Made by a program: the position numbers and the translations under genes
Source of the DNA: a virus
Direction: 5' to 3' (one strand)
Length of the DNA stretch: 45,233 bases
Virus record (IMG/VR): IMGVR_UViG_3300038678_000096
Coordinates: 1 to 45,233 of that record
Part shown: one piece after another, positions 1 through 45,233 of the stretch
Numbering within the stretch: the stretch's first letter is position 1
Layout of the letters: the number at the start of each line of letters is the position of its first letter
Notes under the pieces: model-generated
The model's input: only the letters and a program-made list of their open reading frames with translations
Databases searched by the model: none
What the model was told of the DNA's origin: nothing

Positions 1-127
1 CGCTATTACTAGCCTTTCCTGTTCGCTCTCTACTCATGAAAAAGCAAACCTTATTTAATTCGATTAAAAACTTCCAAGCTTTCATTAGTTCTTTACTCCT
101 TGTTCTAGTTTATATGTGACAACACAA
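1..127. repeat. Left copy of 127-bp terminal direct repeat
   Basis: These 127 bases are identical to 45107-45233. An exact overlap of this length at contig ends usually means a circular assembly graph (127 is a common assembler k-mer), so the unit genome is 45,106 bp; a real short terminal redundancy is the alternative. Bases 1-85 carry, on the minus strand, a second partial copy of the gene at 44982-45191. Confidence 0.97.
82..112. repeat. Junction repeat J1, copy 1 (31 bp)
   Basis: This is identical over 31 bp to 1623-1653. On the minus strand it holds the last codons (ending LEQGVKN) of one gene, the SD sequence AAGGAG, and the TAATG stop/start overlap with the next gene. It is a translational-coupling junction present at two places in the operon. 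Confidence 0.95.
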
Positions 128-339
128 GGTATTAAGCAGTTTATAGAGAATATTAAATCTCCTTCTTCGCTATAACCTAAGTAGTGATCGTAAGGGTCGC
201 CATCAACCTTTATAAAGCTTTTTACTATTTTGTATATAACTTGTTCGGTAAATGTATGTTTACGCCCTATAGTGTACGTTCCGACACCCTGAGCAGTGGG
301 TATTGTTATGTCGTCTATTTCTCTTGGTTCATCACTCAT
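85..339 (-). CDS. Small hypothetical protein (84 aa) with junction-repeat C-terminus
   Basis: I do not recognise this family. The protein is 84 residues, has no signal peptide or membrane segment, and is mixed charged and hydrophobic with isolated cysteines near residues 68 and 72. It sits second in the minus-strand operon: its start follows the stop of 341-535 closely, and its TAA overlaps by one base (TAATG) the start of the gene at 44982-45191 once the circle is closed. The last eight residues (KLEQGVKN) are shared exactly with the otherwise unrelated protein at 1626-1808, because both genes end in junction repeat J1. Confidence 0.75.
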   Translation of the reverse strand: MSDEPREIDDITIPTAQGVGTYTIGRKHTFTEQVIYKIVKSFIKVDGDPYDHYLGYSEEGDLIFSINCLIPCVVTYKLEQGVKN

Positions 340-354
340 ATTACTTTACCTCTT
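332..354. repeat. Junction repeat J2, copy 1 (23 bp)
   Basis: This is identical to 1801-1823. On the minus strand it carries the end of the upstream gene (EVK-stop), a GAGGT-type SD and the ATGAGTGA start of the downstream gene. Confidence 0.93.
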
Positions 355-535
355 CGATTAATTTCTTAGCTTGTTGTAGAGCGACTATTAACTTATCAAC
401 ACCTTTTGCATCTAATTTAACTACTGATACACAGCAAGTCTTTGGCGCATCCGTGAATATCTCTACAATACCTTGTTCTATTAACTCAACCTCTACACTT
501 GTGTTGAATTCTATACCGCTTATTTCTGCATCCAT
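341..535 (-). CDS. Small hypothetical protein (64 aa)
   Basis: This is an unrecognised 64-residue acidic protein, probably alpha/beta, whose C-terminal helix ends in KKLIEEVK. Its ATG lies inside junction repeat J3, which supplies the AAGGAT-type SD. It is followed directly by 85-339 through repeat J2. The same gene-order slot in the duplicated module is filled by the unrelated 102-residue protein at 1810-2118. Confidence 0.72.
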   Translation of the reverse strand: MDAEISGIEFNTSVEVELIEQGIVEIFTDAPKTCCVSVVKLDAKGVDKLIVALQQAKKLIEEVK

Positions 536-562
536 CTTTTAAATCCTTATGTGTTGTTGATG
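533..562. repeat. Junction repeat J3, copy 1 (30 bp)
   Basis: This is identical to 2116-2145. It covers the start codon and ribosome-binding leader of the first gene of each of the two modules (341-535 and 1810-2118). Confidence 0.95.
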
Positions 563-763
563 TTAACGTCTTGAATTAAATACAGCATCAATAAAATAAG
601 TATCCAAGCCGTTTTGATGCATTATTGATTCTGCTTTATGTAATGCCTTTTCAGCAGCAACAGCTCTTTGGGATATTCTTTCTATACTAAGTTGTAGCCA
701 AGAACTATCTGGTGAAATCCTAAACATTAAAACACCATTAATTATTTCTTCTGCGTAATACAT
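563..763 (-). CDS. Small hypothetical protein (66 aa)
   Basis: This 66-residue protein is of unknown family. A beta-rich start (YYAEEIINGVLMFRIS) is followed by one long amphipathic helix containing ERISQRAVAAEKALHKAES. There is no signal or membrane segment. An SD (AACGGAG) lies 9-10 nt before the ATG on the minus strand. It is the first gene after the 569-bp gene-free region and may be transcribed from within it. Confidence 0.7.
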   Translation of the reverse strand: MYYAEEIINGVLMFRISPDSSWLQLSIERISQRAVAAEKALHKAESIMHQNGLDTYFIDAVFNSRR

Positions 764-1332
764 TATTACTCTCCGTTGTTTCGATTAAACTACTTTATTT
801 TAAATATTATTGTCTCTTAGACACGGCTACTTGGTAACCACTGTATCTATATTTAATCTATTATTAGCTAGTCATATATAAACAATATTATCGAACATAG
901 TTTATCGTCTTATCAGGACGGGTAACATTTATAAGGCTCATCGGTTTTGTTAATTTTAGTAGAATCCGTAATCTACCAACCTATAAAATGATTTTCCAAG
1001 CGTTGATTCGTTTATCTAATATCTCACGGCTAAGTTAGAGATATTAACACCCGTGTCTATAGGTGATTGTTTATAACGACAGTTTAAGAAGATGCTTTGA
1101 AAGGAGTTGTGTCTGGCAGCTAACCGCTACGCTATTTAAAGGGAGTGCTACCCTACTTTTTAAAGTTCAGACACAAAAAAAGGCTATGTGTATAAAGCCC
1201 TAAACATTTCAGGATGGAAATAAACGAGTGAGAGTTTTAACCCTACGCGTCTAAGACCTTATACAAATAACCTTTAATGTTTATTTCCAATTCTAAACAG
1301 CCTCTCACAACTGCATTACTAATTATACGCTT
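764..1332. other. 569-bp gene-free region rich in inverted repeats (possible structured RNA or origin)
   Basis: I find no convincing gene on either strand. There are several perfect inverted repeats: 959-963/972-976, 1017-1025/1038-1046 (9 bp, 12-nt loop), 1109-1115/1168-1174 (GTGTCTG/CAGACAC), 1216-1225/1279-1288 (GGAAATAAAC/GTTTATTTCC, 10 bp) and 1228-1234/1302-1308 (GTGAGAG/CTCTCAC). The last two interleave in the order A-B-A'-B', which is the topology of a pseudoknot. Possible roles are a long non-coding RNA, a replication origin or a regulatory leader of the minus operon. The functional strand cannot be told by eye. Confidence 0.55.
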
Positions 1333-1626
1333 TTACGCTCCCTTTTCAAGTTTAAGTTTTCTAATTGATATTATCACCCAACAAATAAAACCAATACACA
1401 AAAGAAACGGAACGGTAATAAACGGCACAACACCAAGCGCCCAATAACAAAATAATGATAACGGGTTGTAGGCTATAAGCATTACACCTAAAGGGGTTGT
1501 CTTTGTATATACAGTTGCACTCAATAACACTACAGACGATAAGATTATAAACGGCAAGAACCGGTAAAGCCTACTTTGATTGAGCCAGTCTAAATACTCT
1601 TGCTGCATCATCATTAATTCACTCAT
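1333..1626 (-). CDS. Three-helix membrane protein (97 aa), unknown function
   Basis: This is a 97-residue protein with three hydrophobic segments, roughly residues 22-42, 46-62 and 65-88, and a basic C-terminus (RKLKLEKGA). The topology would suit a small inner-membrane protein. Its start overlaps the stop of 1626-1808 by one base (TAATG) within junction repeat J1. In the parallel module, the gene after J1 is the unrelated 44982-45191 protein. It could be an accessory holin or an exclusion protein, but nothing in the sequence decides that. Confidence 0.7.
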   Translation of the reverse strand: MSELMMMQQEYLDWLNQSRLYRFLPFIILSSVVLLSATVYTKTTPLGVMLIAYNPLSLFCYWALGVVPFITVPFLLCIGFICWVIISIRKLKLEKGA

Positions 1627-1653
1627 TAGTTCTTTACTCCTTGTTCTAGTTTA
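1623..1653. repeat. Junction repeat J1, copy 2 (31 bp)
   Basis: This is an exact second copy of 82-112, with the same reading frame, SD and TAATG overlap. Confidence 0.95.
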
Positions 1654-1808
1654 AAATCAGCCTTTAACATGTACTGTTCGCCTTTGATGCAATTACCTTC
1701 GGCGTCAACAGTGTGGTAGTGAAAGCCTAACGCATATACTCCTGATATTTTACCAAAAGTATTTTTACCCAAAGGAAACTTTAAACCGTTCCTTATTAAC
1801 TCACTCAT
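1626..1808 (-). CDS. Small hypothetical protein (60 aa) with junction-repeat C-terminus
   Basis: This 60-residue protein is of unknown family, probably a small beta protein (glycine and aromatic residues, no helix-forming run). The last residues, KLEQGVKN, are the same as in 85-339 because of J1, while the rest is unrelated. It is coupled upstream to 1810-2118 (J2) and downstream to 1333-1626 (J1). Confidence 0.72.
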   Translation of the reverse strand: MSELIRNGLKFPLGKNTFGKISGVYALGFHYHTVDAEGNCIKGEQYMLKADFKLEQGVKN

Positions 1809-1823
1809 ATTACTTTACCTCTT
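1801..1823. repeat. Junction repeat J2, copy 2 (23 bp)
   Basis: This is an exact copy of 332-354, again at the boundary between the first and second gene of a module. Confidence 0.93.
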
Positions 1824-2118
1824 TAACTAAGCATGATGTTAATGCCATGCCTATAATTTGATTAGTGGTTTCCCTTGTTTGATGATAGCGATCATGTGAC
1901 TCTCTCATGATTCCATCTTCAACGTTTTTAGCTAAAGACCTTAGATGGTTAACCATGTGCATTAACTCTTCTGAGCAACCAATACCAACAGCGTCAAGAG
2001 ATCTTGCTATACTCGAAACGCCACCTATAACCCTATCTATTTCATGTATAGCCTCTAAAGAACTTTCTATCTGCTCAAAATTAGAATCGTCAATTCCGTA
2101 AAACTTATTATGTGACAT
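1810..2118 (-). CDS. Hypothetical protein (102 aa), first gene of minus-strand operon
   Basis: This is a 102-residue, mostly helical protein of unknown family. Residues 15-35 and 48-72 would form helices, and the C-terminus (..SCLVKEVK) has the EVK ending shared with 341-535 through J2. It is the first gene after the divergent promoter region at 2152-2197, and J3 supplies its ribosome-binding site. Confidence 0.72.
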   Translation of the reverse strand: MSHNKFYGIDDSNFEQIESSLEAIHEIDRVIGGVSSIARSLDAVGIGCSEELMHMVNHLRSLAKNVEDGIMRESHDRYHQTRETTNQIIGMALTSCLVKEVK

Positions 2119-2145
2119 CTTTTAAATCCTTATGTGTTGTTGATG
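2116..2145. repeat. Junction repeat J3, copy 2 (30 bp)
   Basis: This is an exact copy of 533-562 and holds the start codon and leader of 1810-2118. Confidence 0.95.
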
Positions 2146-2151
2146 AAATTA

Positions 2152-2180
2152 ATATTAATACATAAAGATTGACTTGTCTA
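2152..2180 (-). promoter_or_regulatory. Candidate sigma70 promoter for the minus-strand early operon
   Basis: On the minus strand there is TAGACA (2180-2175), a 17-nt spacer and TAATAT (2157-2152). The -35 is good (5/6) and the -10 moderate (4/6). It overlaps the divergent plus-strand promoter, so the two would compete or be co-regulated. Confidence 0.45.
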
Positions 2181-2197
2181 ATACTTTCTATTATTAT
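2169..2197 (+). promoter_or_regulatory. Sigma70-type promoter of the plus-strand early operon
   Basis: TTGACT (2169-2174), a 17-nt spacer and TATTAT (2192-2197) lie 37 nt upstream of the first plus-strand gene. Both hexamers match consensus at 5 of 6 positions. Confidence 0.7.
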
Positions 2198-2234
2198 TTA
2201 TATCAGTTCTATTAATCCAAAGGAAAACAAATAA

Positions 2235-2702
2235 ATGACTCGTAAAACAAAGATAAGCTGTGATGTTACTAGAGAGGCAGATAACCTATTAAAGGCTTAC
2301 TGTATTAAACATGAACGATCAAAAGGCTACCTTATAGATAAGATGATTCGTAAGTTCTGTGTTGATGTAGAGCCCGTTAAATCAACTGAAATTGCAGTAG
2401 TTAAAAAGGAAGCTGTTAAGCGATTTGTGCCGCCATCATTTCTTGCAGTTCAAACCTATATGCTAGAAAAAGGTGTTCATATATCGCTTAACTCAGAAGA
2501 TGAAGCAAATAAGTTTTGTGATCACTTTGCGTCTAACGGCTGGAAAGTTGGTGGTAAAACTAAAATGGTTAGCTGGAAAGCTGCTGTTCGTAACTGGCTA
2601 AAGAACTATAAAGACAAAGCCAAGCCCACCACTAAAAACGAAGTTGATTTAAATGATACAACATGGGCTGATGGCTTCAAGATAAGAATGAAAGTTAAAT
2701 AA
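2235..2702 (+). CDS. RHH-domain protein with replisome-organiser-like C-terminus (155 aa)
   Basis: Residues 1-45 resemble a ribbon-helix-helix DNA-binding domain (a TKISCDVT strand, then two helices). Residues 75-125 contain a motif familiar from the C-termini of phage replication initiators: a PP-x-x-x-x-V-x-x-Y-M-x-x-KG lead, then FCDHFASNGWKVGG and a WKAAVRNWLKN helix. It is the first gene of the early plus operon, with an AAAGGA SD. No helicase or primase is encoded elsewhere, so this is the best replication candidate in the genome. The domain reading is from memory of such families; a transcription regulator is the alternative. Confidence 0.7.
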   Translation: MTRKTKISCDVTREADNLLKAYCIKHERSKGYLIDKMIRKFCVDVEPVKSTEIAVVKKEAVKRFVPPSFLAVQTYMLEKGVHISLNSEDEANKFCDHFASNGWKVGGKTKMVSWKAAVRNWLKNYKDKAKPTTKNEVDLNDTTWADGFKIRMKVK

Positions 2703-2764
2703 ACGGGCTGATAAGTTAGTCTTAAGAGATAACAGTAATAAGTTTAAAAAATAAAGGGGTCATT

Positions 2765-3010
2765 ATGGATATTAAAAAAGTATTAATGCCGAGTGAGTTG
2801 ACGGCTGAAAATGGGGCTAAATATTTGATGATTGGTGAATTCAAAGAAACAGTAAGTCTAGATTGCTTTACATGCCATGAAGGTAGCTCTAGTGATGATT
2901 GTGAAATTTGCGGCGGCACATTGGTTTATTCTGAAGATGTTCCTGTTTCTTGGGACACAATAAAAAGTATTTATGCTTTAGCCGTTAAAAACTTATCAAT
3001 TAAGGAATGA
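2765..3010 (+). CDS. Small zinc-ribbon-like protein (81 aa)
   Basis: The middle of this protein has two cysteine pairs, CFTC (34-37) and CEIC (46-49), spaced for a small zinc-binding ribbon. The N-terminal half looks like two strands and a helix; the C-terminal part is helical. SD AAAGGGG precedes the ATG. It is followed by an SD-coupled small gene at 3013. The specific function is unknown; such phage zinc ribbons often bind nucleic acid or protein. Confidence 0.7.
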   Translation: MDIKKVLMPSELTAENGAKYLMIGEFKETVSLDCFTCHEGSSSDDCEICGGTLVYSEDVPVSWDTIKSIYALAVKNLSIKE

Positions 3011-3012
3011 TT

Positions 3013-3183
3013 ATGAAAACAGATACAGAATTAACAGAAGAGTTAAGCGCTAAAATGTGTGGTGAAGAAAATATTGATCACATCGTTGCAGATGAATTTG
3101 TTATAAAGGTATTAGCTGATGCTGGCTATCCAGAGTTATCAAAGATGTATGATAATTTAACTGATCATTTCTGGTACGCATAA
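3013..3183 (+). CDS. Small acidic hypothetical protein (56 aa)
   Basis: This short ORF follows 2765-3010 directly. The SD AAGGA sits at the end of the preceding gene, 6 nt before this ATG, which favours 3013 over the overlapping ATG at 3007. The product is acidic and helical (contains KTDTELTEELSAK and ADEFVIKVLADAG) with no known motif. Confidence 0.6.
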   Translation: MKTDTELTEELSAKMCGEENIDHIVADEFVIKVLADAGYPELSKMYDNLTDHFWYA

Positions 3184-3208
3184 TTAATTTAGATAAGGAA
3201 GAAACAAA

Positions 3209-3412
3209 ATGAGTAAGCAATTTAGAGTGGTTCCTTGTATCGGTACAAAGCTTTATTACAAAACTCAAGTAAAAGGCTTTTTCGGATGGAAAGATGAAAC
3301 TGAAAGCAATGCATTTGATGATAATGTTTTTGGTAGCATAAAAAGCGCTAGGGCGTATTTAGAAAAAAGATACGGCGTAAAAATTATAATACACACTTTT
3401 GAATGCGCTTAA
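3209..3412 (+). CDS. Small basic hypothetical protein (67 aa)
   Basis: This 67-residue protein has a beta-strand-rich N-terminus (FRVVPCIGTKLYYKTQVKG) and a helix with KSARAYLEKRYG near the end. Its family is not recognised. It is preceded by a leader with ATTTAGATAAGGAAG that recurs, with small changes, before 3445 and 3720. Confidence 0.65.
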   Translation: MSKQFRVVPCIGTKLYYKTQVKGFFGWKDETESNAFDDNVFGSIKSARAYLEKRYGVKIIIHTFECA

Positions 3413-3444
3413 TTTAAACACACATTAGATAAGGATAAGAGAAT

Positions 3445-3696
3445 ATGAGTGCAGATAAGTATAGTGTCAACGTTTCATTTAACGATTTAGAGTACGTTAA
3501 AAGTGAGAGTGCTTCGTGTGAAGCAGAGCGAGAAGCGATAAAGGCATATAACTACAGTATTTTAGGTAAGGTAAAGGCGTCATTATTTAAAGATCACGGT
3601 GTCGATTACGATGAGCGACACATTAGGCACAACGAATATGAATTGGTTTTAAGGATATGTAAGCGTATAGCTAATGATAATAAACTATTAAAATAA
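3445..3696 (+). CDS. Small hypothetical protein (83 aa)
   Basis: This 83-residue, highly charged, probably helical protein has no recognised motif. The SD-containing leader TTAGATAAGGATAAGAGAA is almost the same as that of the next gene (3720), part of the linker-repeat pattern of this operon. Confidence 0.65.
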   Translation: MSADKYSVNVSFNDLEYVKSESASCEAEREAIKAYNYSILGKVKASLFKDHGVDYDERHIRHNEYELVLRICKRIANDNKLLK

Positions 3697-3719
3697 TTAA
3701 TTTAGATAAGGATAAGAGA

Positions 3720-3965
3720 ATGAAAAAGGTAAATTGTCACAACTTGAAAATAGAATCAAAGTATTTTTGTGCTGTTCTTGATGGCTCTAAAAAGTTTGAG
3801 ATTAGATTTGATGATAGAGATTATAACGAAGGTGATTTTATTGTATTACATGAATTCATCAATACTAATTACACAGGCAGGACCATAGAAAAGAAAATTG
3901 GATTTATAACGGATTACGAGCAAAAGCAATGTTACATAGTATTTAGCCTTTTGGATATCAGTTAA
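3720..3965 (+). CDS. DUF3850 / ASCH-PUA-like small protein (81 aa)
   Basis: The sequence follows the DUF3850 pattern well: an N-terminal LKIESKYFCAVLDGSKKFEIR (residues 9-29), then DDRDYNEGD (31-39), and a strand pair ending with YIVFSLL. DUF3850 is related to the ASCH/PUA fold that binds RNA or modified bases. The length of 81 matches the family. The exact role is unknown; it would be cytoplasmic and nucleic-acid associated. The gene's stop codon lies inside the 34-bp linker repeat at 3957-3990. Confidence 0.8.
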   Translation: MKKVNCHNLKIESKYFCAVLDGSKKFEIRFDDRDYNEGDFIVLHEFINTNYTGRTIEKKIGFITDYEQKQCYIVFSLLDIS

Positions 3966-3990
3966 CACATAACACTAAACAAATAGGATA
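3957..3990 (+). repeat. Intergenic linker repeat L, copy A
   Basis: 34 bp are identical to 4907-4940. The repeat includes the TAA stop of the upstream gene and the AGGATA ribosome-binding leader of the downstream gene. Confidence 0.93.
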
Positions 3991-3997
3991 AGTAAAG

Positions 3998-4138
3998 ATG
4001 ATTCATTACATAGCACATTTATTAGGATGGAATACAGGGCTTGTCATAACTAAATTTGATGATAATGATAATTTATGGGTAGCCTTTCAATGTTCAGGCT
4101 GTGGAAAAATTACCGGTAAGCATAAAACTAGTTCTTAA
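3998..4138 (+). CDS. Small CxxC protein (46 aa)
   Basis: This 46-residue ORF starts with ATG at 3998 after the AGGATAAGTAAAG leader. It has a hydrophobic N-terminus (MIHYIAHLLGW) and a single CSGCGK pair near residues 34-39, resembling half of a zinc ribbon. It ends inside the next linker copy. Function unknown. Confidence 0.6.
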   Translation: MIHYIAHLLGWNTGLVITKFDDNDNLWVAFQCSGCGKITGKHKTSS

Positions 4139-4165
4139 CACTAAACAAATAGGATAGAGAAATGA
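4136..4165 (+). repeat. Intergenic linker repeat L, copy B
   Basis: 30 bp are identical to 4920-4949, spanning the stop of 3998-4138 and the SD and start codon of the methyltransferase. Confidence 0.93.
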
Positions 4166-4941
4166 TGAAGAAACTTAGAGTCCTGGACTTGTTCTCAGGA
4201 ATAGGTGGCTTTAGTTTAGGATTAGAAAGTACCAGTGGGTTTGAAACTGCTGCTTTCTGTGAATTCGATAAGCACGCCAGGTTAGTTTTAAATAAACATT
4301 GGCCTAAAATTAAAATACATGAAGATGTGAGGTGTTTAGATGGAAACGAATACAGAGGATCAATTGACGTTGTTTGCGGAGGATTCCCATGCCAAGATTT
4401 GTCAGTCGCAGGTAAAAAGAAAGGTATTACCGAAGGTGAAAGATCGAACTTATACACCGAAATGTTGCGAATTATTAGCGAGTGTTTGCCACGATACGCA
4501 ATCTTTGAAAACGTCACAGGTTTGCTTACTGGAGAATCAGGACGATGGTTTGCTAAGTTTCTCTATGACTTGGCCTCGGTCGGGTATGATGCGGAATGGC
4601 ACTGCATACCAGCTTCCGAACTTGGCGCGAACCATCACAGAGATCGGGCTTGGGTTGTTGCCTACCCCAACTTGCAGCGATGCGAAGGGAGCACCAAAGA
4701 ACAGGTATTGGGGGAGCCAAGATTACAGATCGAATTTGTGCGAAGCTTTGAGAGATGGCCCACTAGACAAGATATACCCGCACCCCGTTCTATTGGAGCG
4801 GCTGATGGGCTTTCCCGAAGGTTGGACAGAATTACCAGATTAGGAAATGCAGTTGTTCCAGGTATACCGAAAATAATAGGCGAGGCAATATTAAAATACG
4901 AATCCGATCAGTTAACACATAACACTAAACAAATAGGATAG
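4162..4941 (+). CDS. DNA (cytosine-5)-methyltransferase (259 aa)
   Basis: This is a C5 cytosine methyltransferase that uses S-adenosylmethionine to methylate cytosine in phage DNA, most likely as protection from host restriction. Family motifs appear in order: I DLFSGIGGF (9-17, AdoMet binding), IV GGFPCQDLS with catalytic Cys77, VI ENV (116-118), VIII HHRDRAW (158-164) and X RLGNAVVP (226-233). At 259 residues it is shorter than typical enzymes because the target-recognition region (about 170-215) is short. The target sequence cannot be read. An unusual feature is that a 167-codon ORF with its own SD (4340-4843) is nested within it in another frame. Confidence 0.95.
   Translation: MMKKLRVLDLFSGIGGFSLGLESTSGFETAAFCEFDKHARLVLNKHWPKIKIHEDVRCLDGNEYRGSIDVVCGGFPCQDLSVAGKKKGITEGERSNLYTEMLRIISECLPRYAIFENVTGLLTGESGRWFAKFLYDLASVGYDAEWHCIPASELGANHHRDRAWVVAYPNLQRCEGSTKEQVLGEPRLQIEFVRSFERWPTRQDIPAPRSIGAADGLSRRLDRITRLGNAVVPGIPKIIGEAILKYESDQLTHNTKQIG
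4340..4843 (+). CDS. Overprinted ORF nested inside the methyltransferase gene (167 aa)
   Basis: This open frame lies wholly inside 4162-4941 in another frame. It has an ATG preceded by GAGGTG with a 5-nt spacer. The product does not look like a random shadow: it starts TEDQLTLFAEDS, then has TWPRSGMMRNGTAYQLP, GLLPTPTCSDAKGA and an LMGFPEGWTELP end. From memory, these strings recur in phage proteins found next to or overlapping Dcm genes, some standing alone. Both frames would then be under selection. The function is unknown; it may be a methyltransferase partner or target-recognition element. Confidence 0.6.
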   Translation: METNTEDQLTLFAEDSHAKICQSQVKRKVLPKVKDRTYTPKCCELLASVCHDTQSLKTSQVCLLENQDDGLLSFSMTWPRSGMMRNGTAYQLPNLARTITEIGLGLLPTPTCSDAKGAPKNRYWGSQDYRSNLCEALRDGPLDKIYPHPVLLERLMGFPEGWTELPD

Positions 4942-4949
4942 AGAAATGA
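4907..4949 (+). repeat. Intergenic linker repeat L, copy C
   Basis: This shares 34 bp with copy A (4907-4940) and 30 bp with copy B (4920-4949). It also encodes the last residues of the methyltransferase and the leader and start of 4946-5161. Confidence 0.93.
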
Positions 4950-5161
4950 GTGATCAAAGTGAAGATGATGACACCTATGATCATAGCTCACTAAAAGTTA
5001 TAGATATGTCTCATTATACCGATAAGATGTGGTGTAGTGAGATCAAAGAGTATTTGATCAAATGTTATGGTATGAATGAAAATCAAATAGCTTATGAAAT
5101 GGAGAAGCATTTTCCTGATTTATTTGAAACGCAAAAAGCAGAATTGAATCTGCTAATTTAA
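4946..5161 (+). CDS. Small acidic hypothetical protein (71 aa)
   Basis: This acidic 71-residue protein has a disordered N-terminus (SDQSEDDDTYDHSS) and a helical C-terminal half with EIKEYLIKCYGMNENQIAYE, possibly a small helix bundle. It is the last gene of this stretch of the plus operon before the minus-strand holin-like island; no strong terminator follows. Function unknown. Confidence 0.65.
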   Translation: MSDQSEDDDTYDHSSLKVIDMSHYTDKMWCSEIKEYLIKCYGMNENQIAYEMEKHFPDLFETQKAELNLLI

Positions 5162-5171
5162 AAGCCTACAT

Positions 5172-5196
5172 CACCAGAACTAGTATTCGTCTGGTG
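5172..5196. other. Inverted repeat between convergent genes
   Basis: CACCAGA (5172-5178) and TCTGGTG (5190-5196) form a 7-bp stem with an 11-nt loop between the convergent genes 4946-5161 and 5263-5664. There is no T-tract on either side, so intrinsic termination would be weak at best. Confidence 0.35.
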
Positions 5197-5242
5197 GTGG
5201 CATTGGTGGTAGTGGCGGATATAACCCGCTTATAGTGCTCAT
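5180..5242 (-). CDS. Possible proline-rich micropeptide (20 aa)
   Basis: This minus-strand ORF lies just downstream of the holin-like gene and encodes 20 residues with LYPPLPPMPPPDEY at the end. No good SD is visible. It is listed because a second tiny proline/glutamate peptide sits in the other lysis region (37914-37955). Confidence 0.2.
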   Translation of the reverse strand: MSTISGLYPPLPPMPPPDEY

Positions 5243-5262
5243 AATTTGTCATTTAAGAGTCT

Positions 5263-5664
5263 TTAAACTCCCTTTTCTTGTTTTGTGTTGGCATAGTTTA
5301 CGCCAAAGCTTGCAGTTACAATCAATCCGTACAGGGTCGTTATAGGAACAAATAAATCTGTCATTTTAGTTGTTGCGTTACTCAATGCTACTAAAACATA
5401 ATTACCCTTGGTTAGTGTGTCGCCCATATACATAGAATAAACGAGCTCAATAAAAATCATTAGCGCCGTAGTTATTAAATAAAACTTATACATGCCGCCA
5501 ACATTATTAGACTGGTCTCGCCTCATCTTGCCGTTTGGGTCAAGAGTCTTTATCATTAAAGACTTAGCCTCTGCGCTTTCCATGTCAGTCTCGATCCATT
5601 CGGACGCTATATTTTCAATAGACTTAACAATGCCGCCGCCGAATAGACTAGATAAAATACTCAT
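5263..5664 (-). CDS. Putative holin, 3-TM phage holin-like (133 aa)
   Basis: After a basic, glycine-rich N-terminus and a helix with SIENIASEWIETD, the protein has a DPNGKMRR motif and hydrophobic segments at about 60-80, 88-95 and 103-121. This layout resembles 3-TM phage/GTA holins, which open the inner membrane to release the endolysin. It is the third gene of a small minus-strand island, after 5781-5960 and 5668-5778, inside the plus-strand early operon and far from the amidase (37992-38384). The family assignment is by pattern only. Confidence 0.6.
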   Translation of the reverse strand: MSILSSLFGGGIVKSIENIASEWIETDMESAEAKSLMIKTLDPNGKMRRDQSNNVGGMYKFYLITTALMIFIELVYSMYMGDTLTKGNYVLVALSNATTKMTDLFVPITTLYGLIVTASFGVNYANTKQEKGV

Positions 5665-5667
5665 AGT

Positions 5668-5778
5668 CTAAATATCCCAATCAGGAGAAATAACATCTGG
5701 TATCTCATCGCACAGACTGCCACCTTCGCTAATCCATGAGTTTTCATCGTTGCTAATATCTAAATATCCGTCTTGCAT
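5668..5778 (-). CDS. Small acidic protein (36 aa)
   Basis: This 36-residue acidic peptide (contains DGYLDISNDENSWIS) lies between the two membrane-protein genes of the island, 2 nt after the stop of 5781-5960 and 3 nt before the start of 5263-5664. Its tight packing suggests real translation. SD GGGGT is weak. Function unknown. Confidence 0.5.
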   Translation of the reverse strand: MQDGYLDISNDENSWISEGGSLCDEIPDVISPDWDI

Positions 5779-5780
5779 GA

Positions 5781-5960
5781 TTAACCCCATATATATTTAA
5801 TAGCTAAAACAATCGAACCTATCGACCCCACACCAAGCGAAAGCACACCACCAACGAAAATAATTAACGCTTTGATGTTTTCTGCTGAATCAATCTCTTT
5901 CGCGTAATACATAGCAATACCACCAGCTACGATTAATATAATGTTAATTGCAATCCACAT
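5781..5960 (-). CDS. Small two-TM membrane protein (59 aa)
   Basis: This ORF falls just under 60 residues and has a strong SD (AGGAG, 7 nt before the ATG). Two hydrophobic segments, about residues 2-19 and 33-56, flank a short charged loop (YYAKEIDSAENIK). It is the first gene of the minus-strand island under the 5.97-kb divergent promoter region. By size and topology it could be a class II holin or antiholin for the holin-like gene downstream, which is inference. Confidence 0.65.
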   Translation of the reverse strand: MWIAINIILIVAGGIAMYYAKEIDSAENIKALIIFVGGVLSLGVGSIGSIVLAIKYIWG

Positions 5961-5972
5961 GTTTATTCTCCT

Positions 5973-6042
5973 GTTGATTCATTATACAGCAATTTAATTA
6001 TTTAATCTTTCGCTTGACGTATAAATATGAATCAACTATGCT
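5973..6042. promoter_or_regulatory. Divergent promoters with symmetric operator half-sites
   Basis: The plus promoter is TTGACG (6014-6019), 17 nt, TATGCT (6037-6042). The minus -10 is TATAAT (5986-5981) with a poor -35. A perfect 10-bp inverted repeat, GTTGATTCAT (5973-5982) and ATGAATCAAC (6027-6036), places one half against each -10, with centres 54 bp apart. This fits a repressor that blocks both promoters, perhaps by looping. Confidence 0.6.
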
Positions 6043-6082
6043 TTGTCATGTACTTACATATTACTTAATTAAAGGAAATAAA

Positions 6083-6598
6083 ATGAATGAATATCAAATT
6101 GCTATGTGGATTGGTGGTGCTATTTTTGCTTTCTGCATCTTGGCTTATATTTTTTGTTGGATTATTCAGTGGGCTTGGGCTTGGGTTGATGATAAAGAAG
6201 CCAGTAACAAAAACTGGTTGTCGTCTAAATTCGAGGGCGCTTCAAAATGGAAATATCCAGTACATAACGAGTATGGTGTCGGTCTTGAGGCTGCAATCAA
6301 AAACAATCACGCGCCTTTTGGGTATGCTAAAGATAAAAAGCACAACAACGGAAAGGTAGGCGGATTAATGGAGGGTGTTGATTACGTTTATTCGCACGAC
6401 GTTAGATGTATTGGTGGTTTTTTTATGTTAGCTGTTATAGCTTTCGCACTACCCATAACCTTACTTTGTGCGCTTAAGGTTTACCCTCTAACGCTTGCTG
6501 TATTGATTATTACTCTAATCGCCTATTTAGCTAGATTTGCTAGACGAAATAAGAAAATGTTTGATGATCATACTAAAGATAAAGACGCGCATAAATAG
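6083..6598 (+). CDS. Membrane protein with three TM segments (171 aa)
   Basis: I place the start at the ATG at 6083, which has SD AAAGGAA. The longer open frame from a TTG at 6014 would begin inside the promoter -35. Hydrophobic segments lie at about residues 5-30, 111-133 and 135-153, with a hydrophilic, lysine-rich domain between the first two and a charged tail (RRNKKMFDDHTKDKD). Family not recognised. It is expressed divergently from the holin-like island and may act at the inner membrane. Confidence 0.7.
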   Translation: MNEYQIAMWIGGAIFAFCILAYIFCWIIQWAWAWVDDKEASNKNWLSSKFEGASKWKYPVHNEYGVGLEAAIKNNHAPFGYAKDKKHNNGKVGGLMEGVDYVYSHDVRCIGGFFMLAVIAFALPITLLCALKVYPLTLAVLIITLIAYLARFARRNKKMFDDHTKDKDAHK

Positions 6599-6606
6599 GA
6601 GTTACC

Positions 6607-6762
6607 ATGGCATTTAAAAAGAAAGAAGTAGGTTTTACACCACATCAACTCAAAGAAATACAATCTTATGCTAATGATAATTATGATGGTAATTTTAACA
6701 TGGCAGTTCGGCAACTGGTAAAAAAAGGCTTGACCAATGACAGCAGACCAAACAACGAATAA
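6607..6762 (+). CDS. Small RHH-like DNA-binding protein (51 aa)
   Basis: This 51-residue protein is clearly related to the 40-residue protein that opens the NAD cassette (16670-16792): both have YANDN-x-x-GNF-x-x-AVR-x-L-x-x-KGL. The predicted strand-helix-helix order fits a ribbon-helix-helix (Arc/MetJ-type) regulator. It has an AGGAG SD and sits third-base-tight in the early operon, overlapping 6737-6907. Its target is unknown; cross-control of the NAD cassette is possible. Confidence 0.7.
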   Translation: MAFKKKEVGFTPHQLKEIQSYANDNYDGNFNMAVRQLVKKGLTNDSRPNNE

Positions 6763-6907
6763 GTATTTACTCCTTAGAAACGGTCAACTAGAAAGAGCCA
6801 ATATTGAAAACGAGGCTGTAATTAAAGAGTTGTTGTTTGAAAGGGACTCATTACGTATAGCTGTTAATACTTATGAGATTGATAAAAAAAGAAAGGAGTT
6901 ACATTGA
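6737..6907 (+). CDS. Small coiled-coil protein (56 aa)
   Basis: This short ORF overlaps the end of 6607-6762 by 26 bp. Its product is helical with heptad-like leucines (contains ERANIENEAVIKELLFER) and a basic end. Function unknown. Confidence 0.5.
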   Translation: MTADQTTNKYLLLRNGQLERANIENEAVIKELLFERDSLRIAVNTYEIDKKRKELH

Positions 6908-7087
6908 ATGAGTGAAATGATAGCGTTAGTGGTAACGATATGGATTGTTATGATAGGTATGTGGTATTCCCCTGAGTACATAAAAGGAGAAGAGGCGTTG
7001 GTATTAATAAAAGAATGTGAAAGTAAGCTACCTAGAGATAAAGATTGTAAAATAATCGCAGTACCTATCGAGGCTAACAATGAATAA
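6908..7087 (+). CDS. Small single-TM protein (59 aa)
   Basis: This 59-residue protein has one N-terminal hydrophobic segment (residues 3-20) and a hydrophilic rest with two cysteines (37 and 47). SD AAAGGAG lies at the end of the preceding gene. It could be an inner-membrane protein with a periplasmic disulfide tail. Function unknown. Confidence 0.6.
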   Translation: MSEMIALVVTIWIVMIGMWYSPEYIKGEEALVLIKECESKLPRDKDCKIIAVPIEANNE

Positions 7088-7172
7088 ACTAAAGCAACAC
7101 AAAGCCCTACTCATAACAATTTTAATTATGGTAGAGATTTATTATATAACTGTGCATATGGTGTTGAGATGA
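7080..7172 (+). CDS. Tiny membrane peptide (30 aa)
   Basis: This 30-residue ORF overlaps both neighbours: it starts inside the end of 6908-7087, and its TGA overlaps the ATG of 7169 (ATGA). It has a basic start (MNKLKQHK) followed by a hydrophobic helix. The overlaps support translation although its SD is weak. Confidence 0.4.
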   Translation: MNKLKQHKALLITILIMVEIYYITVHMVLR

Positions 7173-7363
7173 TTAATATAGCAGCAAGTGTTTACCCGAA
7201 CGGCGTAGAGAAATTTAAGCGTTGTTATACTACTCACGCGACAGATGAAAGAGCTATGGAAATGTTAAAGGATGGTGCCACACCTAAATTTGTATCGATG
7301 AAAACAGGTATATCGGTAAATACTATCGTTTGCTGGAAAAGAAGTGTAAAGGTTAACTATTGA
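7169..7363 (+). CDS. Small helix-turn-helix protein (64 aa)
   Basis: Residues 27-60 read as a helix-turn-helix (AMEMLKDGATPKFVSMKTGISVNTIVCWKR): the glycine turn, a helix of the 'recognition' type and a WKR end resemble terminase-small-subunit or transposase-type HTH domains. The gene overlaps the NinB gene by 4 bases (TTGA). It is probably a DNA-binding accessory protein. Confidence 0.6.
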   Translation: MINIAASVYPNGVEKFKRCYTTHATDERAMEMLKDGATPKFVSMKTGISVNTIVCWKRSVKVNY

Positions 7364-7758
7364 AAGACTTTAAGTTAACAACTAACTCTATCGGCATGTT
7401 GATACAAGCGATATGGAAGTTAGATTTAACTAAAGCTTATCGAGTTAATGTTGTGGCTTGGCGTGAAAGTCGAAGCTTAAGCCAGAACGCATTGTATTGG
7501 AAATGGCTAGGGGAAATCGCAAAGCAGCAAACTATAAGTAACGACCCTGAGATATGGCATGAGATATTTAAAAAGTATTATTGCCCTGAAAAAGTTATCA
7601 ACGAACATATAACGATTAAGTCTACAAAGAAGTTAGATTTAGGTGAGATGCACTATTACTTAAATAAAATTGAGCAATACAGTATTGATAGAGGGTATTT
7701 AATAACTATACCTGACCAGTGCGAGTATAGAGAATTACAAGATAAACAAAACAGTTAA
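7360..7758 (+). CDS. ninB: NinB / lambda Orf recombination protein (132 aa)
   Basis: The WRESRSLSQNALYWKWLGEIAKQ block (residues 29-51), the conserved HEIFKKYY and the C-terminal IEQYSIDRGYLITIPDQCEY are typical of NinB. In lambda, Orf (NinB) binds SSB and single-stranded DNA and stands in for host RecFOR in Red recombination. Length 132 compares with about 146 in lambda. It starts with TTG, overlapping the preceding stop. It would work with the SSAP (39722-40324) and NinG (9251-9778). Confidence 0.9.
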   Translation: MKDFKLTTNSIGMLIQAIWKLDLTKAYRVNVVAWRESRSLSQNALYWKWLGEIAKQQTISNDPEIWHEIFKKYYCPEKVINEHITIKSTKKLDLGEMHYYLNKIEQYSIDRGYLITIPDQCEYRELQDKQNS

Positions 7759-7771
7759 AAGGAAATGTATA

Positions 7772-8056
7772 ATGAAAGAATTTATAGTGTGTGCAGCAAA
7801 CAAATACGGTGACTTAATATTGTGTGGCGCTCGTCATTGGGATGGGCTAATGCATAATCAGGTTGATATTCTTGGTGTTGAAAAGTTTCGCAAGTTACGT
7901 AGTGAGCATGGAGAACAGCAATGCTTTGTTAATAGCCGCGGTGAATTCAGAACAAGAAAAGAGGCTATGATTATAGTTAAAGAAAACGGGCAACCATTCG
8001 ATCAAGCTAGAAATGGTGGGAGTGACGTTACTCTTTTTAGTGAAGGATTATACTAA
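7772..8056 (+). CDS. Conserved phage hypothetical protein (94 aa)
   Basis: The N-terminal FIVCAANKYGDLILCGARHWD (residues 4-24) resembles a small family seen often in phage early regions beside recombination genes; no biochemical role is known to me. The C-terminal half has a helix with RTRKEAMIIVKENGQ. It has an AAAGGA SD and is 13 nt downstream of ninB. Confidence 0.65.
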   Translation: MKEFIVCAANKYGDLILCGARHWDGLMHNQVDILGVEKFRKLRSEHGEQQCFVNSRGEFRTRKEAMIIVKENGQPFDQARNGGSDVTLFSEGLY

Positions 8057-8103
8057 TCAAATTTAAAGATAGTTAACAGTAACTATAAGAAAGGGAATAT
8101 ATA

Positions 8104-8364
8104 ATGAAACTTACAGAAGTAGAAATTGCGATAAGTGAAGATTATGGGTATTTAGTTCATTTTGAGCGTTGTGGTGATGGATTTTTAAAGAGTGATTATT
8201 TTCCAGACGTCAAAGATGGTGAGGAACCATTTAAAACAAAAGTGGATGCTGAAAAGGTAGGGGCTGATTATGCTAAAGCAACGGAAGGTAAAACGTGTAA
8301 TTTTTATCTTGTACGTAGTGATAGCTTTCGCCCTATCGGTGGCTGGTCACTCGCTAATCGGTAA
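8104..8364 (+). CDS. Small hypothetical protein (86 aa)
   Basis: This 86-residue alpha/beta protein has the order strand (EVEIAIS), strand (GYLVHFERCGDG), a helix with DAEKVGADYAKATEG and a closing strand (CNFYLVRSD). A strong AAAGGGA SD precedes it. Family not recognised. Confidence 0.65.
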   Translation: MKLTEVEIAISEDYGYLVHFERCGDGFLKSDYFPDVKDGEEPFKTKVDAEKVGADYAKATEGKTCNFYLVRSDSFRPIGGWSLANR

Positions 8365-8401
8365 CTGATTAAATTTATAGATTAATAGATAGGAGGGTAA
8401 T

Positions 8402-8572
8402 ATGAAAGAGCTATATGTTAATAATATATACAGGGAAATAAAAGGTCTTGATAAAAAGCGATTGAATTCAATCAGCGCACCTAAAACTGTAAAATGGGAT
8501 CGTTATCGCAAACTTATGAGATATGAATTAATGGCAATGGGATGCTTTAAATTAGCTAACTGTTATCGATGA
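8402..8572 (+). CDS. Small basic protein (56 aa)
   Basis: This 56-residue basic, helical protein is preceded by a near-perfect SD (AGGAGGG) and overlaps the next start by ATGA. High lysine and arginine content suggests nucleic-acid contact. Function unknown. Confidence 0.65.
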   Translation: MKELYVNNIYREIKGLDKKRLNSISAPKTVKWDRYRKLMRYELMAMGCFKLANCYR

Positions 8573-8814
8573 ATTTCACAACTATTATATTAAGCCATAA
8601 GGCGCTAGAGGATTTAATTGTGAAAGATTGGTTAAGATATAAAGTAACTCCAAAGAAAGGCGATCCAATGCCAAAGACTGAGGAGCAGTTTTATAAAATA
8701 CTTGAAATGGATCAAGAGTTAATACTTGAGCAAAAGAAGCAAATAGCCGCGTTAAAATCTAAAGTTAATAAGCTACAACAAAAGGTTGATAGATATGAAA
8801 ATAGTCAAAGGTAA
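8569..8814 (+). CDS. Small coiled-coil protein (81 aa)
   Basis: The C-terminal 40 residues form a regular coiled coil (QELILEQKKQIAALKSKVNK), preceded by a small N-terminal region. It is coupled by ATGA to the gene before and overlaps 8795-8965 by 20 bp. It may be a dimerising adaptor. Family not recognised. Confidence 0.6.
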   Translation: MNFTTIILSHKALEDLIVKDWLRYKVTPKKGDPMPKTEEQFYKILEMDQELILEQKKQIAALKSKVNKLQQKVDRYENSQR

Positions 8815-8965
8815 AAAGCGCTGTAACTGCAAGCAATGCGATAGACTTATATTCAGTAATGATTGGAAGTATGCCGCTACAGAGGGCACTTACTGCTTCT
8901 ATGATGGGAGAATTAAGAGCTTGCATGATGGGGTTATGAAGTTTATCAAGGGGATCTTAAAATGA
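8795..8965 (+). CDS. Small cysteine-containing protein (56 aa)
   Basis: A CNCKQC motif (residues 10-15), a later cysteine (Cys34) and a strongly basic N-terminus (KIVKGKKR) suggest a small zinc- or nucleic-acid-binding protein. It overlaps 8569-8814 and is joined to 8962-9258 by ATGA, which supports translation. Confidence 0.55.
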   Translation: MKIVKGKKRCNCKQCDRLIFSNDWKYAATEGTYCFYDGRIKSLHDGVMKFIKGILK

Positions 8966-9258
8966 GAGAATGGGGATTTACTGATTGTGAGAGAGGGGTT
9001 GTTGATGCTTGTGTTGAGGATAATTCGTTTTTGATACCGCTTGTGTTTGCTGCGGTACTGGTTTTATTTTTATTTGTTAGGTGGCTCATTAAAACTGATA
9101 AAGCTGCACGTGATTCAGTAGATGATATGTTAACTGAGGTTACAGTAATGAAAAGGACTGTTGTTTTTTATGGCTTGTGCGGGATTAAGTGCGAACGTTT
9201 AACTATATGCAAATTTCAGTTAGATGATTATATCTCTGAGGGCTGGACTTGTGCCTAG
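8962..9258 (+). CDS. Single-TM protein (98 aa)
   Basis: This protein has a short N-terminal cytosolic or periplasmic part, a hydrophobic segment at about 23-43 (FLIPLVFAAVLVLFLFVRW) and a mixed C-terminal domain with Cys73 and Cys77. It overlaps ATGA with the gene before and the start of ninG after. Function unknown. Confidence 0.6.
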   Translation: MREWGFTDCERGVVDACVEDNSFLIPLVFAAVLVLFLFVRWLIKTDKAARDSVDDMLTEVTVMKRTVVFYGLCGIKCERLTICKFQLDDYISEGWTCA

Positions 9259-9778
9259 ATGCAAGATTTGTCGTGATAAATTCACCGCCAAATACTTTCT
9301 TCAAAAGGCTTGTTTAAATCCTGCTTGCTTGGCTGAGTGGTCAAATCTTGATAGGGAAGGTAAAGCCGACAAGAAGCACAAAGCACGTAAAAAGGAATAC
9401 TATGATAATCATAAGCCAACACGTACAGAAGCTGCACAGAAGTATTTTAATACTTATATACGCCTTAGAGATAGTAACTGTAACTGCATTAGTTGCGGTC
9501 GCTCTACTGGATGTAAAATTAATGCTGGTCATTATAAAAGCGTTGGATCAACTCCTGAACTTAGATTTAATGAACTTAACGTGCACCTTCAGTGTGAGCA
9601 CTGCAACATGTTCAAGTCTGGCAATATAGAAAACTATCGGATTAATCTAATTAATAAGATAGGGCTTGATAAAGTTGAATGGTTAGAGGGTGCACACGAA
9701 CCTAAAAAATATACTTGTGCTGAGTTGAAGGAGATAGAGTTAATGTACAAAGAGAAGACAAAAAAATACCTCAACTAG
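9251..9778 (+). CDS. ninG: NinG / Rap-like recombination endonuclease (175 aa)
   Basis: Family features of NinG are present: an N-terminal cysteine cluster (PRCKICRDKF ... CLNPACLAEW), a charged linker, then an HNH-like core with NCISCGR, INAGHYKSVGSTPELRF, HLQCEHCN and a GNIENYR tail. Lambda Rap (NinG) is a structure-specific nuclease that cleaves recombination branches. I prefer the GTG at 9251 (SD GAGGG, 8 nt) to the ATG at 9224, because it gives the family's usual start just before the first cysteine pair. It is the last gene of the early plus operon. Confidence 0.9.
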   Translation: MPRCKICRDKFTAKYFLQKACLNPACLAEWSNLDREGKADKKHKARKKEYYDNHKPTRTEAAQKYFNTYIRLRDSNCNCISCGRSTGCKINAGHYKSVGSTPELRFNELNVHLQCEHCNMFKSGNIENYRINLINKIGLDKVEWLEGAHEPKKYTCAELKEIELMYKEKTKKYLN

Positions 9779-9785
9779 TGAGGTA
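9761..9785 (-). terminator. Intrinsic terminator for minus-strand (late) transcripts
   Basis: Read on the minus strand, TACCTCA and TGAGGTA form a 7-bp stem with a 5-nt loop, followed by a run of seven T (opposite 9760-9766). It would end the tail-gene transcript after it has passed antisense through 9870-10709, and it overlaps the end of ninG. Confidence 0.55.
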
Positions 9786-9835
9786 CAAAAGAGGTAAAAC
9801 GGATAAAAGGAATTAAATCCACCTCGAATAAAGAG

Positions 9836-9841
9836 TATAAT
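9836..9841 (+). promoter_or_regulatory. Candidate -10 box of the lipoprotein gene
   Basis: A perfect TATAAT lies 29 nt before the ATG at 9870. The best -35 at 17-nt spacing (TTAAAT, 9813-9818) is poor, so this is a partial match only. Confidence 0.4.
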
Positions 9842-9869
9842 TCATTAATTAAATTTAACAAGGAATATT

Positions 9870-10709
9870 ATGAAAAGTTTATTATTAGTTGTATTTTTAT
9901 TATTAGTTGTATTTTTATTATTTGGCTGTGGTGGTTCGTCTGATAAAGTTGTTGTTGAGCCTGTTGAGCCTGAATTGGTTTGGAGTACCGTGGATTCTCC
10001 AGAATTTTCATACGCTAAGTTTTTTAATCATGGTAGTTATTTTGGCGGGGCAATAGATAATGTTGATGATAGGTCGTGGGTTCTTACAAGTCACGTTAAT
10101 AATGATTGTCCTGGAGTTTTACAATCACATTGTAGATATGCGTCTATTTGTTATGTAGAAGGTTTATTTGACTCGAGCATTGTAACTAAGGTTAATTATG
10201 AATTTGTAGTGTTGGAATATAATGTCGACAATCCTGCTGAATGGGTCATAGTGTTTGAGCAGCGATCAAAGGTAAGGGATATCACCATAGATGACAATGG
10301 CAATCATCCAGTGTCAACTTTAAAGCTAAAGACATTCGGCGGTAAATTAAATATCGCTCACTATGATAATGATTGGCAGGACGGGTACGACCACGGCGCA
10401 AACTCAAGCGCCACAAAAATAGATATAGACCATAGTTTACATCAAAAAAATAGACTTAACGGGTTTAGGGAAATTGAAATAGGTGTTAGTTATGATATAG
10501 AGGTAATTACTTATTATTCAGGTAGATTTATATTCAAACTTAATGACGAGGTAATTAGTGATGCATATTATAGAACTAAATCTGACTATAGTGACAACCA
10601 AGTAAAGGTTAATTTATATTGGAGCAAAGGCTATAACGTAGATAACGACCCTTTATTAAGAGTCGTTACCCGTGTTGATAACTTTACAATGTCGGTCGCG
10701 TATGAATAA
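9870..10709 (+). CDS. Phage-encoded lipoprotein (279 aa), moron
   Basis: This protein has a type II signal peptide with lipobox LFGC (Cys20), so it should be lipid-anchored in the envelope of the infected cell. The rest is a beta-rich domain (about 35-279) with many Tyr, Asp and Trp residues, resembling concanavalin-type or polysaccharide-lyase-like jelly rolls. No catalytic set is recognised. It is transcribed opposite to the adjoining tail operon. The signal peptide contains an 18-bp tandem duplication. Superinfection exclusion or surface modification is an inference from its location. Confidence 0.75.
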   Translation: MKSLLLVVFLLLVVFLLFGCGGSSDKVVVEPVEPELVWSTVDSPEFSYAKFFNHGSYFGGAIDNVDDRSWVLTSHVNNDCPGVLQSHCRYASICYVEGLFDSSIVTKVNYEFVVLEYNVDNPAEWVIVFEQRSKVRDITIDDNGNHPVSTLKLKTFGGKLNIAHYDNDWQDGYDHGANSSATKIDIDHSLHQKNRLNGFREIEIGVSYDIEVITYYSGRFIFKLNDEVISDAYYRTKSDYSDNQVKVNLYWSKGYNVDNDPLLRVVTRVDNFTMSVAYE

Positions 10710-10717
10710 ATCTAGTG

Positions 10718-11101
10718 TTATACGTAATCCCCTATAACATAACCCCACACTAAATTAGCGGTTGTTGCTACGTCGGTGGTAACGGTAAGTATATCGTCTT
10801 TATCATTAGCCAGCAATAGCGTGCCACCCCCGCTAAGAATGTAAGCATCTAAAATGTTTACACTGGCAAGGTCTGCACGCATTAGTACAGAGCTTACTTT
10901 TGCTACACCGTCAAATAGCACAGTTGTTCTTGATGTGAAATTTGCGGTCGACTTTAAAACCCATAAACCTATAACTCTACCTGCTGGCGGTGCTTGTGTT
11001 ATGATTGTGCCTGTTGCGCCAGAGGCTACAACCGCCACTCCTTTCATCTCTGATATTGCAAAAGTTTTTCCACTAATTAAATCACCTGATGGAATACCCA
11101 T
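10718..11101 (-). CDS. Tail-tip/fibre-associated virion protein (127 aa)
   Basis: This is the last gene of the minus-strand tail operon. The start is taken at the ATG with GGAGG SD (10 nt before 11101), not at the upstream frame start. It has the glycine-, threonine- and valine-rich beta composition of phage structural proteins (contains VVASGATGTIITQAPPAG). It resembles small fibre-tip or decoration proteins; there is no specific family match. Confidence 0.6.
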   Translation of the reverse strand: MGIPSGDLISGKTFAISEMKGVAVVASGATGTIITQAPPAGRVIGLWVLKSTANFTSRTTVLFDGVAKVSSVLMRADLASVNILDAYILSGGGTLLLANDKDDILTVTTDVATTANLVWGYVIGDYV

Positions 11102-11103
11102 GG

Positions 11104-11811
11104 TTAAACCTCCCAATTGCCAGTAACGGCATTAAAAATAAATTCGAATTCAACACCTATCGTTGTTAAATCAAATACTGTATCCGTTGCCGTGCCTGTT
11201 CTCGGTGCAATCTCTTCGCTCTGAGTGCCGTCAACGGTTAATGTTGATAATGTAGCAGCAAGTGAAGCAACAATAGTAAACCTTTCACCACCTGTAAAAT
11301 CTGTTACATCATCCATTGTTATAGTTGCGTTAGCTGTTGCGAAATAATCAAACCCTGCCGGCACAGTTGAAACGCCTGTGATCGGCGTTCTCTTTTTGAG
11401 TTTTGCAATGTCCGGGTCTTTTATTTCTTGCCAATTTGGTGCGATAGATGAAGGCTGATCTAACTCTATAGCGGGTATGTTTTGCAGTAATTGCCATTCT
11501 ACGCCGCCGTCAGCATATGACGAAGGAACCGTTGCAGCGCCCGTCCTAGGTGTGCCGTCTGGATTGGTAGACCATTCACCTTTAAAGTTAGCGGCAGAGG
11601 TTGCTATACCTGCCGATGTCTCTGCGTTAGTTGCGTCAATATCAACCTGTATGGCCGTATCATTAATGGCTCCTACTGTGGTATTTGTTGCCGGTATTTG
11701 AATTACCTGATAATCAAGCCAGTCAATAGAATTAACTGTAAAAACAGGCGCTTCTTGTGCGTTTCTATCTGGTATTATGCCACCGTATAGCGGTATTGTT
11801 GGGATTGTCAT
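11104..11811 (-). CDS. Tail fibre protein (235 aa)
   Basis: The N-terminus (PTIPLYGGIIPDRNAQEAPV then VNSIDWLDYQV) is of the type that joins phage tail fibres to the tail. A short helix (NAETSAGIATSAANFKGEWS) and a beta-rich C-terminal part follow, with a sequence suited to trimeric fibre. It is downstream of 11808-12722 with a 4-base overlap. Role: host attachment. Family assignment rests on composition and position. Confidence 0.65.
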   Translation of the reverse strand: MTIPTIPLYGGIIPDRNAQEAPVFTVNSIDWLDYQVIQIPATNTTVGAINDTAIQVDIDATNAETSAGIATSAANFKGEWSTNPDGTPRTGAATVPSSYADGGVEWQLLQNIPAIELDQPSSIAPNWQEIKDPDIAKLKKRTPITGVSTVPAGFDYFATANATITMDDVTDFTGGERFTIVASLAATLSTLTVDGTQSEEIAPRTGTATDTVFDLTTIGVEFEFIFNAVTGNWEV

Positions 11812-12722
11812 ACTAGACCTTCTATTGTTAATGTTGCATCAGTTACAACCCATGATGAAATATTGTTCTGGAAGTCTCTGTAATATCCGTAAACAAGAGT
11901 TGCATCATCCGTTTCATCTGTACCAACCCATACCGATGGTATGCCGGTTAATTCAGATAATTGATTAAATACATAACCAACCTTTGTTCTTTGCACAGTA
12001 AAATCATAATTTACTAGCTTACTGGTTCTTCCTGGGGTAACAACCGTGTTACCAAAAGTATCAGTTTCTTTTCTGCTAAAGTCTAGCAATTGAACTGATG
12101 TTCCAAAATTTGAAATGCCTAATACAAGTTGATTGCCAATAACTAAAGTTCCGAAGCTTATTGTAGCACCATCGACGGTCACTGTAATTGTTGATTCAGG
12201 GTATAGCGGTAAATTAAGAATGATAAAATCAGTTATATTTATTATTGGCGAAAAGAAATACTCCCACCATCCCGCGACTTCTGAATTATCAATCATAGAA
12301 ATGTCTTCGTTAAAAACTTCACCAGCGGTCGGATCGTCCATGGTTACATTTATACTTGATGCGCCGTCGATATTTATACCGGCTAATGAATTTGTTATTT
12401 GTGCCGCCTCAATCGTAACAACTAATTGTGTCGTATCTTCTGATTGAGTACTGTTTACACCGTCGAACATGGCCCATTTATTAGTCGGCTTAACATTGAC
12501 CCATGTTGGCGGATTTGCATTAACACCATCAACCGGATCATCTGTAGTGCTTGGGTCTGCTACAACCTCATAAACCCTATGTGTTACTATACTTATAAAT
12601 TGCTCACCGAGAAGCCTTGTTCCAGCAGTCCAAGTTACTTCGCTTTTACTGGCGTCGGGTTCAGGTATAGTTGATGATGTTAATATCGAATCAGTAACGG
12701 TAATTGGTTTTACGACACGCAA
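11808..12722 (-). CDS. Tail structural protein (304 aa)
   Basis: This beta-rich protein lies directly after the tape measure gene, where distal-tail or baseplate proteins are found. It contains repeated short strands (STITVTVDGATISFGTLVIG; TKWAMFDGVNSTQSED), and a jelly-roll or carbohydrate-binding-like fold is plausible. No catalytic motif is seen. The distinction between distal tail protein and fibre adaptor cannot be made by eye. Confidence 0.65.
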   Translation of the reverse strand: MRVVKPITVTDSILTSSTIPEPDASKSEVTWTAGTRLLGEQFISIVTHRVYEVVADPSTTDDPVDGVNANPPTWVNVKPTNKWAMFDGVNSTQSEDTTQLVVTIEAAQITNSLAGINIDGASSINVTMDDPTAGEVFNEDISMIDNSEVAGWWEYFFSPIINITDFIILNLPLYPESTITVTVDGATISFGTLVIGNQLVLGISNFGTSVQLLDFSRKETDTFGNTVVTPGRTSKLVNYDFTVQRTKVGYVFNQLSELTGIPSVWVGTDETDDATLVYGYYRDFQNNISSWVVTDATLTIEGLV

Positions 12723-12753
12723 ATTAAACCCCTTTTTATTTTAAATATAATCA

Positions 12754-15700
12754 TTATTGTACTATTTTAACATTCATAAAGTTAAGTTTAAATTCTTGCA
12801 TTGCCCTTGCTGTTGTTACCGAGTTTCTAAGCATAACATCTTGTACTCTTTTATTATCTTGACGGATATTCTTTAACTCGTTTGCTATTTCTTCCTGTTT
12901 CGCGTCTTGTACATTGCCACCTTCAACTACCGGTGAAAATGGTGAAGCCGGTATTGAAGCACCAGAGCCAGCAGCCAAAGCGGATATTGAATTATTTAAT
13001 GCTATGATAGCATCAGCAACAGATAGTACGCTTGTTTCAATTCCTAATGCTGCGTTTAACAATTCTTCGTTATCGACAAGTATAGCATCAAGTCTTTCAA
13101 GTTCATCTTGATAACCTTGCTCGTGTAAGGCAAAAACACTATTAGCACTTTCAACGAGCATATCAAGCTTGGCTTGTTCTTGTTCGTAATTTAAACTATC
13201 TAATTCTTGCTGTGCATTCCCGAATTTAGTTATAGCTTCATCGATACTTAATACACTGCTATCAATACCAAGTAATGAGTTTAATTGCTCTTGAAGCCCT
13301 AAAATCTGACTTTCAGTTAGTTTGGTTATTGCTGCGATTTGTTCTTCTGAGCTAGACTTGGTTACTTCTAATTGCATATCAATTGCAGCAAGCATTAATT
13401 CACTTTCTGTTAATTGATCACCAGCAAGTAAACCAATCTCTTTTAATCTATTTTGATTTATAGCTTGTTGAACGGCTAAATCTTCAGCGCTTGAAAATCC
13501 ACTAGGGTCAAGCGTAGTCAAGGCGGAAATATTTAATGATGATGCCTTAGAAAAATCTCCAGCCCTGGCGCTTGTTAATGCCGATATCAAGTTAGTACTT
13601 CCTGACAATCCTAATGATGAATTTATAGAGTTAACCAATGACCGCATTGAAGAAGCAGTTGCATTTATAGCTGTCCTTTCATCGTTTAGGGCTGTTAACC
13701 TGGCATTACTTGTTTCTTGTATTAATGCTATTTCTATATTAGAACTGTCTTGTATGCGCTTCATTTCAGCATTAAACGAGTCATTCAATAAAGACTCTGC
13801 ATCAACTAATTTTGATTTTCTTAATTCATTTTCATCATCCAAAGAAATACGTAAATCATCAATCCTTGATATTTCTGCATTATGAGCAACCATGGCAACA
13901 TCAAGGATGGCTCTAGCTCGTTGCTTTTCTAAATTGATTGAATCTTCTAGGATTCTGAATTGATCTCTTGCTGAATCTCTTAATAGAGAAATACGTTCTG
14001 CTTCTATACGCTCAAGTTCGTCAATGTAATCACTTAAGGCTGGGTTTATTTCTAATAGTGTAGCTAATAACTCTTGACCTTCTACCGTCGTTAAGTCAAT
14101 GCCATCAATTAAAGCCCTAAATTCTTCACGACTATCTACCATCGACAAGCCTAAAGAATCAAATACATCAGATATCGATTGTTCAAGGAATTCAAATTGC
14201 TCAACTTCTGTAAAGAAATTCTCAAAAAAGCTATTCGAGGCATCTGTGAACTTATCGAATCCGCCAATTAAATCAATGATATTTTGATTAACTTGTATTA
14301 ACTGTACAGAACTTAACCCCTCAAGAATAACGCCGGTTCTTTCTAAGTGATCATTAAAGAAAGCTTGTTCCTTAGCAACCCTAACCAATGTTTCAAGAGC
14401 GCCTTCACCCAATTGTTGATATTGAGTAATAAAAGGTGCTACAGATTGAACCATTAAGTCGGATTGAGCCGAAAGTATTTCATTTAATCGCTTTTCGGCA
14501 TCCTCTGAGCTTAATTTATCAAAGCTTATAGTGCCTATTCTAAAGACAAAGTCAGACAATGATTTTCGTGTTGATATGCCTAAAATTCCCACGGCCTCAT
14601 TTATAGAATTACCAACGCCTTCAAATATTGCGCTTAGTTCATTAGTAAAAGAACCTGATCGCCTTCCTTTATTTAATCCTTCAAAGCTTTGTTCTAGCGC
14701 TCTTTCAGTTCTATTTTTTATTTCGCTATGGCCAGAATCAACGCTTAATAATTGACGGAATAACCCGAACGAAAGATTTTCAACTTCGTTTAAGTCACTT
14801 CTTAAGCCCCTTAATTCTGAAAGCTGATCTATTAATATATTCTCTACGCCTTCATTAGCTTTGCTTAATGATTCAGAAACTCCACCACCTAAAGCGGTTC
14901 CCTCTGCGCCCGTACCATTACCGCTACCTCCGCCGCCTCCACCACCAAAGACGCTACCAAGCAAGCCAGCCATAATGCCGACCATGGCAGCACCAGCAAC
15001 AAAGCCTATTGGGAATGGCGCGGCAAATGCTGAAGTAATGGCCGTTAATGCATTAGCGCCTTGTTTAGTGGTTTCGTTAGCAACATGAACACCAGTTTCA
15101 GTTGTGCTGGCCGCCATTTTTTGAAATGAAAGTGCTATTTCTGCAATTGTAATGATTTTATTTAATGCGGCAAAAGCCTTGGATGCTGCCGTTTTTTCAT
15201 CAAATAAAGATCCTGTTGCTGAAGATATGGATTTTATACCAGATAATTCAGCGTTAACTTTTTCTTCGTCGAGTTGCTGTTGAAGTTTGATCACTTGAAT
15301 ATTATCGTCACCGAATGCAATCCGAGCCTCTGCAACTTTTTTCTCTAACCTGCCAATTTCCTCAACACGATCCATGTAATCACTAAGTGCGTTAGACATA
15401 TCCCCGAACGCATCAACGATAATCGAGCCAGTTTTAGTCCATGCACCGCCAAAGCTTTCAACATCTTTAGTTAATTGCTGGAATTCTCTAGCGCGTTTTT
15501 TTAATGATAACTCCCTGTCTTTGTCTTGCTTTTTTTGTTGATCTGCTAGGAATTTATCATTTGCTGTGATTTCTCTGATTAATTCAAGATCGTCTTCGTG
15601 CTCAGCTTTTAATAGTTTTATTGTTTTGATTTGTTCCTGTATTGCTGAAGGTATCTCGTTAGTATTGTCTAGGCCAAGCTTTTGAGCTATAGAGTAATTA

Positions 15701-16536
15701 AATGCAGCATCAGCACCATCACGCAAAGCAATAATTTGAGCCTCTAAGCTTTCAGTTATAGATTCTGTGTTATCAACAAAATCTGACCCACCTTCGCTTA
15801 ATTGAGCGAGATTCTTTTCACTTTCTGCTATCCCTAAGTTAACAGCAGTTAAAGAAGCTTTTACTTTTACTAACTCTGCCCTAACTTTAGCGGGATCACC
15901 ACCAAAAATACGCTCAAAAAATCGTCCTGATTGATTTCTTTCAGCGGCAATAAGCTCAGTGCCAAGAATGTTAACTTCTTTTGCTAGCCCTAACATTTCC
16001 TTTCTTTGCTCTTTTATCTTTTCAACTATCGCAGATCTAGCAACGGCTTGTTGTGACTCGGTTAAATCTCTAAAATTCTTGGTTAGTTTAGATATAGAAT
16101 CATCAAGTTCAAGAACACCTTTAGTAGCACTTAACAATGAAGGAAGAAACATACCGACTAATGAGGCGGTAATACCAGCAATCGCACCAAGCAACGGAGC
16201 GCCAAGTACGAAACCTAAATCGGCACTTTGTTGAGATAGTGCAAGCATGACGCCTTGACCACCTTGAACCTGTCCGATAAATTGTTGAAATTGAATCCCT
16301 GCTTGACCTGAAGCGCGGCCAAAACCAGCCATTTTTTTCTGAGCCTTTACTTGTGCTGAGGCGGTTTTTCCGATGGATTTCTCAAGAGAATCGAAATCAT
16401 CTTTTATCTTCTTTGTTGATTTATCAATTGATTGCTCAGTCTTCTTGCCAGTCGCAGCAAATGAGTCTAAAGCCTTTTCACCCTTCTTTAATGGTTGTGT
16501 GTCTACTGCAAAGCCCAATTTCGCGATATCGCTCAT
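12754..16536 (-). CDS. Tail length tape measure protein (1260 aa)
   Basis: This is the largest gene of the window. The N-terminus (about 1-60) has the AKLGFAVDTQPLKKGEKALD start typical of lambda-type tape measure proteins. A hydrophobic, glycine-rich segment at about 110-140 and another at about 500-540 (ending in a run of six Gly) are membrane-active stretches, separated and followed by long coiled coils. It sets tail length and is ejected with the DNA. In family phages it sits directly after the G/GT chaperone genes; here a 2.5-kb plus-strand cassette separates them. Confidence 0.93.
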   Translation of the reverse strand: MSDIAKLGFAVDTQPLKKGEKALDSFAATGKKTEQSIDKSTKKIKDDFDSLEKSIGKTASAQVKAQKKMAGFGRASGQAGIQFQQFIGQVQGGQGVMLALSQQSADLGFVLGAPLLGAIAGITASLVGMFLPSLLSATKGVLELDDSISKLTKNFRDLTESQQAVARSAIVEKIKEQRKEMLGLAKEVNILGTELIAAERNQSGRFFERIFGGDPAKVRAELVKVKASLTAVNLGIAESEKNLAQLSEGGSDFVDNTESITESLEAQIIALRDGADAAFNYSIAQKLGLDNTNEIPSAIQEQIKTIKLLKAEHEDDLELIREITANDKFLADQQKKQDKDRELSLKKRAREFQQLTKDVESFGGAWTKTGSIIVDAFGDMSNALSDYMDRVEEIGRLEKKVAEARIAFGDDNIQVIKLQQQLDEEKVNAELSGIKSISSATGSLFDEKTAASKAFAALNKIITIAEIALSFQKMAASTTETGVHVANETTKQGANALTAITSAFAAPFPIGFVAGAAMVGIMAGLLGSVFGGGGGGGSGNGTGAEGTALGGGVSESLSKANEGVENILIDQLSELRGLRSDLNEVENLSFGLFRQLLSVDSGHSEIKNRTERALEQSFEGLNKGRRSGSFTNELSAIFEGVGNSINEAVGILGISTRKSLSDFVFRIGTISFDKLSSEDAEKRLNEILSAQSDLMVQSVAPFITQYQQLGEGALETLVRVAKEQAFFNDHLERTGVILEGLSSVQLIQVNQNIIDLIGGFDKFTDASNSFFENFFTEVEQFEFLEQSISDVFDSLGLSMVDSREEFRALIDGIDLTTVEGQELLATLLEINPALSDYIDELERIEAERISLLRDSARDQFRILEDSINLEKQRARAILDVAMVAHNAEISRIDDLRISLDDENELRKSKLVDAESLLNDSFNAEMKRIQDSSNIEIALIQETSNARLTALNDERTAINATASSMRSLVNSINSSLGLSGSTNLISALTSARAGDFSKASSLNISALTTLDPSGFSSAEDLAVQQAINQNRLKEIGLLAGDQLTESELMLAAIDMQLEVTKSSSEEQIAAITKLTESQILGLQEQLNSLLGIDSSVLSIDEAITKFGNAQQELDSLNYEQEQAKLDMLVESANSVFALHEQGYQDELERLDAILVDNEELLNAALGIETSVLSVADAIIALNNSISALAAGSGASIPASPFSPVVEGGNVQDAKQEEIANELKNIRQDNKRVQDVMLRNSVTTARAMQEFKLNFMNVKIVQ

Positions 16537-16611
16537 TTTAAAACACCATAAGAAGAGGAAAAATTATCAATGGGTTATTCTAACACTAAATAGATGTTTC
16601 ATAAAGAAGCC

Positions 16612-16639
16612 TTGACTTAGTATATGCCGAGTATATACT
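16612..16639 (+). promoter_or_regulatory. Promoter and operator of the NAD cassette
   Basis: TTGACT (16612-16617), a 16-nt spacer and TATACT (16634-16639) form a good promoter. The -10 lies inside the perfect palindrome AGTATATACT (16630-16639), and a related half-site TAGTATAT is at 16618-16625. This suits autoregulation by the RHH-like protein encoded immediately downstream. Confidence 0.65.
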
Positions 16640-16669
16640 ATATGTATATCTTAAACATAAGGATAGCAA

Positions 16670-16792
16670 ATGAAGATACTGATTGAGTTTAAAGATTTAC
16701 ACGATAAAGTTAAAAAATATGCTAATGATAATTGCGAAGGTAATTTTTCTTTGGCTGTTAGAGAGTTAATTAGAAAAGGACTATCTAAATGA
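16670..16792 (+). CDS. RHH-like regulator of the NAD cassette (40 aa)
   Basis: This 40-residue ORF has SD AAGGAT and a four-base ATGA overlap with the PRPP-synthetase-like gene. A strand (KILIEF) and two helices (KDLHDKVKKYANDN; LAVRELIRKGL) match a ribbon-helix-helix layout. It is a paralogue of 6607-6762, sharing YANDN-x-x-GNF-x-x-AVR-x-L-x-x-KGL. It probably binds the palindrome over its own -10 box and so controls the two enzyme genes. Confidence 0.7.
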   Translation: MKILIEFKDLHDKVKKYANDNCEGNFSLAVRELIRKGLSK

Positions 16793-17613
16793 GTATTTAT
16801 ATATTAAGTGGCTTTGATAGGTTTGATGTTGATTTTATAAAGTTCTCTGATGGTGCTGAAATATGCGAGTTAAAGATATTTCCAAACAATAAAGCAAATA
16901 TCGTTTTAGATGTTGATAACTGTAATGTTGATTTGGTTAGGCTTATGCTTGTTAAGGATGCACTAGATAATTTAGGTGTTGAACACATAACGTTAACTAT
17001 GTCTTACATTCCAAACGCAAGAGCAGACAGACGATTTAGTAAGAATCAATCGCAATCTTTAAAGGTTTTTTGCAATGTCATTAACTCGTTAAATTTCAAA
17101 GAAGTTCATGTTAGCGATCCGCACTCTGATGTTTCAACTGCGTTATTGAATAACGTTAAGGTTAACGATCAAGTTAACTGTTTCATGCAGAAAAAACCAC
17201 AAATAGATAAAATATCTAATGACTATGTTTTTTGCTCTCCTGACTTGGGGGCCACAAAGAAAACATTCGATCTATCAATGAAAACAGGTATCGATTTAAT
17301 TCAAGCAGTTAAAATCAGAGATATTAAAACCGGAAATATCATTAAATGTGATGCTCAATGTGAAAACCTAAAAGGTAAGGACGTTGTTATTGTTGATGAT
17401 ATCGCTGATGGCGGAGCGTCTTTTATTTATCTTGCAGAAAAGTTAAAAGCTAAAGGCGCGGGTAAAATTATATTATTTGTTACACACGGTATTTTTTCAA
17501 AAGGCTTGGCGCCGTTAGTAGGTAAAGTTGATTATATATTCACGTATAACCTAATGGAAAAATTTATAAACAATCGAGATATAGAATTATTTAACAATAA
17601 ACAAGGGGAATAG
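16789..17613 (+). CDS. Ribose-phosphate pyrophosphokinase-like enzyme (274 aa), candidate ADPR-PP synthetase
   Basis: This is a PRPP-synthetase homologue with PNARADRR (75-82, matching the family's ARQDRK region), SDPHSD (109-114, catalytic metal region), SPDLGATKK (150-158) and the PRPP loop VDDIADGGAS (202-211). It is shorter (274) than bacterial Prs (about 315). Prs transfers pyrophosphate from ATP to ribose-5-phosphate. In phage NARP1-type systems a homologue acts on ADP-ribose to give ADPR-pyrophosphate. The pairing with a NAMPT homologue two bases downstream, with no NMN adenylyltransferase in the genome, makes the second role attractive but unproven. Confidence 0.9.
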   Translation: MSIYILSGFDRFDVDFIKFSDGAEICELKIFPNNKANIVLDVDNCNVDLVRLMLVKDALDNLGVEHITLTMSYIPNARADRRFSKNQSQSLKVFCNVINSLNFKEVHVSDPHSDVSTALLNNVKVNDQVNCFMQKKPQIDKISNDYVFCSPDLGATKKTFDLSMKTGIDLIQAVKIRDIKTGNIIKCDAQCENLKGKDVVIVDDIADGGASFIYLAEKLKAKGAGKIILFVTHGIFSKGLAPLVGKVDYIFTYNLMEKFINNRDIELFNNKQGE

Positions 17614-17614
17614 A

Positions 17615-19090
17615 ATGGAGTTTTTAGCACCGCTAATGAAAGATGCATACAAGGTATTTCACAAATCAGCATACAAGCCAGGAGTTACACATGTTTATAG
17701 TAACTTCACAAATAGATTTAATACTCACAGCAACATGCCAAACAATGCAGAGGTTTTATTTGTTGGCTTACAGTATTTTATTTTAGATGTATTAATAGAA
17801 AGATGGAATGATACATTTTTCAATGTTGATAAAGATATTGCTGTAAATGAATATTCAAGAGTTGTTAATGCAATGTTGGGTAAGGTTATTGCTGTTGATC
17901 ACATTGAAGCGCTGCACGACCTTCAGTATTTACCATTAGAAATTAAAGCAGTACCAGAGGGTACATTAGTTCCTTATGGCGTGCCTAGCCTAAGTATTGT
18001 CAATACTGTATCTGGTTTCGGCTGGTTAACAAATATGATTGAAACTGTTATGAGTGCGGAAATTTGGCCTGTATGCACAAGCGCAACAACGGCATTAGCT
18101 TATCGTAAGCGATTCGAACAAGAGTCATCACTTGATAAGGATATGATCCCTTTTATGGGTCATGATTTTAGCTATCGTGGAATGTTTGGTACTCAAGCTG
18201 CTGCAATGTCTGGATTCGGTCATTTATGCTCGTTTGCTGGTTCTGATGTTATTCCCGCGGCATTATTTGCTGAAAAGTATTACGGAGCAAAGATTGATAA
18301 AGAACTTGTGTTTGCTTCTGTTGATGCTACTGAACACAGCGTTCAATGCTCATATGGTAATGATGGTGAGTTAGATTCGTTATTACATTTGATAACCAAC
18401 GTTACACCAACAGGAATTATTTCTATAGTTTCTGATACGTGGGACTTCTGGAAACTTGTAGGCGAATATTTGCCAGCAATAAAAGACACCATCATGAATC
18501 GTGAAGGTACGGTTGTCATTCGTCCAGATAGCGGTGATCCTGTTGATATTTTATGTGGCATATCATCAAATGATTCAGCTAAATACTTACAAGCAACTGA
18601 ATTAGAGCGTAAAGGTTTGATTGAATGCTTATGGGATATCTTCGGCGGCACAGAAAAAAATGGACTTAAGTTATTAGATAGTCATATTGGCGCTATTTAT
18701 GGTGATAGCATTACACTAGAACGTCAAGATTTGATTATTAACAAATTAGTAGCTAAAGGATTTGTTCCTAACGTTGTGCTCGGTATTGGCTCTTATACTT
18801 ACCAGTATGTAACTCGTGATACCCATGGTTCAGCTATGAAAGCTACAGATATTCAATTTGGCGCAGGTAATCACCAGCCAATATTTAAAGATCCGAAAAC
18901 TGATAGTAGTAAAAAATCAGCTAAAGGATTATTAAGAGTTTGCAGGAATGCCGATGAATCTTTGTACTTAATGGATTCTGTCCATCCTGATGATGAAGGC
19001 GGTGAATTAAAAACTGTATTTAAAGACGGTAAATTAACACGTAAAACTAGCCTTAATAAAATACGTAAATTAATTAACGATTCGATATAA
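17615..19090 (+). CDS. nadV: Nicotinamide phosphoribosyltransferase family enzyme (491 aa), candidate nicotinamide ADPR transferase
   Basis: This is a full-length NAMPT/NadV homologue: HDFSYRG (183-189, nicotinamide site), TEHS (239-242) with His241 matching the catalytic histidine of NAMPT, RPDSGDP (303-309), GDSI and GIGSYTYQYVTRD. NAMPT joins nicotinamide and PRPP to make NMN. In NARP1 the homologue joins nicotinamide to ADPR-PP, giving NAD+ directly. It ends 28 nt before a strong terminator. The symbol is for the family; which of the two reactions it performs cannot be decided by reading. It acts in the cytoplasm. Confidence 0.93.
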   Translation: MEFLAPLMKDAYKVFHKSAYKPGVTHVYSNFTNRFNTHSNMPNNAEVLFVGLQYFILDVLIERWNDTFFNVDKDIAVNEYSRVVNAMLGKVIAVDHIEALHDLQYLPLEIKAVPEGTLVPYGVPSLSIVNTVSGFGWLTNMIETVMSAEIWPVCTSATTALAYRKRFEQESSLDKDMIPFMGHDFSYRGMFGTQAAAMSGFGHLCSFAGSDVIPAALFAEKYYGAKIDKELVFASVDATEHSVQCSYGNDGELDSLLHLITNVTPTGIISIVSDTWDFWKLVGEYLPAIKDTIMNREGTVVIRPDSGDPVDILCGISSNDSAKYLQATELERKGLIECLWDIFGGTEKNGLKLLDSHIGAIYGDSITLERQDLIINKLVAKGFVPNVVLGIGSYTYQYVTRDTHGSAMKATDIQFGAGNHQPIFKDPKTDSSKKSAKGLLRVCRNADESLYLMDSVHPDDEGGELKTVFKDGKLTRKTSLNKIRKLINDSI

Positions 19091-19117
19091 TAAATAATTT
19101 ATAATCTTGGTTAATAA

Positions 19118-19142
19118 AAAAGGGCTTGAATTAAGCCCTTTT
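19118..19142. terminator. Bidirectional intrinsic terminator after the NAD cassette
   Basis: AAAAGGGCTT and AAGCCCTTTT form a 10-bp stem with a 5-nt loop, with A and T tracts on both sides. It closes the plus-strand cassette and overlaps the stop codon of the minus-strand chaperone gene 19141-19557. Confidence 0.85.
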
Positions 19143-19557
19143 ATTTTACCTTTAATTTTGTTTCGAATGACTCCCATTGACGAGCTACTCTATCACGCAT
19201 TTCCTGAAGCGCATCTTCTTCATCAATTCCTTCTTGATAAGGGGGCGGACAACCAAGCTTTTTACCCTTAGACAACATGTAACAATAAGCCCTACTCATT
19301 TTGATGATTTGTTCAGACTCCCAGCCGTTAAGCGGATAACCAGAGCCATTACAAAATGAATTAACTTCAGACCATGTTAAAGGTATTGCACCCATTGAAC
19401 CATTCAAACAAAATCCAGATAACTCGAAACACAAAGATATATAACCATCAATTTCAGGTAAGTGTTTTGCTGGATGTCCATCAGCTAATGTATTTACTCT
19501 GCTTTTCGGGTTTTCATCTTTATCGTTTCGCTTTGGCGCAGCATGAAGCCACGCCAA
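19141..19557 (-). CDS. Tail assembly chaperone T-frame (GT partner, 138 aa)
   Basis: The start LAWLHAAPKRND and the C-terminal CPPPYQEGIDEEDALQEM are typical of the T part of lambda-type gpGT tail chaperones. The computed start is a TTG, but coding-like sequence in this frame (QIGFNEQLSENLSLYAKQ) runs upstream to 19611 with no start codon, overlapping the end of the G gene. This implies a -1 frameshift from 19587-20009, although I see no canonical slippery heptamer. It would help load the tail tube onto the tape measure protein. Confidence 0.75.
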   Translation of the reverse strand: MAWLHAAPKRNDKDENPKSRVNTLADGHPAKHLPEIDGYISLCFELSGFCLNGSMGAIPLTWSEVNSFCNGSGYPLNGWESEQIIKMSRAYCYMLSKGKKLGCPPPYQEGIDEEDALQEMRDRVARQWESFETKLKVK

Positions 19558-19586
19558 TTGTTTTGCATATAAGCTAAGGTTTTCGC

Positions 19587-20009
19587 TTAGCTGCTCATTA
19601 AAGCCGATCTGTCACCAATATGCTCTTCAGCTTGTTCGCGTAACCATGGGTATTTTAGGTATAATCGCGTCATTTCTGCAACGTTACACACGATGATTTT
19701 ACCATCTTCGATCATATAAGCTTCAGTGGTGCATTTGGCCAAAAGTTCAGCGGCTTTGCGTTGAGCATCATCGAGATCGAGCTTTTGGTTTTTCTTACCC
19801 TGGCTACGTTCAAAGCGGCGTTTAATTGCGTTTCGATAAGTGTCAGAATCAGAACCTAACAAACGAAGATAAAACGGTTTAATGTTTTTCTTATCGGCAA
19901 TCTTTTCGCCTTCATCGGTTAACGGTTCGCCAGTAACAAAAGGGTTTGTTAATTCAAGCACTGTGCCTTTGTTGGCGATTTCTACTACGTTTAGTTTAGA
20001 TAAATCCAT
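19587..20009 (-). CDS. Tail assembly chaperone G (140 aa)
   Basis: This gene has the position and character of lambda gpG: a small acidic alpha/beta protein (SKLNVVEIANKGTVLELTNP ... FYLRLLGSDSDTYRNAIKR) between the tail tube genes and the T frame. It resembles the DUF-type chaperones found there in many siphophages. Its end overlaps the open T frame by 25 nt. SD AAGG precedes the ATG. Confidence 0.75.
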   Translation of the reverse strand: MDLSKLNVVEIANKGTVLELTNPFVTGEPLTDEGEKIADKKNIKPFYLRLLGSDSDTYRNAIKRRFERSQGKKNQKLDLDDAQRKAAELLAKCTTEAYMIEDGKIIVCNVAEMTRLYLKYPWLREQAEEHIGDRSALMSS

Positions 20010-20095
20010 AATTCATACCTTGCATTAAGCATCCTAAAAGTCGAGGGCAGAGTGGAGGATGAGGCCACCTTTTCAGGTACGTTACCCTAGCCGAT

Positions 20096-20123
20096 TTGAT
20101 TATAACACTAGTTAACCTATAAT
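20096..20123 (+). promoter_or_regulatory. Promoter of the secreted moron protein
   Basis: TTGATT (20096-20101), a 16-nt spacer and a perfect TATAAT (20118-20123) lie on the plus strand 28 nt before the ATG at 20152, inside the minus-strand tail module. Confidence 0.75.
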
Positions 20124-20151
20124 GAATAGACTTAACAAAAGGATGATGACT

Positions 20152-20499
20152 ATGAAATACTTAATATTAATACTGTTAACGATAAGCTTTAACTCTTTAG
20201 CTAATGATAAATGCAAGCAGGTTGGCGAATTGGCAAAAGAAATAATGATTAAAAGGCAATCTCAAGAAGATGTATTTAAATTATTGCCGTTATATAAAGA
20301 TCAACAAGATATGGTTTTTGCTGCTTATGAGGAACCTCATCATGATATCTTGTCACAATTAATGATCGCCGTTAATGCCAGTGTTAGAAAACACGAAGCA
20401 GACGAGGTACGCAAATATGACGATATGGAAGCTAAGTTTAAAAATACCGTGAATCGATTTAAATTGAAGTATATAAAGCTATGCATACAATCAAAGTAA
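20152..20499 (+). CDS. Small secreted (periplasmic) moron protein (115 aa)
   Basis: I place the start at the ATG at 20152 with SD AAAAGGA. The product begins with a classic signal peptide (KYLILILLTISFNSLA, cleavage before NDKC); the mature part of about 97 residues is helical and has cysteines at both ends (NDKCKQ; KLCIQ) that could form a disulfide. Its own promoter and terminator and its opposite strand mark it as a moron. Likely periplasmic; superinfection exclusion or host fitness is possible. Family not recognised. Confidence 0.75.
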   Translation: MKYLILILLTISFNSLANDKCKQVGELAKEIMIKRQSQEDVFKLLPLYKDQQDMVFAAYEEPHHDILSQLMIAVNASVRKHEADEVRKYDDMEAKFKNTVNRFKLKYIKLCIQSK

Positions 20500-20507
20500 C
20501 CAGAAAC

Positions 20508-20536
20508 AAAAAAGCCCTAATTATCTAGGGCTTTTT
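20508..20536. terminator. Bidirectional intrinsic terminator after the secreted moron
   Basis: AAAAAAGCCCTA and TAGGGCTTTTT form a stem of about 11 bp with a 6-nt loop and flanking A and T tracts. It separates the plus-strand moron from the convergent minus-strand gene at 20556. Confidence 0.85.
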
Positions 20537-20555
20537 AAATGCTCAAATTAAAATA

Positions 20556-20906
20556 TTATGCATATTCTAACAATTGCGCTTCAATGGCATCGCCACCCGT
20601 AACAGTGATCACGCCTTTTAAATAAGACGAAATACTATCAAGAGGAACGGCAACAGTTGCACCAATGCCGATAGACGTTAACAGAACACCGCCTGAAACG
20701 TCAATATTACCTATTCCGCTACATGGTGCCGTTGTTGCGTCAGCACCAACAATTAACGGCGTTAATGCGCCGCCTGAAACGTTATTTAATATAAGTGTTG
20801 AGTTAACGTTAGGAGTAAATTCTAGCGTATCTGAAGCACTCAATGTTGTTACTGTAACGGCCAATTGGCCTGAACCTATAACCGCTGTTTTTGCTATAAC
20901 TGCCAT
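20556..20906 (-). CDS. Small virion-type protein (116 aa)
   Basis: This 116-residue protein is rich in Val, Thr, Gly and Ser (AKTAVIGSGQLAVTVTTLSA, LILNNVSGGALTPLIVG), as in beta-sandwich decoration or tail proteins. It lies after the tail tube gene. No specific family is recognised; a tail decoration or capsid-cement role is inference. Confidence 0.6.
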   Translation of the reverse strand: MAVIAKTAVIGSGQLAVTVTTLSASDTLEFTPNVNSTLILNNVSGGALTPLIVGADATTAPCSGIGNIDVSGGVLLTSIGIGATVAVPLDSISSYLKGVITVTGGDAIEAQLLEYA

Positions 20907-20921
20907 GATGTACCCCTTTTA

Positions 20922-21365
20922 TTATGGCGCTGCGACTTTGATAATATCATTATCAATTTCTAGCTGAATTGATCCGCCTTCGATTGAATCAACACTACCA
21001 ATAGTATCAGTAAAAGACATTACTTGTGCTGTGAAATAATCAATAGCCCCGTTTTGCTTGGTAACTCGGATACTAAAACTATCATCCGAATCAACCGCCG
21101 CCGTAGCTGCAACTTGACCAACATCAACTTCATCTTGTGCCAACTGTAAAGTAATAGAGCCATTATTGAACGAACCCTTAAACTTTTTAGTCTGCCTTGT
21201 TGCTAATGGGTTATGCGTAACAAGATTGAAAACTTTCCCGTATTCCCCAGCGTCAGTAATTTCACCTATCGTCGTGTAATCGGGTACAGCAGCAAAGCCA
21301 CCTGAATCGTATGTTGCTGGTGCCGCTCCGATAGCAATCAGAGTTCCAGCGCTTGTTCTAGCCAT
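20922..21365 (-). CDS. Major tail (tube) protein (147 aa)
   Basis: The protein has the strand-rich layout of siphophage tail tube proteins: an N-terminal GTLIAIG, ITDAGEYGKVFNLVTHNPLA (loop), TKKFKGSFNNGSITLQLAQD and a paired C-terminal sheet with YFTAQVMSFTDTIGSVDSIE. Its position between the tail terminator and chaperones agrees. It would form the stacked hexameric tube. The call is by pattern and position. Confidence 0.75.
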   Translation of the reverse strand: MARTSAGTLIAIGAAPATYDSGGFAAVPDYTTIGEITDAGEYGKVFNLVTHNPLATRQTKKFKGSFNNGSITLQLAQDEVDVGQVAATAAVDSDDSFSIRVTKQNGAIDYFTAQVMSFTDTIGSVDSIEGGSIQLEIDNDIIKVAAP

Positions 21366-21422
21366 AATATATACCTTCTATTTTAACGTTAAAATTATCA
21401 TCCTGAGCTAATAATACCACGA

Positions 21423-21839
21423 TTAGTTAATTACGCTAAATGTGATGCTAAGGATATGTATAAAGTGAGTATCATTTTGCTGCATACCTGCTAATGATGT
21501 GTTTTTAATTCTAAGTGATTGACCACCAAAAGAAAGAGTTAAGCCTTTGGCAAATCCTGTTTGATAAACTCCAGCTATTGTAAGCCCTGACCATTTAGCA
21601 CCTTCTTCAGCTTTCGGGGTGTTTACGTTTATCTGATAAATACCAAATTGAATATCGCTTGAATCATCGCTAATTCCAATACTTTCATCATCACCGTAAA
21701 GCGGCATTTCTTGAATATATGTTTCGCTAGGTTTTTTCGTATACTCTTCACCATCAGGAACCAATAAGTAAGAATTATCATTCGATATAGTTTGAGCGTT
21801 ATCTAATAATGCTTTTGCTATGTTAAATTTATTGATCAT
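21423..21839 (-). CDS. Tail terminator / DUF4128-like protein (138 aa)
   Basis: An N-terminal helix (NKFNIAKALLDNAQTI), a YLLVPDGEEY region, FGIYQINVNTP and GAKWSGLTIAGVYQTGFAKG are as in lambda gpU-like or DUF4128 tail-completion proteins. It is upstream of the tail tube gene and is separated from the HK97-gp10-like gene by an inserted homing endonuclease gene. It would cap the tail and join it to the head. Confidence 0.65.
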   Translation of the reverse strand: MINKFNIAKALLDNAQTISNDNSYLLVPDGEEYTKKPSETYIQEMPLYGDDESIGISDDSSDIQFGIYQINVNTPKAEEGAKWSGLTIAGVYQTGFAKGLTLSFGGQSLRIKNTSLAGMQQNDTHFIHILSITFSVIN

Positions 21840-22471
21840 AATGAAATACCTCTAGCTCTACATAATTCTTTTGCATGATTTACCAATCCTGTTTTAACCC
21901 TTTTGTCACTCTGCGTTAAAGCTAATTCAATTAAATATGAGTGTTTTTCTTTTATGTAAGCATTACTAGCATCTTCAGCATTATCAAAATAACCAAGAGC
22001 AATCTTCTTACCGCCTTTTCTTATTGATGCGACAAAGGCGTTATCCCTCTTGTTAAAGTAAACACCTTGAGGAAAGTCACCGCGACTTTTCTCATTAGAT
22101 AGGATGGTTGCATTTATATTGCCATCAACGAACACGCAAAGATCAGGGTGATATATTTTATTTTTGTATTTTATTATATCTTTATCTAGTTCTTTTTCTT
22201 TCCAGTCTTGCGTTTTCATCCAAGAGTAGAAATTAGAGAATGTTAGCCAGTCATAGCAAACACCACATTCAGAATAAGATGGGTTTTGCTTATGGTATTT
22301 TCCTGAATAACATCTTTTAAGTATGTTTTTCCAAGTTTTATATATTTCACACCGCTTTTGTTTTCCGTTTATATTTGGTGAAACTATATATTTCGCGTCA
22401 TTAATCCCTATTCCGTAAACTGGCTTTCTAAGCGCTAAAGATATTGCGCTTGCTGGTATTTCTATAAACAT
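21836..22471 (-). CDS. HNH-type homing endonuclease with AP2 DNA-binding domain (211 aa)
   Basis: Residues 35-120 follow the phage HNH/AP2 homing-endonuclease pattern: an IYKTWKNILKRCYSGKYH start, YSECGVCYDWLTFSNFYSWM, LDKDIIKYKNKIYHPDLCVF and VDGNINATI. Residues about 140-185 are an AP2-like domain (GVYFNKRDNAFVASI ... GYFDNAEDASNAYIKEK). The start is chosen at 22471 (SD GAGGT) rather than 22498. It lies free-standing in the connector/tail block and probably spreads by cutting phages that lack it. It overlaps 21423-21839 by 4 bases. Confidence 0.88.
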   Translation of the reverse strand: MFIEIPASAISLALRKPVYGIGINDAKYIVSPNINGKQKRCEIYKTWKNILKRCYSGKYHKQNPSYSECGVCYDWLTFSNFYSWMKTQDWKEKELDKDIIKYKNKIYHPDLCVFVDGNINATILSNEKSRGDFPQGVYFNKRDNAFVASIRKGGKKIALGYFDNAEDASNAYIKEKHSYLIELALTQSDKRVKTGLVNHAKELCRARGISL

Positions 22472-22511
22472 AATAATTACCTCATAGTAGGTTGCCATAG
22501 CTAAAAATATT

Positions 22512-22565
22512 TTGTGCCAATCAGGGCTATGAATCCCGAATTTCCCCCGCTAAAGGTAGGCACAA
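22512..22565. repeat. Inverted repeat upstream of the homing endonuclease
   Basis: TTGTGCC (22512-22518) and GGCACAA (22559-22565) enclose 40 nt with an inner GGG/CCC pairing. It lies between the gp10-like gene and the homing endonuclease gene and could be an RNA stem limiting late read-through or marking the insertion boundary. Confidence 0.5.
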
Positions 22566-22579
22566 CATTATTATAACAT

Positions 22580-22969
22580 TTATACCGGTATTACTGGTCT
22601 ATTTATGAATGCTGTCGTTATCTTGTTAACTGTAAATGGAAATTTAGCAATTGCCAGTCTAACTACTCCGTTCGGCGCTTGATTTGACCAACCAAATTCT
22701 AAGCGTAAAGCATAGGGTAAATTATTTGTGAAAAAGAACGTATCACCTATTTTTATTTTATTTGCTATTTCAGTTAATCCGGCACCTGACTTTCTATCAA
22801 TAGATAAATCAGGCGCGTTTAATGCTGCGTTCCAATTACCTTTAAATCTACCTGTATCGATGGGTGAGCCTTTAATAACATCTTTGCCGATGCTCTTAAT
22901 TGTCTTTTTTACCACACCAAGCATCTTTCTTTTATTCTTGGTTGATATTAAATCCCATTGACTAGCCAT
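22580..22969 (-). CDS. HK97 gp10-like neck/tail completion protein (129 aa)
   Basis: The sequence GSPIDTGRFKGNWN, a family signature, followed by FFFTNNLPYALRLEFGWSNQAPNGVVRLAI, is typical of HK97-gp10-family head-tail joining proteins. The start is taken at the ATG at 22969, which overlaps the end of the 37-residue gene 22962-23075. It acts in the neck, joining connector and tail. Confidence 0.82.
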   Translation of the reverse strand: MASQWDLISTKNKRKMLGVVKKTIKSIGKDVIKGSPIDTGRFKGNWNAALNAPDLSIDRKSGAGLTEIANKIKIGDTFFFTNNLPYALRLEFGWSNQAPNGVVRLAIAKFPFTVNKITTAFINRPVIPV

Positions 22970-23075
22970 TTTTAACAACGACCTGAACAGATACTTTGCC
23001 AGAGCTATCAACGATTGATTTGCTCGGCTTTGTTTTATTGGTCTTGGCTTTTTTCTTTGTCGATTTATCTTTCAT
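22962..23075 (-). CDS. Lysine-rich micropeptide (37 aa)
   Basis: This 37-residue ORF has SD GAGGG before its ATG and an end that overlaps the start of the gp10-like gene. It has a basic N-terminal half (KDKSTKKKAKTNKTKPSKS) and a short strand. It may be a small virion or leader peptide. Confidence 0.5.
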   Translation of the reverse strand: MKDKSTKKKAKTNKTKPSKSIVDSSGKVSVQVVVKNG

Positions 23076-23077
23076 GG

Positions 23078-23443
23078 TTACGCCCTCAATTGTAATTTTT
23101 GGTAAATATTAACGCCGCTTATAGATGTTACGGTTGGTATGGCTACTATTCTCAGTGTTACGCCGTTTAAGGTTATTTGCATGTTAACATCTGGTTTTGT
23201 ATCGCTTTGAAAATAAACCCACGAATCACCCTCTTTAATTGATGTTCCGTTGATCTCTTTTATCGTATAAAGCACTAACGGGGTAATTATTCCATCAATA
23301 ATTACATCAGCAATATCAGGCGTTACATTTCCGCTAGAATCAAAACCACCTGTTGCACCTGGTTTAATAGCTTGGCCAGCACCACCGTATTTTTCAATAG
23401 TCTGCCTTGCTATTTCTCTCGCTGCATCATAATCAAAATTCAT
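23078..23443 (-). CDS. Head-tail connector protein (121 aa)
   Basis: This 121-residue protein with an N-terminal helix (YDAAREIARQTIEKYGGAGQ) and a beta barrel (about 50-121) is of the size and place of stopper or neck proteins in siphophages. It sits between the DUF4054-like gene and the gp10-like gene, the usual order for adaptor, stopper and tail completion. Family assigned by position. Confidence 0.65.
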   Translation of the reverse strand: MNFDYDAAREIARQTIEKYGGAGQAIKPGATGGFDSSGNVTPDIADVIIDGIITPLVLYTIKEINGTSIKEGDSWVYFQSDTKPDVNMQITLNGVTLRIVAIPTVTSISGVNIYQKLQLRA

Positions 23444-23444
23444 A

Positions 23445-23819
23445 TTAATTACCTAGCGCAAAAAGTCTTGCAACTGATTTATTGGTATTGGCCAAGCATC
23501 CACCAGACAACATATTGGCCGTTGTACCGTAAGTTGTTTTATCTAAGTCCTTACTTACATTTGATGGTGAAGCATAAGTTGTTTCAAAGCCCGGCAAACC
23601 CTCTTTTGTAATGGAGCCTTTTCCAGTTTGAGCAAGCATACCGATAAAATGAGCGGATAAATACAACTCAATTTGAGCAAGCCCTGCTTCGTCTTTACCG
23701 ATACAATCAGCATTATCATTAACTATCGTATTAGCCGCATCAATCCAAACTTGAATAACTGGATCGCCCAAACTTGTAGTTATAATTTCCTTTACTTCTT
23801 CAGGTGTTACTCTGCTCAT
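23445..23819 (-). CDS. Head completion adaptor, DUF4054-like (124 aa)
   Basis: I set the start at the ATG at 23819 (SD AGGAT), giving MSRVTPEEVKEIITTSL; the longer frame would overlap the preceding gene. The helical layout with VIQVWIDAANTIVNDNADCI, QIELYLSAHFIGMLAQ and a GLPGFETTYASPSNVSKDLDKT loop matches DUF4054 connector proteins. It would bind the portal as adaptor. Confidence 0.75.
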   Translation of the reverse strand: MSRVTPEEVKEIITTSLGDPVIQVWIDAANTIVNDNADCIGKDEAGLAQIELYLSAHFIGMLAQTGKGSITKEGLPGFETTYASPSNVSKDLDKTTYGTTANMLSGGCLANTNKSVARLFALGN

Positions 23820-23820
23820 A

Positions 23821-24453
23821 TTATTTAATCCTAATAAATCCGTTGATAATAACGTTAAATGTAGCAACGCCCGATATATCATCACGTATAATAACACCTA
23901 ATTTATCTTGAGTATCTGCCCTCAACCTAATACCGAGAGGTGAAACTTTCGTAAAATCCAATACAGGGTTGTAGCCATCATTACCGGATGTGTCAGTACT
24001 GGCCAATTGATACGCGTCAGTTTTTCCGCCGGTTCCGACTGTTAACGTGCCGACTCTAATAAAATCAAAATTCGTTCTAAGTCCGACACTAATGTCTAAT
24101 CTCTCGTTTTCTGTTTCAACAAAAAACTCAATACCGTTGGTTAAACCTCCGTTAATCGATCCAAATCTATTTAATGATATAGCTCCAGAATCAGCAATCA
24201 AAACATTAGCAGTTGTCAAATACAGATCACCAAATATTGGCGGACCTATAAATGCATCAACAGGAGTAACACTACCGTCAACAGTTAAATTAGATGTAAC
24301 ACCATCACCACCAATAGTTAGAGTGCCTATAAATGGTAAAAGCTTATTAGGCACATCAAGAGGGGGGTAAGGGAGTACAGAAGTTAAAAGGCTTTTGTCT
24401 TGTACATCAGCAAATCCCGGATCTTTCCCTGTTATCTTTATGCCTAATGTCAT
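23821..24453 (-). CDS. Virion-type hypothetical protein (210 aa)
   Basis: This is a beta-strand-rich 210-residue protein (GTLTIGGDGVTSNLTVDGS, VGTLTVGTGGKTDAY) in the block between capsid and connector genes. No motif is recognised. Its position suggests a head decoration, fibre or head-tail accessory protein. Confidence 0.6.
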   Translation of the reverse strand: MTLGIKITGKDPGFADVQDKSLLTSVLPYPPLDVPNKLLPFIGTLTIGGDGVTSNLTVDGSVTPVDAFIGPPIFGDLYLTTANVLIADSGAISLNRFGSINGGLTNGIEFFVETENERLDISVGLRTNFDFIRVGTLTVGTGGKTDAYQLASTDTSGNDGYNPVLDFTKVSPLGIRLRADTQDKLGVIIRDDISGVATFNVIINGFIRIK

Positions 24454-24455
24454 AA

Positions 24456-25043
24456 CTAAAAATCGCCATCAATATAAACGTTAGCGCCTGCCTCAACTTG
24501 TATGCTAGTGTTGCCGGCAGGAGGTGTAAATGTAAAGGTTGCAGAAGATCCGCGAGGCAATACTATTGCGTCAAAAGCTACCGTATGCCGCTGATTATCA
24601 CCTGTAAACAAAAACTCAGGAATCTTAACCCCACCCGTGAACGTTAGCCCTGTTGCGCCTACTTGAAATTCAGAGTTAGGCATTTTACTTGAGCCAAAAT
24701 TAAAATTGCCCGGCTCTATCAGGGGTTGATCTAGAATCGTTCCACCTGAAACACTTCTTTGTAAAGATGCTAATACCTTACCTGTCCCGCCCGTACTAAC
24801 TAGAAATGTAACAAATATACGAGTTAGTATCATAGGCTTGTCTTCTGCGATATTTTTAAAATGAAACAAAACAGTTTCACTATCATCAGTAAGAGTTAGT
24901 AGCCCTGTGTTTAAGTTGTAAGTATCACCAACCAGTGATTTTGAAGATTGCTCTGTAATAGTTACAGATCTAGTTTGAAGTTTTCCTTCATCATCAACAT
25001 GAGCCGTATTATGTGGATTATCTCCGCCTGTAATTTGTGTCAT
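24456..25043 (-). CDS. Virion-type hypothetical protein (195 aa)
   Basis: This 195-residue beta-rich protein (VLFHFKNIAEDKPMILTRIF, ATFTFTPPAGNTSIQVEAG) has the look of a capsid-decorating or fibre protein. It is tightly spaced (1-2 nt) with both neighbours in the head block. There is no recognisable family. Confidence 0.6.
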   Translation of the reverse strand: MTQITGGDNPHNTAHVDDEGKLQTRSVTITEQSSKSLVGDTYNLNTGLLTLTDDSETVLFHFKNIAEDKPMILTRIFVTFLVSTGGTGKVLASLQRSVSGGTILDQPLIEPGNFNFGSSKMPNSEFQVGATGLTFTGGVKIPEFLFTGDNQRHTVAFDAIVLPRGSSATFTFTPPAGNTSIQVEAGANVYIDGDF

Positions 25044-25044
25044 T

Positions 25045-25482
25045 TTATTTACCTATATCATTTTCATTAATTGTAGTATCTGCCATTTCTTCGAATCTGG
25101 CGTTTAATAGTTTCAGTTCTAGTAAAATAAAGCAGTTTTGATCGTTTGAATTATTGGCAAACTTCCTGAACTCTGAAATCAATGTCATTAGCAAATTTTC
25201 AATTGATGAATTAAATTGCTCTACATTAATTAAACCGGCACATTGAGGACTAAAAAACCAAGCATTTGTATCGCCCTCATTTAAAACAACAGTTTCGCCG
25301 CGCTTAAATATTTTGTAATCTCTACTGTCTCTTTCTGGTTTATGGTTAGATATTGAATAATAAACATCAGTAACGCCGGTGTTTTGAACGTCAATCGGTG
25401 CGCCTGGGTCGATAGGGATTAAAGTGTAAACATCAACCCATTCTTCAGCTTTTAATTCAATACTCGGAAGAGTGTCCGACAT
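25045..25482 (-). CDS. Virion-type hypothetical protein (145 aa)
   Basis: The N-terminal half reads as a small beta domain (EWVDVYTLIPIDPGAPIDVQ, VYYSISNHKPE); the C-terminal half is helical (SIENLLMTLISEFRKF, FILLELKLLNARFEEM). It is the first gene after the hairpin at 25509-25531. Family not recognised; probably a virion-assembly component. Confidence 0.58.
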   Translation of the reverse strand: MSDTLPSIELKAEEWVDVYTLIPIDPGAPIDVQNTGVTDVYYSISNHKPERDSRDYKIFKRGETVVLNEGDTNAWFFSPQCAGLINVEQFNSSIENLLMTLISEFRKFANNSNDQNCFILLELKLLNARFEEMADTTINENDIGK

Positions 25483-25508
25483 AATTAACCTTATAAGATA
25501 TGTTAATA

Positions 25509-25531
25509 AAGCCTATTCATTGAATAGGCTT
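25509..25531. terminator. Hairpin between capsid and connector blocks
   Basis: AAGCCTATT and AATAGGCTT form a 9-bp stem with a 5-nt loop (the arms complement almost through the loop). On the minus strand it is followed by TTTATTAACA, so it may be a weak terminator or mRNA-stabilising hairpin that lets capsid be made in excess over the genes downstream. Confidence 0.5.
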
Positions 25532-25544
25532 GATAACATTACTG

Positions 25545-25844
25545 TTATTTATCGTCTGGTTTAGTGGCTTCTTCAAGCTGTTCAGTCAAAGACTTATTAA
25601 CCTCTTCTAAAGCTGCATTAGCTTCAGTAAGATCTTTAACCTGCTCTTCCAAAGCTGCACTACCTTTATCAACTTTAGATTTAGCCGCACTTGCTTTAAC
25701 TAAAAAACCACGTTTAGCAAACTTATCGCCAACTTCTTCATTAAGTGTTACGCTCATGCCCACTTTTAGCTCTTTGCGCTCATAACCAGGAAGAGCAACT
25801 AAAGCCTTTAAAATATAACTAGCTTCTTTAATTTTCTTAGCCAT
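25545..25844 (-). CDS. Coiled-coil small head protein (99 aa)
   Basis: The N-terminal 50 residues look like a small beta domain (ELKVGMSVTLNEEVGDKFAK). Residues 60-95 are a regular coiled coil (EEQVKDLTEANAALEEVNKS). It lies immediately downstream of the major capsid gene. Function unknown; such proteins may assist head maturation or decoration. Confidence 0.6.
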   Translation of the reverse strand: MAKKIKEASYILKALVALPGYERKELKVGMSVTLNEEVGDKFAKRGFLVKASAAKSKVDKGSAALEEQVKDLTEANAALEEVNKSLTEQLEEATKPDDK

Positions 25845-25853
25845 GTTATTCCC

Positions 25854-26945
25854 CTATGCAATTACTGAAGCGTAAAGTGAAGTCTTGCGACCGTCAATGT
25901 CGTTCTTAGCTTCCCAACCCATAACAGAGCTAGTAACAGCACGATAATTATCACTAAACATACGGCGAGGTAAAATTATTGTTGAAATTGGCATTGCTAC
26001 AATCGGACGAACTGAATCATCTTGCGGTAAGCCCATCATTTCATTACCCGACATTTTACGAGACATTTCAAAACCAGCAACACCGGCCATTCCAGTTAAT
26101 TCTTGCTGAATTGTTCTTGAATCATACTGAGCACTAAATCTAGCTTCCCATACTGTCTCGATTTCAACCGAAATAGTAAAGAAAGTTTCGCCAGTAAAGT
26201 TATTGTCAACACGTAAAGCATTGCGCACCTGAAGAAAAGCCTTCTTAATCTCCTCTCCCGTCTTGGTATCATCAGTAAAGTCAAAGTTAATACCGGCAGC
26301 ACCTAAGTTAACTTGCTCGACGTGAGTTTCATTACGCATACCTAACCATTTACGGTTATCAACAACGATAGGGTTACCATCTTTATCAACCATACCATCA
26401 AGAAAGGTATCAGCGGCATGCTCGCCCATTGCACGAACTGAAGATTGAACGTTTTCACGCAATAAATCATAACCTTCTGAATTTGCCGAAGCGAATTGAC
26501 GCCAATTAACATCAGTTGCAGTATCATGAACGGCAATCGGGAATCCATCATATTGATGTTCAATAGCATCAGCTAAAACACCCTGTTGACCAGATAGCGA
26601 GGTCTGAACAATGCCGATTTCACTAGACTGCGCGTAATTAGATGTTAATTTGCCGATACCAACAGCTTTAGCGCGAGGCATTAGGCGATTAATAAAAGGC
26701 ATACCGCGATCATTCAATTGCTCCGTAACAATATCGCGATCAAAATCTTTGTAAACATCTTGAGGGATAAAGCCTTCATTGACTTTAAGCTGCTTGGCAT
26801 AAATACCTTCAGCATTTGCGGCATTAACCATCATCTGACTATGAATTAAATCAGAAAGGTAATTTTGATCTCGATTGAAAGCAACAAGTTTTGCTTGCTG
26901 CTTTGCTACCGCGCTATTTTGTAAATATGATTTAGTAAAGTACAT
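25854..26945 (-). CDS. Major capsid protein (HK97-fold, 363 aa)
   Basis: The length, position directly after protease/scaffold and DUF2190-like genes, and blocks such as GFIPQDVYKDFDRDIVTEQL, FPIAVHDTATDVNWRQFAS and a C-terminal MPISTIILPRRMF match the major capsid proteins found with DUF2213 proteases. The internal portion (about 225-275) with TFFTISVEIETVWEARFSA resembles the A-domain core. I call it by family pattern. It is expressed from the minus-strand late operon. Confidence 0.88.
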   Translation of the reverse strand: MYFTKSYLQNSAVAKQQAKLVAFNRDQNYLSDLIHSQMMVNAANAEGIYAKQLKVNEGFIPQDVYKDFDRDIVTEQLNDRGMPFINRLMPRAKAVGIGKLTSNYAQSSEIGIVQTSLSGQQGVLADAIEHQYDGFPIAVHDTATDVNWRQFASANSEGYDLLRENVQSSVRAMGEHAADTFLDGMVDKDGNPIVVDNRKWLGMRNETHVEQVNLGAAGINFDFTDDTKTGEEIKKAFLQVRNALRVDNNFTGETFFTISVEIETVWEARFSAQYDSRTIQQELTGMAGVAGFEMSRKMSGNEMMGLPQDDSVRPIVAMPISTIILPRRMFSDNYRAVTSSVMGWEAKNDIDGRKTSLYASVIA

Positions 26946-26947
26946 AA

Positions 26948-27400
26948 TTAATCCTTATACACGTTAACTAGAGCAACGGCGCCACCAGTATTAATGATTT
27001 CATCGGTGTAAACCAATACGTTATCAGTTCCATCAATAGCGGCAATCTTTAACGTACCGTCACCATTTGAAGCCAAACCTGTGCGTCGCTTAGTTATATT
27101 TTGAGCGGCTGCAACACGAACACAACCGAATTCACCAGAACGGAACTCAACAGCTTGCATTGATTCATTAATAACCCAAACTTGATCCATGTTCTTTTGT
27201 CGCATAACATCACGATTAGCAAACATTGCAGTTTGAGTAAAATCGGTGTCAGCGTTATCTGACGTTTGAATACCTGTTGCGACAGGCTCAACCAACGTAC
27301 CTGGCAACATTGCATCAAGAGCGATACCTTCATAAAGGTTTGGTTGCATTGAAGCACCGGACGCATTACCGCGCCATACTAAAGTTTTTGAAGCGGCCAT
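26948..27400 (-). CDS. Capsid decoration/DUF2190-like protein (150 aa)
   Basis: The protein begins with a region seen in DUF2190 and related head proteins (TLVWRGNASGASMQPNLYEG) and is rich in Val, Thr and Gly. It lies between the prohead protease and the capsid, coupled to the former by TAATG. Such proteins decorate or cement the capsid. Confidence 0.7.
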   Translation of the reverse strand: MAASKTLVWRGNASGASMQPNLYEGIALDAMLPGTLVEPVATGIQTSDNADTDFTQTAMFANRDVMRQKNMDQVWVINESMQAVEFRSGEFGCVRVAAAQNITKRRTGLASNGDGTLKIAAIDGTDNVLVYTDEIINTGGAVALVNVYKD

Positions 27401-28800
27401 TAGCTTTCATCTCCTGTATAAACAGCAAAGCGATCTTTATCATGCTTTTTGCTGTCATTATTTAAATGAGTAAAGCCTATTGACGCGCTAGGAATTGAAT
27501 CTGTAAACATTGATTCAAAATCTTTCGGGTCGCTATTGGCCATTAATGTTAATGCTGATTCAGGAATGGCGGCATATTTAGAACATGCTTTGATAGTAGC
27601 GACTTTATCACTAATACCTTTATCTGAATTTTCTTTAAGTTGAGCTTTCAAAGTACCAATTTCAGCGGTTAAACCTGTAACCGTTTCAGTTAGTTCTTTG
27701 TTGACTGTGATTTCTGCGCCACTATTGCCATCATTAGCAAGTAACGCGTCGTTGAACTTGGCCATTAAGTCAGTATCTGAAATATCAGCGTTAACTTCAA
27801 TTTTAGCACTTGTTAACAGTTCTATTAGTTTTGCGCGGGATATCATATCGTCGCCCTCTGTAGTTTTAATTGATTGAGTAGCCTTATCGACATACTCCTT
27901 TTGCAATACGACTTCCTGTTTATTGTCTTGTATCGAGACATTACCGGCATCATCAACTTCATAAGAAGCACGATACATAGTATTTTCTAATTCATAGATA
28001 AAATTATCATCATAGATTTCTACAATCCATGGGTAAATATCTTCTATGCCTTTTAATTTATCTTTTAGGGCTTTATATAAGCCGTCCCTAATTTGATCGA
28101 ATGACAATTCTTGATTGGTACGTAGATCTTTTGATTCTCTTAAATCAGGAATGCAATCATTAACCAAGAAATGTTCAGATACTTTTAACTGTTCTGAGTT
28201 GATGCCAATGCCAGTCCCTTGGCTCGGCGTAGCTGCACCAGGAGAATCAAGCAAGAATGCATCATGATCGCCCATCATTGCCGTTGCAATAAAATCAAAT
28301 TCAGCGTTAGTTTTTACGCCATTAAATTCAAGTTGCGGTTCGTCCATTTCTTCAGCGTCAACGAATACGCCCACACTAGTATGCATGGGTCGAGCATCAC
28401 TAGATGTTTCTATTTCTTCGATACGATCTAAAAGACGCTTACCTTTCTCTGTCATCATGGCTTTCTGAACGTTAACAACCTTATCTAACTTTAATCGGCC
28501 ATCTTCCATGATTTCAGCGTTTTCATTAAATGCACCAATACGAAATTCAATATCAGCTTCAGGATCGCTAGCTGGTACGAAATTGCCGTTAATTTGTGGA
28601 TGCTCGATGGTTGCAGGGGTGCGGTTGAATGTTTCAAAATCTCGCGCTGTAATATCTCTTGGATAAAGCACGCGATTCATAACGATGTTAGGCGGCAAGG
28701 TAAATGAGGTGATAATAATATGCTCTACACCGATTCGATTTTCACGACGAATATTTGATTTGTTTACTTCTTGAGTGCAGAAAATAAGCTTTTTCATCAA
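27400..28800 (-). CDS. Prohead protease with scaffold domain, DUF2213-like (466 aa)
   Basis: Residues about 30-200 resemble DUF2213 phage protease-like proteins (VLYPRDITARDFETFNRTPATIEHPQ, PADIEF-type segment, PMHTSVGVFVDAEEMDEP). Residues 330-420 hold coiled coil and an acidic region (ETVTGLTAEIGTLKAQLKEN), as in scaffolds fused behind the protease. The role is to cleave scaffold and capsid during head assembly. The minus-strand promoter at 28828-28855 precedes it. Confidence 0.82.
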   Translation of the reverse strand: MMKKLIFCTQEVNKSNIRRENRIGVEHIIITSFTLPPNIVMNRVLYPRDITARDFETFNRTPATIEHPQINGNFVPASDPEADIEFRIGAFNENAEIMEDGRLKLDKVVNVQKAMMTEKGKRLLDRIEEIETSSDARPMHTSVGVFVDAEEMDEPQLEFNGVKTNAEFDFIATAMMGDHDAFLLDSPGAATPSQGTGIGINSEQLKVSEHFLVNDCIPDLRESKDLRTNQELSFDQIRDGLYKALKDKLKGIEDIYPWIVEIYDDNFIYELENTMYRASYEVDDAGNVSIQDNKQEVVLQKEYVDKATQSIKTTEGDDMISRAKLIELLTSAKIEVNADISDTDLMAKFNDALLANDGNSGAEITVNKELTETVTGLTAEIGTLKAQLKENSDKGISDKVATIKACSKYAAIPESALTLMANSDPKDFESMFTDSIPSASIGFTHLNNDSKKHDKDRFAVYTGDES

Positions 28801-28827
28801 TTTGACCTTGATTTATTTATAAGACAA

Positions 28828-28855
28828 ATAATAACACTATTAATGGTTATTTCAA
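28828..28855 (-). promoter_or_regulatory. Candidate promoter of the capsid operon
   Basis: On the minus strand there is TTGAAA (28855-28850), 16 nt, TATTAT (28833-28828), just upstream of the protease gene. Both hexamers match consensus at 5 of 6 positions. It lies in the only sizeable gap between head genes. Confidence 0.5.
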
Positions 28856-28897
28856 AATAAACCTTGCGAAACGCTATATAACAAGATGGCGATGCGA

Positions 28898-29881
28898 TCA
28901 CAAATCCAAAATAACATTATTATCATTATCAAGTATAACGATAATAAATGAGCAGTAACAATTGATTCTGTTGCTGCCAATTTCCCACCATCTTAACTGT
29001 TGTGCAGTAGTATATAATTTATTATGCCTATCTGCGTGCAACTTTCTTGTTGTTGGCAATAACGCCGACTTATGACGACCTGCCGCTTTAATATTCGTAT
29101 TGTTATTAATAAAATCTATAGCATCCATTACTGAATTATTATAAACACGATTGATTTCAGTGTTAACTATTCGTTTAGCACCAGATAACGACACACCAAA
29201 ACGCTTTTTAATATCTTTGATTATATTACGTGGTGATTTATTGGATTTCATTCCTGATGATATGCGCTCATAGACTTGTGATGAGGTTTTTTCGCTAAGA
29301 CCTTTCAACTGGTAAAACATATCATTTTGATAACCGAGTACAGTATCTAGATAGCTTTGACTAAATAATATCGTGTTAGCATCAAATGAACGAGGTAATA
29401 GAGCAGCAAAAGCACCAGCAACACCGCCTAATACAGCTAATTTCGCTAAGTCTGCGTTAAGGTCACGGACAACTTCAAGCGTACCTGTGCGATATGCTTC
29501 TTCTACATTGGGATCGGAATAATAATTAATAGGCTTACTTTCGTTTTGGCCAAGCAATAACCAAAAATTAATAATAGCCTGAATTTGTGCTTCAAATTGA
29601 TCTTGCTCAAATGGTGACAAATCATAATCGTAAGTAGTAAACGTTTCTTGATTTAATGATAGGTTCTTTTCTGTTTTAGATGTGCGCGGAATATCATTAA
29701 ACAACTTAATGACTTGTTGTTCAGCGTGGGCAAGCCTAACCTTTATTTTCTTGTTAAGGTTGGCTCTATTGCGTGCTTGGCCTGTTGGGTCTTCATTTCT
29801 TGATAAGTTAACCTTTAGTGCGCCATTAAATTTGATTGCTGACACCATGGAATCAAGAGCTTTTATTGCAAGACTATTCAT
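28898..29881 (-). CDS. MuF-like minor head / phage head morphogenesis protein (327 aa)
   Basis: The C-terminal domain shows the Mu gpF pattern: SLSGAKRIVNTEINRVYNNS, then RHKSALLPTTRKLHADRHNK and a WWEIGSNRINCYC end. The start is placed at the ATG at 29881, which overlaps the portal gene end by 8 bases, rather than a TTG at 29899. The N-terminal half is helical. In SPP1-like phages such proteins (gp7) bind the portal and affect DNA ejection. Confidence 0.85.
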   Translation of the reverse strand: MNSLAIKALDSMVSAIKFNGALKVNLSRNEDPTGQARNRANLNKKIKVRLAHAEQQVIKLFNDIPRTSKTEKNLSLNQETFTTYDYDLSPFEQDQFEAQIQAIINFWLLLGQNESKPINYYSDPNVEEAYRTGTLEVVRDLNADLAKLAVLGGVAGAFAALLPRSFDANTILFSQSYLDTVLGYQNDMFYQLKGLSEKTSSQVYERISSGMKSNKSPRNIIKDIKKRFGVSLSGAKRIVNTEINRVYNNSVMDAIDFINNNTNIKAAGRHKSALLPTTRKLHADRHNKLYTTAQQLRWWEIGSNRINCYCSFIIVILDNDNNVILDL

Positions 29882-31247
29882 CTTCAACTTCTTTATCAAT
29901 CTCGTTAGGCATTTCTAACACTTCAACTTCAACCCCTGCCATTTCTTGCATATGTTCGACAGGGAATATTGCCGGTTGTGCCGCGGCAAATTGATTTCTA
30001 TTTGCTTCAGATTGAATTTTGGCAACCTCGGCCAACTCTTTATCCGATAGGCTCAATAAATCAGTCCACTCTACTTTAAACTTCTCATTAGGTAAGGCAC
30101 CGTAAGAGATAAGGCGATTTAATACGTCCTTTACAGTATCAGTTCCATATTCATTACGGCGACTATTTTGCCCCATTAAAAAGAACGTGTAATCTTTATC
30201 TCCTGCGAGTACACCAGTTTGAGAGCCGTTTAGCATGGTGTTAGGTATTGTTGATGAAGCTGAACAATCATTAATAGCTGTTTGACGATGCTCTTTAGGG
30301 TCAGTAAGGGTAATATCAGGAAATTGTAATTCCATACCCTCAACGACCATAAATTTACGCCAATCGTTTAGGTAGTCCGTAAGTTGATTCTCAAAATCTT
30401 CTAACCCTTTTTTTGTTGCTGGCAATTTAGACTCAGCACCCGCATTGATGATCGGAGCCTGTCGAGTGTTCTGATAATAACCCTCACCAGAAGCGCCGCC
30501 AATTTTCACTAAGTCCATCAATGAATTAAAACAAGCCTCTAATTCGGGTACACCATAAATTGACCCATCATCAGCGCCTTCGGCAGATATAACGATCCTA
30601 TCAGGGTGTATACTTTCTGATTTAGCGCTTCTATCATCACGATTACCGATAGCGCTTGAATTGTAATTGTACATTTCAGGGTTGCCGTTATCGTCAGATT
30701 GAGCAACGGTTAATTGTGATTCATAGATAGGCTTGAATGAAACGACAGAATTAACCCCTGCAATACTATCAACGGGTTCATCAGGCTTTTTACCGTCTTT
30801 GATTTCAATGAATAGGCCAGCATATCTACCGACACGTTGACGTTTATCAAGACCTTTTAATCGACTCCATAGCTTCTTTTCTTCAACTAGGAATTCAACA
30901 TCTTTCAAGAATCTATCTGAGGCTTGAATTTCTGGCGCATCTATCCAAGTAATGTTAGGCGGGATATTGACAATCGCTTTGGCCGTTCCGTTTCTACGGT
31001 ACATGTTCCAAAAGTTATAGAATTGTAATTGTTGAGGATAGCCAAAATTTGAATAAATATTATGCAGACAATCAGCGAAATGATAACCGCCACTAATGCC
31101 AGAATCAGATAATCGTAAAGCTATTGCAGATTGACCGAATTGATTAATACCATTCTGAACTAAGTCTGAAATATTGTTTTGTATTTTATTAAGCCTTACT
31201 TCTCGTTGCTCCAGTGCTTTTTCTGCTTTAGATTTCCAGATTCCCAT
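29874..31247 (-). CDS. Portal protein, DUF1073 type (457 aa)
   Basis: The start at 31247 (SD AGGA) gives MGIWKSKAEKALEQRE; the longer frame would run back past the terminase stop. Features of the DUF1073 portal family are seen: FGYPQQLQFYNFWNMYRRNG, AIVNIPPNITWIDAPEI, SVVSFKPIYESQLTV, IHPDRIVISAEG and GQNSRRNEYGTD. It forms the dodecameric DNA channel at a capsid vertex and binds terminase. It lies directly after the large terminase. Confidence 0.9.
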   Translation of the reverse strand: MGIWKSKAEKALEQREVRLNKIQNNISDLVQNGINQFGQSAIALRLSDSGISGGYHFADCLHNIYSNFGYPQQLQFYNFWNMYRRNGTAKAIVNIPPNITWIDAPEIQASDRFLKDVEFLVEEKKLWSRLKGLDKRQRVGRYAGLFIEIKDGKKPDEPVDSIAGVNSVVSFKPIYESQLTVAQSDDNGNPEMYNYNSSAIGNRDDRSAKSESIHPDRIVISAEGADDGSIYGVPELEACFNSLMDLVKIGGASGEGYYQNTRQAPIINAGAESKLPATKKGLEDFENQLTDYLNDWRKFMVVEGMELQFPDITLTDPKEHRQTAINDCSASSTIPNTMLNGSQTGVLAGDKDYTFFLMGQNSRRNEYGTDTVKDVLNRLISYGALPNEKFKVEWTDLLSLSDKELAEVAKIQSEANRNQFAAAQPAIFPVEHMQEMAGVEVEVLEMPNEIDKEVEDE

Positions 31248-31257
31248 AATATTATTC

Positions 31258-32769
31258 CTAATTGCCATTGCGTATATCATACCAAGATTTTGCTTTTTGC
31301 TCCATAGGTGCATTAATCATATGAAAATCATCGGCGATATTTGGTGATTTTTGACCTGTCCTTTTTTCCATTACTTTTTTATCTTCAACTTTTCGCTTAC
31401 TGTTTGTCGCCGACTTAACCCATAAAGGACAACTCAATTCTTTAACTAACTTATTAAATACCTGATCGTCTTCAATATCGATACTAATCATATCACCTGG
31501 GTCAATGTCTTTTTCATCCAATACAATAAACCGATAAGTATTATATAATTTTTGTGCGCTTACCATGTGTGCTTGTGCCTTGGCATTTGAACATCTTTCG
31601 CCCCATGTTTTATCAGTGCCGGGTATCTTAACGTCAGGGTAAACAACTGCACCACCAGCATCAAAAGGAAATACAACCCTATTCTTTTCACGCTCAATAG
31701 CTGCGCCGTCTTTTAATTCCGTGGCCGCCTTTAACGCCTCTTTTCGCTTATCACTAACAAACACTGAAACACCATCGCCTAAGCCTCCACACGTATCATA
31801 GACAAATTTATCGGCGTCAAACTCTGTTACCCGGTCATAAGCTGTATTTGTTGCTTCTCTTAAGTCGGCAGATTTTAACCATTCATCGATTAATTTTATG
31901 ATATTACCGTCAGCATACATCACGGCGTTATTATCTTTACCTTGGCCAGCAGGATCGTAAGCAACAACTTTATCACCTTGATGAGTAAATCCTTCTTTTC
32001 TACTAGCGAATCTTGCAGCCCTAACCCAATCACGCTGGATAATAACATCATCACTAGCTGATTTCGGCTTGCCCTCCCAATCGTGTTCGTGATCGGATAA
32101 CGGCCTAGTCTTTAATGAATGTAGTCTCATTTCTTCGAGGTTTTCAGGAAAGTATTTATTATCACGCCAATTAATTAACTTTACACAACTTCTGGGGGGC
32201 GGATTAATAATAAATCTTTGGTATGTATCATCAAGCTCATCATCAGGATTAAATATTACAATTATGATTGGTCGCTGCTTTCTACCTCCGAATGGGCTTC
32301 TTGGTCTGATAGATGGTAGGAGCTTATCCCACGAGTTTTTAGATACGTTTTCAGATTCTTCGCAAAGGACAATATCAACATCACTAATCGACTTGATATT
32401 TTTAATATTATTCTTGATACCCTTAAACATGAATTTAGAACCGTTAAGTCCTACTATTTGTTTATCGGTTATTTTAAAGAAATGACTTAATTCGCGATCA
32501 ACAATGGCCGCTTCAATTTCAGCCTTGATTGATTCGTCAATTGATAGTTGTATTTCACGGGTACAAAGAACTCTTATAGGACGAAGAGCAGCCTCAACAA
32601 CGCAGGCATCAATAAAGGTAAACGACTTGGCAGAACCACGACCACCATAAGGGACAAAATAAGTTAAGTCTTCTTTGAATACCGTTCGCTTTTCTATTAT
32701 CTCTTCAGCAGTAGTATGGAAGAATTCAGAGAAAGCTTCTTGTGGTTTCCAATCGAGAACCGCACCCAT
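31258..32769 (-). CDS. terL: Terminase large subunit, PBSX/Terminase_3-like (503 aa)
   Basis: This is the packaging motor ATPase and nuclease: Walker A GGRGSAKS (42-49), Walker B DIVLCEE (132-138), IIVIFNPDDE coupling segment, and the nuclease domain from about 265 with YDPAGQGKDN (Asp272) and an acidic motif VYDTCGGLGDG. Length 503 is normal. It overlaps the small subunit by TAATG and is followed by the portal. Family alignment suggests a cos- or pac-type enzyme; which one cannot be told by eye. Confidence 0.96.
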   Translation of the reverse strand: MGAVLDWKPQEAFSEFFHTTAEEIIEKRTVFKEDLTYFVPYGGRGSAKSFTFIDACVVEAALRPIRVLCTREIQLSIDESIKAEIEAAIVDRELSHFFKITDKQIVGLNGSKFMFKGIKNNIKNIKSISDVDIVLCEESENVSKNSWDKLLPSIRPRSPFGGRKQRPIIIVIFNPDDELDDTYQRFIINPPPRSCVKLINWRDNKYFPENLEEMRLHSLKTRPLSDHEHDWEGKPKSASDDVIIQRDWVRAARFASRKEGFTHQGDKVVAYDPAGQGKDNNAVMYADGNIIKLIDEWLKSADLREATNTAYDRVTEFDADKFVYDTCGGLGDGVSVFVSDKRKEALKAATELKDGAAIEREKNRVVFPFDAGGAVVYPDVKIPGTDKTWGERCSNAKAQAHMVSAQKLYNTYRFIVLDEKDIDPGDMISIDIEDDQVFNKLVKELSCPLWVKSATNSKRKVEDKKVMEKRTGQKSPNIADDFHMINAPMEQKAKSWYDIRNGN

Positions 32770-33251
32770 TACTCATCGTCTTTCAGATTATCAACTGATG
32801 CTTTTATTTCACACCATGGAGTAACTTCGCTACCAGTCTTAATGCTTAGGTTTTCATTGAATGCTTGAACATCGATATGCTTGCCGATTATCTCAAGAGA
32901 TTTATTTGCTCCAGCAGCTTCAAACTTATATTCTCCTGTAGGCTCTCCACCAACCATAACTTGTTCAGCTTGCATGCATCTATCATGAACCTTTTTAGCA
33001 GCTTTAAGCACCCAAGCAGCGTCAATTTTAAACTCTTCTTCGGCTATTTCTCTAACTTGAACCTTTAATTCATCAATCCTTAACTGAACGTTAACTAATG
33101 AATGTAGGTTGCATGCCTTAACATTGATTGATTCTTTTGTGGCTTTGCTGTCTGGAAATGCCTCTCTAAACGATGCTGATTGATCACCATGTAAAACATA
33201 ATGACTAGCGTATTTATCTATTTCTGATTTGGTCGGATTGGCTTGAGACAT
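32769..33251 (-). CDS. terS: Terminase small subunit (160 aa)
   Basis: I place the start at the ATG at 33251 with SD AGGTGG; the longer frame begins with a GTG lacking an SD. The N-terminal HTH-like segment (SEIDKYASHYVLHGDQSASFREAFPDSKA) and SINVKACNLHSLVNVQLRIDEL are as in Terminase_2 family proteins, with a helical middle part. It recognises the packaging start and hands DNA to the large subunit, whose gene it overlaps. Confidence 0.88.
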   Translation of the reverse strand: MSQANPTKSEIDKYASHYVLHGDQSASFREAFPDSKATKESINVKACNLHSLVNVQLRIDELKVQVREIAEEEFKIDAAWVLKAAKKVHDRCMQAEQVMVGGEPTGEYKFEAAGANKSLEIIGKHIDVQAFNENLSIKTGSEVTPWCEIKASVDNLKDDE

Positions 33252-33253
33252 AA

Positions 33254-33679
33254 CTATATCCACCTATTAATATTTTTCATTCCGAAATACCTACTTAACA
33301 TCGTGCCGTTCATGTTGAATAGCATTCTTTTAGGCGCTTCTAGCAAGTCACAGATACCACTATATTCAGATTCAACTACCTCTCTAATTATAAAATAATC
33401 TTGCGAGTCGTAGTCGTGCCATGTTTCATCAAAATAGAACCCGTCTTTTTTATTTATAAAATGAATGCACCCGTTAGACGTGCCGCCCCATACCATTAAT
33501 ACTTTATCCGCTCTACCGGCTCTTACCGAAGCAACTGCGTTGTTTTGGCATGCACTGTTACTTAATGAGAATTCTGCATTTATGAATTTATCTTGAGGTA
33601 TTTTTCTATAGTGGCACAAAACAAAATCATAACACCTTTGTTTAAATCTATTCTTTATTTTATCAATCATAATCATCAT
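33254..33679 (-). CDS. Hypothetical protein (141 aa) preceding terminase
   Basis: This unrecognised alpha/beta protein has a basic N-terminal region (KIKNRFKQRCYDFVLCHYRK), a motif SNSACQNNAVASVRAGRADK and a C-terminal GMKNINRWI. It ends just before the TerS ATG. It resembles small conserved proteins next to terminase in some phages. Function unknown. Confidence 0.62.
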   Translation of the reverse strand: MMIMIDKIKNRFKQRCYDFVLCHYRKIPQDKFINAEFSLSNSACQNNAVASVRAGRADKVLMVWGGTSNGCIHFINKKDGFYFDETWHDYDSQDYFIIREVVESEYSGICDLLEAPKRMLFNMNGTMLSRYFGMKNINRWI

Positions 33680-33783
33680 CCAATTATTAAGAAGTAATCA
33701 ACTCCTTATGTTTACTAAAATTCTTTTATATATCCGTAGTGAGAGAAGTTAATTAAGCTATTGTATTTACTTAAAATTTTATT

Positions 33784-34098
33784 TTAACAACTATCAGCCT
33801 TTAAATCTAAACAGGACTCACCCTTTAAAGAGTCACTACCTACCGTACTGTAAACTACGTGATAAATTTCACCGTCGTTAAGTCCTGATATTGGCGGTAC
33901 TGTTTTTCTGTAAATACCTGCTGACGAGGCTACATAATCTAAGGTTAATGGCCACGCTTGACCGGTAACTTCGACATTATTAGAGTCAAAGACTGTAACG
34001 GTAACGGTTGCGTCGTTGACTTCTGCCGGTATTTTCAGCGGATTACTTAATGTTAATTCAAAAGCAACTGAGTTATTTAATGTTAGTTCATTGGCCAT
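33784..34098 (-). CDS. Small virion-type protein (104 aa)
   Basis: This beta-sandwich-like protein with strands (ATVTVTVFDSNNVEVTGQAW, IYRKTVPPISGLNDG, YHVVYSTVG) follows the fibre gene block. Ig-like folds of this type are common as phage surface or fibre-associated domains. Family not identified. Confidence 0.6.
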   Translation of the reverse strand: MANELTLNNSVAFELTLSNPLKIPAEVNDATVTVTVFDSNNVEVTGQAWPLTLDYVASSAGIYRKTVPPISGLNDGEIYHVVYSTVGSDSLKGESCLDLKADSC

Positions 34099-34112
34099 AT
34101 TTATTCGCTTAT

Positions 34113-34346
34113 TTATTTTACGCTTATATCGATAGTTAACGCATTCAGCACACTTGCATCAAAAGAATAACTACTCGTTACTGATGTTGTGACATTGTAA
34201 GCATTAGATACCGACAAGGCAGCATTAAGAGATCCGATAACATCTATCTGAACCCCTATGGAATAACCCATTGTAACAATTTCAGCTATTGTACCAACAA
34301 ATGAACCATTACCAAAACCTCTTGTTACTAAGCTAGCAATACTCAT
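34113..34346 (-). CDS. Small virion-type protein (77 aa)
   Basis: This 77-residue glycine-, serine- and valine-rich protein (SIASLVTRGFGNGSFVGTIA) overlaps the fibre gene by one base. Such small proteins after large fibres are often fibre tips or chaperones, or unrelated structural proteins. No clear family. Confidence 0.6.
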   Translation of the reverse strand: MSIASLVTRGFGNGSFVGTIAEIVTMGYSIGVQIDVIGSLNAALSVSNAYNVTTSVTSSYSFDASVLNALTIDISVK

Positions 34347-36583
34347 TAACTTGCTCTTGTTTTGCTTGTTGGCGTTACTGCATCGTCTAAAGTATAAGTT
34401 GCCGCAGTAGTTGCCCCATCGATTTTCTTAACTGTTTGCGTTGTACCTGAAAAACTAAAGTCTTGTAAGTTTTGCATTGTTAAGAATAAACTTTGTGCGA
34501 GTGTTGGCGCAACACCATCAGCCGCATAACTCTCAATCATTTGAGTTGTTAATATATCACTTACTGAAATATCATTTAAAGCCGCTATAGCTACGCCGTT
34601 GGCTGTTATGCCTGCGTTATCAGGTGTTGTTGTATTGGCGCTATCAGTACCGCGCATATCAGTATTTAATGTTGTCGTTGCGACCAGTGTCACGTTGGCC
34701 ACAATATCGGTAACTGGATCGAAGTAATTAGCAGAAAGCAATGTTCTTGCATTAAATTGTGCGACCGATGGAGGTACAACCACATTTGCTGAATCCGTTC
34801 CCCTCATGTCTGTGTTTGCTGTAGTTAAATCAACTAACGCGACATTGGCAACTACATCAACTGCCGGGTTAAATGTACTAAATCCAGTAGCCGTTAACCA
34901 GTCACCTTGATTTAATTGTAATTCGTTAGTATCAGCGAGTATTGATGTAATGCTTGCGTTATCTGGGGCTGTGTAATCGCCAACAACAAAGTAATTAGCG
35001 GATAGTATTGTTCTTGCATTAAACTCTGCTACTGTTGGTACGTCTGCAATTTCTGCTGTCGTTGCAAAGCCTGTAGCAGTTAACCAATCGCCTTGACTTG
35101 TTTGTAAGTCGTTTGTATCTACTAATATAGAATCTACATTACCATCAACTATTGCAAGATTAGCCGCTGTTGAATAACTAGCGCTTAATATTGTTCTAGC
35201 GTTAAACTCTGAATTATTTGGAATGTCTGCGATGCCTACCGCATTATCCACTGTTTGAGGAAATGTCGTGTAAACTTGAATAGTTTGAGATAGAGCACCA
35301 GTACCAGAGAATGAAACAGCAATGTGATCACCGTTAGTTTCTGCTTGTGTCGGTGCGTAAGAATGATAACCCTCACCCTCATGCGTTACCGAGCCAGCTC
35401 CCGCCGTTTTAGTCCCATTATCAATAGTTACTTCAACTGCAACCGTACCAGTGAAATTACTTCCATCTGATATGGTTATCATCTGAGCGCCTATACTTTG
35501 GCTAGCTACATTTTTTTTCATACTGTATTCTACCATATAATTTGAATTTAATAATGCTGTTACTGTTATACCACCGCCACTAGGAGTAAAAGGGGTGCCT
35601 GTAGTCCAGAATAGTGACGATTGATTGCTGTATTCGCTTGAAACAAAATCAGGGACATTTGCAGGTAGTACTTTACTCCATGTGACACCCGACAATGCGC
35701 CATCTAATTCTAATTTACTTCCTGACCTTGCCAAACCAGCAAGTAACATGTCAGGCGTCAACCCTGCATTTAAACTTTGTGTGTTTGTTCCTATCAGCAC
35801 TCCGTTTTCGTAAAGTTCGTTAGCACCGGACAAAAGCCTAATGTGTACCATTGTCCACACTGATTTAGGTGTTCCACCGTTAGTGCCAGTCATACCTCTA
35901 TTTACTTCGTACGATGTGCCGTTCCTAAGTAATAAAGAGTCCCACCTAGTGCCTGCTAGTAATCCTTGTGATAACGCCACCGTGGTTGATGATAAATCAT
36001 CAGACCTGTACCAAAACGAAATAATATTATCGTCAGGGACTCGTAACCATGAATTGTTTTGTAGATATTGACCTGAACCGCTAAATTCATAAGCAGAATT
36101 ACCACCAAACGGGTCCAAAACTCCAGCAGTAGGTGAACCAACAGTGGTTAGATCATAAGTACCGGCAGAGTCTAACAACGAAGCTAAATTATATCTTGCT
36201 CTAGTGTCAACCCACACAGCATTTCGACCGAATGCCGCCCCTACTGCTGGTTGTGTTTCTCCAATCTTATTGTAATACATGTAAACTTCACGAGTACCAC
36301 TGGCATAGGTTGGAAATCTAATCCAGAGTTGACAACTTCTTGATGGTGCGCTGGCGTTTGTTACAAATGACACTACCTCTAGGGGTAATTGATTAAGTCC
36401 GTCTATATCTGTAGAAAAACGTAAATCTCCGCCACCGTTAAGCGCAGAGTTCGAACCAGCATCAATTGATTCTACAGGTACATTAGATAAATCAACGAGT
36501 GCAACGTATCCTGAAAGGGTTGATAGAGGCGTTAAACCTGTTAGTAAAACACCGCGACCCCAATTAGCAGCAGTGAATGCCAT
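34346..36583 (-). CDS. Large fibre or surface protein with DUF2341 and LamG-like domains (745 aa)
   Basis: The N-terminus (about 1-110) resembles DUF2341 (VALVDLSNVPVESIDAG, CQLWIRFPTYASGTREVYMY). Residues about 150-330 resemble a concanavalin/LamG jelly roll (FSGSGQYLQNNSWLRVPDDN). Residues 460-640 hold three repeats containing FNART-x-LSA-x-Y, and the last 60 residues (TTQTVKKIDGATTAATY) are a tail seen in phage fibres. The location beside terminase, not in the tail block, is unusual. The likely role is host-surface binding. Confidence 0.75.
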   Translation of the reverse strand: MAFTAANWGRGVLLTGLTPLSTLSGYVALVDLSNVPVESIDAGSNSALNGGGDLRFSTDIDGLNQLPLEVVSFVTNASAPSRSCQLWIRFPTYASGTREVYMYYNKIGETQPAVGAAFGRNAVWVDTRARYNLASLLDSAGTYDLTTVGSPTAGVLDPFGGNSAYEFSGSGQYLQNNSWLRVPDDNIISFWYRSDDLSSTTVALSQGLLAGTRWDSLLLRNGTSYEVNRGMTGTNGGTPKSVWTMVHIRLLSGANELYENGVLIGTNTQSLNAGLTPDMLLAGLARSGSKLELDGALSGVTWSKVLPANVPDFVSSEYSNQSSLFWTTGTPFTPSGGGITVTALLNSNYMVEYSMKKNVASQSIGAQMITISDGSNFTGTVAVEVTIDNGTKTAGAGSVTHEGEGYHSYAPTQAETNGDHIAVSFSGTGALSQTIQVYTTFPQTVDNAVGIADIPNNSEFNARTILSASYSTAANLAIVDGNVDSILVDTNDLQTSQGDWLTATGFATTAEIADVPTVAEFNARTILSANYFVVGDYTAPDNASITSILADTNELQLNQGDWLTATGFSTFNPAVDVVANVALVDLTTANTDMRGTDSANVVVPPSVAQFNARTLLSANYFDPVTDIVANVTLVATTTLNTDMRGTDSANTTTPDNAGITANGVAIAALNDISVSDILTTQMIESYAADGVAPTLAQSLFLTMQNLQDFSFSGTTQTVKKIDGATTAATYTLDDAVTPTSKTRAS

Positions 36584-36922
36584 TTAGCTTTGCTCTAGCT
36601 CTACGTCAAAAGCAGATATATCAATATTATACTTAGATATTAAAGCGTCCACGTGTGAAGGATCGTTTCGTAAATTTGTTAAGTCATCAACAATATCTAA
36701 ACAGGCAGGCAGCCCACCAACAGAACTATCCATGTCAGATTGTAATTTTACTAATAATTCATCATCAACATCGCCATTGGTATTTTTATGCATCTTACAG
36801 CCAACTTTAACAGCTTCTAATAATGCAGCATTAAGAGATGCTAAGCCACTCGATCCTAATGCTGATGACTTTCCAGCGTATTTGTTTAAGTTTCCACGTC
36901 TAATATCTTGTAGTGAGCTCAT
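36584..36922 (-). CDS. Small hypothetical protein (112 aa) before the fibre gene
   Basis: This 112-residue, mostly helical protein (SGLASLNAALLEAVKVGCKM; DLTNLRNDPSHVDALISKY) ends one base before the fibre gene's start. Unknown family; a virion or fibre-assembly role is inferred from position. Confidence 0.6.
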   Translation of the reverse strand: MSSLQDIRRGNLNKYAGKSSALGSSGLASLNAALLEAVKVGCKMHKNTNGDVDDELLVKLQSDMDSSVGGLPACLDIVDDLTNLRNDPSHVDALISKYNIDISAFDVELEQS

Positions 36923-36945
36923 TACTTATCCCTTATCTAATTTAC

Positions 36946-37395
36946 TTAATTTGATGATGTACTAGCTTGATTTGGATTATTTATTACTACATAAGATCCA
37001 ACAAGTATAGTTAAAACAAGCCCCATTAATCCAGCAAGTACTTTCATGTTCATCGTTCTTGCGCCATCAATTACTGGCTGATGAGACGCTAAAGTATTGC
37101 CGTGATCCGTTTGCTTTACCGTAAGTTCGTCGAGTTTTTTATCTAATCTCAAAGTTATTTTAGCAAGTTGTTCATCTTGTTTTTTGCTGCGCTCTTTAAG
37201 GTCTTCTCTGTTTCGTTCAATATCACGCTCTAACGTGCTATTTTTTTCAATATAAACAGCTAATGTCGTTGCTAAGTTATTTATCGCTTTTGTACTTTTC
37301 CCCATCTCCCCCAGAACGTTGTTGCTGTTTTCTTTGAGCAGCGCAATTTCCGTTGCGTGTTCTTGGACAGTTTCGTGACAACCGCAATCTTTCAT
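36946..37395 (-). CDS. Coiled-coil protein with C-terminal TM, XhlA-like (149 aa)
   Basis: A long coiled coil (about 20-115, with NSTLERDIERNREDLKERSK) is followed by one TM segment at about 116-138 (MKVLAGLMGLVLTILVGSYV). This order resembles XhlA/hemolysin-type phage lysis proteins that work with a holin. SD AAGGGG precedes the ATG. It overlaps 37277-37513 by 119 bp in another frame. A lysis role fits the nearby amidase. Confidence 0.65.
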   Translation of the reverse strand: MKDCGCHETVQEHATEIALLKENSNNVLGEMGKSTKAINNLATTLAVYIEKNSTLERDIERNREDLKERSKKQDEQLAKITLRLDKKLDELTVKQTDHGNTLASHQPVIDGARTMNMKVLAGLMGLVLTILVGSYVVINNPNQASTSSN

Positions 37396-37513
37396 CGGAA
37401 GCCCCTTTTATTAAGAAATGATCTCGCCAAGCGAATAGTAGCATTCGTCCTATTAAGTAAACTATCCAACCTGTTGTTAGAATGATTACCATTGGTAAAA
37501 GGTCTTGATACAT
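37277..37513 (-). CDS. Overlapping single-TM small protein (78 aa)
   Basis: The ATG at 37513 has SD AGGGA. Residues 5-29 are a TM segment (LLPMVIILTTGWIVYLIGRM); the rest is basic (SRNCPRTRNGNCAAQRKQQQ). Its gene overlaps both 37392-37910 and 36946-37395 in other frames, covering almost the whole junction. Embedded lysis genes such as spanins show similar overlaps, but no lipobox is present. Confidence 0.5.
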   Translation of the reverse strand: MYQDLLPMVIILTTGWIVYLIGRMLLFAWRDHFLIKGASDERLRLSRNCPRTRNGNCAAQRKQQQRSGGDGEKYKSDK

Positions 37514-37910
37514 AATCATTCCCTGTTTTATCTACTGACCATAAAATTAATACATTAAATAGGCACATTATATATGGATAAACAGCTCTGCCAATATAAA
37601 ATAACTCCCCTTGTAAAGAGTCTTTACCGAAAATTGATGTTGCATGATACAAGTATGCCATACAAAGACACACAATCATTGACAAAAAGTAAGTTGTCCT
37701 TGACCATAACGATCCAGTAAACACCCCACCAACAAGTATAATTGTGATAATAATGTAAAATATATAACCCATTTGTTTTCCTACCACTCCAAGAATCAAG
37801 CAAGCACACAAAAGTAAAAAATTAAGCGCGGCACTGCTTTTATTTTTAGATATGAAAATAGAGATTATAAATAGTACAAAAAATATTAAGTCCGCATATA
37901 GCATAGGCAT
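37392..37910 (-). CDS. Membrane protein with several TM segments (172 aa)
   Basis: Hydrophobic segments lie at about 7-20, 27-45, 49-65, 70-90 and 105-125, followed by a basic hydrophilic tail (NNRLDSLLNRTNATIRLARS). It has an AGAAGAG SD. It sits in the lysis region, after the amidase and a 13-residue ORF, and could be a holin or another lysis-linked membrane protein. No family is recognised. Confidence 0.65.
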   Translation of the reverse strand: MPMLYADLIFFVLFIISIFISKNKSSAALNFLLLCACLILGVVGKQMGYIFYIIITIILVGGVFTGSLWSRTTYFLSMIVCLCMAYLYHATSIFGKDSLQGELFYIGRAVYPYIMCLFNVLILWSVDKTGNDYVSRPFTNGNHSNNRLDSLLNRTNATIRLARSFLNKRGFR

Positions 37911-37913
37911 TGT

Positions 37914-37955
37914 TTACTCTTCTTCAGGTGGATCTGGTTGCTCTGTTCCCGGCAT
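37914..37955 (-). CDS. Micropeptide MPGTEQPDPPEEE (13 aa)
   Basis: This 13-codon ORF has its own SD (AGGA, 8 nt before the ATG) between the amidase and the membrane protein; its GAAGAAGAG end serves as SD of the next gene. It may act as a leader peptide for translational coupling. The Pro/Glu-rich composition is like the ORF at 5180-5242. Confidence 0.35.
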   Translation of the reverse strand: MPGTEQPDPPEEE

Positions 37956-37991
37956 AATTAATTCCTACTTGGTGTATGGAATTTTATTATA

Positions 37992-38384
37992 TCATTTGCT
38001 GTGCTTTTCGTAAAACTTGTTATTTAACCACCATTGAACATCAAAGCCAGGGCATTCTTTATCGGATATTTCATTGTGACCAATTATTTTTAAATCGTTA
38101 TATTTACAACAGAGCTTTCTTAATAATTTATCAAGTATAGCCCATTGATCAAGGTTGTACTCATCAGTTCCAATCATACAAATACCAATAGAACCAGTAT
38201 TGTGACCTTTAGCATGTGAGCCTGTCCAATATTCAGGTCTACCATTTTGAAGTTTACCATCAACAGTGATCACATAATGATACCCTATTCCATCCCACCC
38301 CCTATCTTTGTGCCAGCGATGAATATCTTCGGCTTGATCGTTTCTTCCGTTCGGTGTTGCGCTACAGTGAATAATTACTTTCAT
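37992..38384 (-). CDS. N-acetylmuramoyl-L-alanine amidase endolysin (130 aa)
   Basis: This is a T7-lysozyme-type amidase (Amidase_2) that cuts the MurNAc-L-Ala bond of peptidoglycan. Zinc ligands are in place: His6 (IIHCSAT), His103 (IIGHNEIS) and Cys111 (KECPGF). The YHYVITVDGKLQNGRPEYWTG block is typical. At 130 residues it is a compact single domain without a signal peptide or binding domain, so it needs a holin. It overlaps by ATGA the 38-residue membrane gene upstream. Confidence 0.95.
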   Translation of the reverse strand: MKVIIHCSATPNGRNDQAEDIHRWHKDRGWDGIGYHYVITVDGKLQNGRPEYWTGSHAKGHNTGSIGICMIGTDEYNLDQWAILDKLLRKLCCKYNDLKIIGHNEISDKECPGFDVQWWLNNKFYEKHSK

Positions 38385-38497
38385 GTTATTGTTCCTATAC
38401 TAATTAGTGAACCGATACCCACAAAAATACAAACTACAAGTAGTATCAACACTAATACTAATGTAGGTGATCTTAAATATTTGTTGTGAGCTGCCAT
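38381..38497 (-). CDS. 38-residue single-TM protein coupled to the endolysin
   Basis: A short ORF with SD AAGGA precedes the amidase and overlaps it by ATGA. Residues 12-33 are a TM helix (LVLVLILLVVCIFVGIGSL), with a basic N-terminus (MAAHNKYLRS). The size, topology and coupling suit a small holin or antiholin (pinholin-like), though this is inference. Confidence 0.6.
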   Translation of the reverse strand: MAAHNKYLRSPTLVLVLILLVVCIFVGIGSLISIGTIT

Positions 38498-38526
38498 TAT
38501 TTATCCTTACACCTCTATGGTGTTTG

Positions 38527-38772
38527 TTAGTTAAAAAGGTGGTTAAATTTCTTGTTACCTTTAGATTCCTCTCTATTTTCTCTGTGTTCGATACAGCAAG
38601 CCCTACAGCTAGACTCTAAACCTCTCTTGCCTGCTCCGTAAAAAAACTGTGTTGTATGTGGAAAGAACTCTGAGCATTTAGAGCATTTAACCTCTAGCTC
38701 ACCATTAACATAAATAGCTATACCGCGATTTACTCTGTTTATGATTACGTTAGGTTTTAAATACTCGCTCAT
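38527..38772 (-). CDS. Small zinc-finger protein (81 aa)
   Basis: Two cysteine pairs, CSKC (30-33) and CRAC (56-59), with FFPHTTQFFYGAGKRGLESS between and CCIEHRENREE after, resemble the zinc-binding part of phage endonuclease VII/HNH-type proteins. Only that part is present. It may be a small DNA-binding or nuclease-related protein. It begins the lysis-side gene group. Confidence 0.62.
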   Translation of the reverse strand: MSEYLKPNVIINRVNRGIAIYVNGELEVKCSKCSEFFPHTTQFFYGAGKRGLESSCRACCIEHRENREESKGNKKFNHLFN

Positions 38773-38798
38773 GTTCTTTGTTTCCCTTATTGTTTAAA

Positions 38799-39215
38799 TT
38801 ATTTAGTTAAGCTTGCTGCGTATTCTATAAGCCATACTTTAGGAGCTATGTATATTTGCAACCACTGAAGATTAATAAAGTCAAAAATAAATACACATTC
38901 AAAGATAATAGCAAATAAGCCACCAAAGACTACAATCAAAGCAGGAGGAATCTCACGACTAAATTCACCGTTACAATCCCAAAATAAATTACTTTTACCT
39001 TCTGGCTTTCTTAACATTACGCTTATTAATTTAGGTATCAATAACGCAGCGACAACACCAAATAAGCACATAATAAAGCTATATACGCCATGCCACATTA
39101 ATAATTGATGAATAACATCTGGTAACTCCGCAGTTAAAAGCCCACTAGCCGCATCAATACCGTCATTAGCTTTGTTTAATAAAGCACCTAAAGCTTTTTG
39201 TAGTTCTTCGTTCAT
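38799..39215 (-). CDS. Two-TM membrane protein (138 aa)
   Basis: The N-terminal helix is amphipathic (ELQKALGALLNKANDGIDAA). TM segments lie at about 46-66 (SFIMCLFGVVAALLIPKLI) and 90-112 (PPALIVVFGGLFAIIFECVF). Proteins of this type occur in phages near recombination or lysis genes and are sometimes called holins. I recognise the general layout but not a specific family. Confidence 0.6.
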   Translation of the reverse strand: MNEELQKALGALLNKANDGIDAASGLLTAELPDVIHQLLMWHGVYSFIMCLFGVVAALLIPKLISVMLRKPEGKSNLFWDCNGEFSREIPPALIVVFGGLFAIIFECVFIFDFINLQWLQIYIAPKVWLIEYAASLTK

Positions 39216-39233
39216 TGTTCTTTCCTCTTTATG

Positions 39234-39722
39234 TTATTTAATTCGTAAGCTTGGGTTGCCTGTTAATAATTCTGCACCTTCAACCTTTAGTCCTTTTTTC
39301 ATTTCTGCAAGCAGTTCTCTTTTGTTTACATGCCATGATTCTGGCTTGCATTCCTGAAACTTCATAGGTATTTTTTTATCATCAATTACATTTACAACTT
39401 GACGACCCTTTACACGGCTAACTTTGAATAAATCAAACTCATGCTTTTCACCGTCCTGCATACTCATTAACAACCAACCTTTAATGTTTTCTAACGCCTT
39501 TGCTTTGGTTGCTTTAATTCCTGCTAGTCTCAACATTTCAGCGTTAACCGTTAAAGCCTCGCTTTCAAGGCGGTTAATAACGTGCAAATAGCTCTCTATC
39601 TTATTATTGCGATCTTCTGCTAGCATATCTAAATGATCACTTACATCATCTAATGTAAAATCTCCGCTTTCAACTTGTGCAAGTATTGCTGCTTGATCAT
39701 CCGTTAACTCTCTTAAGTTCAT
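39234..39722 (-). CDS. Siphovirus Gp157-family protein (162 aa)
   Basis: The protein matches the Gp157 family pattern: an N-terminal helical region with VESGDFTLDDVSDHLDML, an EMLRLAGIKATKAKALENIK block, then a beta part (KVSRVKGRQVVNVIDDKKIP) and a C-terminal KVEGAELLTGNPSLRIK. Gp157 genes usually lie next to single-strand annealing proteins; here the start overlaps the stop of such a gene (TAATG). Resistance or recombination roles have been proposed for the family. Confidence 0.88.
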   Translation of the reverse strand: MNLRELTDDQAAILAQVESGDFTLDDVSDHLDMLAEDRNNKIESYLHVINRLESEALTVNAEMLRLAGIKATKAKALENIKGWLLMSMQDGEKHEFDLFKVSRVKGRQVVNVIDDKKIPMKFQECKPESWHVNKRELLAEMKKGLKVEGAELLTGNPSLRIK

Positions 39723-40324
39723 TATCCTTGTTCCTTTATGTATTTAATTGCGTTATCGAAACTAGCTTCATGCAACTCTTCTAGACTACATAAACTCCAT
39801 CCTCCACAGAACGAACCCTCTGTGACAATTTCATTAAACATCAATCTAAGTTTTTCTAGGTTTGCTTTACTCATCAACTCGGGCGTATCGTCAACGCTTG
39901 GGATGTCTTCACCAGCATATATATACAAACCAAGCCCAAACATTGCTAAATTCTTTGTAAGGCAGCGCATGATAGCGGTATTAATATCAAACATACTTGC
40001 CGCTTTACACTCTTTATCTTTGTACTTTGTTTTATATGTGTACGCCTCGGCTTTCATAGCCTTGTTTGCGCCATCTAGCACTGGTAAATGCATTGGTATC
40101 GTCAAGTCGCCAACTGTGACGGTTGTTGATACCATATAACCCAAATCCTTATCTGATAAAAAAGGTTTACCATCGTACAGATCGACAAGGTAAGTAGCTT
40201 CTGAATTGATCTTTTTAAACTCAGCCCAAGCCCAAGCCCATGATAGGTACTTAAGACCACTTTTTTCTTTTGTTTTATGATTAACGTCAAGCTCGTATAG
40301 CTTTTGAAAGTTATTTTTGCTCAT
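39722..40324 (-). CDS. Single-strand annealing protein, DUF1071/Sak-type (200 aa)
   Basis: The block LKYLSWAWAWAEFKKI, then PMHLPVLDGANKAMKAEAYTY, AASMFDINTAIMRCLTKNLA and MFGLGLYIYAGED are the signature of DUF1071 annealing proteins, a Sak/Rad52-like group of phage recombinases. The start is set at the ATG at 40324, where the family begins. It anneals single strands during phage recombination, probably with Gp157, NinB and NinG. It overlaps the end of 40311-40448. Confidence 0.9.
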   Translation of the reverse strand: MSKNNFQKLYELDVNHKTKEKSGLKYLSWAWAWAEFKKINSEATYLVDLYDGKPFLSDKDLGYMVSTTVTVGDLTIPMHLPVLDGANKAMKAEAYTYKTKYKDKECKAASMFDINTAIMRCLTKNLAMFGLGLYIYAGEDIPSVDDTPELMSKANLEKLRLMFNEIVTEGSFCGGWSLCSLEELHEASFDNAIKYIKEQG

Positions 40325-40448
40325 TGTCTGTCTTTGCATCCTGTTTAGCTTCGTGTTCGTATTGGCAGTGCTGGCAATATCCTTTCTCATTTACACCGTA
40401 ATCAAAGTCAATAACACCACAGCCTTTACACTCATCTAATTTACTCAT
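40311..40448 (-). CDS. Small zinc-ribbon protein (45 aa)
   Basis: A CKGC pair (7-10) and a CQHC pair (25-28) form a compact zinc ribbon; the C-terminal half is acidic and polar (EHEAKQDAKTDNEQK). It overlaps the SSAP start by 14 bp. Such zinc ribbons often precede phage recombination genes. Confidence 0.65.
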   Translation of the reverse strand: MSKLDECKGCGVIDFDYGVNEKGYCQHCQYEHEAKQDAKTDNEQK

Positions 40449-40465
40449 TTCGTATCACTCCACTT

Positions 40466-40708
40466 TTAAATAAGTTTTACTTTTTTATATACTGAATAGC
40501 CTCTACTCACCATATACTCCGCGATAGCTTCATCGTGAAGATGATCTAATATTGTATGAGCATCACATTTAACAGCTAACTGAGTCATTAACTCATCTAT
40601 ATTTACATCATCAAGATACATGACCATTTCTGGATTGCCTTGGCCGTTAGTTACTAGGTTTACCTTGTCTGCGCCATCACAAATAATTTTTAAGTTTTCA
40701 GTTATCAT
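40466..40708 (-). CDS. Small hypothetical protein (80 aa) behind an RNA element
   Basis: This 80-residue alpha/beta protein (MVMYLDDVNIDELMTQLAVK, AIAEYMVSRGYSVYKKVK) is of unknown family. SD GGAG is 7 nt before its ATG and lies directly after the 21-bp stem of the RNA element at 40725-40862. Its translation could thus be controlled by the folding of the leader. Confidence 0.65.
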   Translation of the reverse strand: MITENLKIICDGADKVNLVTNGQGNPEMVMYLDDVNIDELMTQLAVKCDAHTILDHLHDEAIAEYMVSRGYSVYKKVKLI

Positions 40709-40724
40709 TGTTATCTCCTTTTAA

Positions 40725-40862
40725 TCTGTATAGATGAATGAGTTAGGGTAAATATATTCTGCAAAGCCCCACTTACCTAGAGATTGGCGAGTAAACACTT
40801 AAGGTATTAAATACCAAACGTACTATTTTGCATTATTATTACTAACTCATTCTCTATACAGA
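40725..40862 (-). ncRNA. Structured leader element with 21-bp closing stem
   Basis: Bases 40725-40746 and 40842-40862 pair over 21 bp with a single bulged base (40735). Inside there is a TGCAAA/TTTGCA helix (40760-40765/40827-40832) and the hairpin GGTAT-TAA-ATACC (40803-40815). On the minus strand the whole element ends 2-4 nt before the SD region of 40466-40708. This nested, multi-helix shape is typical of cis-acting RNAs or processed small RNAs. I do not recognise it as a known riboswitch. The strand is taken from the downstream gene. Confidence 0.65.
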
Positions 40863-40874
40863 CTATTAAAATTG

Positions 40875-40936
40875 TGCTAGTTCCTACCGAGAGTTTATTT
40901 TATTCAAAGGCGTTGTCTCTATGAGTGCAACTAGCA
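40875..40936 (-). ncRNA. Second stem-closed element next to the leader
   Basis: TGCTAGTT (40875-40882) and AACTAGCA (40929-40936) close 46 nt, just upstream of the 21-bp-stem element. With the GCCCA/TGGGC hairpin at 40964-40980, it shows that the whole 295-bp gap 40709-41003 is structured and holds no gene. Confidence 0.45.
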
Positions 40937-41003
40937 AAGCCGCTCAACTCCTTGTAATGACTTAGCCCAAATTAATGGGCTTATTGTTGTTATGGGTTAT
41001 GTG

Positions 41004-41408
41004 TTAGCTGGATTTAACCTTTGATAAAGCGTCAGCTAGTTTGCGCATTTCAGACTCGATACGCTCAATTTCAATATCTTTATCTGATTTTTCTGGCTTG
41101 ATTCTGTATTCAATACTAACATCCCAGCGAGGCGACATTACCCTCTGCCAGTATCCAGCATTATCAAGCATTTCAATCTCTGCACCATCAGCCCAATCTT
41201 TAATTAACTCACAATGCTTATGTGGTGGATTAGGGTGCTGGTGTAATTTAAACTGCTCTGCTGTCCATTTACCATCTAGCTCAACTAGGTACAAATCACC
41301 ACTATTAATAGAACTGACAGTATATAGAACACCGACAACTAACCTTGAATCTATATTTTCATTCTTATTTACACAAAGAGCCTTACTACCTACCTTAAGC
41401 TTACCCAT
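41004..41408 (-). CDS. Hypothetical protein (134 aa)
   Basis: The start is taken at 41408 (SD AAGGA); the longer frame would run through the promoter region. The N-terminal part reads as a small beta domain (KVGSKALCVNKNENIDSRLV, VLYTVSSINSGDLYLVEL), and the C-terminal part has IKDWADGAEIEMLDNAGYWQ with a WDVSIEYRIK end that I have seen in many phage early proteins. Function unknown. Confidence 0.65.
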   Translation of the reverse strand: MGKLKVGSKALCVNKNENIDSRLVVGVLYTVSSINSGDLYLVELDGKWTAEQFKLHQHPNPPHKHCELIKDWADGAEIEMLDNAGYWQRVMSPRWDVSIEYRIKPEKSDKDIEIERIESEMRKLADALSKVKSS

Positions 41409-41460
41409 CTTCTCTTTCCTTTTAATTACATTTCGTTGATGTACAAACAATAATACAGTT

Positions 41461-41490
41461 CTTGACATTGTGCAAGTATTAATTTAATAT
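41461..41490 (+). promoter_or_regulatory. Promoter and operator between divergent operons at 41.4 kb
   Basis: The plus -35 is a perfect TTGACA (41462-41467), 17 nt, TAATAT (41485-41490). CTTGACATTGTGCAAG (41461-41476) is an imperfect palindrome that also contains the minus-strand -35 TTGCAC, with TATTGT at 17-nt spacing. A regulator bound here would act on both operons; the RHH-like protein encoded at 41522 is the natural candidate. Confidence 0.6.
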
Positions 41491-41521
41491 TTATTACATA
41501 TTAATTAAACAAGGCAAACAG

Positions 41522-41674
41522 ATGAAAAAGAATGCAGTAGCTTTAAACGCTAACACCAATAAATTACTAGATGAACTTTGCGCTAAACGCTCTGATGAAT
41601 ATGACAGAGTAAGAACAAAGGTAGCTATAGTTGAAGAATTAATTGTTAAAGCCCATAAAAAGGAATGTAAATAA
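41522..41674 (+). CDS. Small RHH-like regulator (50 aa)
   Basis: This 50-residue protein has a strand (NAVALNAN) then two helices (TNKLLDELCAKRSDEYDRVR; KVAIVEELIVKAHKK), as in CopG/Arc ribbon-helix-helix repressors. It is the first gene of the plus-strand operon and probably autoregulates at 41461-41476. SD AAGG precedes it. Confidence 0.65.
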   Translation: MKKNAVALNANTNKLLDELCAKRSDEYDRVRTKVAIVEELIVKAHKKECK

Positions 41675-41787
41675 TGATACTCAAACATAAAATATACGTA
41701 GGTATAGCTATTGTAACTATGCTTTGTGTTGATAGCTTTGCTGACATTATAGCTGATGGTGTTATGTATTTAATTAATTTGATATAG
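41674..41787 (+). CDS. Small membrane peptide (37 aa)
   Basis: This 37-residue ORF is coupled to the RHH gene by TAATG. It has a basic start (MILKHK) and a hydrophobic stretch with VGIAIVTMLCVDSFA, which may be a TM helix or weak signal peptide. Function unknown. Confidence 0.45.
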   Translation: MILKHKIYVGIAIVTMLCVDSFADIIADGVMYLINLI

Positions 41788-41796
41788 GAGAATGTA

Positions 41797-42390
41797 ATGA
41801 ATAAGACAGTTATAGATTGGAGTAAAGCACCAGAAGGTGCAACGCATTACGCTATTGTTGATGGTGACGTTGTTTACTATAGACCTCATGGAGAAAATAT
41901 ACATTCATTTCTTAATTATATGTGGATTCAAGAGCAAGGCCATAAATCTTGGATTATGGATAACATAAAACCAATACCAGAAAAAACCTCAATGATTGCA
42001 CCAGATAAACTACTATACACTCAAGCTCAATGTGATGCAGGAGAGTTACCAAGTGTAGGTATGGAGTGTATGATTTGGTTTTCATCAAGCAGTTACAAGG
42101 GGACCATTACCTATATGGGCAATGGTGTTGGTTGTTATCGATCAAAAGATACTGATAAAGAATATTCGTTTAGTATTGTTAGCGTTAAGTTTAAACCACT
42201 TACTCCACCTATAGAGCTAATAGATGGTGAATGGTATTTATGTAAAAAGACTTGGGGAAGTAAGGAGACTAGAGCTTTACATAGAAACCAAGGCTTGTGG
42301 TTTTATGATTTAGGTCAATACCCAGATCAAGCCGAAGGTGATTATGAGGTTATATCAAAACTACTTGAGGTTAAATCATGGGCATTTTAA
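41797..42390 (+). CDS. Hypothetical protein (197 aa)
   Basis: The N-terminus (VIDWSKAPEGATHYAIVDGD) is a recurring phage motif seen in small early proteins. Residues 85-135 form a beta domain (SVGMECMIWFSSSSYKGTIT, VGCYRSKDTDKEYSFS) that recalls the N-terminal part of 41004-41408. The C-terminal part has ELIDGEWYLCKK. No enzyme motif is seen. It overlaps the next gene by 13 bp. Confidence 0.65.
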   Translation: MNKTVIDWSKAPEGATHYAIVDGDVVYYRPHGENIHSFLNYMWIQEQGHKSWIMDNIKPIPEKTSMIAPDKLLYTQAQCDAGELPSVGMECMIWFSSSSYKGTITYMGNGVGCYRSKDTDKEYSFSIVSVKFKPLTPPIELIDGEWYLCKKTWGSKETRALHRNQGLWFYDLGQYPDQAEGDYEVISKLLEVKSWAF

Positions 42391-42599
42391 ACTACAGACC
42401 AGAAGAATTAACGAATCAACGTAAACTTATAAGTGATGCTAAAAACCAAGGTGATAATCTTACTATTGATAATAAAGGCGCTCGAAGTTCTCATGGTGAA
42501 GCTGCTGCTGGTGTTCGTGCGTTTAAAGATGATTTAGAGTTAGAAGCATTACAAGAGAATGGTGATAGAGCTTATCTTGAATCGTTGGTATTTAATTAA
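42378..42599 (+). CDS. Small hypothetical protein (73 aa)
   Basis: This polar 73-residue protein (contains KGARSSHGEAAAGVRAFKDD) overlaps the end of 41797-42390. It is the last gene of the plus-strand operon before an intrinsic terminator. Family not recognised. Confidence 0.6.
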   Translation: MGILNYRPEELTNQRKLISDAKNQGDNLTIDNKGARSSHGEAAAGVRAFKDDLELEALQENGDRAYLESLVFN

Positions 42600-42625
42600 A
42601 ACAGTTGTTACCAGGTAAAAAGAAT

Positions 42626-42647
42626 CCCGCAATTAAGCGGGTTTTTT
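42626..42647 (+). terminator. Intrinsic terminator of the 41.5-42.6 kb operon
   Basis: CCCGC (42626-42630) and GCGGG (42637-42641) with a 6-nt AATTAA loop are followed by six T (42642-42647) on the plus strand. Confidence 0.85.
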
Positions 42648-42695
42648 ATACTTAACTCTCGGCAAAGAGTAAACTTATGCCATGGTTATTATGCA

Positions 42696-43136
42696 TCAAA
42701 TAAATTTTTCTTTCTCTATATCGTATACGTGAACCTTACCACCGGAATATAAATCCCTTGTCATTGCGTACTCTACAGCCTCTTTTGCTGTCTTACCTAA
42801 ATCAACAGCAGCCATAGCAAACCAGCCACCAGATCCTACAGACTCGTTACAAGGTAATTCATCAAGCTTATAAACACCATCCTCATTACATACTTTGTAT
42901 GCGATGCCATCACGAACAACGATTCCACCACATTCAACATTTTCAGGAGCGTTCGCGTTATGAGTAAATGTATCAATAAATATTGATACATCGGATTTGC
43001 TTCCACAGACAAACCAAACATCACCATTAACAGTGCGGTACTTTATCGCATCATCTGTAAATAATGTTCCTCCGCCAGTTTCTCTACTATCACACGCTAC
43101 TTGCTTGTTCTTGTGGTCATATACTATTGTTGTCAT
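42696..43136 (-). CDS. Proteasome-like NTN hydrolase (HslV-like, 146 aa)
   Basis: The start MTTIVYDHKNKQVACDSR is typical of proteasome/HslV-type beta subunits: the initiator Met is removed, leaving Thr2 as the nucleophile, with the DSR region and Lys32 downstream. The VGSGGWFAMAAVDLGKTAKE block (100-119) and the SGGKVHVYDIE end are likewise family features. Members occur in many phages but have no known target. No ATPase partner is encoded here. Length 146 is shorter than HslV (about 175). Likely cytoplasmic. Confidence 0.8.
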   Translation of the reverse strand: MTTIVYDHKNKQVACDSRETGGGTLFTDDAIKYRTVNGDVWFVCGSKSDVSIFIDTFTHNANAPENVECGGIVVRDGIAYKVCNEDGVYKLDELPCNESVGSGGWFAMAAVDLGKTAKEAVEYAMTRDLYSGGKVHVYDIEKEKFI

Positions 43137-43166
43137 TTATGTATTCCTTATTAAGTTTATTAGTGT

Positions 43167-43253
43167 TTAAAAATTAAATAAAAACATTACATAAACAACT
43201 AAAATTATAACTACCCATGTATAGAATTGCTTTTTATCCTTTTTAGCTATCAT
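43167..43253 (-). CDS. Tiny membrane peptide (28 aa)
   Basis: This 28-residue ORF with SD AGGTG encodes a basic N-terminus (MIAKKDKKQF) and one TM helix (TWVVIILVVYVMFLFNF). It lies in the minus operon between the NTN hydrolase and 43288-43455. Function unknown. Confidence 0.45.
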   Translation of the reverse strand: MIAKKDKKQFYTWVVIILVVYVMFLFNF

Positions 43254-43287
43254 TTGTATCACCTTATGTATGTATTGGTTAAATTAA

Positions 43288-43455
43288 TTATTGTCTAGCC
43301 CTTCCTAAGTTTTCATTTTGTTCTTCTAGCTTTTCAATTTTCTTTTCAAGCTTATCGACTATCTCTTCTGTAAGTTTTTTATCATAACCAAATAGCAATC
43401 CACTACCGTTGTTATGCATATATTGTCTTGCAGCTGGAATTAATAATTTATTCAT
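43288..43455 (-). CDS. Small coiled-coil protein (55 aa)
   Basis: The C-terminal half is a coiled coil (EIVDKLEKKIEKLEEQNENL) after a short N-terminal part (NKLLIPAARQYMHNNGSG). An AGGAAT-type leader precedes it. Unknown family. Confidence 0.55.
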   Translation of the reverse strand: MNKLLIPAARQYMHNNGSGLLFGYDKKLTEEIVDKLEKKIEKLEEQNENLGRARQ

Positions 43456-43472
43456 TCTCTATTCCTTTTATC

Positions 43473-43661
43473 TTATGATTGTTTATTTAGCTTTGTAATT
43501 ACCATTTGTACTTCATCAAACTTAACAAATATACTTCTCTTCTTTGATGTGTGATTATCAATATGAAGCACACCGTTATCTAACAAGTTATACGTGCAAT
43601 CTTTACCTTTGTATGACTTTAAAACCGTTCTAACTACTAAATCAGGTTCTTTAAGTTTCAT
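43473..43661 (-). CDS. Small hypothetical protein (62 aa)
   Basis: This basic, strand-rich 62-residue protein (VRTVLKSYKGKDCTYNLL, SKKRSIFVKFDEVQMVIT) is of unknown family. It is expressed in the minus-strand early operon, with AAGGAT before its ATG. Confidence 0.6.
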   Translation of the reverse strand: MKLKEPDLVVRTVLKSYKGKDCTYNLLDNGVLHIDNHTSKKRSIFVKFDEVQMVITKLNKQS

Positions 43662-43698
43662 ATCATTATCCTTTATTGTTTAGTGTCTGTGTGCTGGT

Positions 43699-43926
43699 TT
43701 ATTTACGAAAGATAGATTTAAAAAATCCTGTTGATTTTCGTGTTATATCTTCGCAACAAATCTTATCTGCATCGTAAACATCCATCGCCATATTGTAATA
43801 ATCGTCACCTAACACATCAGTTACCATCTTATTAAAATTATCTCTTAAGCTATCGTATTGTAATAATTTAACTCTATTTTCATCGTAGAACTTCTTGTAA
43901 AATTCAAGTGCTTTTTCACCGTTCAT
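43699..43926 (-). CDS. Small hypothetical protein (75 aa)
   Basis: This is a 75-residue helical protein (EKALEFYKKFYDENRVKLLQ; NMAMDVYDADKICCEDI) with two adjacent cysteines and a basic end. The AAGGGG leader precedes the ATG. Unknown family. Confidence 0.6.
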   Translation of the reverse strand: MNGEKALEFYKKFYDENRVKLLQYDSLRDNFNKMVTDVLGDDYYNMAMDVYDADKICCEDITRKSTGFFKSIFRK

Positions 43927-43953
43927 ACTCTTAACCCCTTATTTGTTTATTAG

Positions 43954-44169
43954 TTAACTATTTTCAACGCAATTAGTATTTGATTTATGTAACTCGAACA
44001 TTTCACAGTAAAACTTAGGCGCCCATTCATCCCATTTATCTTGCCTTACCTGACTACTTACACCGCCAAATGCTGCAGGAGAATCTCTACCCGGCGCCAT
44101 AAAGCCAGTTTCTTTATAAAATAACTCTGCCATGTATTCAAATTGTTCGTTTGCAGTCATCTTCTTCAT
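43954..44169 (-). CDS. Conserved phage hypothetical protein (71 aa)
   Basis: The pattern EQFEYMAELFYKETGFMAPG and the WDEWAPKFYCEMFELHK end recall a small family found often in phage early operons, of unknown function. It is transcribed in the minus operon. Confidence 0.62.
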   Translation of the reverse strand: MKKMTANEQFEYMAELFYKETGFMAPGRDSPAAFGGVSSQVRQDKWDEWAPKFYCEMFELHKSNTNCVENS

Positions 44170-44190
44170 TCCTTTTAGTTTCTATTGCTT

Positions 44191-44334
44191 TTACTTATAT
44201 TCACTGTATTTGTGCCATGTTGACTCACCAAAAAGCTGATCGCAATGAGCACTTATATTCTCTTCCGTAAAATGCCTTGGAACATATATATCCTTGTAGC
44301 TATTATCTTCTAATAAAACCTGTAATTTTTTCAT
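44191..44334 (-). CDS. Small hypothetical protein (47 aa)
   Basis: This 47-residue ORF with an AAGGAAT leader encodes an alpha/beta peptide (KLQVLLEDNSYKDIYVPRHF, then ENISAHCDQLFGES). Unknown family. Tight packing with its neighbours supports it. Confidence 0.5.
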   Translation of the reverse strand: MKKLQVLLEDNSYKDIYVPRHFTEENISAHCDQLFGESTWHKYSEYK

Positions 44335-44371
44335 ATTTCTATTCCTTATACCGCTGTTAGTTGTTTACTGG

Positions 44372-44956
44372 TTAAGCTGCAAATTTATAGTTTTCAGGAA
44401 GAGTCAACCTAACAAAAGTTCTATCTATATCTTTAATTGCTGGCATTGTTTCGTGAATCATTGTTACATTACCTAAATACACTGTATTAGGTTTTAAAAT
44501 AACAGTTTTAGCGCTTGTTAAATCAATATGAGAGCAATCACCACCTTTACCACATACACCTTCAAAATCACCCTTGTAAGCTTTCGCGCCATCGCAATCT
44601 GAAGCTATAATTATACCGCCATTGGTTAAATTCTCTTTTATCCATCCGCCGCCACTATCCCAACCCATAGTTACATGCCCACCTGTTCCGTGTGCCCTTA
44701 TATCTGGTAGCCAATTACCGTCAATATGTGCGCCCTCTCTTCGCTGGCTACATCCTTTTTTAACGTGGCCTTGGTCGATCGTCATGTAAATAGTATCTTT
44801 TGTTTCAACACCATCTAACATCGAATCTATAACACCCTGCCAGCGAGAATACTTCTCAGGTAATGATTGATGTTTATTAATATGCACCATGTAAGCTCTT
44901 TCGCCTGTGTAAGTTGGAAATAAAACCCTACTTCCTTTAATTAAAATGCTTTTCAT
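44372..44956 (-). CDS. 2OG-Fe(II) oxygenase-like protein (194 aa)
   Basis: The sequence contains the features of a 2-oxoglutarate/iron dioxygenase on a double-stranded beta helix: an HxD pair in REGAHIDGNW (His77, Asp79), a distal His168 (MIHETMP) and a downstream arginine (RTFVRLTLP; Arg179 or Arg183) for 2OG. The strands around 112-118 and 150-165 fit the fold. Phage members can modify DNA, RNA or proteins; no substrate can be read here. It is in the minus-strand early operon, so it would act early in infection. Confidence 0.6.
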   Translation of the reverse strand: MKSILIKGSRVLFPTYTGERAYMVHINKHQSLPEKYSRWQGVIDSMLDGVETKDTIYMTIDQGHVKKGCSQRREGAHIDGNWLPDIRAHGTGGHVTMGWDSGGGWIKENLTNGGIIIASDCDGAKAYKGDFEGVCGKGGDCSHIDLTSAKTVILKPNTVYLGNVTMIHETMPAIKDIDRTFVRLTLPENYKFAA

Positions 44957-44981
44957 TCTTTCTATCCTTTATGTTGATTGA

Positions 44982-45191
44982 TTAAAATAAAGTAACTGGC
45001 TTTTTAGGGAATAGCACAAAGCTTTTTATCTCTGTCAATTCCTCATCAAATTTCACAGCAGTACCATTCACTATAACTGCTCTATTCATGCACCAGCGCT
45101 TTAACTCGCTATTACTAGCCTTTCCTGTTCGCTCTCTACTCATGAAAAAGCAAACCTTATTTAATTCGATTAAAAACTTCCAAGCTTTCAT
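44982..45191 (-). CDS. Conserved phage protein, S4-like (69 aa), spanning the circular join
   Basis: The pattern WKFLIELNKVCFFMSRERTG, then KASNSELKRWCMNRAVIVNG and VKFDEELTEIKSFVLFPKKP is a widespread short phage protein with an S4-like look (a small RNA-binding alpha/beta domain). Its first part lies in the 127-bp terminal repeat, so bases 1-85 at the other end carry a partial copy. In the closed circle its start is joined to the stop of 85-339 by J1 (TAATG). Role unknown. Confidence 0.72.
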   Translation of the reverse strand: MKAWKFLIELNKVCFFMSRERTGKASNSELKRWCMNRAVIVNGTAVKFDEELTEIKSFVLFPKKPVTLF

Positions 45192-45233
45192 TAGTTCTTT
45201 ACTCCTTGTTCTAGTTTATATGTGACAACACAA
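45107..45233. repeat. Right copy of 127-bp terminal direct repeat
   Basis: This is identical to 1-127 and represents either the overlap of a circular assembly or a terminal redundancy of the phage genome. Confidence 0.97.

Follow-up and report, generated by a model that had tools for sequence, protein, structure and literature searches.

The C5-cytosine methyltransferases M.EcoHK31I, with the target YGGCCR, and M.AquI, with the target CYCGRG, are the closest described systems to the locus considered here. For M.EcoHK31I, Lee et al. are said to have reported in 1995 that a different frame of the alpha gene contains the open reading frame (ORF) of the beta subunit, with polypeptides of 309 and 176 amino acids. 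The large subunit of this enzyme holds motifs I–VIII and X and the predicted target-recognition domain, which leaves only motif IX to the small subunit, while M.AquI is a two-subunit C5-methyltransferase with motifs IX–X in its small subunit (PMC3404938).

The locus lies in a stretch of viral DNA of 45,233 nucleotides (IMG/VR record IMGVR_UViG_3300038678_000096), which was analysed as a whole and is referred to as the window. It comprises a methyltransferase ORF of 259 codons, the product of which we call alpha, and, entirely within it and in its +1 frame, an ATG-initiated ORF of 167 codons encoding beta. Judged from the sequence, we propose with a probability of roughly 0.87 that the two nested frames encode one heterodimeric C5-cytosine methyltransferase with an M.EcoHK31I-like organisation, in which beta would be the motif-IX subunit.

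Reading frames and motifs of the locus

The nested reading frame is real and above chance. When the codons of the outer gene were shuffled synonymously 20,000 times, the longest open stretch in the +1 frame had a median of 55 codons and reached at least 167 codons at a frequency of 0.00015. Both the length of the ORF and the GAGGTG with its 5-nt spacer, to which an earlier note on this DNA had drawn attention, stand. A Shine-Dalgarno (SD) sequence together with an ATG is enriched in the beta frame of relatives (58 of 98, compared with 25.6 expected). The features of the locus are compiled in Table 1.

Table 1. Features of the nested methyltransferase locus (positions in the window)
Feature	Position	Strand	Basis
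Alpha, C5-cytosine methyltransferase large subunit (predicted), 259 aa	4162..4941	+	PF00145, phrog_363, AlphaFold2 model
Beta, 167 aa, nested in alpha's +1 frame	4340..4843	+	phrog_1008; conservation beyond alpha; nested-pair census
Shine-Dalgarno-like GAGGTG for nested ORF, 5-nt spacer to ATG	4329..4334	+	sequence
In-frame TAG abutting nested ATG, bounds ORF	4337..4339	+	sequence
Alpha motif I, DLFSGIGG, SAM binding	4186..4209	+	sequence; canonical alignment
Alpha motif IV, GGFPCQDLS, catalytic Cys	4378..4404	+	sequence; canonical alignment
Alpha motif VI, ENV	4507..4515	+	sequence; canonical alignment
Alpha motif VIII, RDR	4639..4647	+	sequence; canonical alignment
Alpha motif X, LGNAVVPGIPKIIGEAIL, begins at beta's end	4840..4893	+	relatives census; C-terminal helix in model
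Beta motif IX-like PVLLERLMGFP	4784..4816	+	residue conservation; motif census
Beta conserved block FSMTWPRSGMMRNGTAYQLP...LLPTP, overlaps alpha up to motif VIII	4559..4669	+	identity 0.60 vs null 0.32, median z 4.56
Stretch where alpha and beta both vary, possible region of target recognition	4670..4774	+	beta 0.185 vs null 0.120, z 0.81; alpha residues 171–230 low pLDDT

Alpha carries motifs I, IV, VI and VIII with the catalytic PCQ of a C5-cytosine methyltransferase and matches the PHROG family phrog_363. Its match to the Pfam model PF00145 (3.8e-45) covers profile positions 2–167 of 324 only, and its hhalign alignment with six canonical C5 enzymes (100%) stops just past motif VIII. Motif IX is absent from the window alpha, while motif X is present near its C-terminus; among the non-redundant relatives, motif X is found in 97/98 alpha and 0/98 beta proteins. 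The single-chain form of the enzyme, with motifs IX and X in one polypeptide, is therefore not what the window encodes, as X lies in alpha and a IX-like motif only in beta. In the AlphaFold2 model of alpha (pLDDT 83), which aligns with M.HhaI at Z 25.4 over 228 residues, the C-terminal helix (residues 234–258) is confident, and residues 171–230, between motifs VIII and X, have low pLDDT.

A sequence like the motif missing from alpha is recognisable near the end of beta, where PVLLERLMGFP reproduces the P, L, G, F, P spacing of the canonical TPRECxRLQGFP. Residues P149, E153, M156, G157 and P159 of beta are each conserved at 0.91–0.98, compared with 0.24–0.48 under the null model. A strict motif IX pattern (P.{5}L.GFP) occurs in 68/98 beta and 0/98 alpha proteins, a relaxed one in 85/98 and 3/98, respectively. 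Using hhalign, the IX-like motif of beta was placed onto LTPRECxRLQGFPD of canonical enzymes, albeit weakly (probability 1.6%, P 0.031). The earlier note had taken the host frame to keep all C5-methyltransferase motifs and beta to be overprinted within a complete enzyme; given the truncated PF00145 match and the count of strict motif IX in alpha, the first does not hold and the second is not supported, since motif IX is missing from the host frame and is supplied by the nested product.

The PHROG family phrog_1008, annotated as "DNA methyltransferase", matches the window beta at 2.4e-18 and all 81 of the 81 beta members tested. Pfam and NCBIfam, including the Pfam C5 model, gave no meaningful match to the window product or to these 81 members, and a PDB sequence search with beta gave no match, hence, no solved relative was found. 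Modelled alone, beta reaches a mean pLDDT of 67.5, with values of 88–94 only from about residue 111, which would fit a protein that needs its partner chain for folding. Foldseek and VIA-align returned no PDB chains for this low-confidence model, which, given its poor quality, is no sign of a new fold. Between motifs VIII and IX, both frames are variable, and this stretch is a possible target-recognition region.

Relatives and the placement of motif IX

Searching with beta (tblastn) matched 59 phage records and 6 plasmids, and scans of viral contigs yielded 80 loci with beta and 80 with alpha. Together with the phrog_1008 match, the phage records bear out the claim that strings in the nested product recur in phages. 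An alignment of 81 beta members proved too diverse for scanning genomes, and a 13-member alignment, used for bacterial genomes instead, gave 14 loci; a DNA search of E. coli genomes gave no match. After removal of repeats, the architecture of the window, in which frame 0 encodes motifs I–VIII and X and a single +1 ORF combines the beta block with motif IX, is shared by about 175 loci of phages, plasmids and bacteria. The profiles for this census derive from the viral loci, so that its independent part consists of the bacterial, annotated-phage and PFR2-found sets. Loci fetched by alpha alone had beta in the +1 frame in 78/79 cases and the full architecture in 77/79; in one of the 79, the beta block and motif IX are in the +1 frame on separate ORFs, and in one, motif IX was not detected. 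A nested two-frame arrangement, known from a bacterial enzyme, is thus shown here to be common in phages.

Annotation of these loci is uneven. RefSeq lists gp63 of Paenibacillus phage Lily as "DNA methyltransferase; g62 internal gene", while in other records (e.g., SG4, BX788P2 and an Acinetobacter plasmid) the outer gene is annotated and beta is not a separate gene. A literature search on nested or overlapping phage methyltransferase genes found nothing specific.

Motif IX is located in the +1 frame in most loci, in the frame of alpha in 14 loci, and in the +1 frame together with motif X in a few. To the fused relatives, where the frame of alpha itself encodes motif IX, belong L066, L067, L184, L190 and Propionibacterium phage PFR2 with its kin; for the three that were scanned, the match to the Pfam C5 model (324 positions) extends almost to its end (L184, 2–319; L066, 1–314; PFR2, 20–312). 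In the mycobacteriophages Firecracker and Artemis2UCLA, motif VIII is the last one in alpha, and both IX and X are found in beta. These fused and re-split variants tie the motif IX of beta to the same enzyme as alpha. A lack of homologues outside overlapping contexts had been named as evidence against a second protein; homologous sequence with motif IX is present in the alpha frame of the fused relatives, and such a search is unsuited to beta, because its partner is the overlapping gene itself. In five loci with IX in alpha's frame (L066, L067, L184, L190 and L175), a beta-like block with PTPTASD repeats is partly open in the +1 frame.

Selection on the overlap and rival readings

For the 98 relatives, the alpha protein of each was kept fixed, its synonymous codons were shuffled, and the identity of the resulting beta to that of the window was scored. 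The median identity was 0.40 as observed and 0.23 after shuffling; the median z was 6.0, with 95% of relatives above 3. This constraint is unevenly distributed along beta. Residues 1–73 show modest constraint beyond alpha (0.32 vs. 0.23, z 2.16), followed by the conserved block at residues 74–110 (0.60 vs. 0.32), residues 111–145 (0.19 vs. 0.12), and residues 146–167 with motif IX (0.47 vs. 0.20).

In the reverse test, with beta fixed, the median z over the 98 relatives was 7.9. In the 5' part of the overlap, alpha shows strong conservation (0.58 vs. 0.27), but in the 3' part its conservation hardly exceeds what beta demands (0.206 vs. 0.184); therefore, both proteins make use of the 5' half, and constraint on the 3' half comes mainly from beta. 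Of the earlier idea that two constrained proteins share the same 504 bp, the constraint on both frames stands; it is not uniform along the overlap, given the values for the 3' half of alpha.

Among the rival readings, programmed ribosomal frameshifting would have a +1 shift near motif VIII join motifs I–VIII to the motif IX of the beta frame in a single polypeptide. The order of motifs along the DNA—I–VIII in frame 0, IX in +1, X in frame 0—is the one that frameshifts would read, and in Firecracker and Artemis2UCLA a single frameshift would yield a full I–X chain. In the window, however, the inclusion of motif X needs two opposite shifts, and residues 74–110 of beta, most of which precede any useful shift site, show constraint in excess of that from alpha; for these two reasons, we regard frameshifting as less likely. 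Moreover, SD and ATG stand right after an in-frame stop in the window and are enriched in relatives, so that this reading is, overall, highly improbable.

A slimmer chance still is given to beta being an independent protein with another function (e.g., anti-restriction or regulation), with alpha active alone. The missing solved relative, the missing Pfam and NCBIfam matches and the block at residues 74–110, which has no assigned role, would leave room for it. Yet, the motif IX that alpha lacks is present in beta, fused relatives hold IX in the frame of alpha and match Pfam nearly to the end, and an overlap of beta with alpha is seen in nearly all of the loci examined.

That the +1 frame is a shadow ORF, open and apparently conserved solely through the protein constraint on alpha, would agree with the N-terminal beta profile matching the +1 frame of ordinary enzymes, but is hardly credible, considering that the excess identity remains with alpha fixed, that about 5 beta-frame stops per gene are expected and 27 were seen across all 98 genes, and that canonical enzymes lack the motif IX half in their +1 frame. 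The profile matches (24–53 bits) come from L169, L172 and L173, and imply that part of the beta similarity is a by-product of alpha. As a sole criterion, the N-terminal profile was therefore rejected, and the motif IX half was used, for which z ranged from -1.0 to 2.1 in six canonical single-chain enzymes as controls and from 2.6 to 4.1 in nine independent annotated or bacterial positives.

L169, L172 and L173, from phages of Streptococcus and Lactobacillus, are ordinary methyltransferases of the single-chain type. Their +1 frame is stop-free across the region matching residues 1–110 of beta, where 3–6 stops are expected, and L173 has a z of 3.0 in the synonymous-shuffle test; possibly, the open frame is a relic of a nested ancestor.

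Proposed enzyme, neighbourhood and known systems

Since beta supplies the motif IX missing from alpha, the two frames most likely represent two subunits of one enzyme. In the heterodimer that we propose, the outer ORF would give rise to alpha, comprising the catalytic, SAM-binding domain with motifs I–VIII and X. Ribosomes initiating at the internal SD/ATG on the same mRNA would read the +1 frame and produce beta, which would contribute motif IX together with the small domain that contacts DNA, in part or as a whole. Upon assembly, alpha and beta would form the equivalent of a single-chain enzyme with methylation activity, whose role for the phage is likely the modification of its own DNA.

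Nested two-frame C5-methyltransferases may constitute a large family, in phages and bacteria, whose conserved motifs move between frames, with splitting and fusion brought about by frameshift mutation inside one gene and a different frame dominating in either half of the overlap; to this tentative extension, we give slightly less than even odds. Long same-strand overlaps are normally rare, but common in phage methyltransferases, and the proposed reason is that the two frames are two parts of an enzyme. Several annotated records keep only alpha; hence, a recoded clone of the annotated gene would be expected to give an incomplete enzyme. The arrangement offers a natural system for measuring the shared constraint of two frames and is useful for following the splitting and fusion of enzymes.

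In the neighbourhood, a 34-nt sequence occurs exactly twice, at 3957–3990 and 4907–4940, flanking the methyltransferase gene and spanning gene ends plus the leader of the next gene; its 19-nt core, ACACTAAACAAATAGGATA, has a third copy at 4138 (region 4123–4156). The repeat could mark an exchangeable gene cassette. A small DUF3850/ASCH-domain protein is encoded upstream of the methyltransferase (3720–3965). Further away, genes for a ribose-phosphate pyrophosphokinase-like protein and a nicotinamide/nicotinate phosphoribosyltransferase adjoin (16789–19090), a pair which we take to resemble those by which phages reconstitute NAD+ against NAD-depleting defence. A protein encoded on the minus strand within the block of structural genes (21836–22498) has a sub-threshold AP2-domain match and is possibly a homing endonuclease.

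Compared with known systems, the likeness to M.EcoHK31I extends to the equal split, i.e., a large subunit with motifs I–VIII and X lacking IX and a small one with IX, as matched by the distribution of motifs, and to the nesting of the small-subunit ORF, which uses another frame of the gene for the large subunit, as is reported for M.EcoHK31I. Unlike that system, the window alpha is shorter (259 amino acids), the gene is located in a phage, and no restriction enzyme gene was noticed in an unsystematic look at its surroundings. Further, the recognition domain of M.EcoHK31I is predicted in the large subunit, whereas in the window either chain is possible. Annotations relating to phrog_1008, which matches beta, and to Lily gp63, annotated as an internal gene of gp62, come without a mechanism. 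The predicted fold of alpha is that of M.HhaI, in which, however, motif IX and the recognition domain are in the same chain. With M.AquI, the window would share a C5-methyltransferase that comes naturally in two chains; it differs in keeping motif X in alpha, while M.AquI has both IX and X in its small subunit, and it is the split in Firecracker and Artemis2UCLA that resembles M.AquI.

Follow-up and report, generated by a model that had tools for sequence, protein, structure and literature searches.

What does a compact set of genes read from one strand do for a phage when it lies among late tail genes read from the other, and how is it controlled there? The locus belongs to what we call the window, the whole 45,233-nucleotide stretch of viral DNA analysed here. 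With the same 127 bp repeated directly at both its ends (1-127 and 45107-45233), the window probably represents a whole genome, with a map of about 45.1 kb. The phage is small and aquatic, and its terminase, 55-59% identical to Vibrio phage terminases, suggests a gammaproteobacterial, probably marine host. Elsewhere in this small genome, positions 42696-43136 encode a protein resembling the HslV peptidase family (phrog_1040, E=6e-30). The cassette of interest spans 16612-19142 and consists of a promoter, an open reading frame (ORF) of the ribbon-helix-helix (RHH) type, adps, namat and a terminator, on the strand opposite to the late tail genes:

12754-16536, minus strand: flanking late tape measure gene, 1260 aa (tape-measure matches, with a relative in contig L190)
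16612-16639, plus strand: sigma-70-type promoter of the cassette, TTGACT-16-TATACT, 10 of 12 consensus positions matched
16618-16640, no strand assigned: candidate RHH operator, inverted repeat TAGTATAT / ATATACTA, over the spacer and the -10
16670-16792, plus strand: 40-aa RHH ORF, probable autorepressor (phrog_4738, AlphaFold model, ArtA match, homologous loci)
16789-17613, plus strand: adps (NrsA type), 274 aa, predicted ADP-ribose pyrophosphate synthetase (phrog_619, diagnostic positions, tree, fold)
17615-19090, plus strand: namat (NrsB type), 491 aa, predicted nicotinamide ADP-ribose transferase (phrog_448, 9w5x, signature, tree)
19118-19142, no strand assigned: intrinsic terminator, symmetric 11-bp stem then T (terminator scan; fold z -3.15)
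19141-19557, minus strand: flanking gene at the tail-assembly-chaperone position (phrog_18915, function unknown; adjoins the tape measure gene in contig L192)

The stop codon of the RHH gene and the ATG of adps overlap by four bases (ATGA), and a single base (17614) separates adps from namat; thus, the three genes form a tightly packed operon. A preliminary description of this DNA had placed the two enzyme genes two bases apart, which is right as to their close adjacency and off by one as to the gap. Its coordinates fit exactly, from the promoter at one end to the terminator at the other. The other elements that it listed, a promoter, an RHH-like regulator and a terminator, which it called bidirectional, are all found here, and both flanking genes lie on the strand opposite to the cassette, as it stated. 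The terminator is common to the end of the cassette and to the end of the leftward tail gene at 19141-19557. It was scored by the scan on the plus strand only, and leftward termination is plausible from the symmetry of its stem. A nucleotide search with the cassette against the phage collection gave no match.

The 491-aa NAMPT-like protein matches phrog_448 in PHROGs (E=7e-181) and 9w5x in the PDB (E=3e-128), human NAMPT coming at about 1e-50. Judged by the residue numbering of the paper (D13, Y15, R40, F189, D215, R306, F392 and Y396, each present at its place in the chain), 9w5x would be the Namat of SpbetaL1. Namat is defined by the signature GSXPhi1XPhi2XPhi3TRD, in which the aromatics at the third and seventh positions contact adenine (Lan et al., PMC12774641). 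The window protein carries this signature as GSYTYQYVTRD, with Y394 and Y398 as its aromatic pair. We aligned 158 sequences, of which 131 have an Adps-like gene in the fetched locus and 19 are NAMPT/NadV controls (human, phages nt-1, RB43 and Moby, Pasteurellaceae). All 131 Adps-linked Namats have an aromatic residue at the third position and 124 of them have Y, F or H at the seventh, whereas the commonest residues in the 19 controls are Q, G or L at the third and R or K at the seventh. Position 362 is S or A in nearly all Namats and G in NadV; the window has S365. The catalytic core is kept as well (D10, Y12, F185, R188, D211, R303, D305, G363, D364, R401, D402). The one departure concerns the third position of the SCL loop, where the usual adenine-stacking R or K is replaced by T37, as in 5 of the 131 Adps-linked Namats, followed by H38. 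A Namat would be expected to have R, K or Y at this position or a stacking residue after it. The corresponding pair is K-Y in ICP1 and K-H in Slicky01, and stacking can pass to the residue after the loop position if K or Y is present (PMC12774641), so that H38 is a plausible stand-in. In the tree, the protein belongs to a clade with ICP1 NrsB, PhAER-3 and Slicky01 (support 100/100). Taken together, these features identify the 491-aa protein, at the level of sequence, as a Namat.

Where a fetched locus has a signature-bearing Namat, an Adps-like gene is almost always there as well, and none was found among the fetched loci beside Pasteurellaceae NadV or the NAMPT/NadV of nt-1, RB43 or Moby. Several Pasteurellaceae NadV (L144, L145, L150, L153, L158, L160), mostly GAQTYQRNTRD and without an Adps neighbour, are nested inside the Namat-type clade (91/89, 98/97), a placement that would fit the return of an ADPR-PP enzyme to the use of PRPP. 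A divergent Namat-like group (L021-L024, L036, L037) has its Adps-like gene downstream rather than upstream and does not match the form of the signature that was searched.

The 274-aa PRPP-synthetase-like protein matches phrog_619 (E=9e-74) and shares 46.8% identity with ICP1 NrsA and 55% with the Adps of two other viral contigs, L008 (IMGVR_UViG_3300023223_000295) and L009. The model predicted for it (pLDDT 93) shows, as expected, a PRPP-synthetase fold, which alone cannot separate the use of ADP-ribose from that of ribose-5-phosphate. A sequence search found no solved Adps structure. At 21 alignment columns the majority residue of Namat-linked Adps differs from that of five cellular Prs; of these, the window protein is Adps-type at 18, Prs-type at one and neither at two. 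In a maximum-likelihood tree the Prs set falls outside all Adps on a branch of length 3.18 (100/100), and the window protein lies among Namat-linked Adps, in the same major clade as NrsA. On these grounds it is best assigned as an Adps. A scan of viral contigs with Adps-only peptide patterns, which were probably too specific, returned no relative.

The enzyme pair is thus of the NARP1 type on every sequence test run except the loop position T37, and would be a further member of this known kind of pair, which rebuilds NAD+ once a bacterium has destroyed its own supply to halt an infection. The preliminary description had read it in the same way and is borne out by the Namat signature, the grouping with ICP1 NrsB and the placement of Adps with Namat-linked Adps. 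The phylogenetic check it proposed shows no clustering with ordinary Prs or NadV, the former being set apart by the long branch. The nearest experimentally tested relative of the window Namat, 69.5% identical and of the same clade, is NrsB of the Vibrio phage ICP1, whose nrsAB (ORF228/ORF229) comprises the two enzymes in the same order. ICP1 differs in being a large virulent phage, in having nrsA and nrsB annotated 33 bp apart, and in that no homologue of the window RHH protein was found at its locus. The NARP1 of SpbetaL1 and Bas63 (Adps and Namat) are more distant, the window Namat being on the ICP1 branch, although SpbetaL1 Namat shares the signature and the catalytic residues; no RHH leader was found in their published descriptions.

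Could the two enzymes instead be an ordinary salvage pair, Prs making PRPP, NadV making NMN and a host adenylyltransferase completing NAD+ for replication rather than for counter-defence? Both proteins do keep the folds or families of their parents, and published Namat also makes NMN from nicotinamide and PRPP in vitro (PMC12774641). We nevertheless regard this explanation as improbable given that the aromatic pair and the S/A at position 362 are absent from the 19 NAMPT/NadV controls, that both proteins are placed with NARP1 members in the trees and that Adps-type residues prevail at the diagnostic positions. The preliminary description had also argued for direct NAD+ formation from a missing NMN adenylyltransferase. 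None is visible indeed, neither as an HxGH-type motif in window ORFs of at least 90 aa nor in the PHROGs scans, but this is a weak test and weak evidence because hosts have their own enzyme; the same caution applies to the difference from phage Moby, whose pathway pairs NAMPT with an NMN adenylyltransferase, none being visibly linked in the window.

The 40-aa protein matches a transcriptional repressor family, phrog_4738 (E=0.005), and no Pfam family. AlphaFold predicts (pLDDT 89) a 9-residue coil leader followed by helices at 10-21 and 26-39, and the best PDB fold match is the RHH regulator ArtA, with a probability of 0.99 but E=0.11. The modelled fold is thus RHH-like with helices in the right places; the RHH strand would form only in the dimer. 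ArtA, from plasmid pSK41, is a transfer regulator, longer than the 40-aa protein and without NAD+ genes. It represses its own and other promoters, in which its binding sites are located (PMC6540685). With a three-sequence profile, homologues of the 40-aa protein were detected in 21 viral contigs, that of L008 included, with the conserved core EGNFSxAVRQLxKKGL; RHH-bearing isolates include Vibrio phage 1.090.B.

The candidate operator is an exact inverted repeat, TAGTATAT-N7-ATATACTA, and GTATAT additionally repeats at 11 bp. The promoter form TTGAC-N-TATRCT occurs at only two sites in the window, one upstream of each of its two RHH ORFs. The E values for phrog_448 and phrog_619 show that the cassette is not due to chance. 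Upstream of RHH genes in the wider family, the promoter TTG(A/C)(C/T)-N14-19-TAT(A/G)(C/T)T was found at 11/20 loci (0.3 in shuffles) and the operator-like GTATATACT...ATATC at 5/20 (0.01 in shuffles), counts that are descriptive since the patterns were drawn up after viewing the sequences and the loci are related. We also considered the perfect palindrome AGTATATACT as a regulon mark in the window and rejected it, with one exact site and a one-mismatch count at the level of chance. Repression of its own promoter is the most likely role of the RHH protein, with activation as a possible alternative.

The second RHH gene of the window, found through L008, and its promoter are located as follows:

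6014-6042, plus strand: promoter upstream of the second RHH gene, TTGACG-17-TATGCT, resembling the promoters of RHH loci L204, L211 and L212
6607-6762, plus strand: second, paralogous RHH gene of the presumed early region, sharing 43% identity with its counterpart in the cassette

This promoter is followed by NinB and NinG genes, which in lambda-like phages belong to an early region. The regulator, described at first as dedicated to the cassette, is therefore not private to it, being one of two paralogues in the window and part of a wider phage family. The pair suggests a small regulon within the phage, and with a second RHH gene behind the same promoter form in the presumed early region, early expression would be the simplest reading for the cassette. 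The RHH protein might, rather than being the cassette's own repressor, be a general early regulator, the cassette having captured an early promoter unit and both paralogues acting at both promoters. Besides the paralogous unit at 6014-6762, family members leading genes in replication or recombination-type regions of several phages speak for this. The repeat sequences differ between the two promoters, however, and the specificity of proteins so far apart in sequence may have diverged; we hold this to be a serious possibility, though a rather doubtful one. Many small RHH proteins are antitoxins, so the RHH gene could also act like the antitoxin in a module for addiction or superinfection, with the enzymes as passengers. 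This is very improbable: no toxin-like gene follows the RHH gene, the same RHH head precedes different cargo in other phages, and the enzymes are intact with conserved active sites.

We favour a NARP1 counter-defence moron with RHH autorepression and an early pulse, which as a whole we consider probable, with good confidence. The sequence comparisons show its genes and their orthology, the Namat signature, the RHH-like fold, the conservation of the promoter and the variability of the site; its substrate preference, DNA binding, timing and protection are what we infer. Adps would spend ATP to add pyrophosphate to the ADP-ribose that a NADase defence of the host leaves behind. Namat would then couple nicotinamide to this ADPR-PP and so give NAD+ directly, the ADPR-PP chemistry itself being predicted. 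The RHH protein, once made, would bind the repeats over the spacer and the -10 of its own promoter and repress RHH-adps-namat, leaving an early pulse of the cassette independent of the late tail genes on the opposite strand. In V. cholerae, ICP1 depends on nrsAB to defeat the NADase defence Nezha, and the operon raises NAD+ while infection proceeds; in the absence of Nezha it is costly to the phage, and the authors did not succeed in cloning it intact (PMC11559045). These experiments support the counter-defence reading. Such a cost gives a reason for a repressor, and early, limited expression under RHH repression would fit it, as repression would spare the phage the full cost of the cassette in hosts without a NADase. 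No integrase was seen in the window ORFs scanned, many of which have no annotation, and a role in prophage conversion is thus not favoured. If an RHH-regulated NARP1 operates in a 45-kb phage, it would show how a costly counter-defence is held in check and expressed independently of the late genes around it.

The same order, RHH-adps-namat, is present in L008, whose RHH, Adps and Namat are 45-46%, 55% and 60% identical to those of the window. There, the cassette shares its strand with the head and tail genes around it, and the Namat is of a different clade. The RHH-led, presumably regulated form of NARP1, which we did not find in published NARP1 descriptions, occurs in two different phage contexts. 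Among the other NARP1 loci, an RHH homologue was found next to that of L008 only; in L009, a divergent 47-aa ORF without a Pfam match, RHH-looking, lies upstream of adps. The Adps of L008 and L009 groups with those of the window and ICP1 (the exact sister grouping supported by 95/77 only), while their Namat groups with chromosomal sequences of Pseudoalteromonas, Shewanella and Reinekea, a discordance that points to exchange where adps meets namat.

In about 20 other phage contigs the RHH family leads diverse genes, often behind a TTGACT...TATACT promoter. Besides NARP1 (the window and L008), the cargo includes an AP2-domain protein (L208), a T5orf172 protein (L197) and a DUF1376 protein (L193), as well as proteins without a Pfam match (L195 and L200-L202). 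In L201 and L202, just as in the window, the genes on either side of the RHH unit are read from the opposite strand. The RHH gene and its operator-bearing promoter may thus be a portable head for interchangeable accessory cargo, giving early, self-limiting expression inside late modules, an idea that we put forward tentatively and rate a little short of even. If it holds, the unknown genes behind the head, for example in L200, L201, L202 and L213, become candidates for new counter-defence functions, and RHH-adps would have been joined to different namat partners by recombination. The head is a simple bait for further accessory, possibly counter-defence, genes.

Finally, the site itself, between the tape measure gene and the gene at the chaperone position, had appeared unusual in the preliminary description; relatives hold different cargo there. 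In L192 the same junction is nearly empty, with 56 bases between the two genes. In L190, a 45-kb contig whose tape measure is 61% identical, and in L191, other opposite-strand genes occupy it, one of HNH type among them; no Namat was found in these two contigs. This tail-module junction therefore reads, by comparison of these contigs, as a cargo hotspot rather than a one-off insertion. The cargo in L190 (4025-5866) and L191 (3880-5268) is mostly of unknown function, Pfam giving a weak AP2 match in the former and no family in the latter. In the window, leftward late transcription meets the symmetric terminator at the end of the cassette before it reaches the tape measure gene; to transcribe that gene, the phage would need read-through by antitermination or a local promoter, either of which would solve the problem.

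Follow-up and report, generated by a model that had tools for sequence, protein, structure and literature searches.

The window (the whole stretch of DNA analysed here, 45,233 nucleotides in length) belongs to a tailed phage and is a 45-kb virus record of IMG/VR; its minus strand carries genes for a Sak-type annealing protein, a Gp157-like protein, the terminase and the portal protein. On the plus strand, genes for ribose-phosphate pyrophosphokinase and nicotinamide phosphoribosyltransferase lie adjacent at 16789-19090 and represent an NAD+ salvage pair; gene pairs of this kind are known in phages. The RNA element described here is located on the minus strand, in the intergenic region between 41004-41468 on one side and 40466-40708 on the other. 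The downstream gene (40466-40708, minus strand) encodes 80 amino acids, for which no family or relative was detected, and a search for relatives of P0001, a neighbouring protein in the window, found none either. Megablast with the RNA region returned no matches.

Folding of the element in the window

The element is a 138-nt unit (40725-40862, minus strand) in which a closing stem, P1, surrounds a pseudoknotted core. The folding energy of this unit was -42.2 kcal/mol as compared to a mean of -24.7 kcal/mol for shuffled sequences (z = -5.15; 0 of 200 shuffles as good), and the entire 295 nt gave a z of -4.60. An earlier note on this DNA had described a 21-bp stem with one bulge as being beyond chance, and this stem is borne out; the P1 5' arm (UCUGUAUAGAGAAUGAGUUAG; 40842-40862) pairs with the 3' arm (CUAACUCAUUCAUCUAUACAGA; 40725-40746), which immediately follows the 3' arm of P3, and the duplex with its own partner ranks first of 40. 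The unit stops 2 nt short of AAAAGGAG, the ribosome-binding site of 40466-40708, i.e., just where the stem had been said to end, and this site is unpaired and not sequestered by the RNA element. When folded alone, the inner 99 nt did not show an unusual nested energy (z = +0.64); the double pseudoknot of the core (see below) cannot be drawn by a nested folding program. A covariance model of the family, with the window copy among its 36 model-building sequences, matched positions 40739-40837 with 56 bits (E = 1.2e-9).

Two further structures had been proposed beside the long stem. The second stem-closed element (40875-40936, minus strand) is weakly supported (z = -2.27, with 5 of 200 shuffles as good), nothing similar was found among the related loci compared, and it probably lies outside the RNA family. 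The small hairpin at 40964-40981 exists but is unremarkable (z = -2.57), and only on the opposite strand does it look like a terminator. No terminator was found on the strand of the element in the leader between 41004-41468 and 40466-40708.

Discovery and spread of the family

In a sensitive blastn search, the region matched intergenic DNA in four Aeromonas phages (LAh_6, LAh_8, LAh_9 and 4_4572) with E values of ~1e-5; the match spans just 38-39 nt, corresponding to 40743-40781 in the window. A search from those phages reached Aeromonas phage 62AhydR11PP. The core CTAGGTAAGTGGG.CTTTGC.GAATA.ATTTACC, or variants of it, is common to all, and the surrounding closing stems are otherwise unrelated. 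The family was gathered by core-pattern scans of viral contigs followed by a full-context filter, and comprises about 50 phage loci including these five Aeromonas phages. In addition, Sulfuricystis multivorans has a copy on its plasmid pSTJ2 (L187), and a proteobacterial MAG contains a partial one (L119/L224). Blast searches with two family members against phages, and with one against plasmids, brought in pSTJ2 and the Aeromonas copies but nothing else. When the core pattern was run over sets of 369 and 274 gammaproteobacterial genomes, only the MAG already found came up; the covariance model gave the same outcome on 369 genomes, in a search of low power in which few candidates were scored.

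Most of 36 records contain one strong copy per contig. Two copies occur on opposite strands in contig G014, adjacent to each other in contig G013 (where the tandem one is weaker) and 357 nt apart in L253. L122 and L143 are the copies most closely related to that in the window and share the RNA at 78-89% DNA identity; the DNA compared for these two did not show any match to the window neighbours P0001, P0002 and Sak.

No Rfam 15 family matched over the element in the window or in 15 relatives, matches on further loci were not convincing by E value, and core sequences searched for in open papers did not lead to any relevant report. The family is thus previously uncatalogued, new meaning here that it is absent from Rfam 15 and from the open papers searched. 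The earlier description of an undescribed structured RNA accordingly holds, given the outcome of the Rfam search that the note had proposed, the conservation of the core in about 50 loci and the compensatory changes described below.

Shared fold and covariation

RNAs of the family are ~85-140 nt long and share, from 5' to 3', the P1 5' arm; AAUAA; strand a, NGGCA(N); the P2 hairpin; strand b, AGCNCC; the P3 5' arm, ending in AGU; the P3 loop, with the pattern GG(b')NGUU(a')UGCC-GAAUAG; the P3 3' arm, starting with AYU; and the P1 3' arm. The core is a double pseudoknot, as bases of the 17-nt P3 loop (GGGNGUUUGCCGAAUAG) form pairs with both AGCNCC and NGGCA; a/a' and b/b' are mutually nested and P3 crosses both. 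Some 23 positions of the core are invariant, and its three stems vary. The two helices that the earlier note had placed inside the closing stem are part of this conserved fold, but the comparison resolves the interior as the P2 hairpin plus the double pseudoknot.

In the window (all positions on the minus strand), AAUAA is located at 40833-40837, on the side of an internal loop opposite GAAUAN, and its A, A, U and last A are invariant among 36 aligned members; we take the AAUAA/GAAUA loop to resemble the UAA/GAN internal-loop motif. Strand a (UGCAAA; 40827-40832) has its partner at 40760-40765. The P2 hairpin (GGUAU UUA AUACC; 40803-40815) is predicted by folding and varies in sequence and length across the family. 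The strand b region (AUCUCUAGG; 40776-40784), whose partner is the first bases of the P3 loop, is the weakest part of the window copy, with only 4 contiguous pairs. The P3 arms (GGUAAGU, 40771-40777; AUUUACC, 40747-40753) enclose a loop (GGGGCUUUGCAGAAUAU; 40754-40770) that contains b' and a' as well as GAAUA, one side of the internal loop; the P3 loop is near invariant in the family and was what blastn first found.

We compared true pairing partners with partners swapped among 40 copies (2000 permutations; the variant or rearranged copies L170, L168/L179 and L178 were excluded from the statistics). True partners were better in 2000 of 2000 permutations for P3, b/b' (AGCNCC/GGNGU), the first a/a' pair and P1. 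P3 formed 6.65 of 7 pairs as compared to 5.01 when swapped (z = 11.5), the longest b/b' helix was 6.53 as compared to 4.90 (z = 8.4), and the P1 duplex reached -20.4 as compared to -11.2 kcal/mol (z = -13.9). The first a/a' pair was paired in 40 of 40 copies, as G-C, U-A, G-U or A-U (z = 6.6), and the fifth varies among A-U, U-A, G-C and G-U, with combinations such as GGCAA/UUGCC, GGCAU/AUGCC and GGCAG/CUGCC. In a 55-row model alignment, 93.2% of P3 cells were paired, 73 cells showed double changes as compared to 21.5 after shuffling, and the covariation score was 0.577 as compared to 0.200 for shuffled and 0.04-0.12 for slid controls; as this alignment was fitted to P3, partner swapping provides the more independent test, but there too the register of P3 had been selected by pairing. 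The earlier note had made the structure depend on compensatory changes in the stem, and these are present (P1 of the window and of its close relative L122 differ by two fully compensated pairs); the structure therefore stands. Wobble pairs are frequent (G-U at one P3 pair in 41 of 55 rows), which indicates selection on RNA and not on DNA. With a conserved core and helices that covary above shuffled and slid controls, these sequences represent a new structured RNA family.

Variants and reuse of the P1 stem

P1 is long in the window, L105, L122, L143, L166 and L182; in L146, L162, L142 and L155 it is weak or missing. A long, near-perfect helix of ~20 bp, which would suit an RNase III site, occurs in the window, L122, L143 and L182, and L146 and L162 have a weak one or none. 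In L178, the order of the core is rearranged, with GGUGGGAGUUUGCCGAAUA-CACG-AAUAAGGCA...GCUCCC within another stem.

Stems of the window type also occur without the pseudoknot core (L226 10846-11069, minus strand; L126 650-794, plus strand; L225 8951-9070, minus strand). Contig G012 (L226) contains identical 24-bp P1 arms twice, i.e., around the core and around a different insert of ~160 nt, and the 3' arm of the second stem is again located just before a ribosome-binding site. Likewise, a related stem encloses other inserts in L126 and L121/L225; the L126 insert has tRNA-like D and T arms with no obvious anticodon arm. RNase III sites of phage T7 are known as processing stems. As at those sites, the window has a long imperfect intergenic stem with its 3' arm before a ribosome-binding site, and such a stem is reused within one phage; unlike them, the window stem surrounds a conserved pseudoknotted core, and a long stem is lacking from many family members. 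The reused P1 thus looks like a T7 RNase III-type processing stem placed around different RNAs, and suggests how the window core could be released. Of the roles that the earlier note had listed, an RNase III site is accordingly possible for the long P1, and a small RNA precursor is compatible with the data.

Genomic context

Contig gene maps were drawn with a simple open-reading-frame heuristic, in which individual small genes are uncertain; on these maps, copies are located in leaders (window, L122), between genes (L146), at operon ends with convergent genes beyond (L163, L161, L127) or directly before a terminator (L142, L247). Most copies share the strand of downstream or neighbouring genes. 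The element ends shortly before a ribosome-binding site in the window, L122, L146, L154, L162, L166 and L169, and several copies finish 26-65 nt 5' of a start codon; in G014, 26 nt separate one copy from the start codon of a downstream gene that presumably encodes CsrA, its product beginning with MLILTRRAGEALMIGDD. The downstream genes are unrelated, with no gene family enriched and only scattered terminases and HNH nucleases.

In 8 of 47 loci, a tRNA or tmRNA gene lay no more than 600 nt away (2.2 expected), and T-arm-like tRNA motifs within 400 nt were enriched about six-fold (13 in 41.6 kb, as compared to 25 in 503 kb elsewhere). A permuted betaproteobacterial-type tmRNA (L259 3532-3887, minus strand, on a phage contig of 86.5 kb; RF04321, 124 bits; RF01850, 119 bits) starts right after the L259 copy. 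We rejected the possibility that the element is part of tmRNA, as this match begins at the end of the element and the beta_tmRNA model enters the element only by unstructured, poorly matching positions.

A strong match to a sigma-70 promoter was found upstream of 1 of 50 copies, equal to controls and hence not enriched, and a terminator was located just downstream of only 5 of 50. With no strong promoter signal and few terminators, the copies appear to ride in longer transcripts. The conserved UAA was considered as an upstream stop codon and rejected, as this clearly holds for L162 only.

Comparison with known RNA classes

Theta ribozymes are HDV-like phage ribozymes with cleavage sites within 5 nt of tRNA ends (PMC10879173). 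The family resembles them as a pseudoknotted small RNA of Caudoviricetes that often adjoins tRNAs (PMC10879173), but its distance to tRNAs is tens to hundreds of nt and its strand order is different. A theta or other HDV-like ribozyme was rejected, as no HDV-type model of Rfam matched, the spacing to tRNAs is variable and the majority of copies lack a tRNA. Hammerhead and twister ribozymes, for which permuted forms are known (PMC10085705), likewise combine a conserved core and variable stems with diverse contexts and a permuted form; the family differs in consensus and topology, has no Rfam match, and its self-cleavage is putative.

The put RNA of HK022, which acts in antitermination, is also a structured RNA of phage operon leaders (PMC9378689), whereas several family copies are located at operon ends; put was compared by context alone, not by sequence. 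A put-type antiterminator would be expected at the start of a long operon and was rejected, given the three copies at operon ends and the two by terminators. The prophage sRNAs STnc100 and PasD are, like the family, RNA genes in phage non-coding regions (PMC13192938). A sub-threshold STnc100-like match (L082 2556-2687; 37.7 bits, cut-off 47) lies directly 3' of the element in LAh_8; it leaves the core uncovered, and no fold in common was found.

Interpretation

These comparisons show that the family is conserved as RNA and has moved between phages independently of the neighbouring genes. We favour the reading, with a probability of roughly 0.45, that the element is a self-contained RNA module, most likely processed and trans-acting, a function that we infer. 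Its gene-independent placement, usually single copy number, tRNA and tmRNA neighbours and near-invariant unpaired core fit a self-acting RNA, and the many unrelated neighbour genes make an RNA with its own job probable, rather than a switch for the adjacent gene; a small RNA precursor is close to this reading. The module would be transcribed within whichever operon carries it, would then fold, and would be trimmed out or protected, in the window phage probably by RNase III-like cleavage of the long P1. The released RNA may then act in trans, with the invariant core AAUAA/GGCA...GUGGG.GUUUGCCGAAUAG presented to a protein or ribonucleoprotein, either of the host or of the phage. As P1 is weak or absent in four copies, P1-mediated excision cannot be general. 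Two further observations speak against a self-contained module. Promoters are not enriched before the copies and terminators are few behind them, which gives no indication of independent expression; and several copies stop 26-65 nt short of a start codon, in the manner of a cis leader.

The latter copies fit a cis element of the carrier mRNA (translation control, riboswitch, 5' processing or stability), which would act here on 40466-40708 and the operon behind it. We consider such an element possible but doubtful. The copies that end shortly before a ribosome-binding site, the predominance of the downstream genes' strand, and the long P1, which is similar to RNase III sites of the T7 type and occurs a second time ahead of another gene in G012, are consistent with it. 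On the other hand, the downstream genes are unrelated and differ even between the closest relatives, copies at operon 3' ends face convergent genes or directly precede a terminator, and in the window the ribosome-binding site is free and the leader without a terminator on the strand of the element. The riboswitch-like leader of 40466-40708 that the earlier note had suggested is not supported; copies also lie beside tRNAs and tmRNA. With a riboswitch or a leader specific to one gene, the same gene partner should recur together with an expression platform, neither of which was found, and the different neighbours of even the closest relatives argue against a riboswitch for 40466-40708 and for a self-contained module.

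The main rival is a new self-cleaving ribozyme class that processes polycistronic or tRNA-containing phage transcripts, which we regard as unlikely. The compact double-pseudoknot core with its invariant positions and variable stems, the permuted core of L178 (as in hammerhead and twister; PMC10085705), the tandem copies, the leader, intergenic and 3' positions, and the tRNA/tmRNA neighbourhood (as for theta ribozymes; PMC10879173) would all suit a ribozyme. Conversely, no Rfam ribozyme family matched, the distance to the tRNA end is not fixed, unlike in theta ribozymes, and there is usually a single copy per genome. An element that acts as DNA, such as a recombination site or an inverted repeat, is highly improbable. 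The identical P1 arms of L226 do flank different inserts, as cassette inverted repeats would, but wobble pairs are kept, the pseudoknot strands covary, P1 is dispensable and copies are mostly on the sense strand of neighbouring genes.

On balance, we lean towards one of two readings. The family may be a mobile class of phage RNA that adopts a new double-pseudoknot fold and acts in trans, either inhibiting or recruiting some conserved factor of the host, such as RNA polymerase, an RNase, the ribosome or a component of a defence system; alternatively, it may represent a new class of self-cleaving ribozymes. Conserved RNA classes without known function are uncommon, and several earlier ones proved to be ribozymes, riboswitches or RNA machines. 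The present family combines an almost invariant core and a clear, testable fold with members in cultured Aeromonas phages, and its gene-independent distribution points to RNA-level activity during infection.

Other features near family copies

In LAh_8, a second small repeated hairpin (CGATGAGCCTTACATCG then CTAAAGAAA; L082 2408-2436 and 2692-2720) adjoins the family copy, and a gene for a ProQ-like RNA chaperone lies ~1 kb upstream. A hairpin similar to this CGATGAGCCTTACATCG/CTAAAGAAA motif occurs 3' of the family copy in L164 (near 4205-4225). L143 and L126 carry a further conserved-looking stem-enclosed element ~300-100 nt 5' of the core on the same strand (GAACTTGATAAAGG...GTGGGTTTTTTCTCATCGAGTTC in L126).
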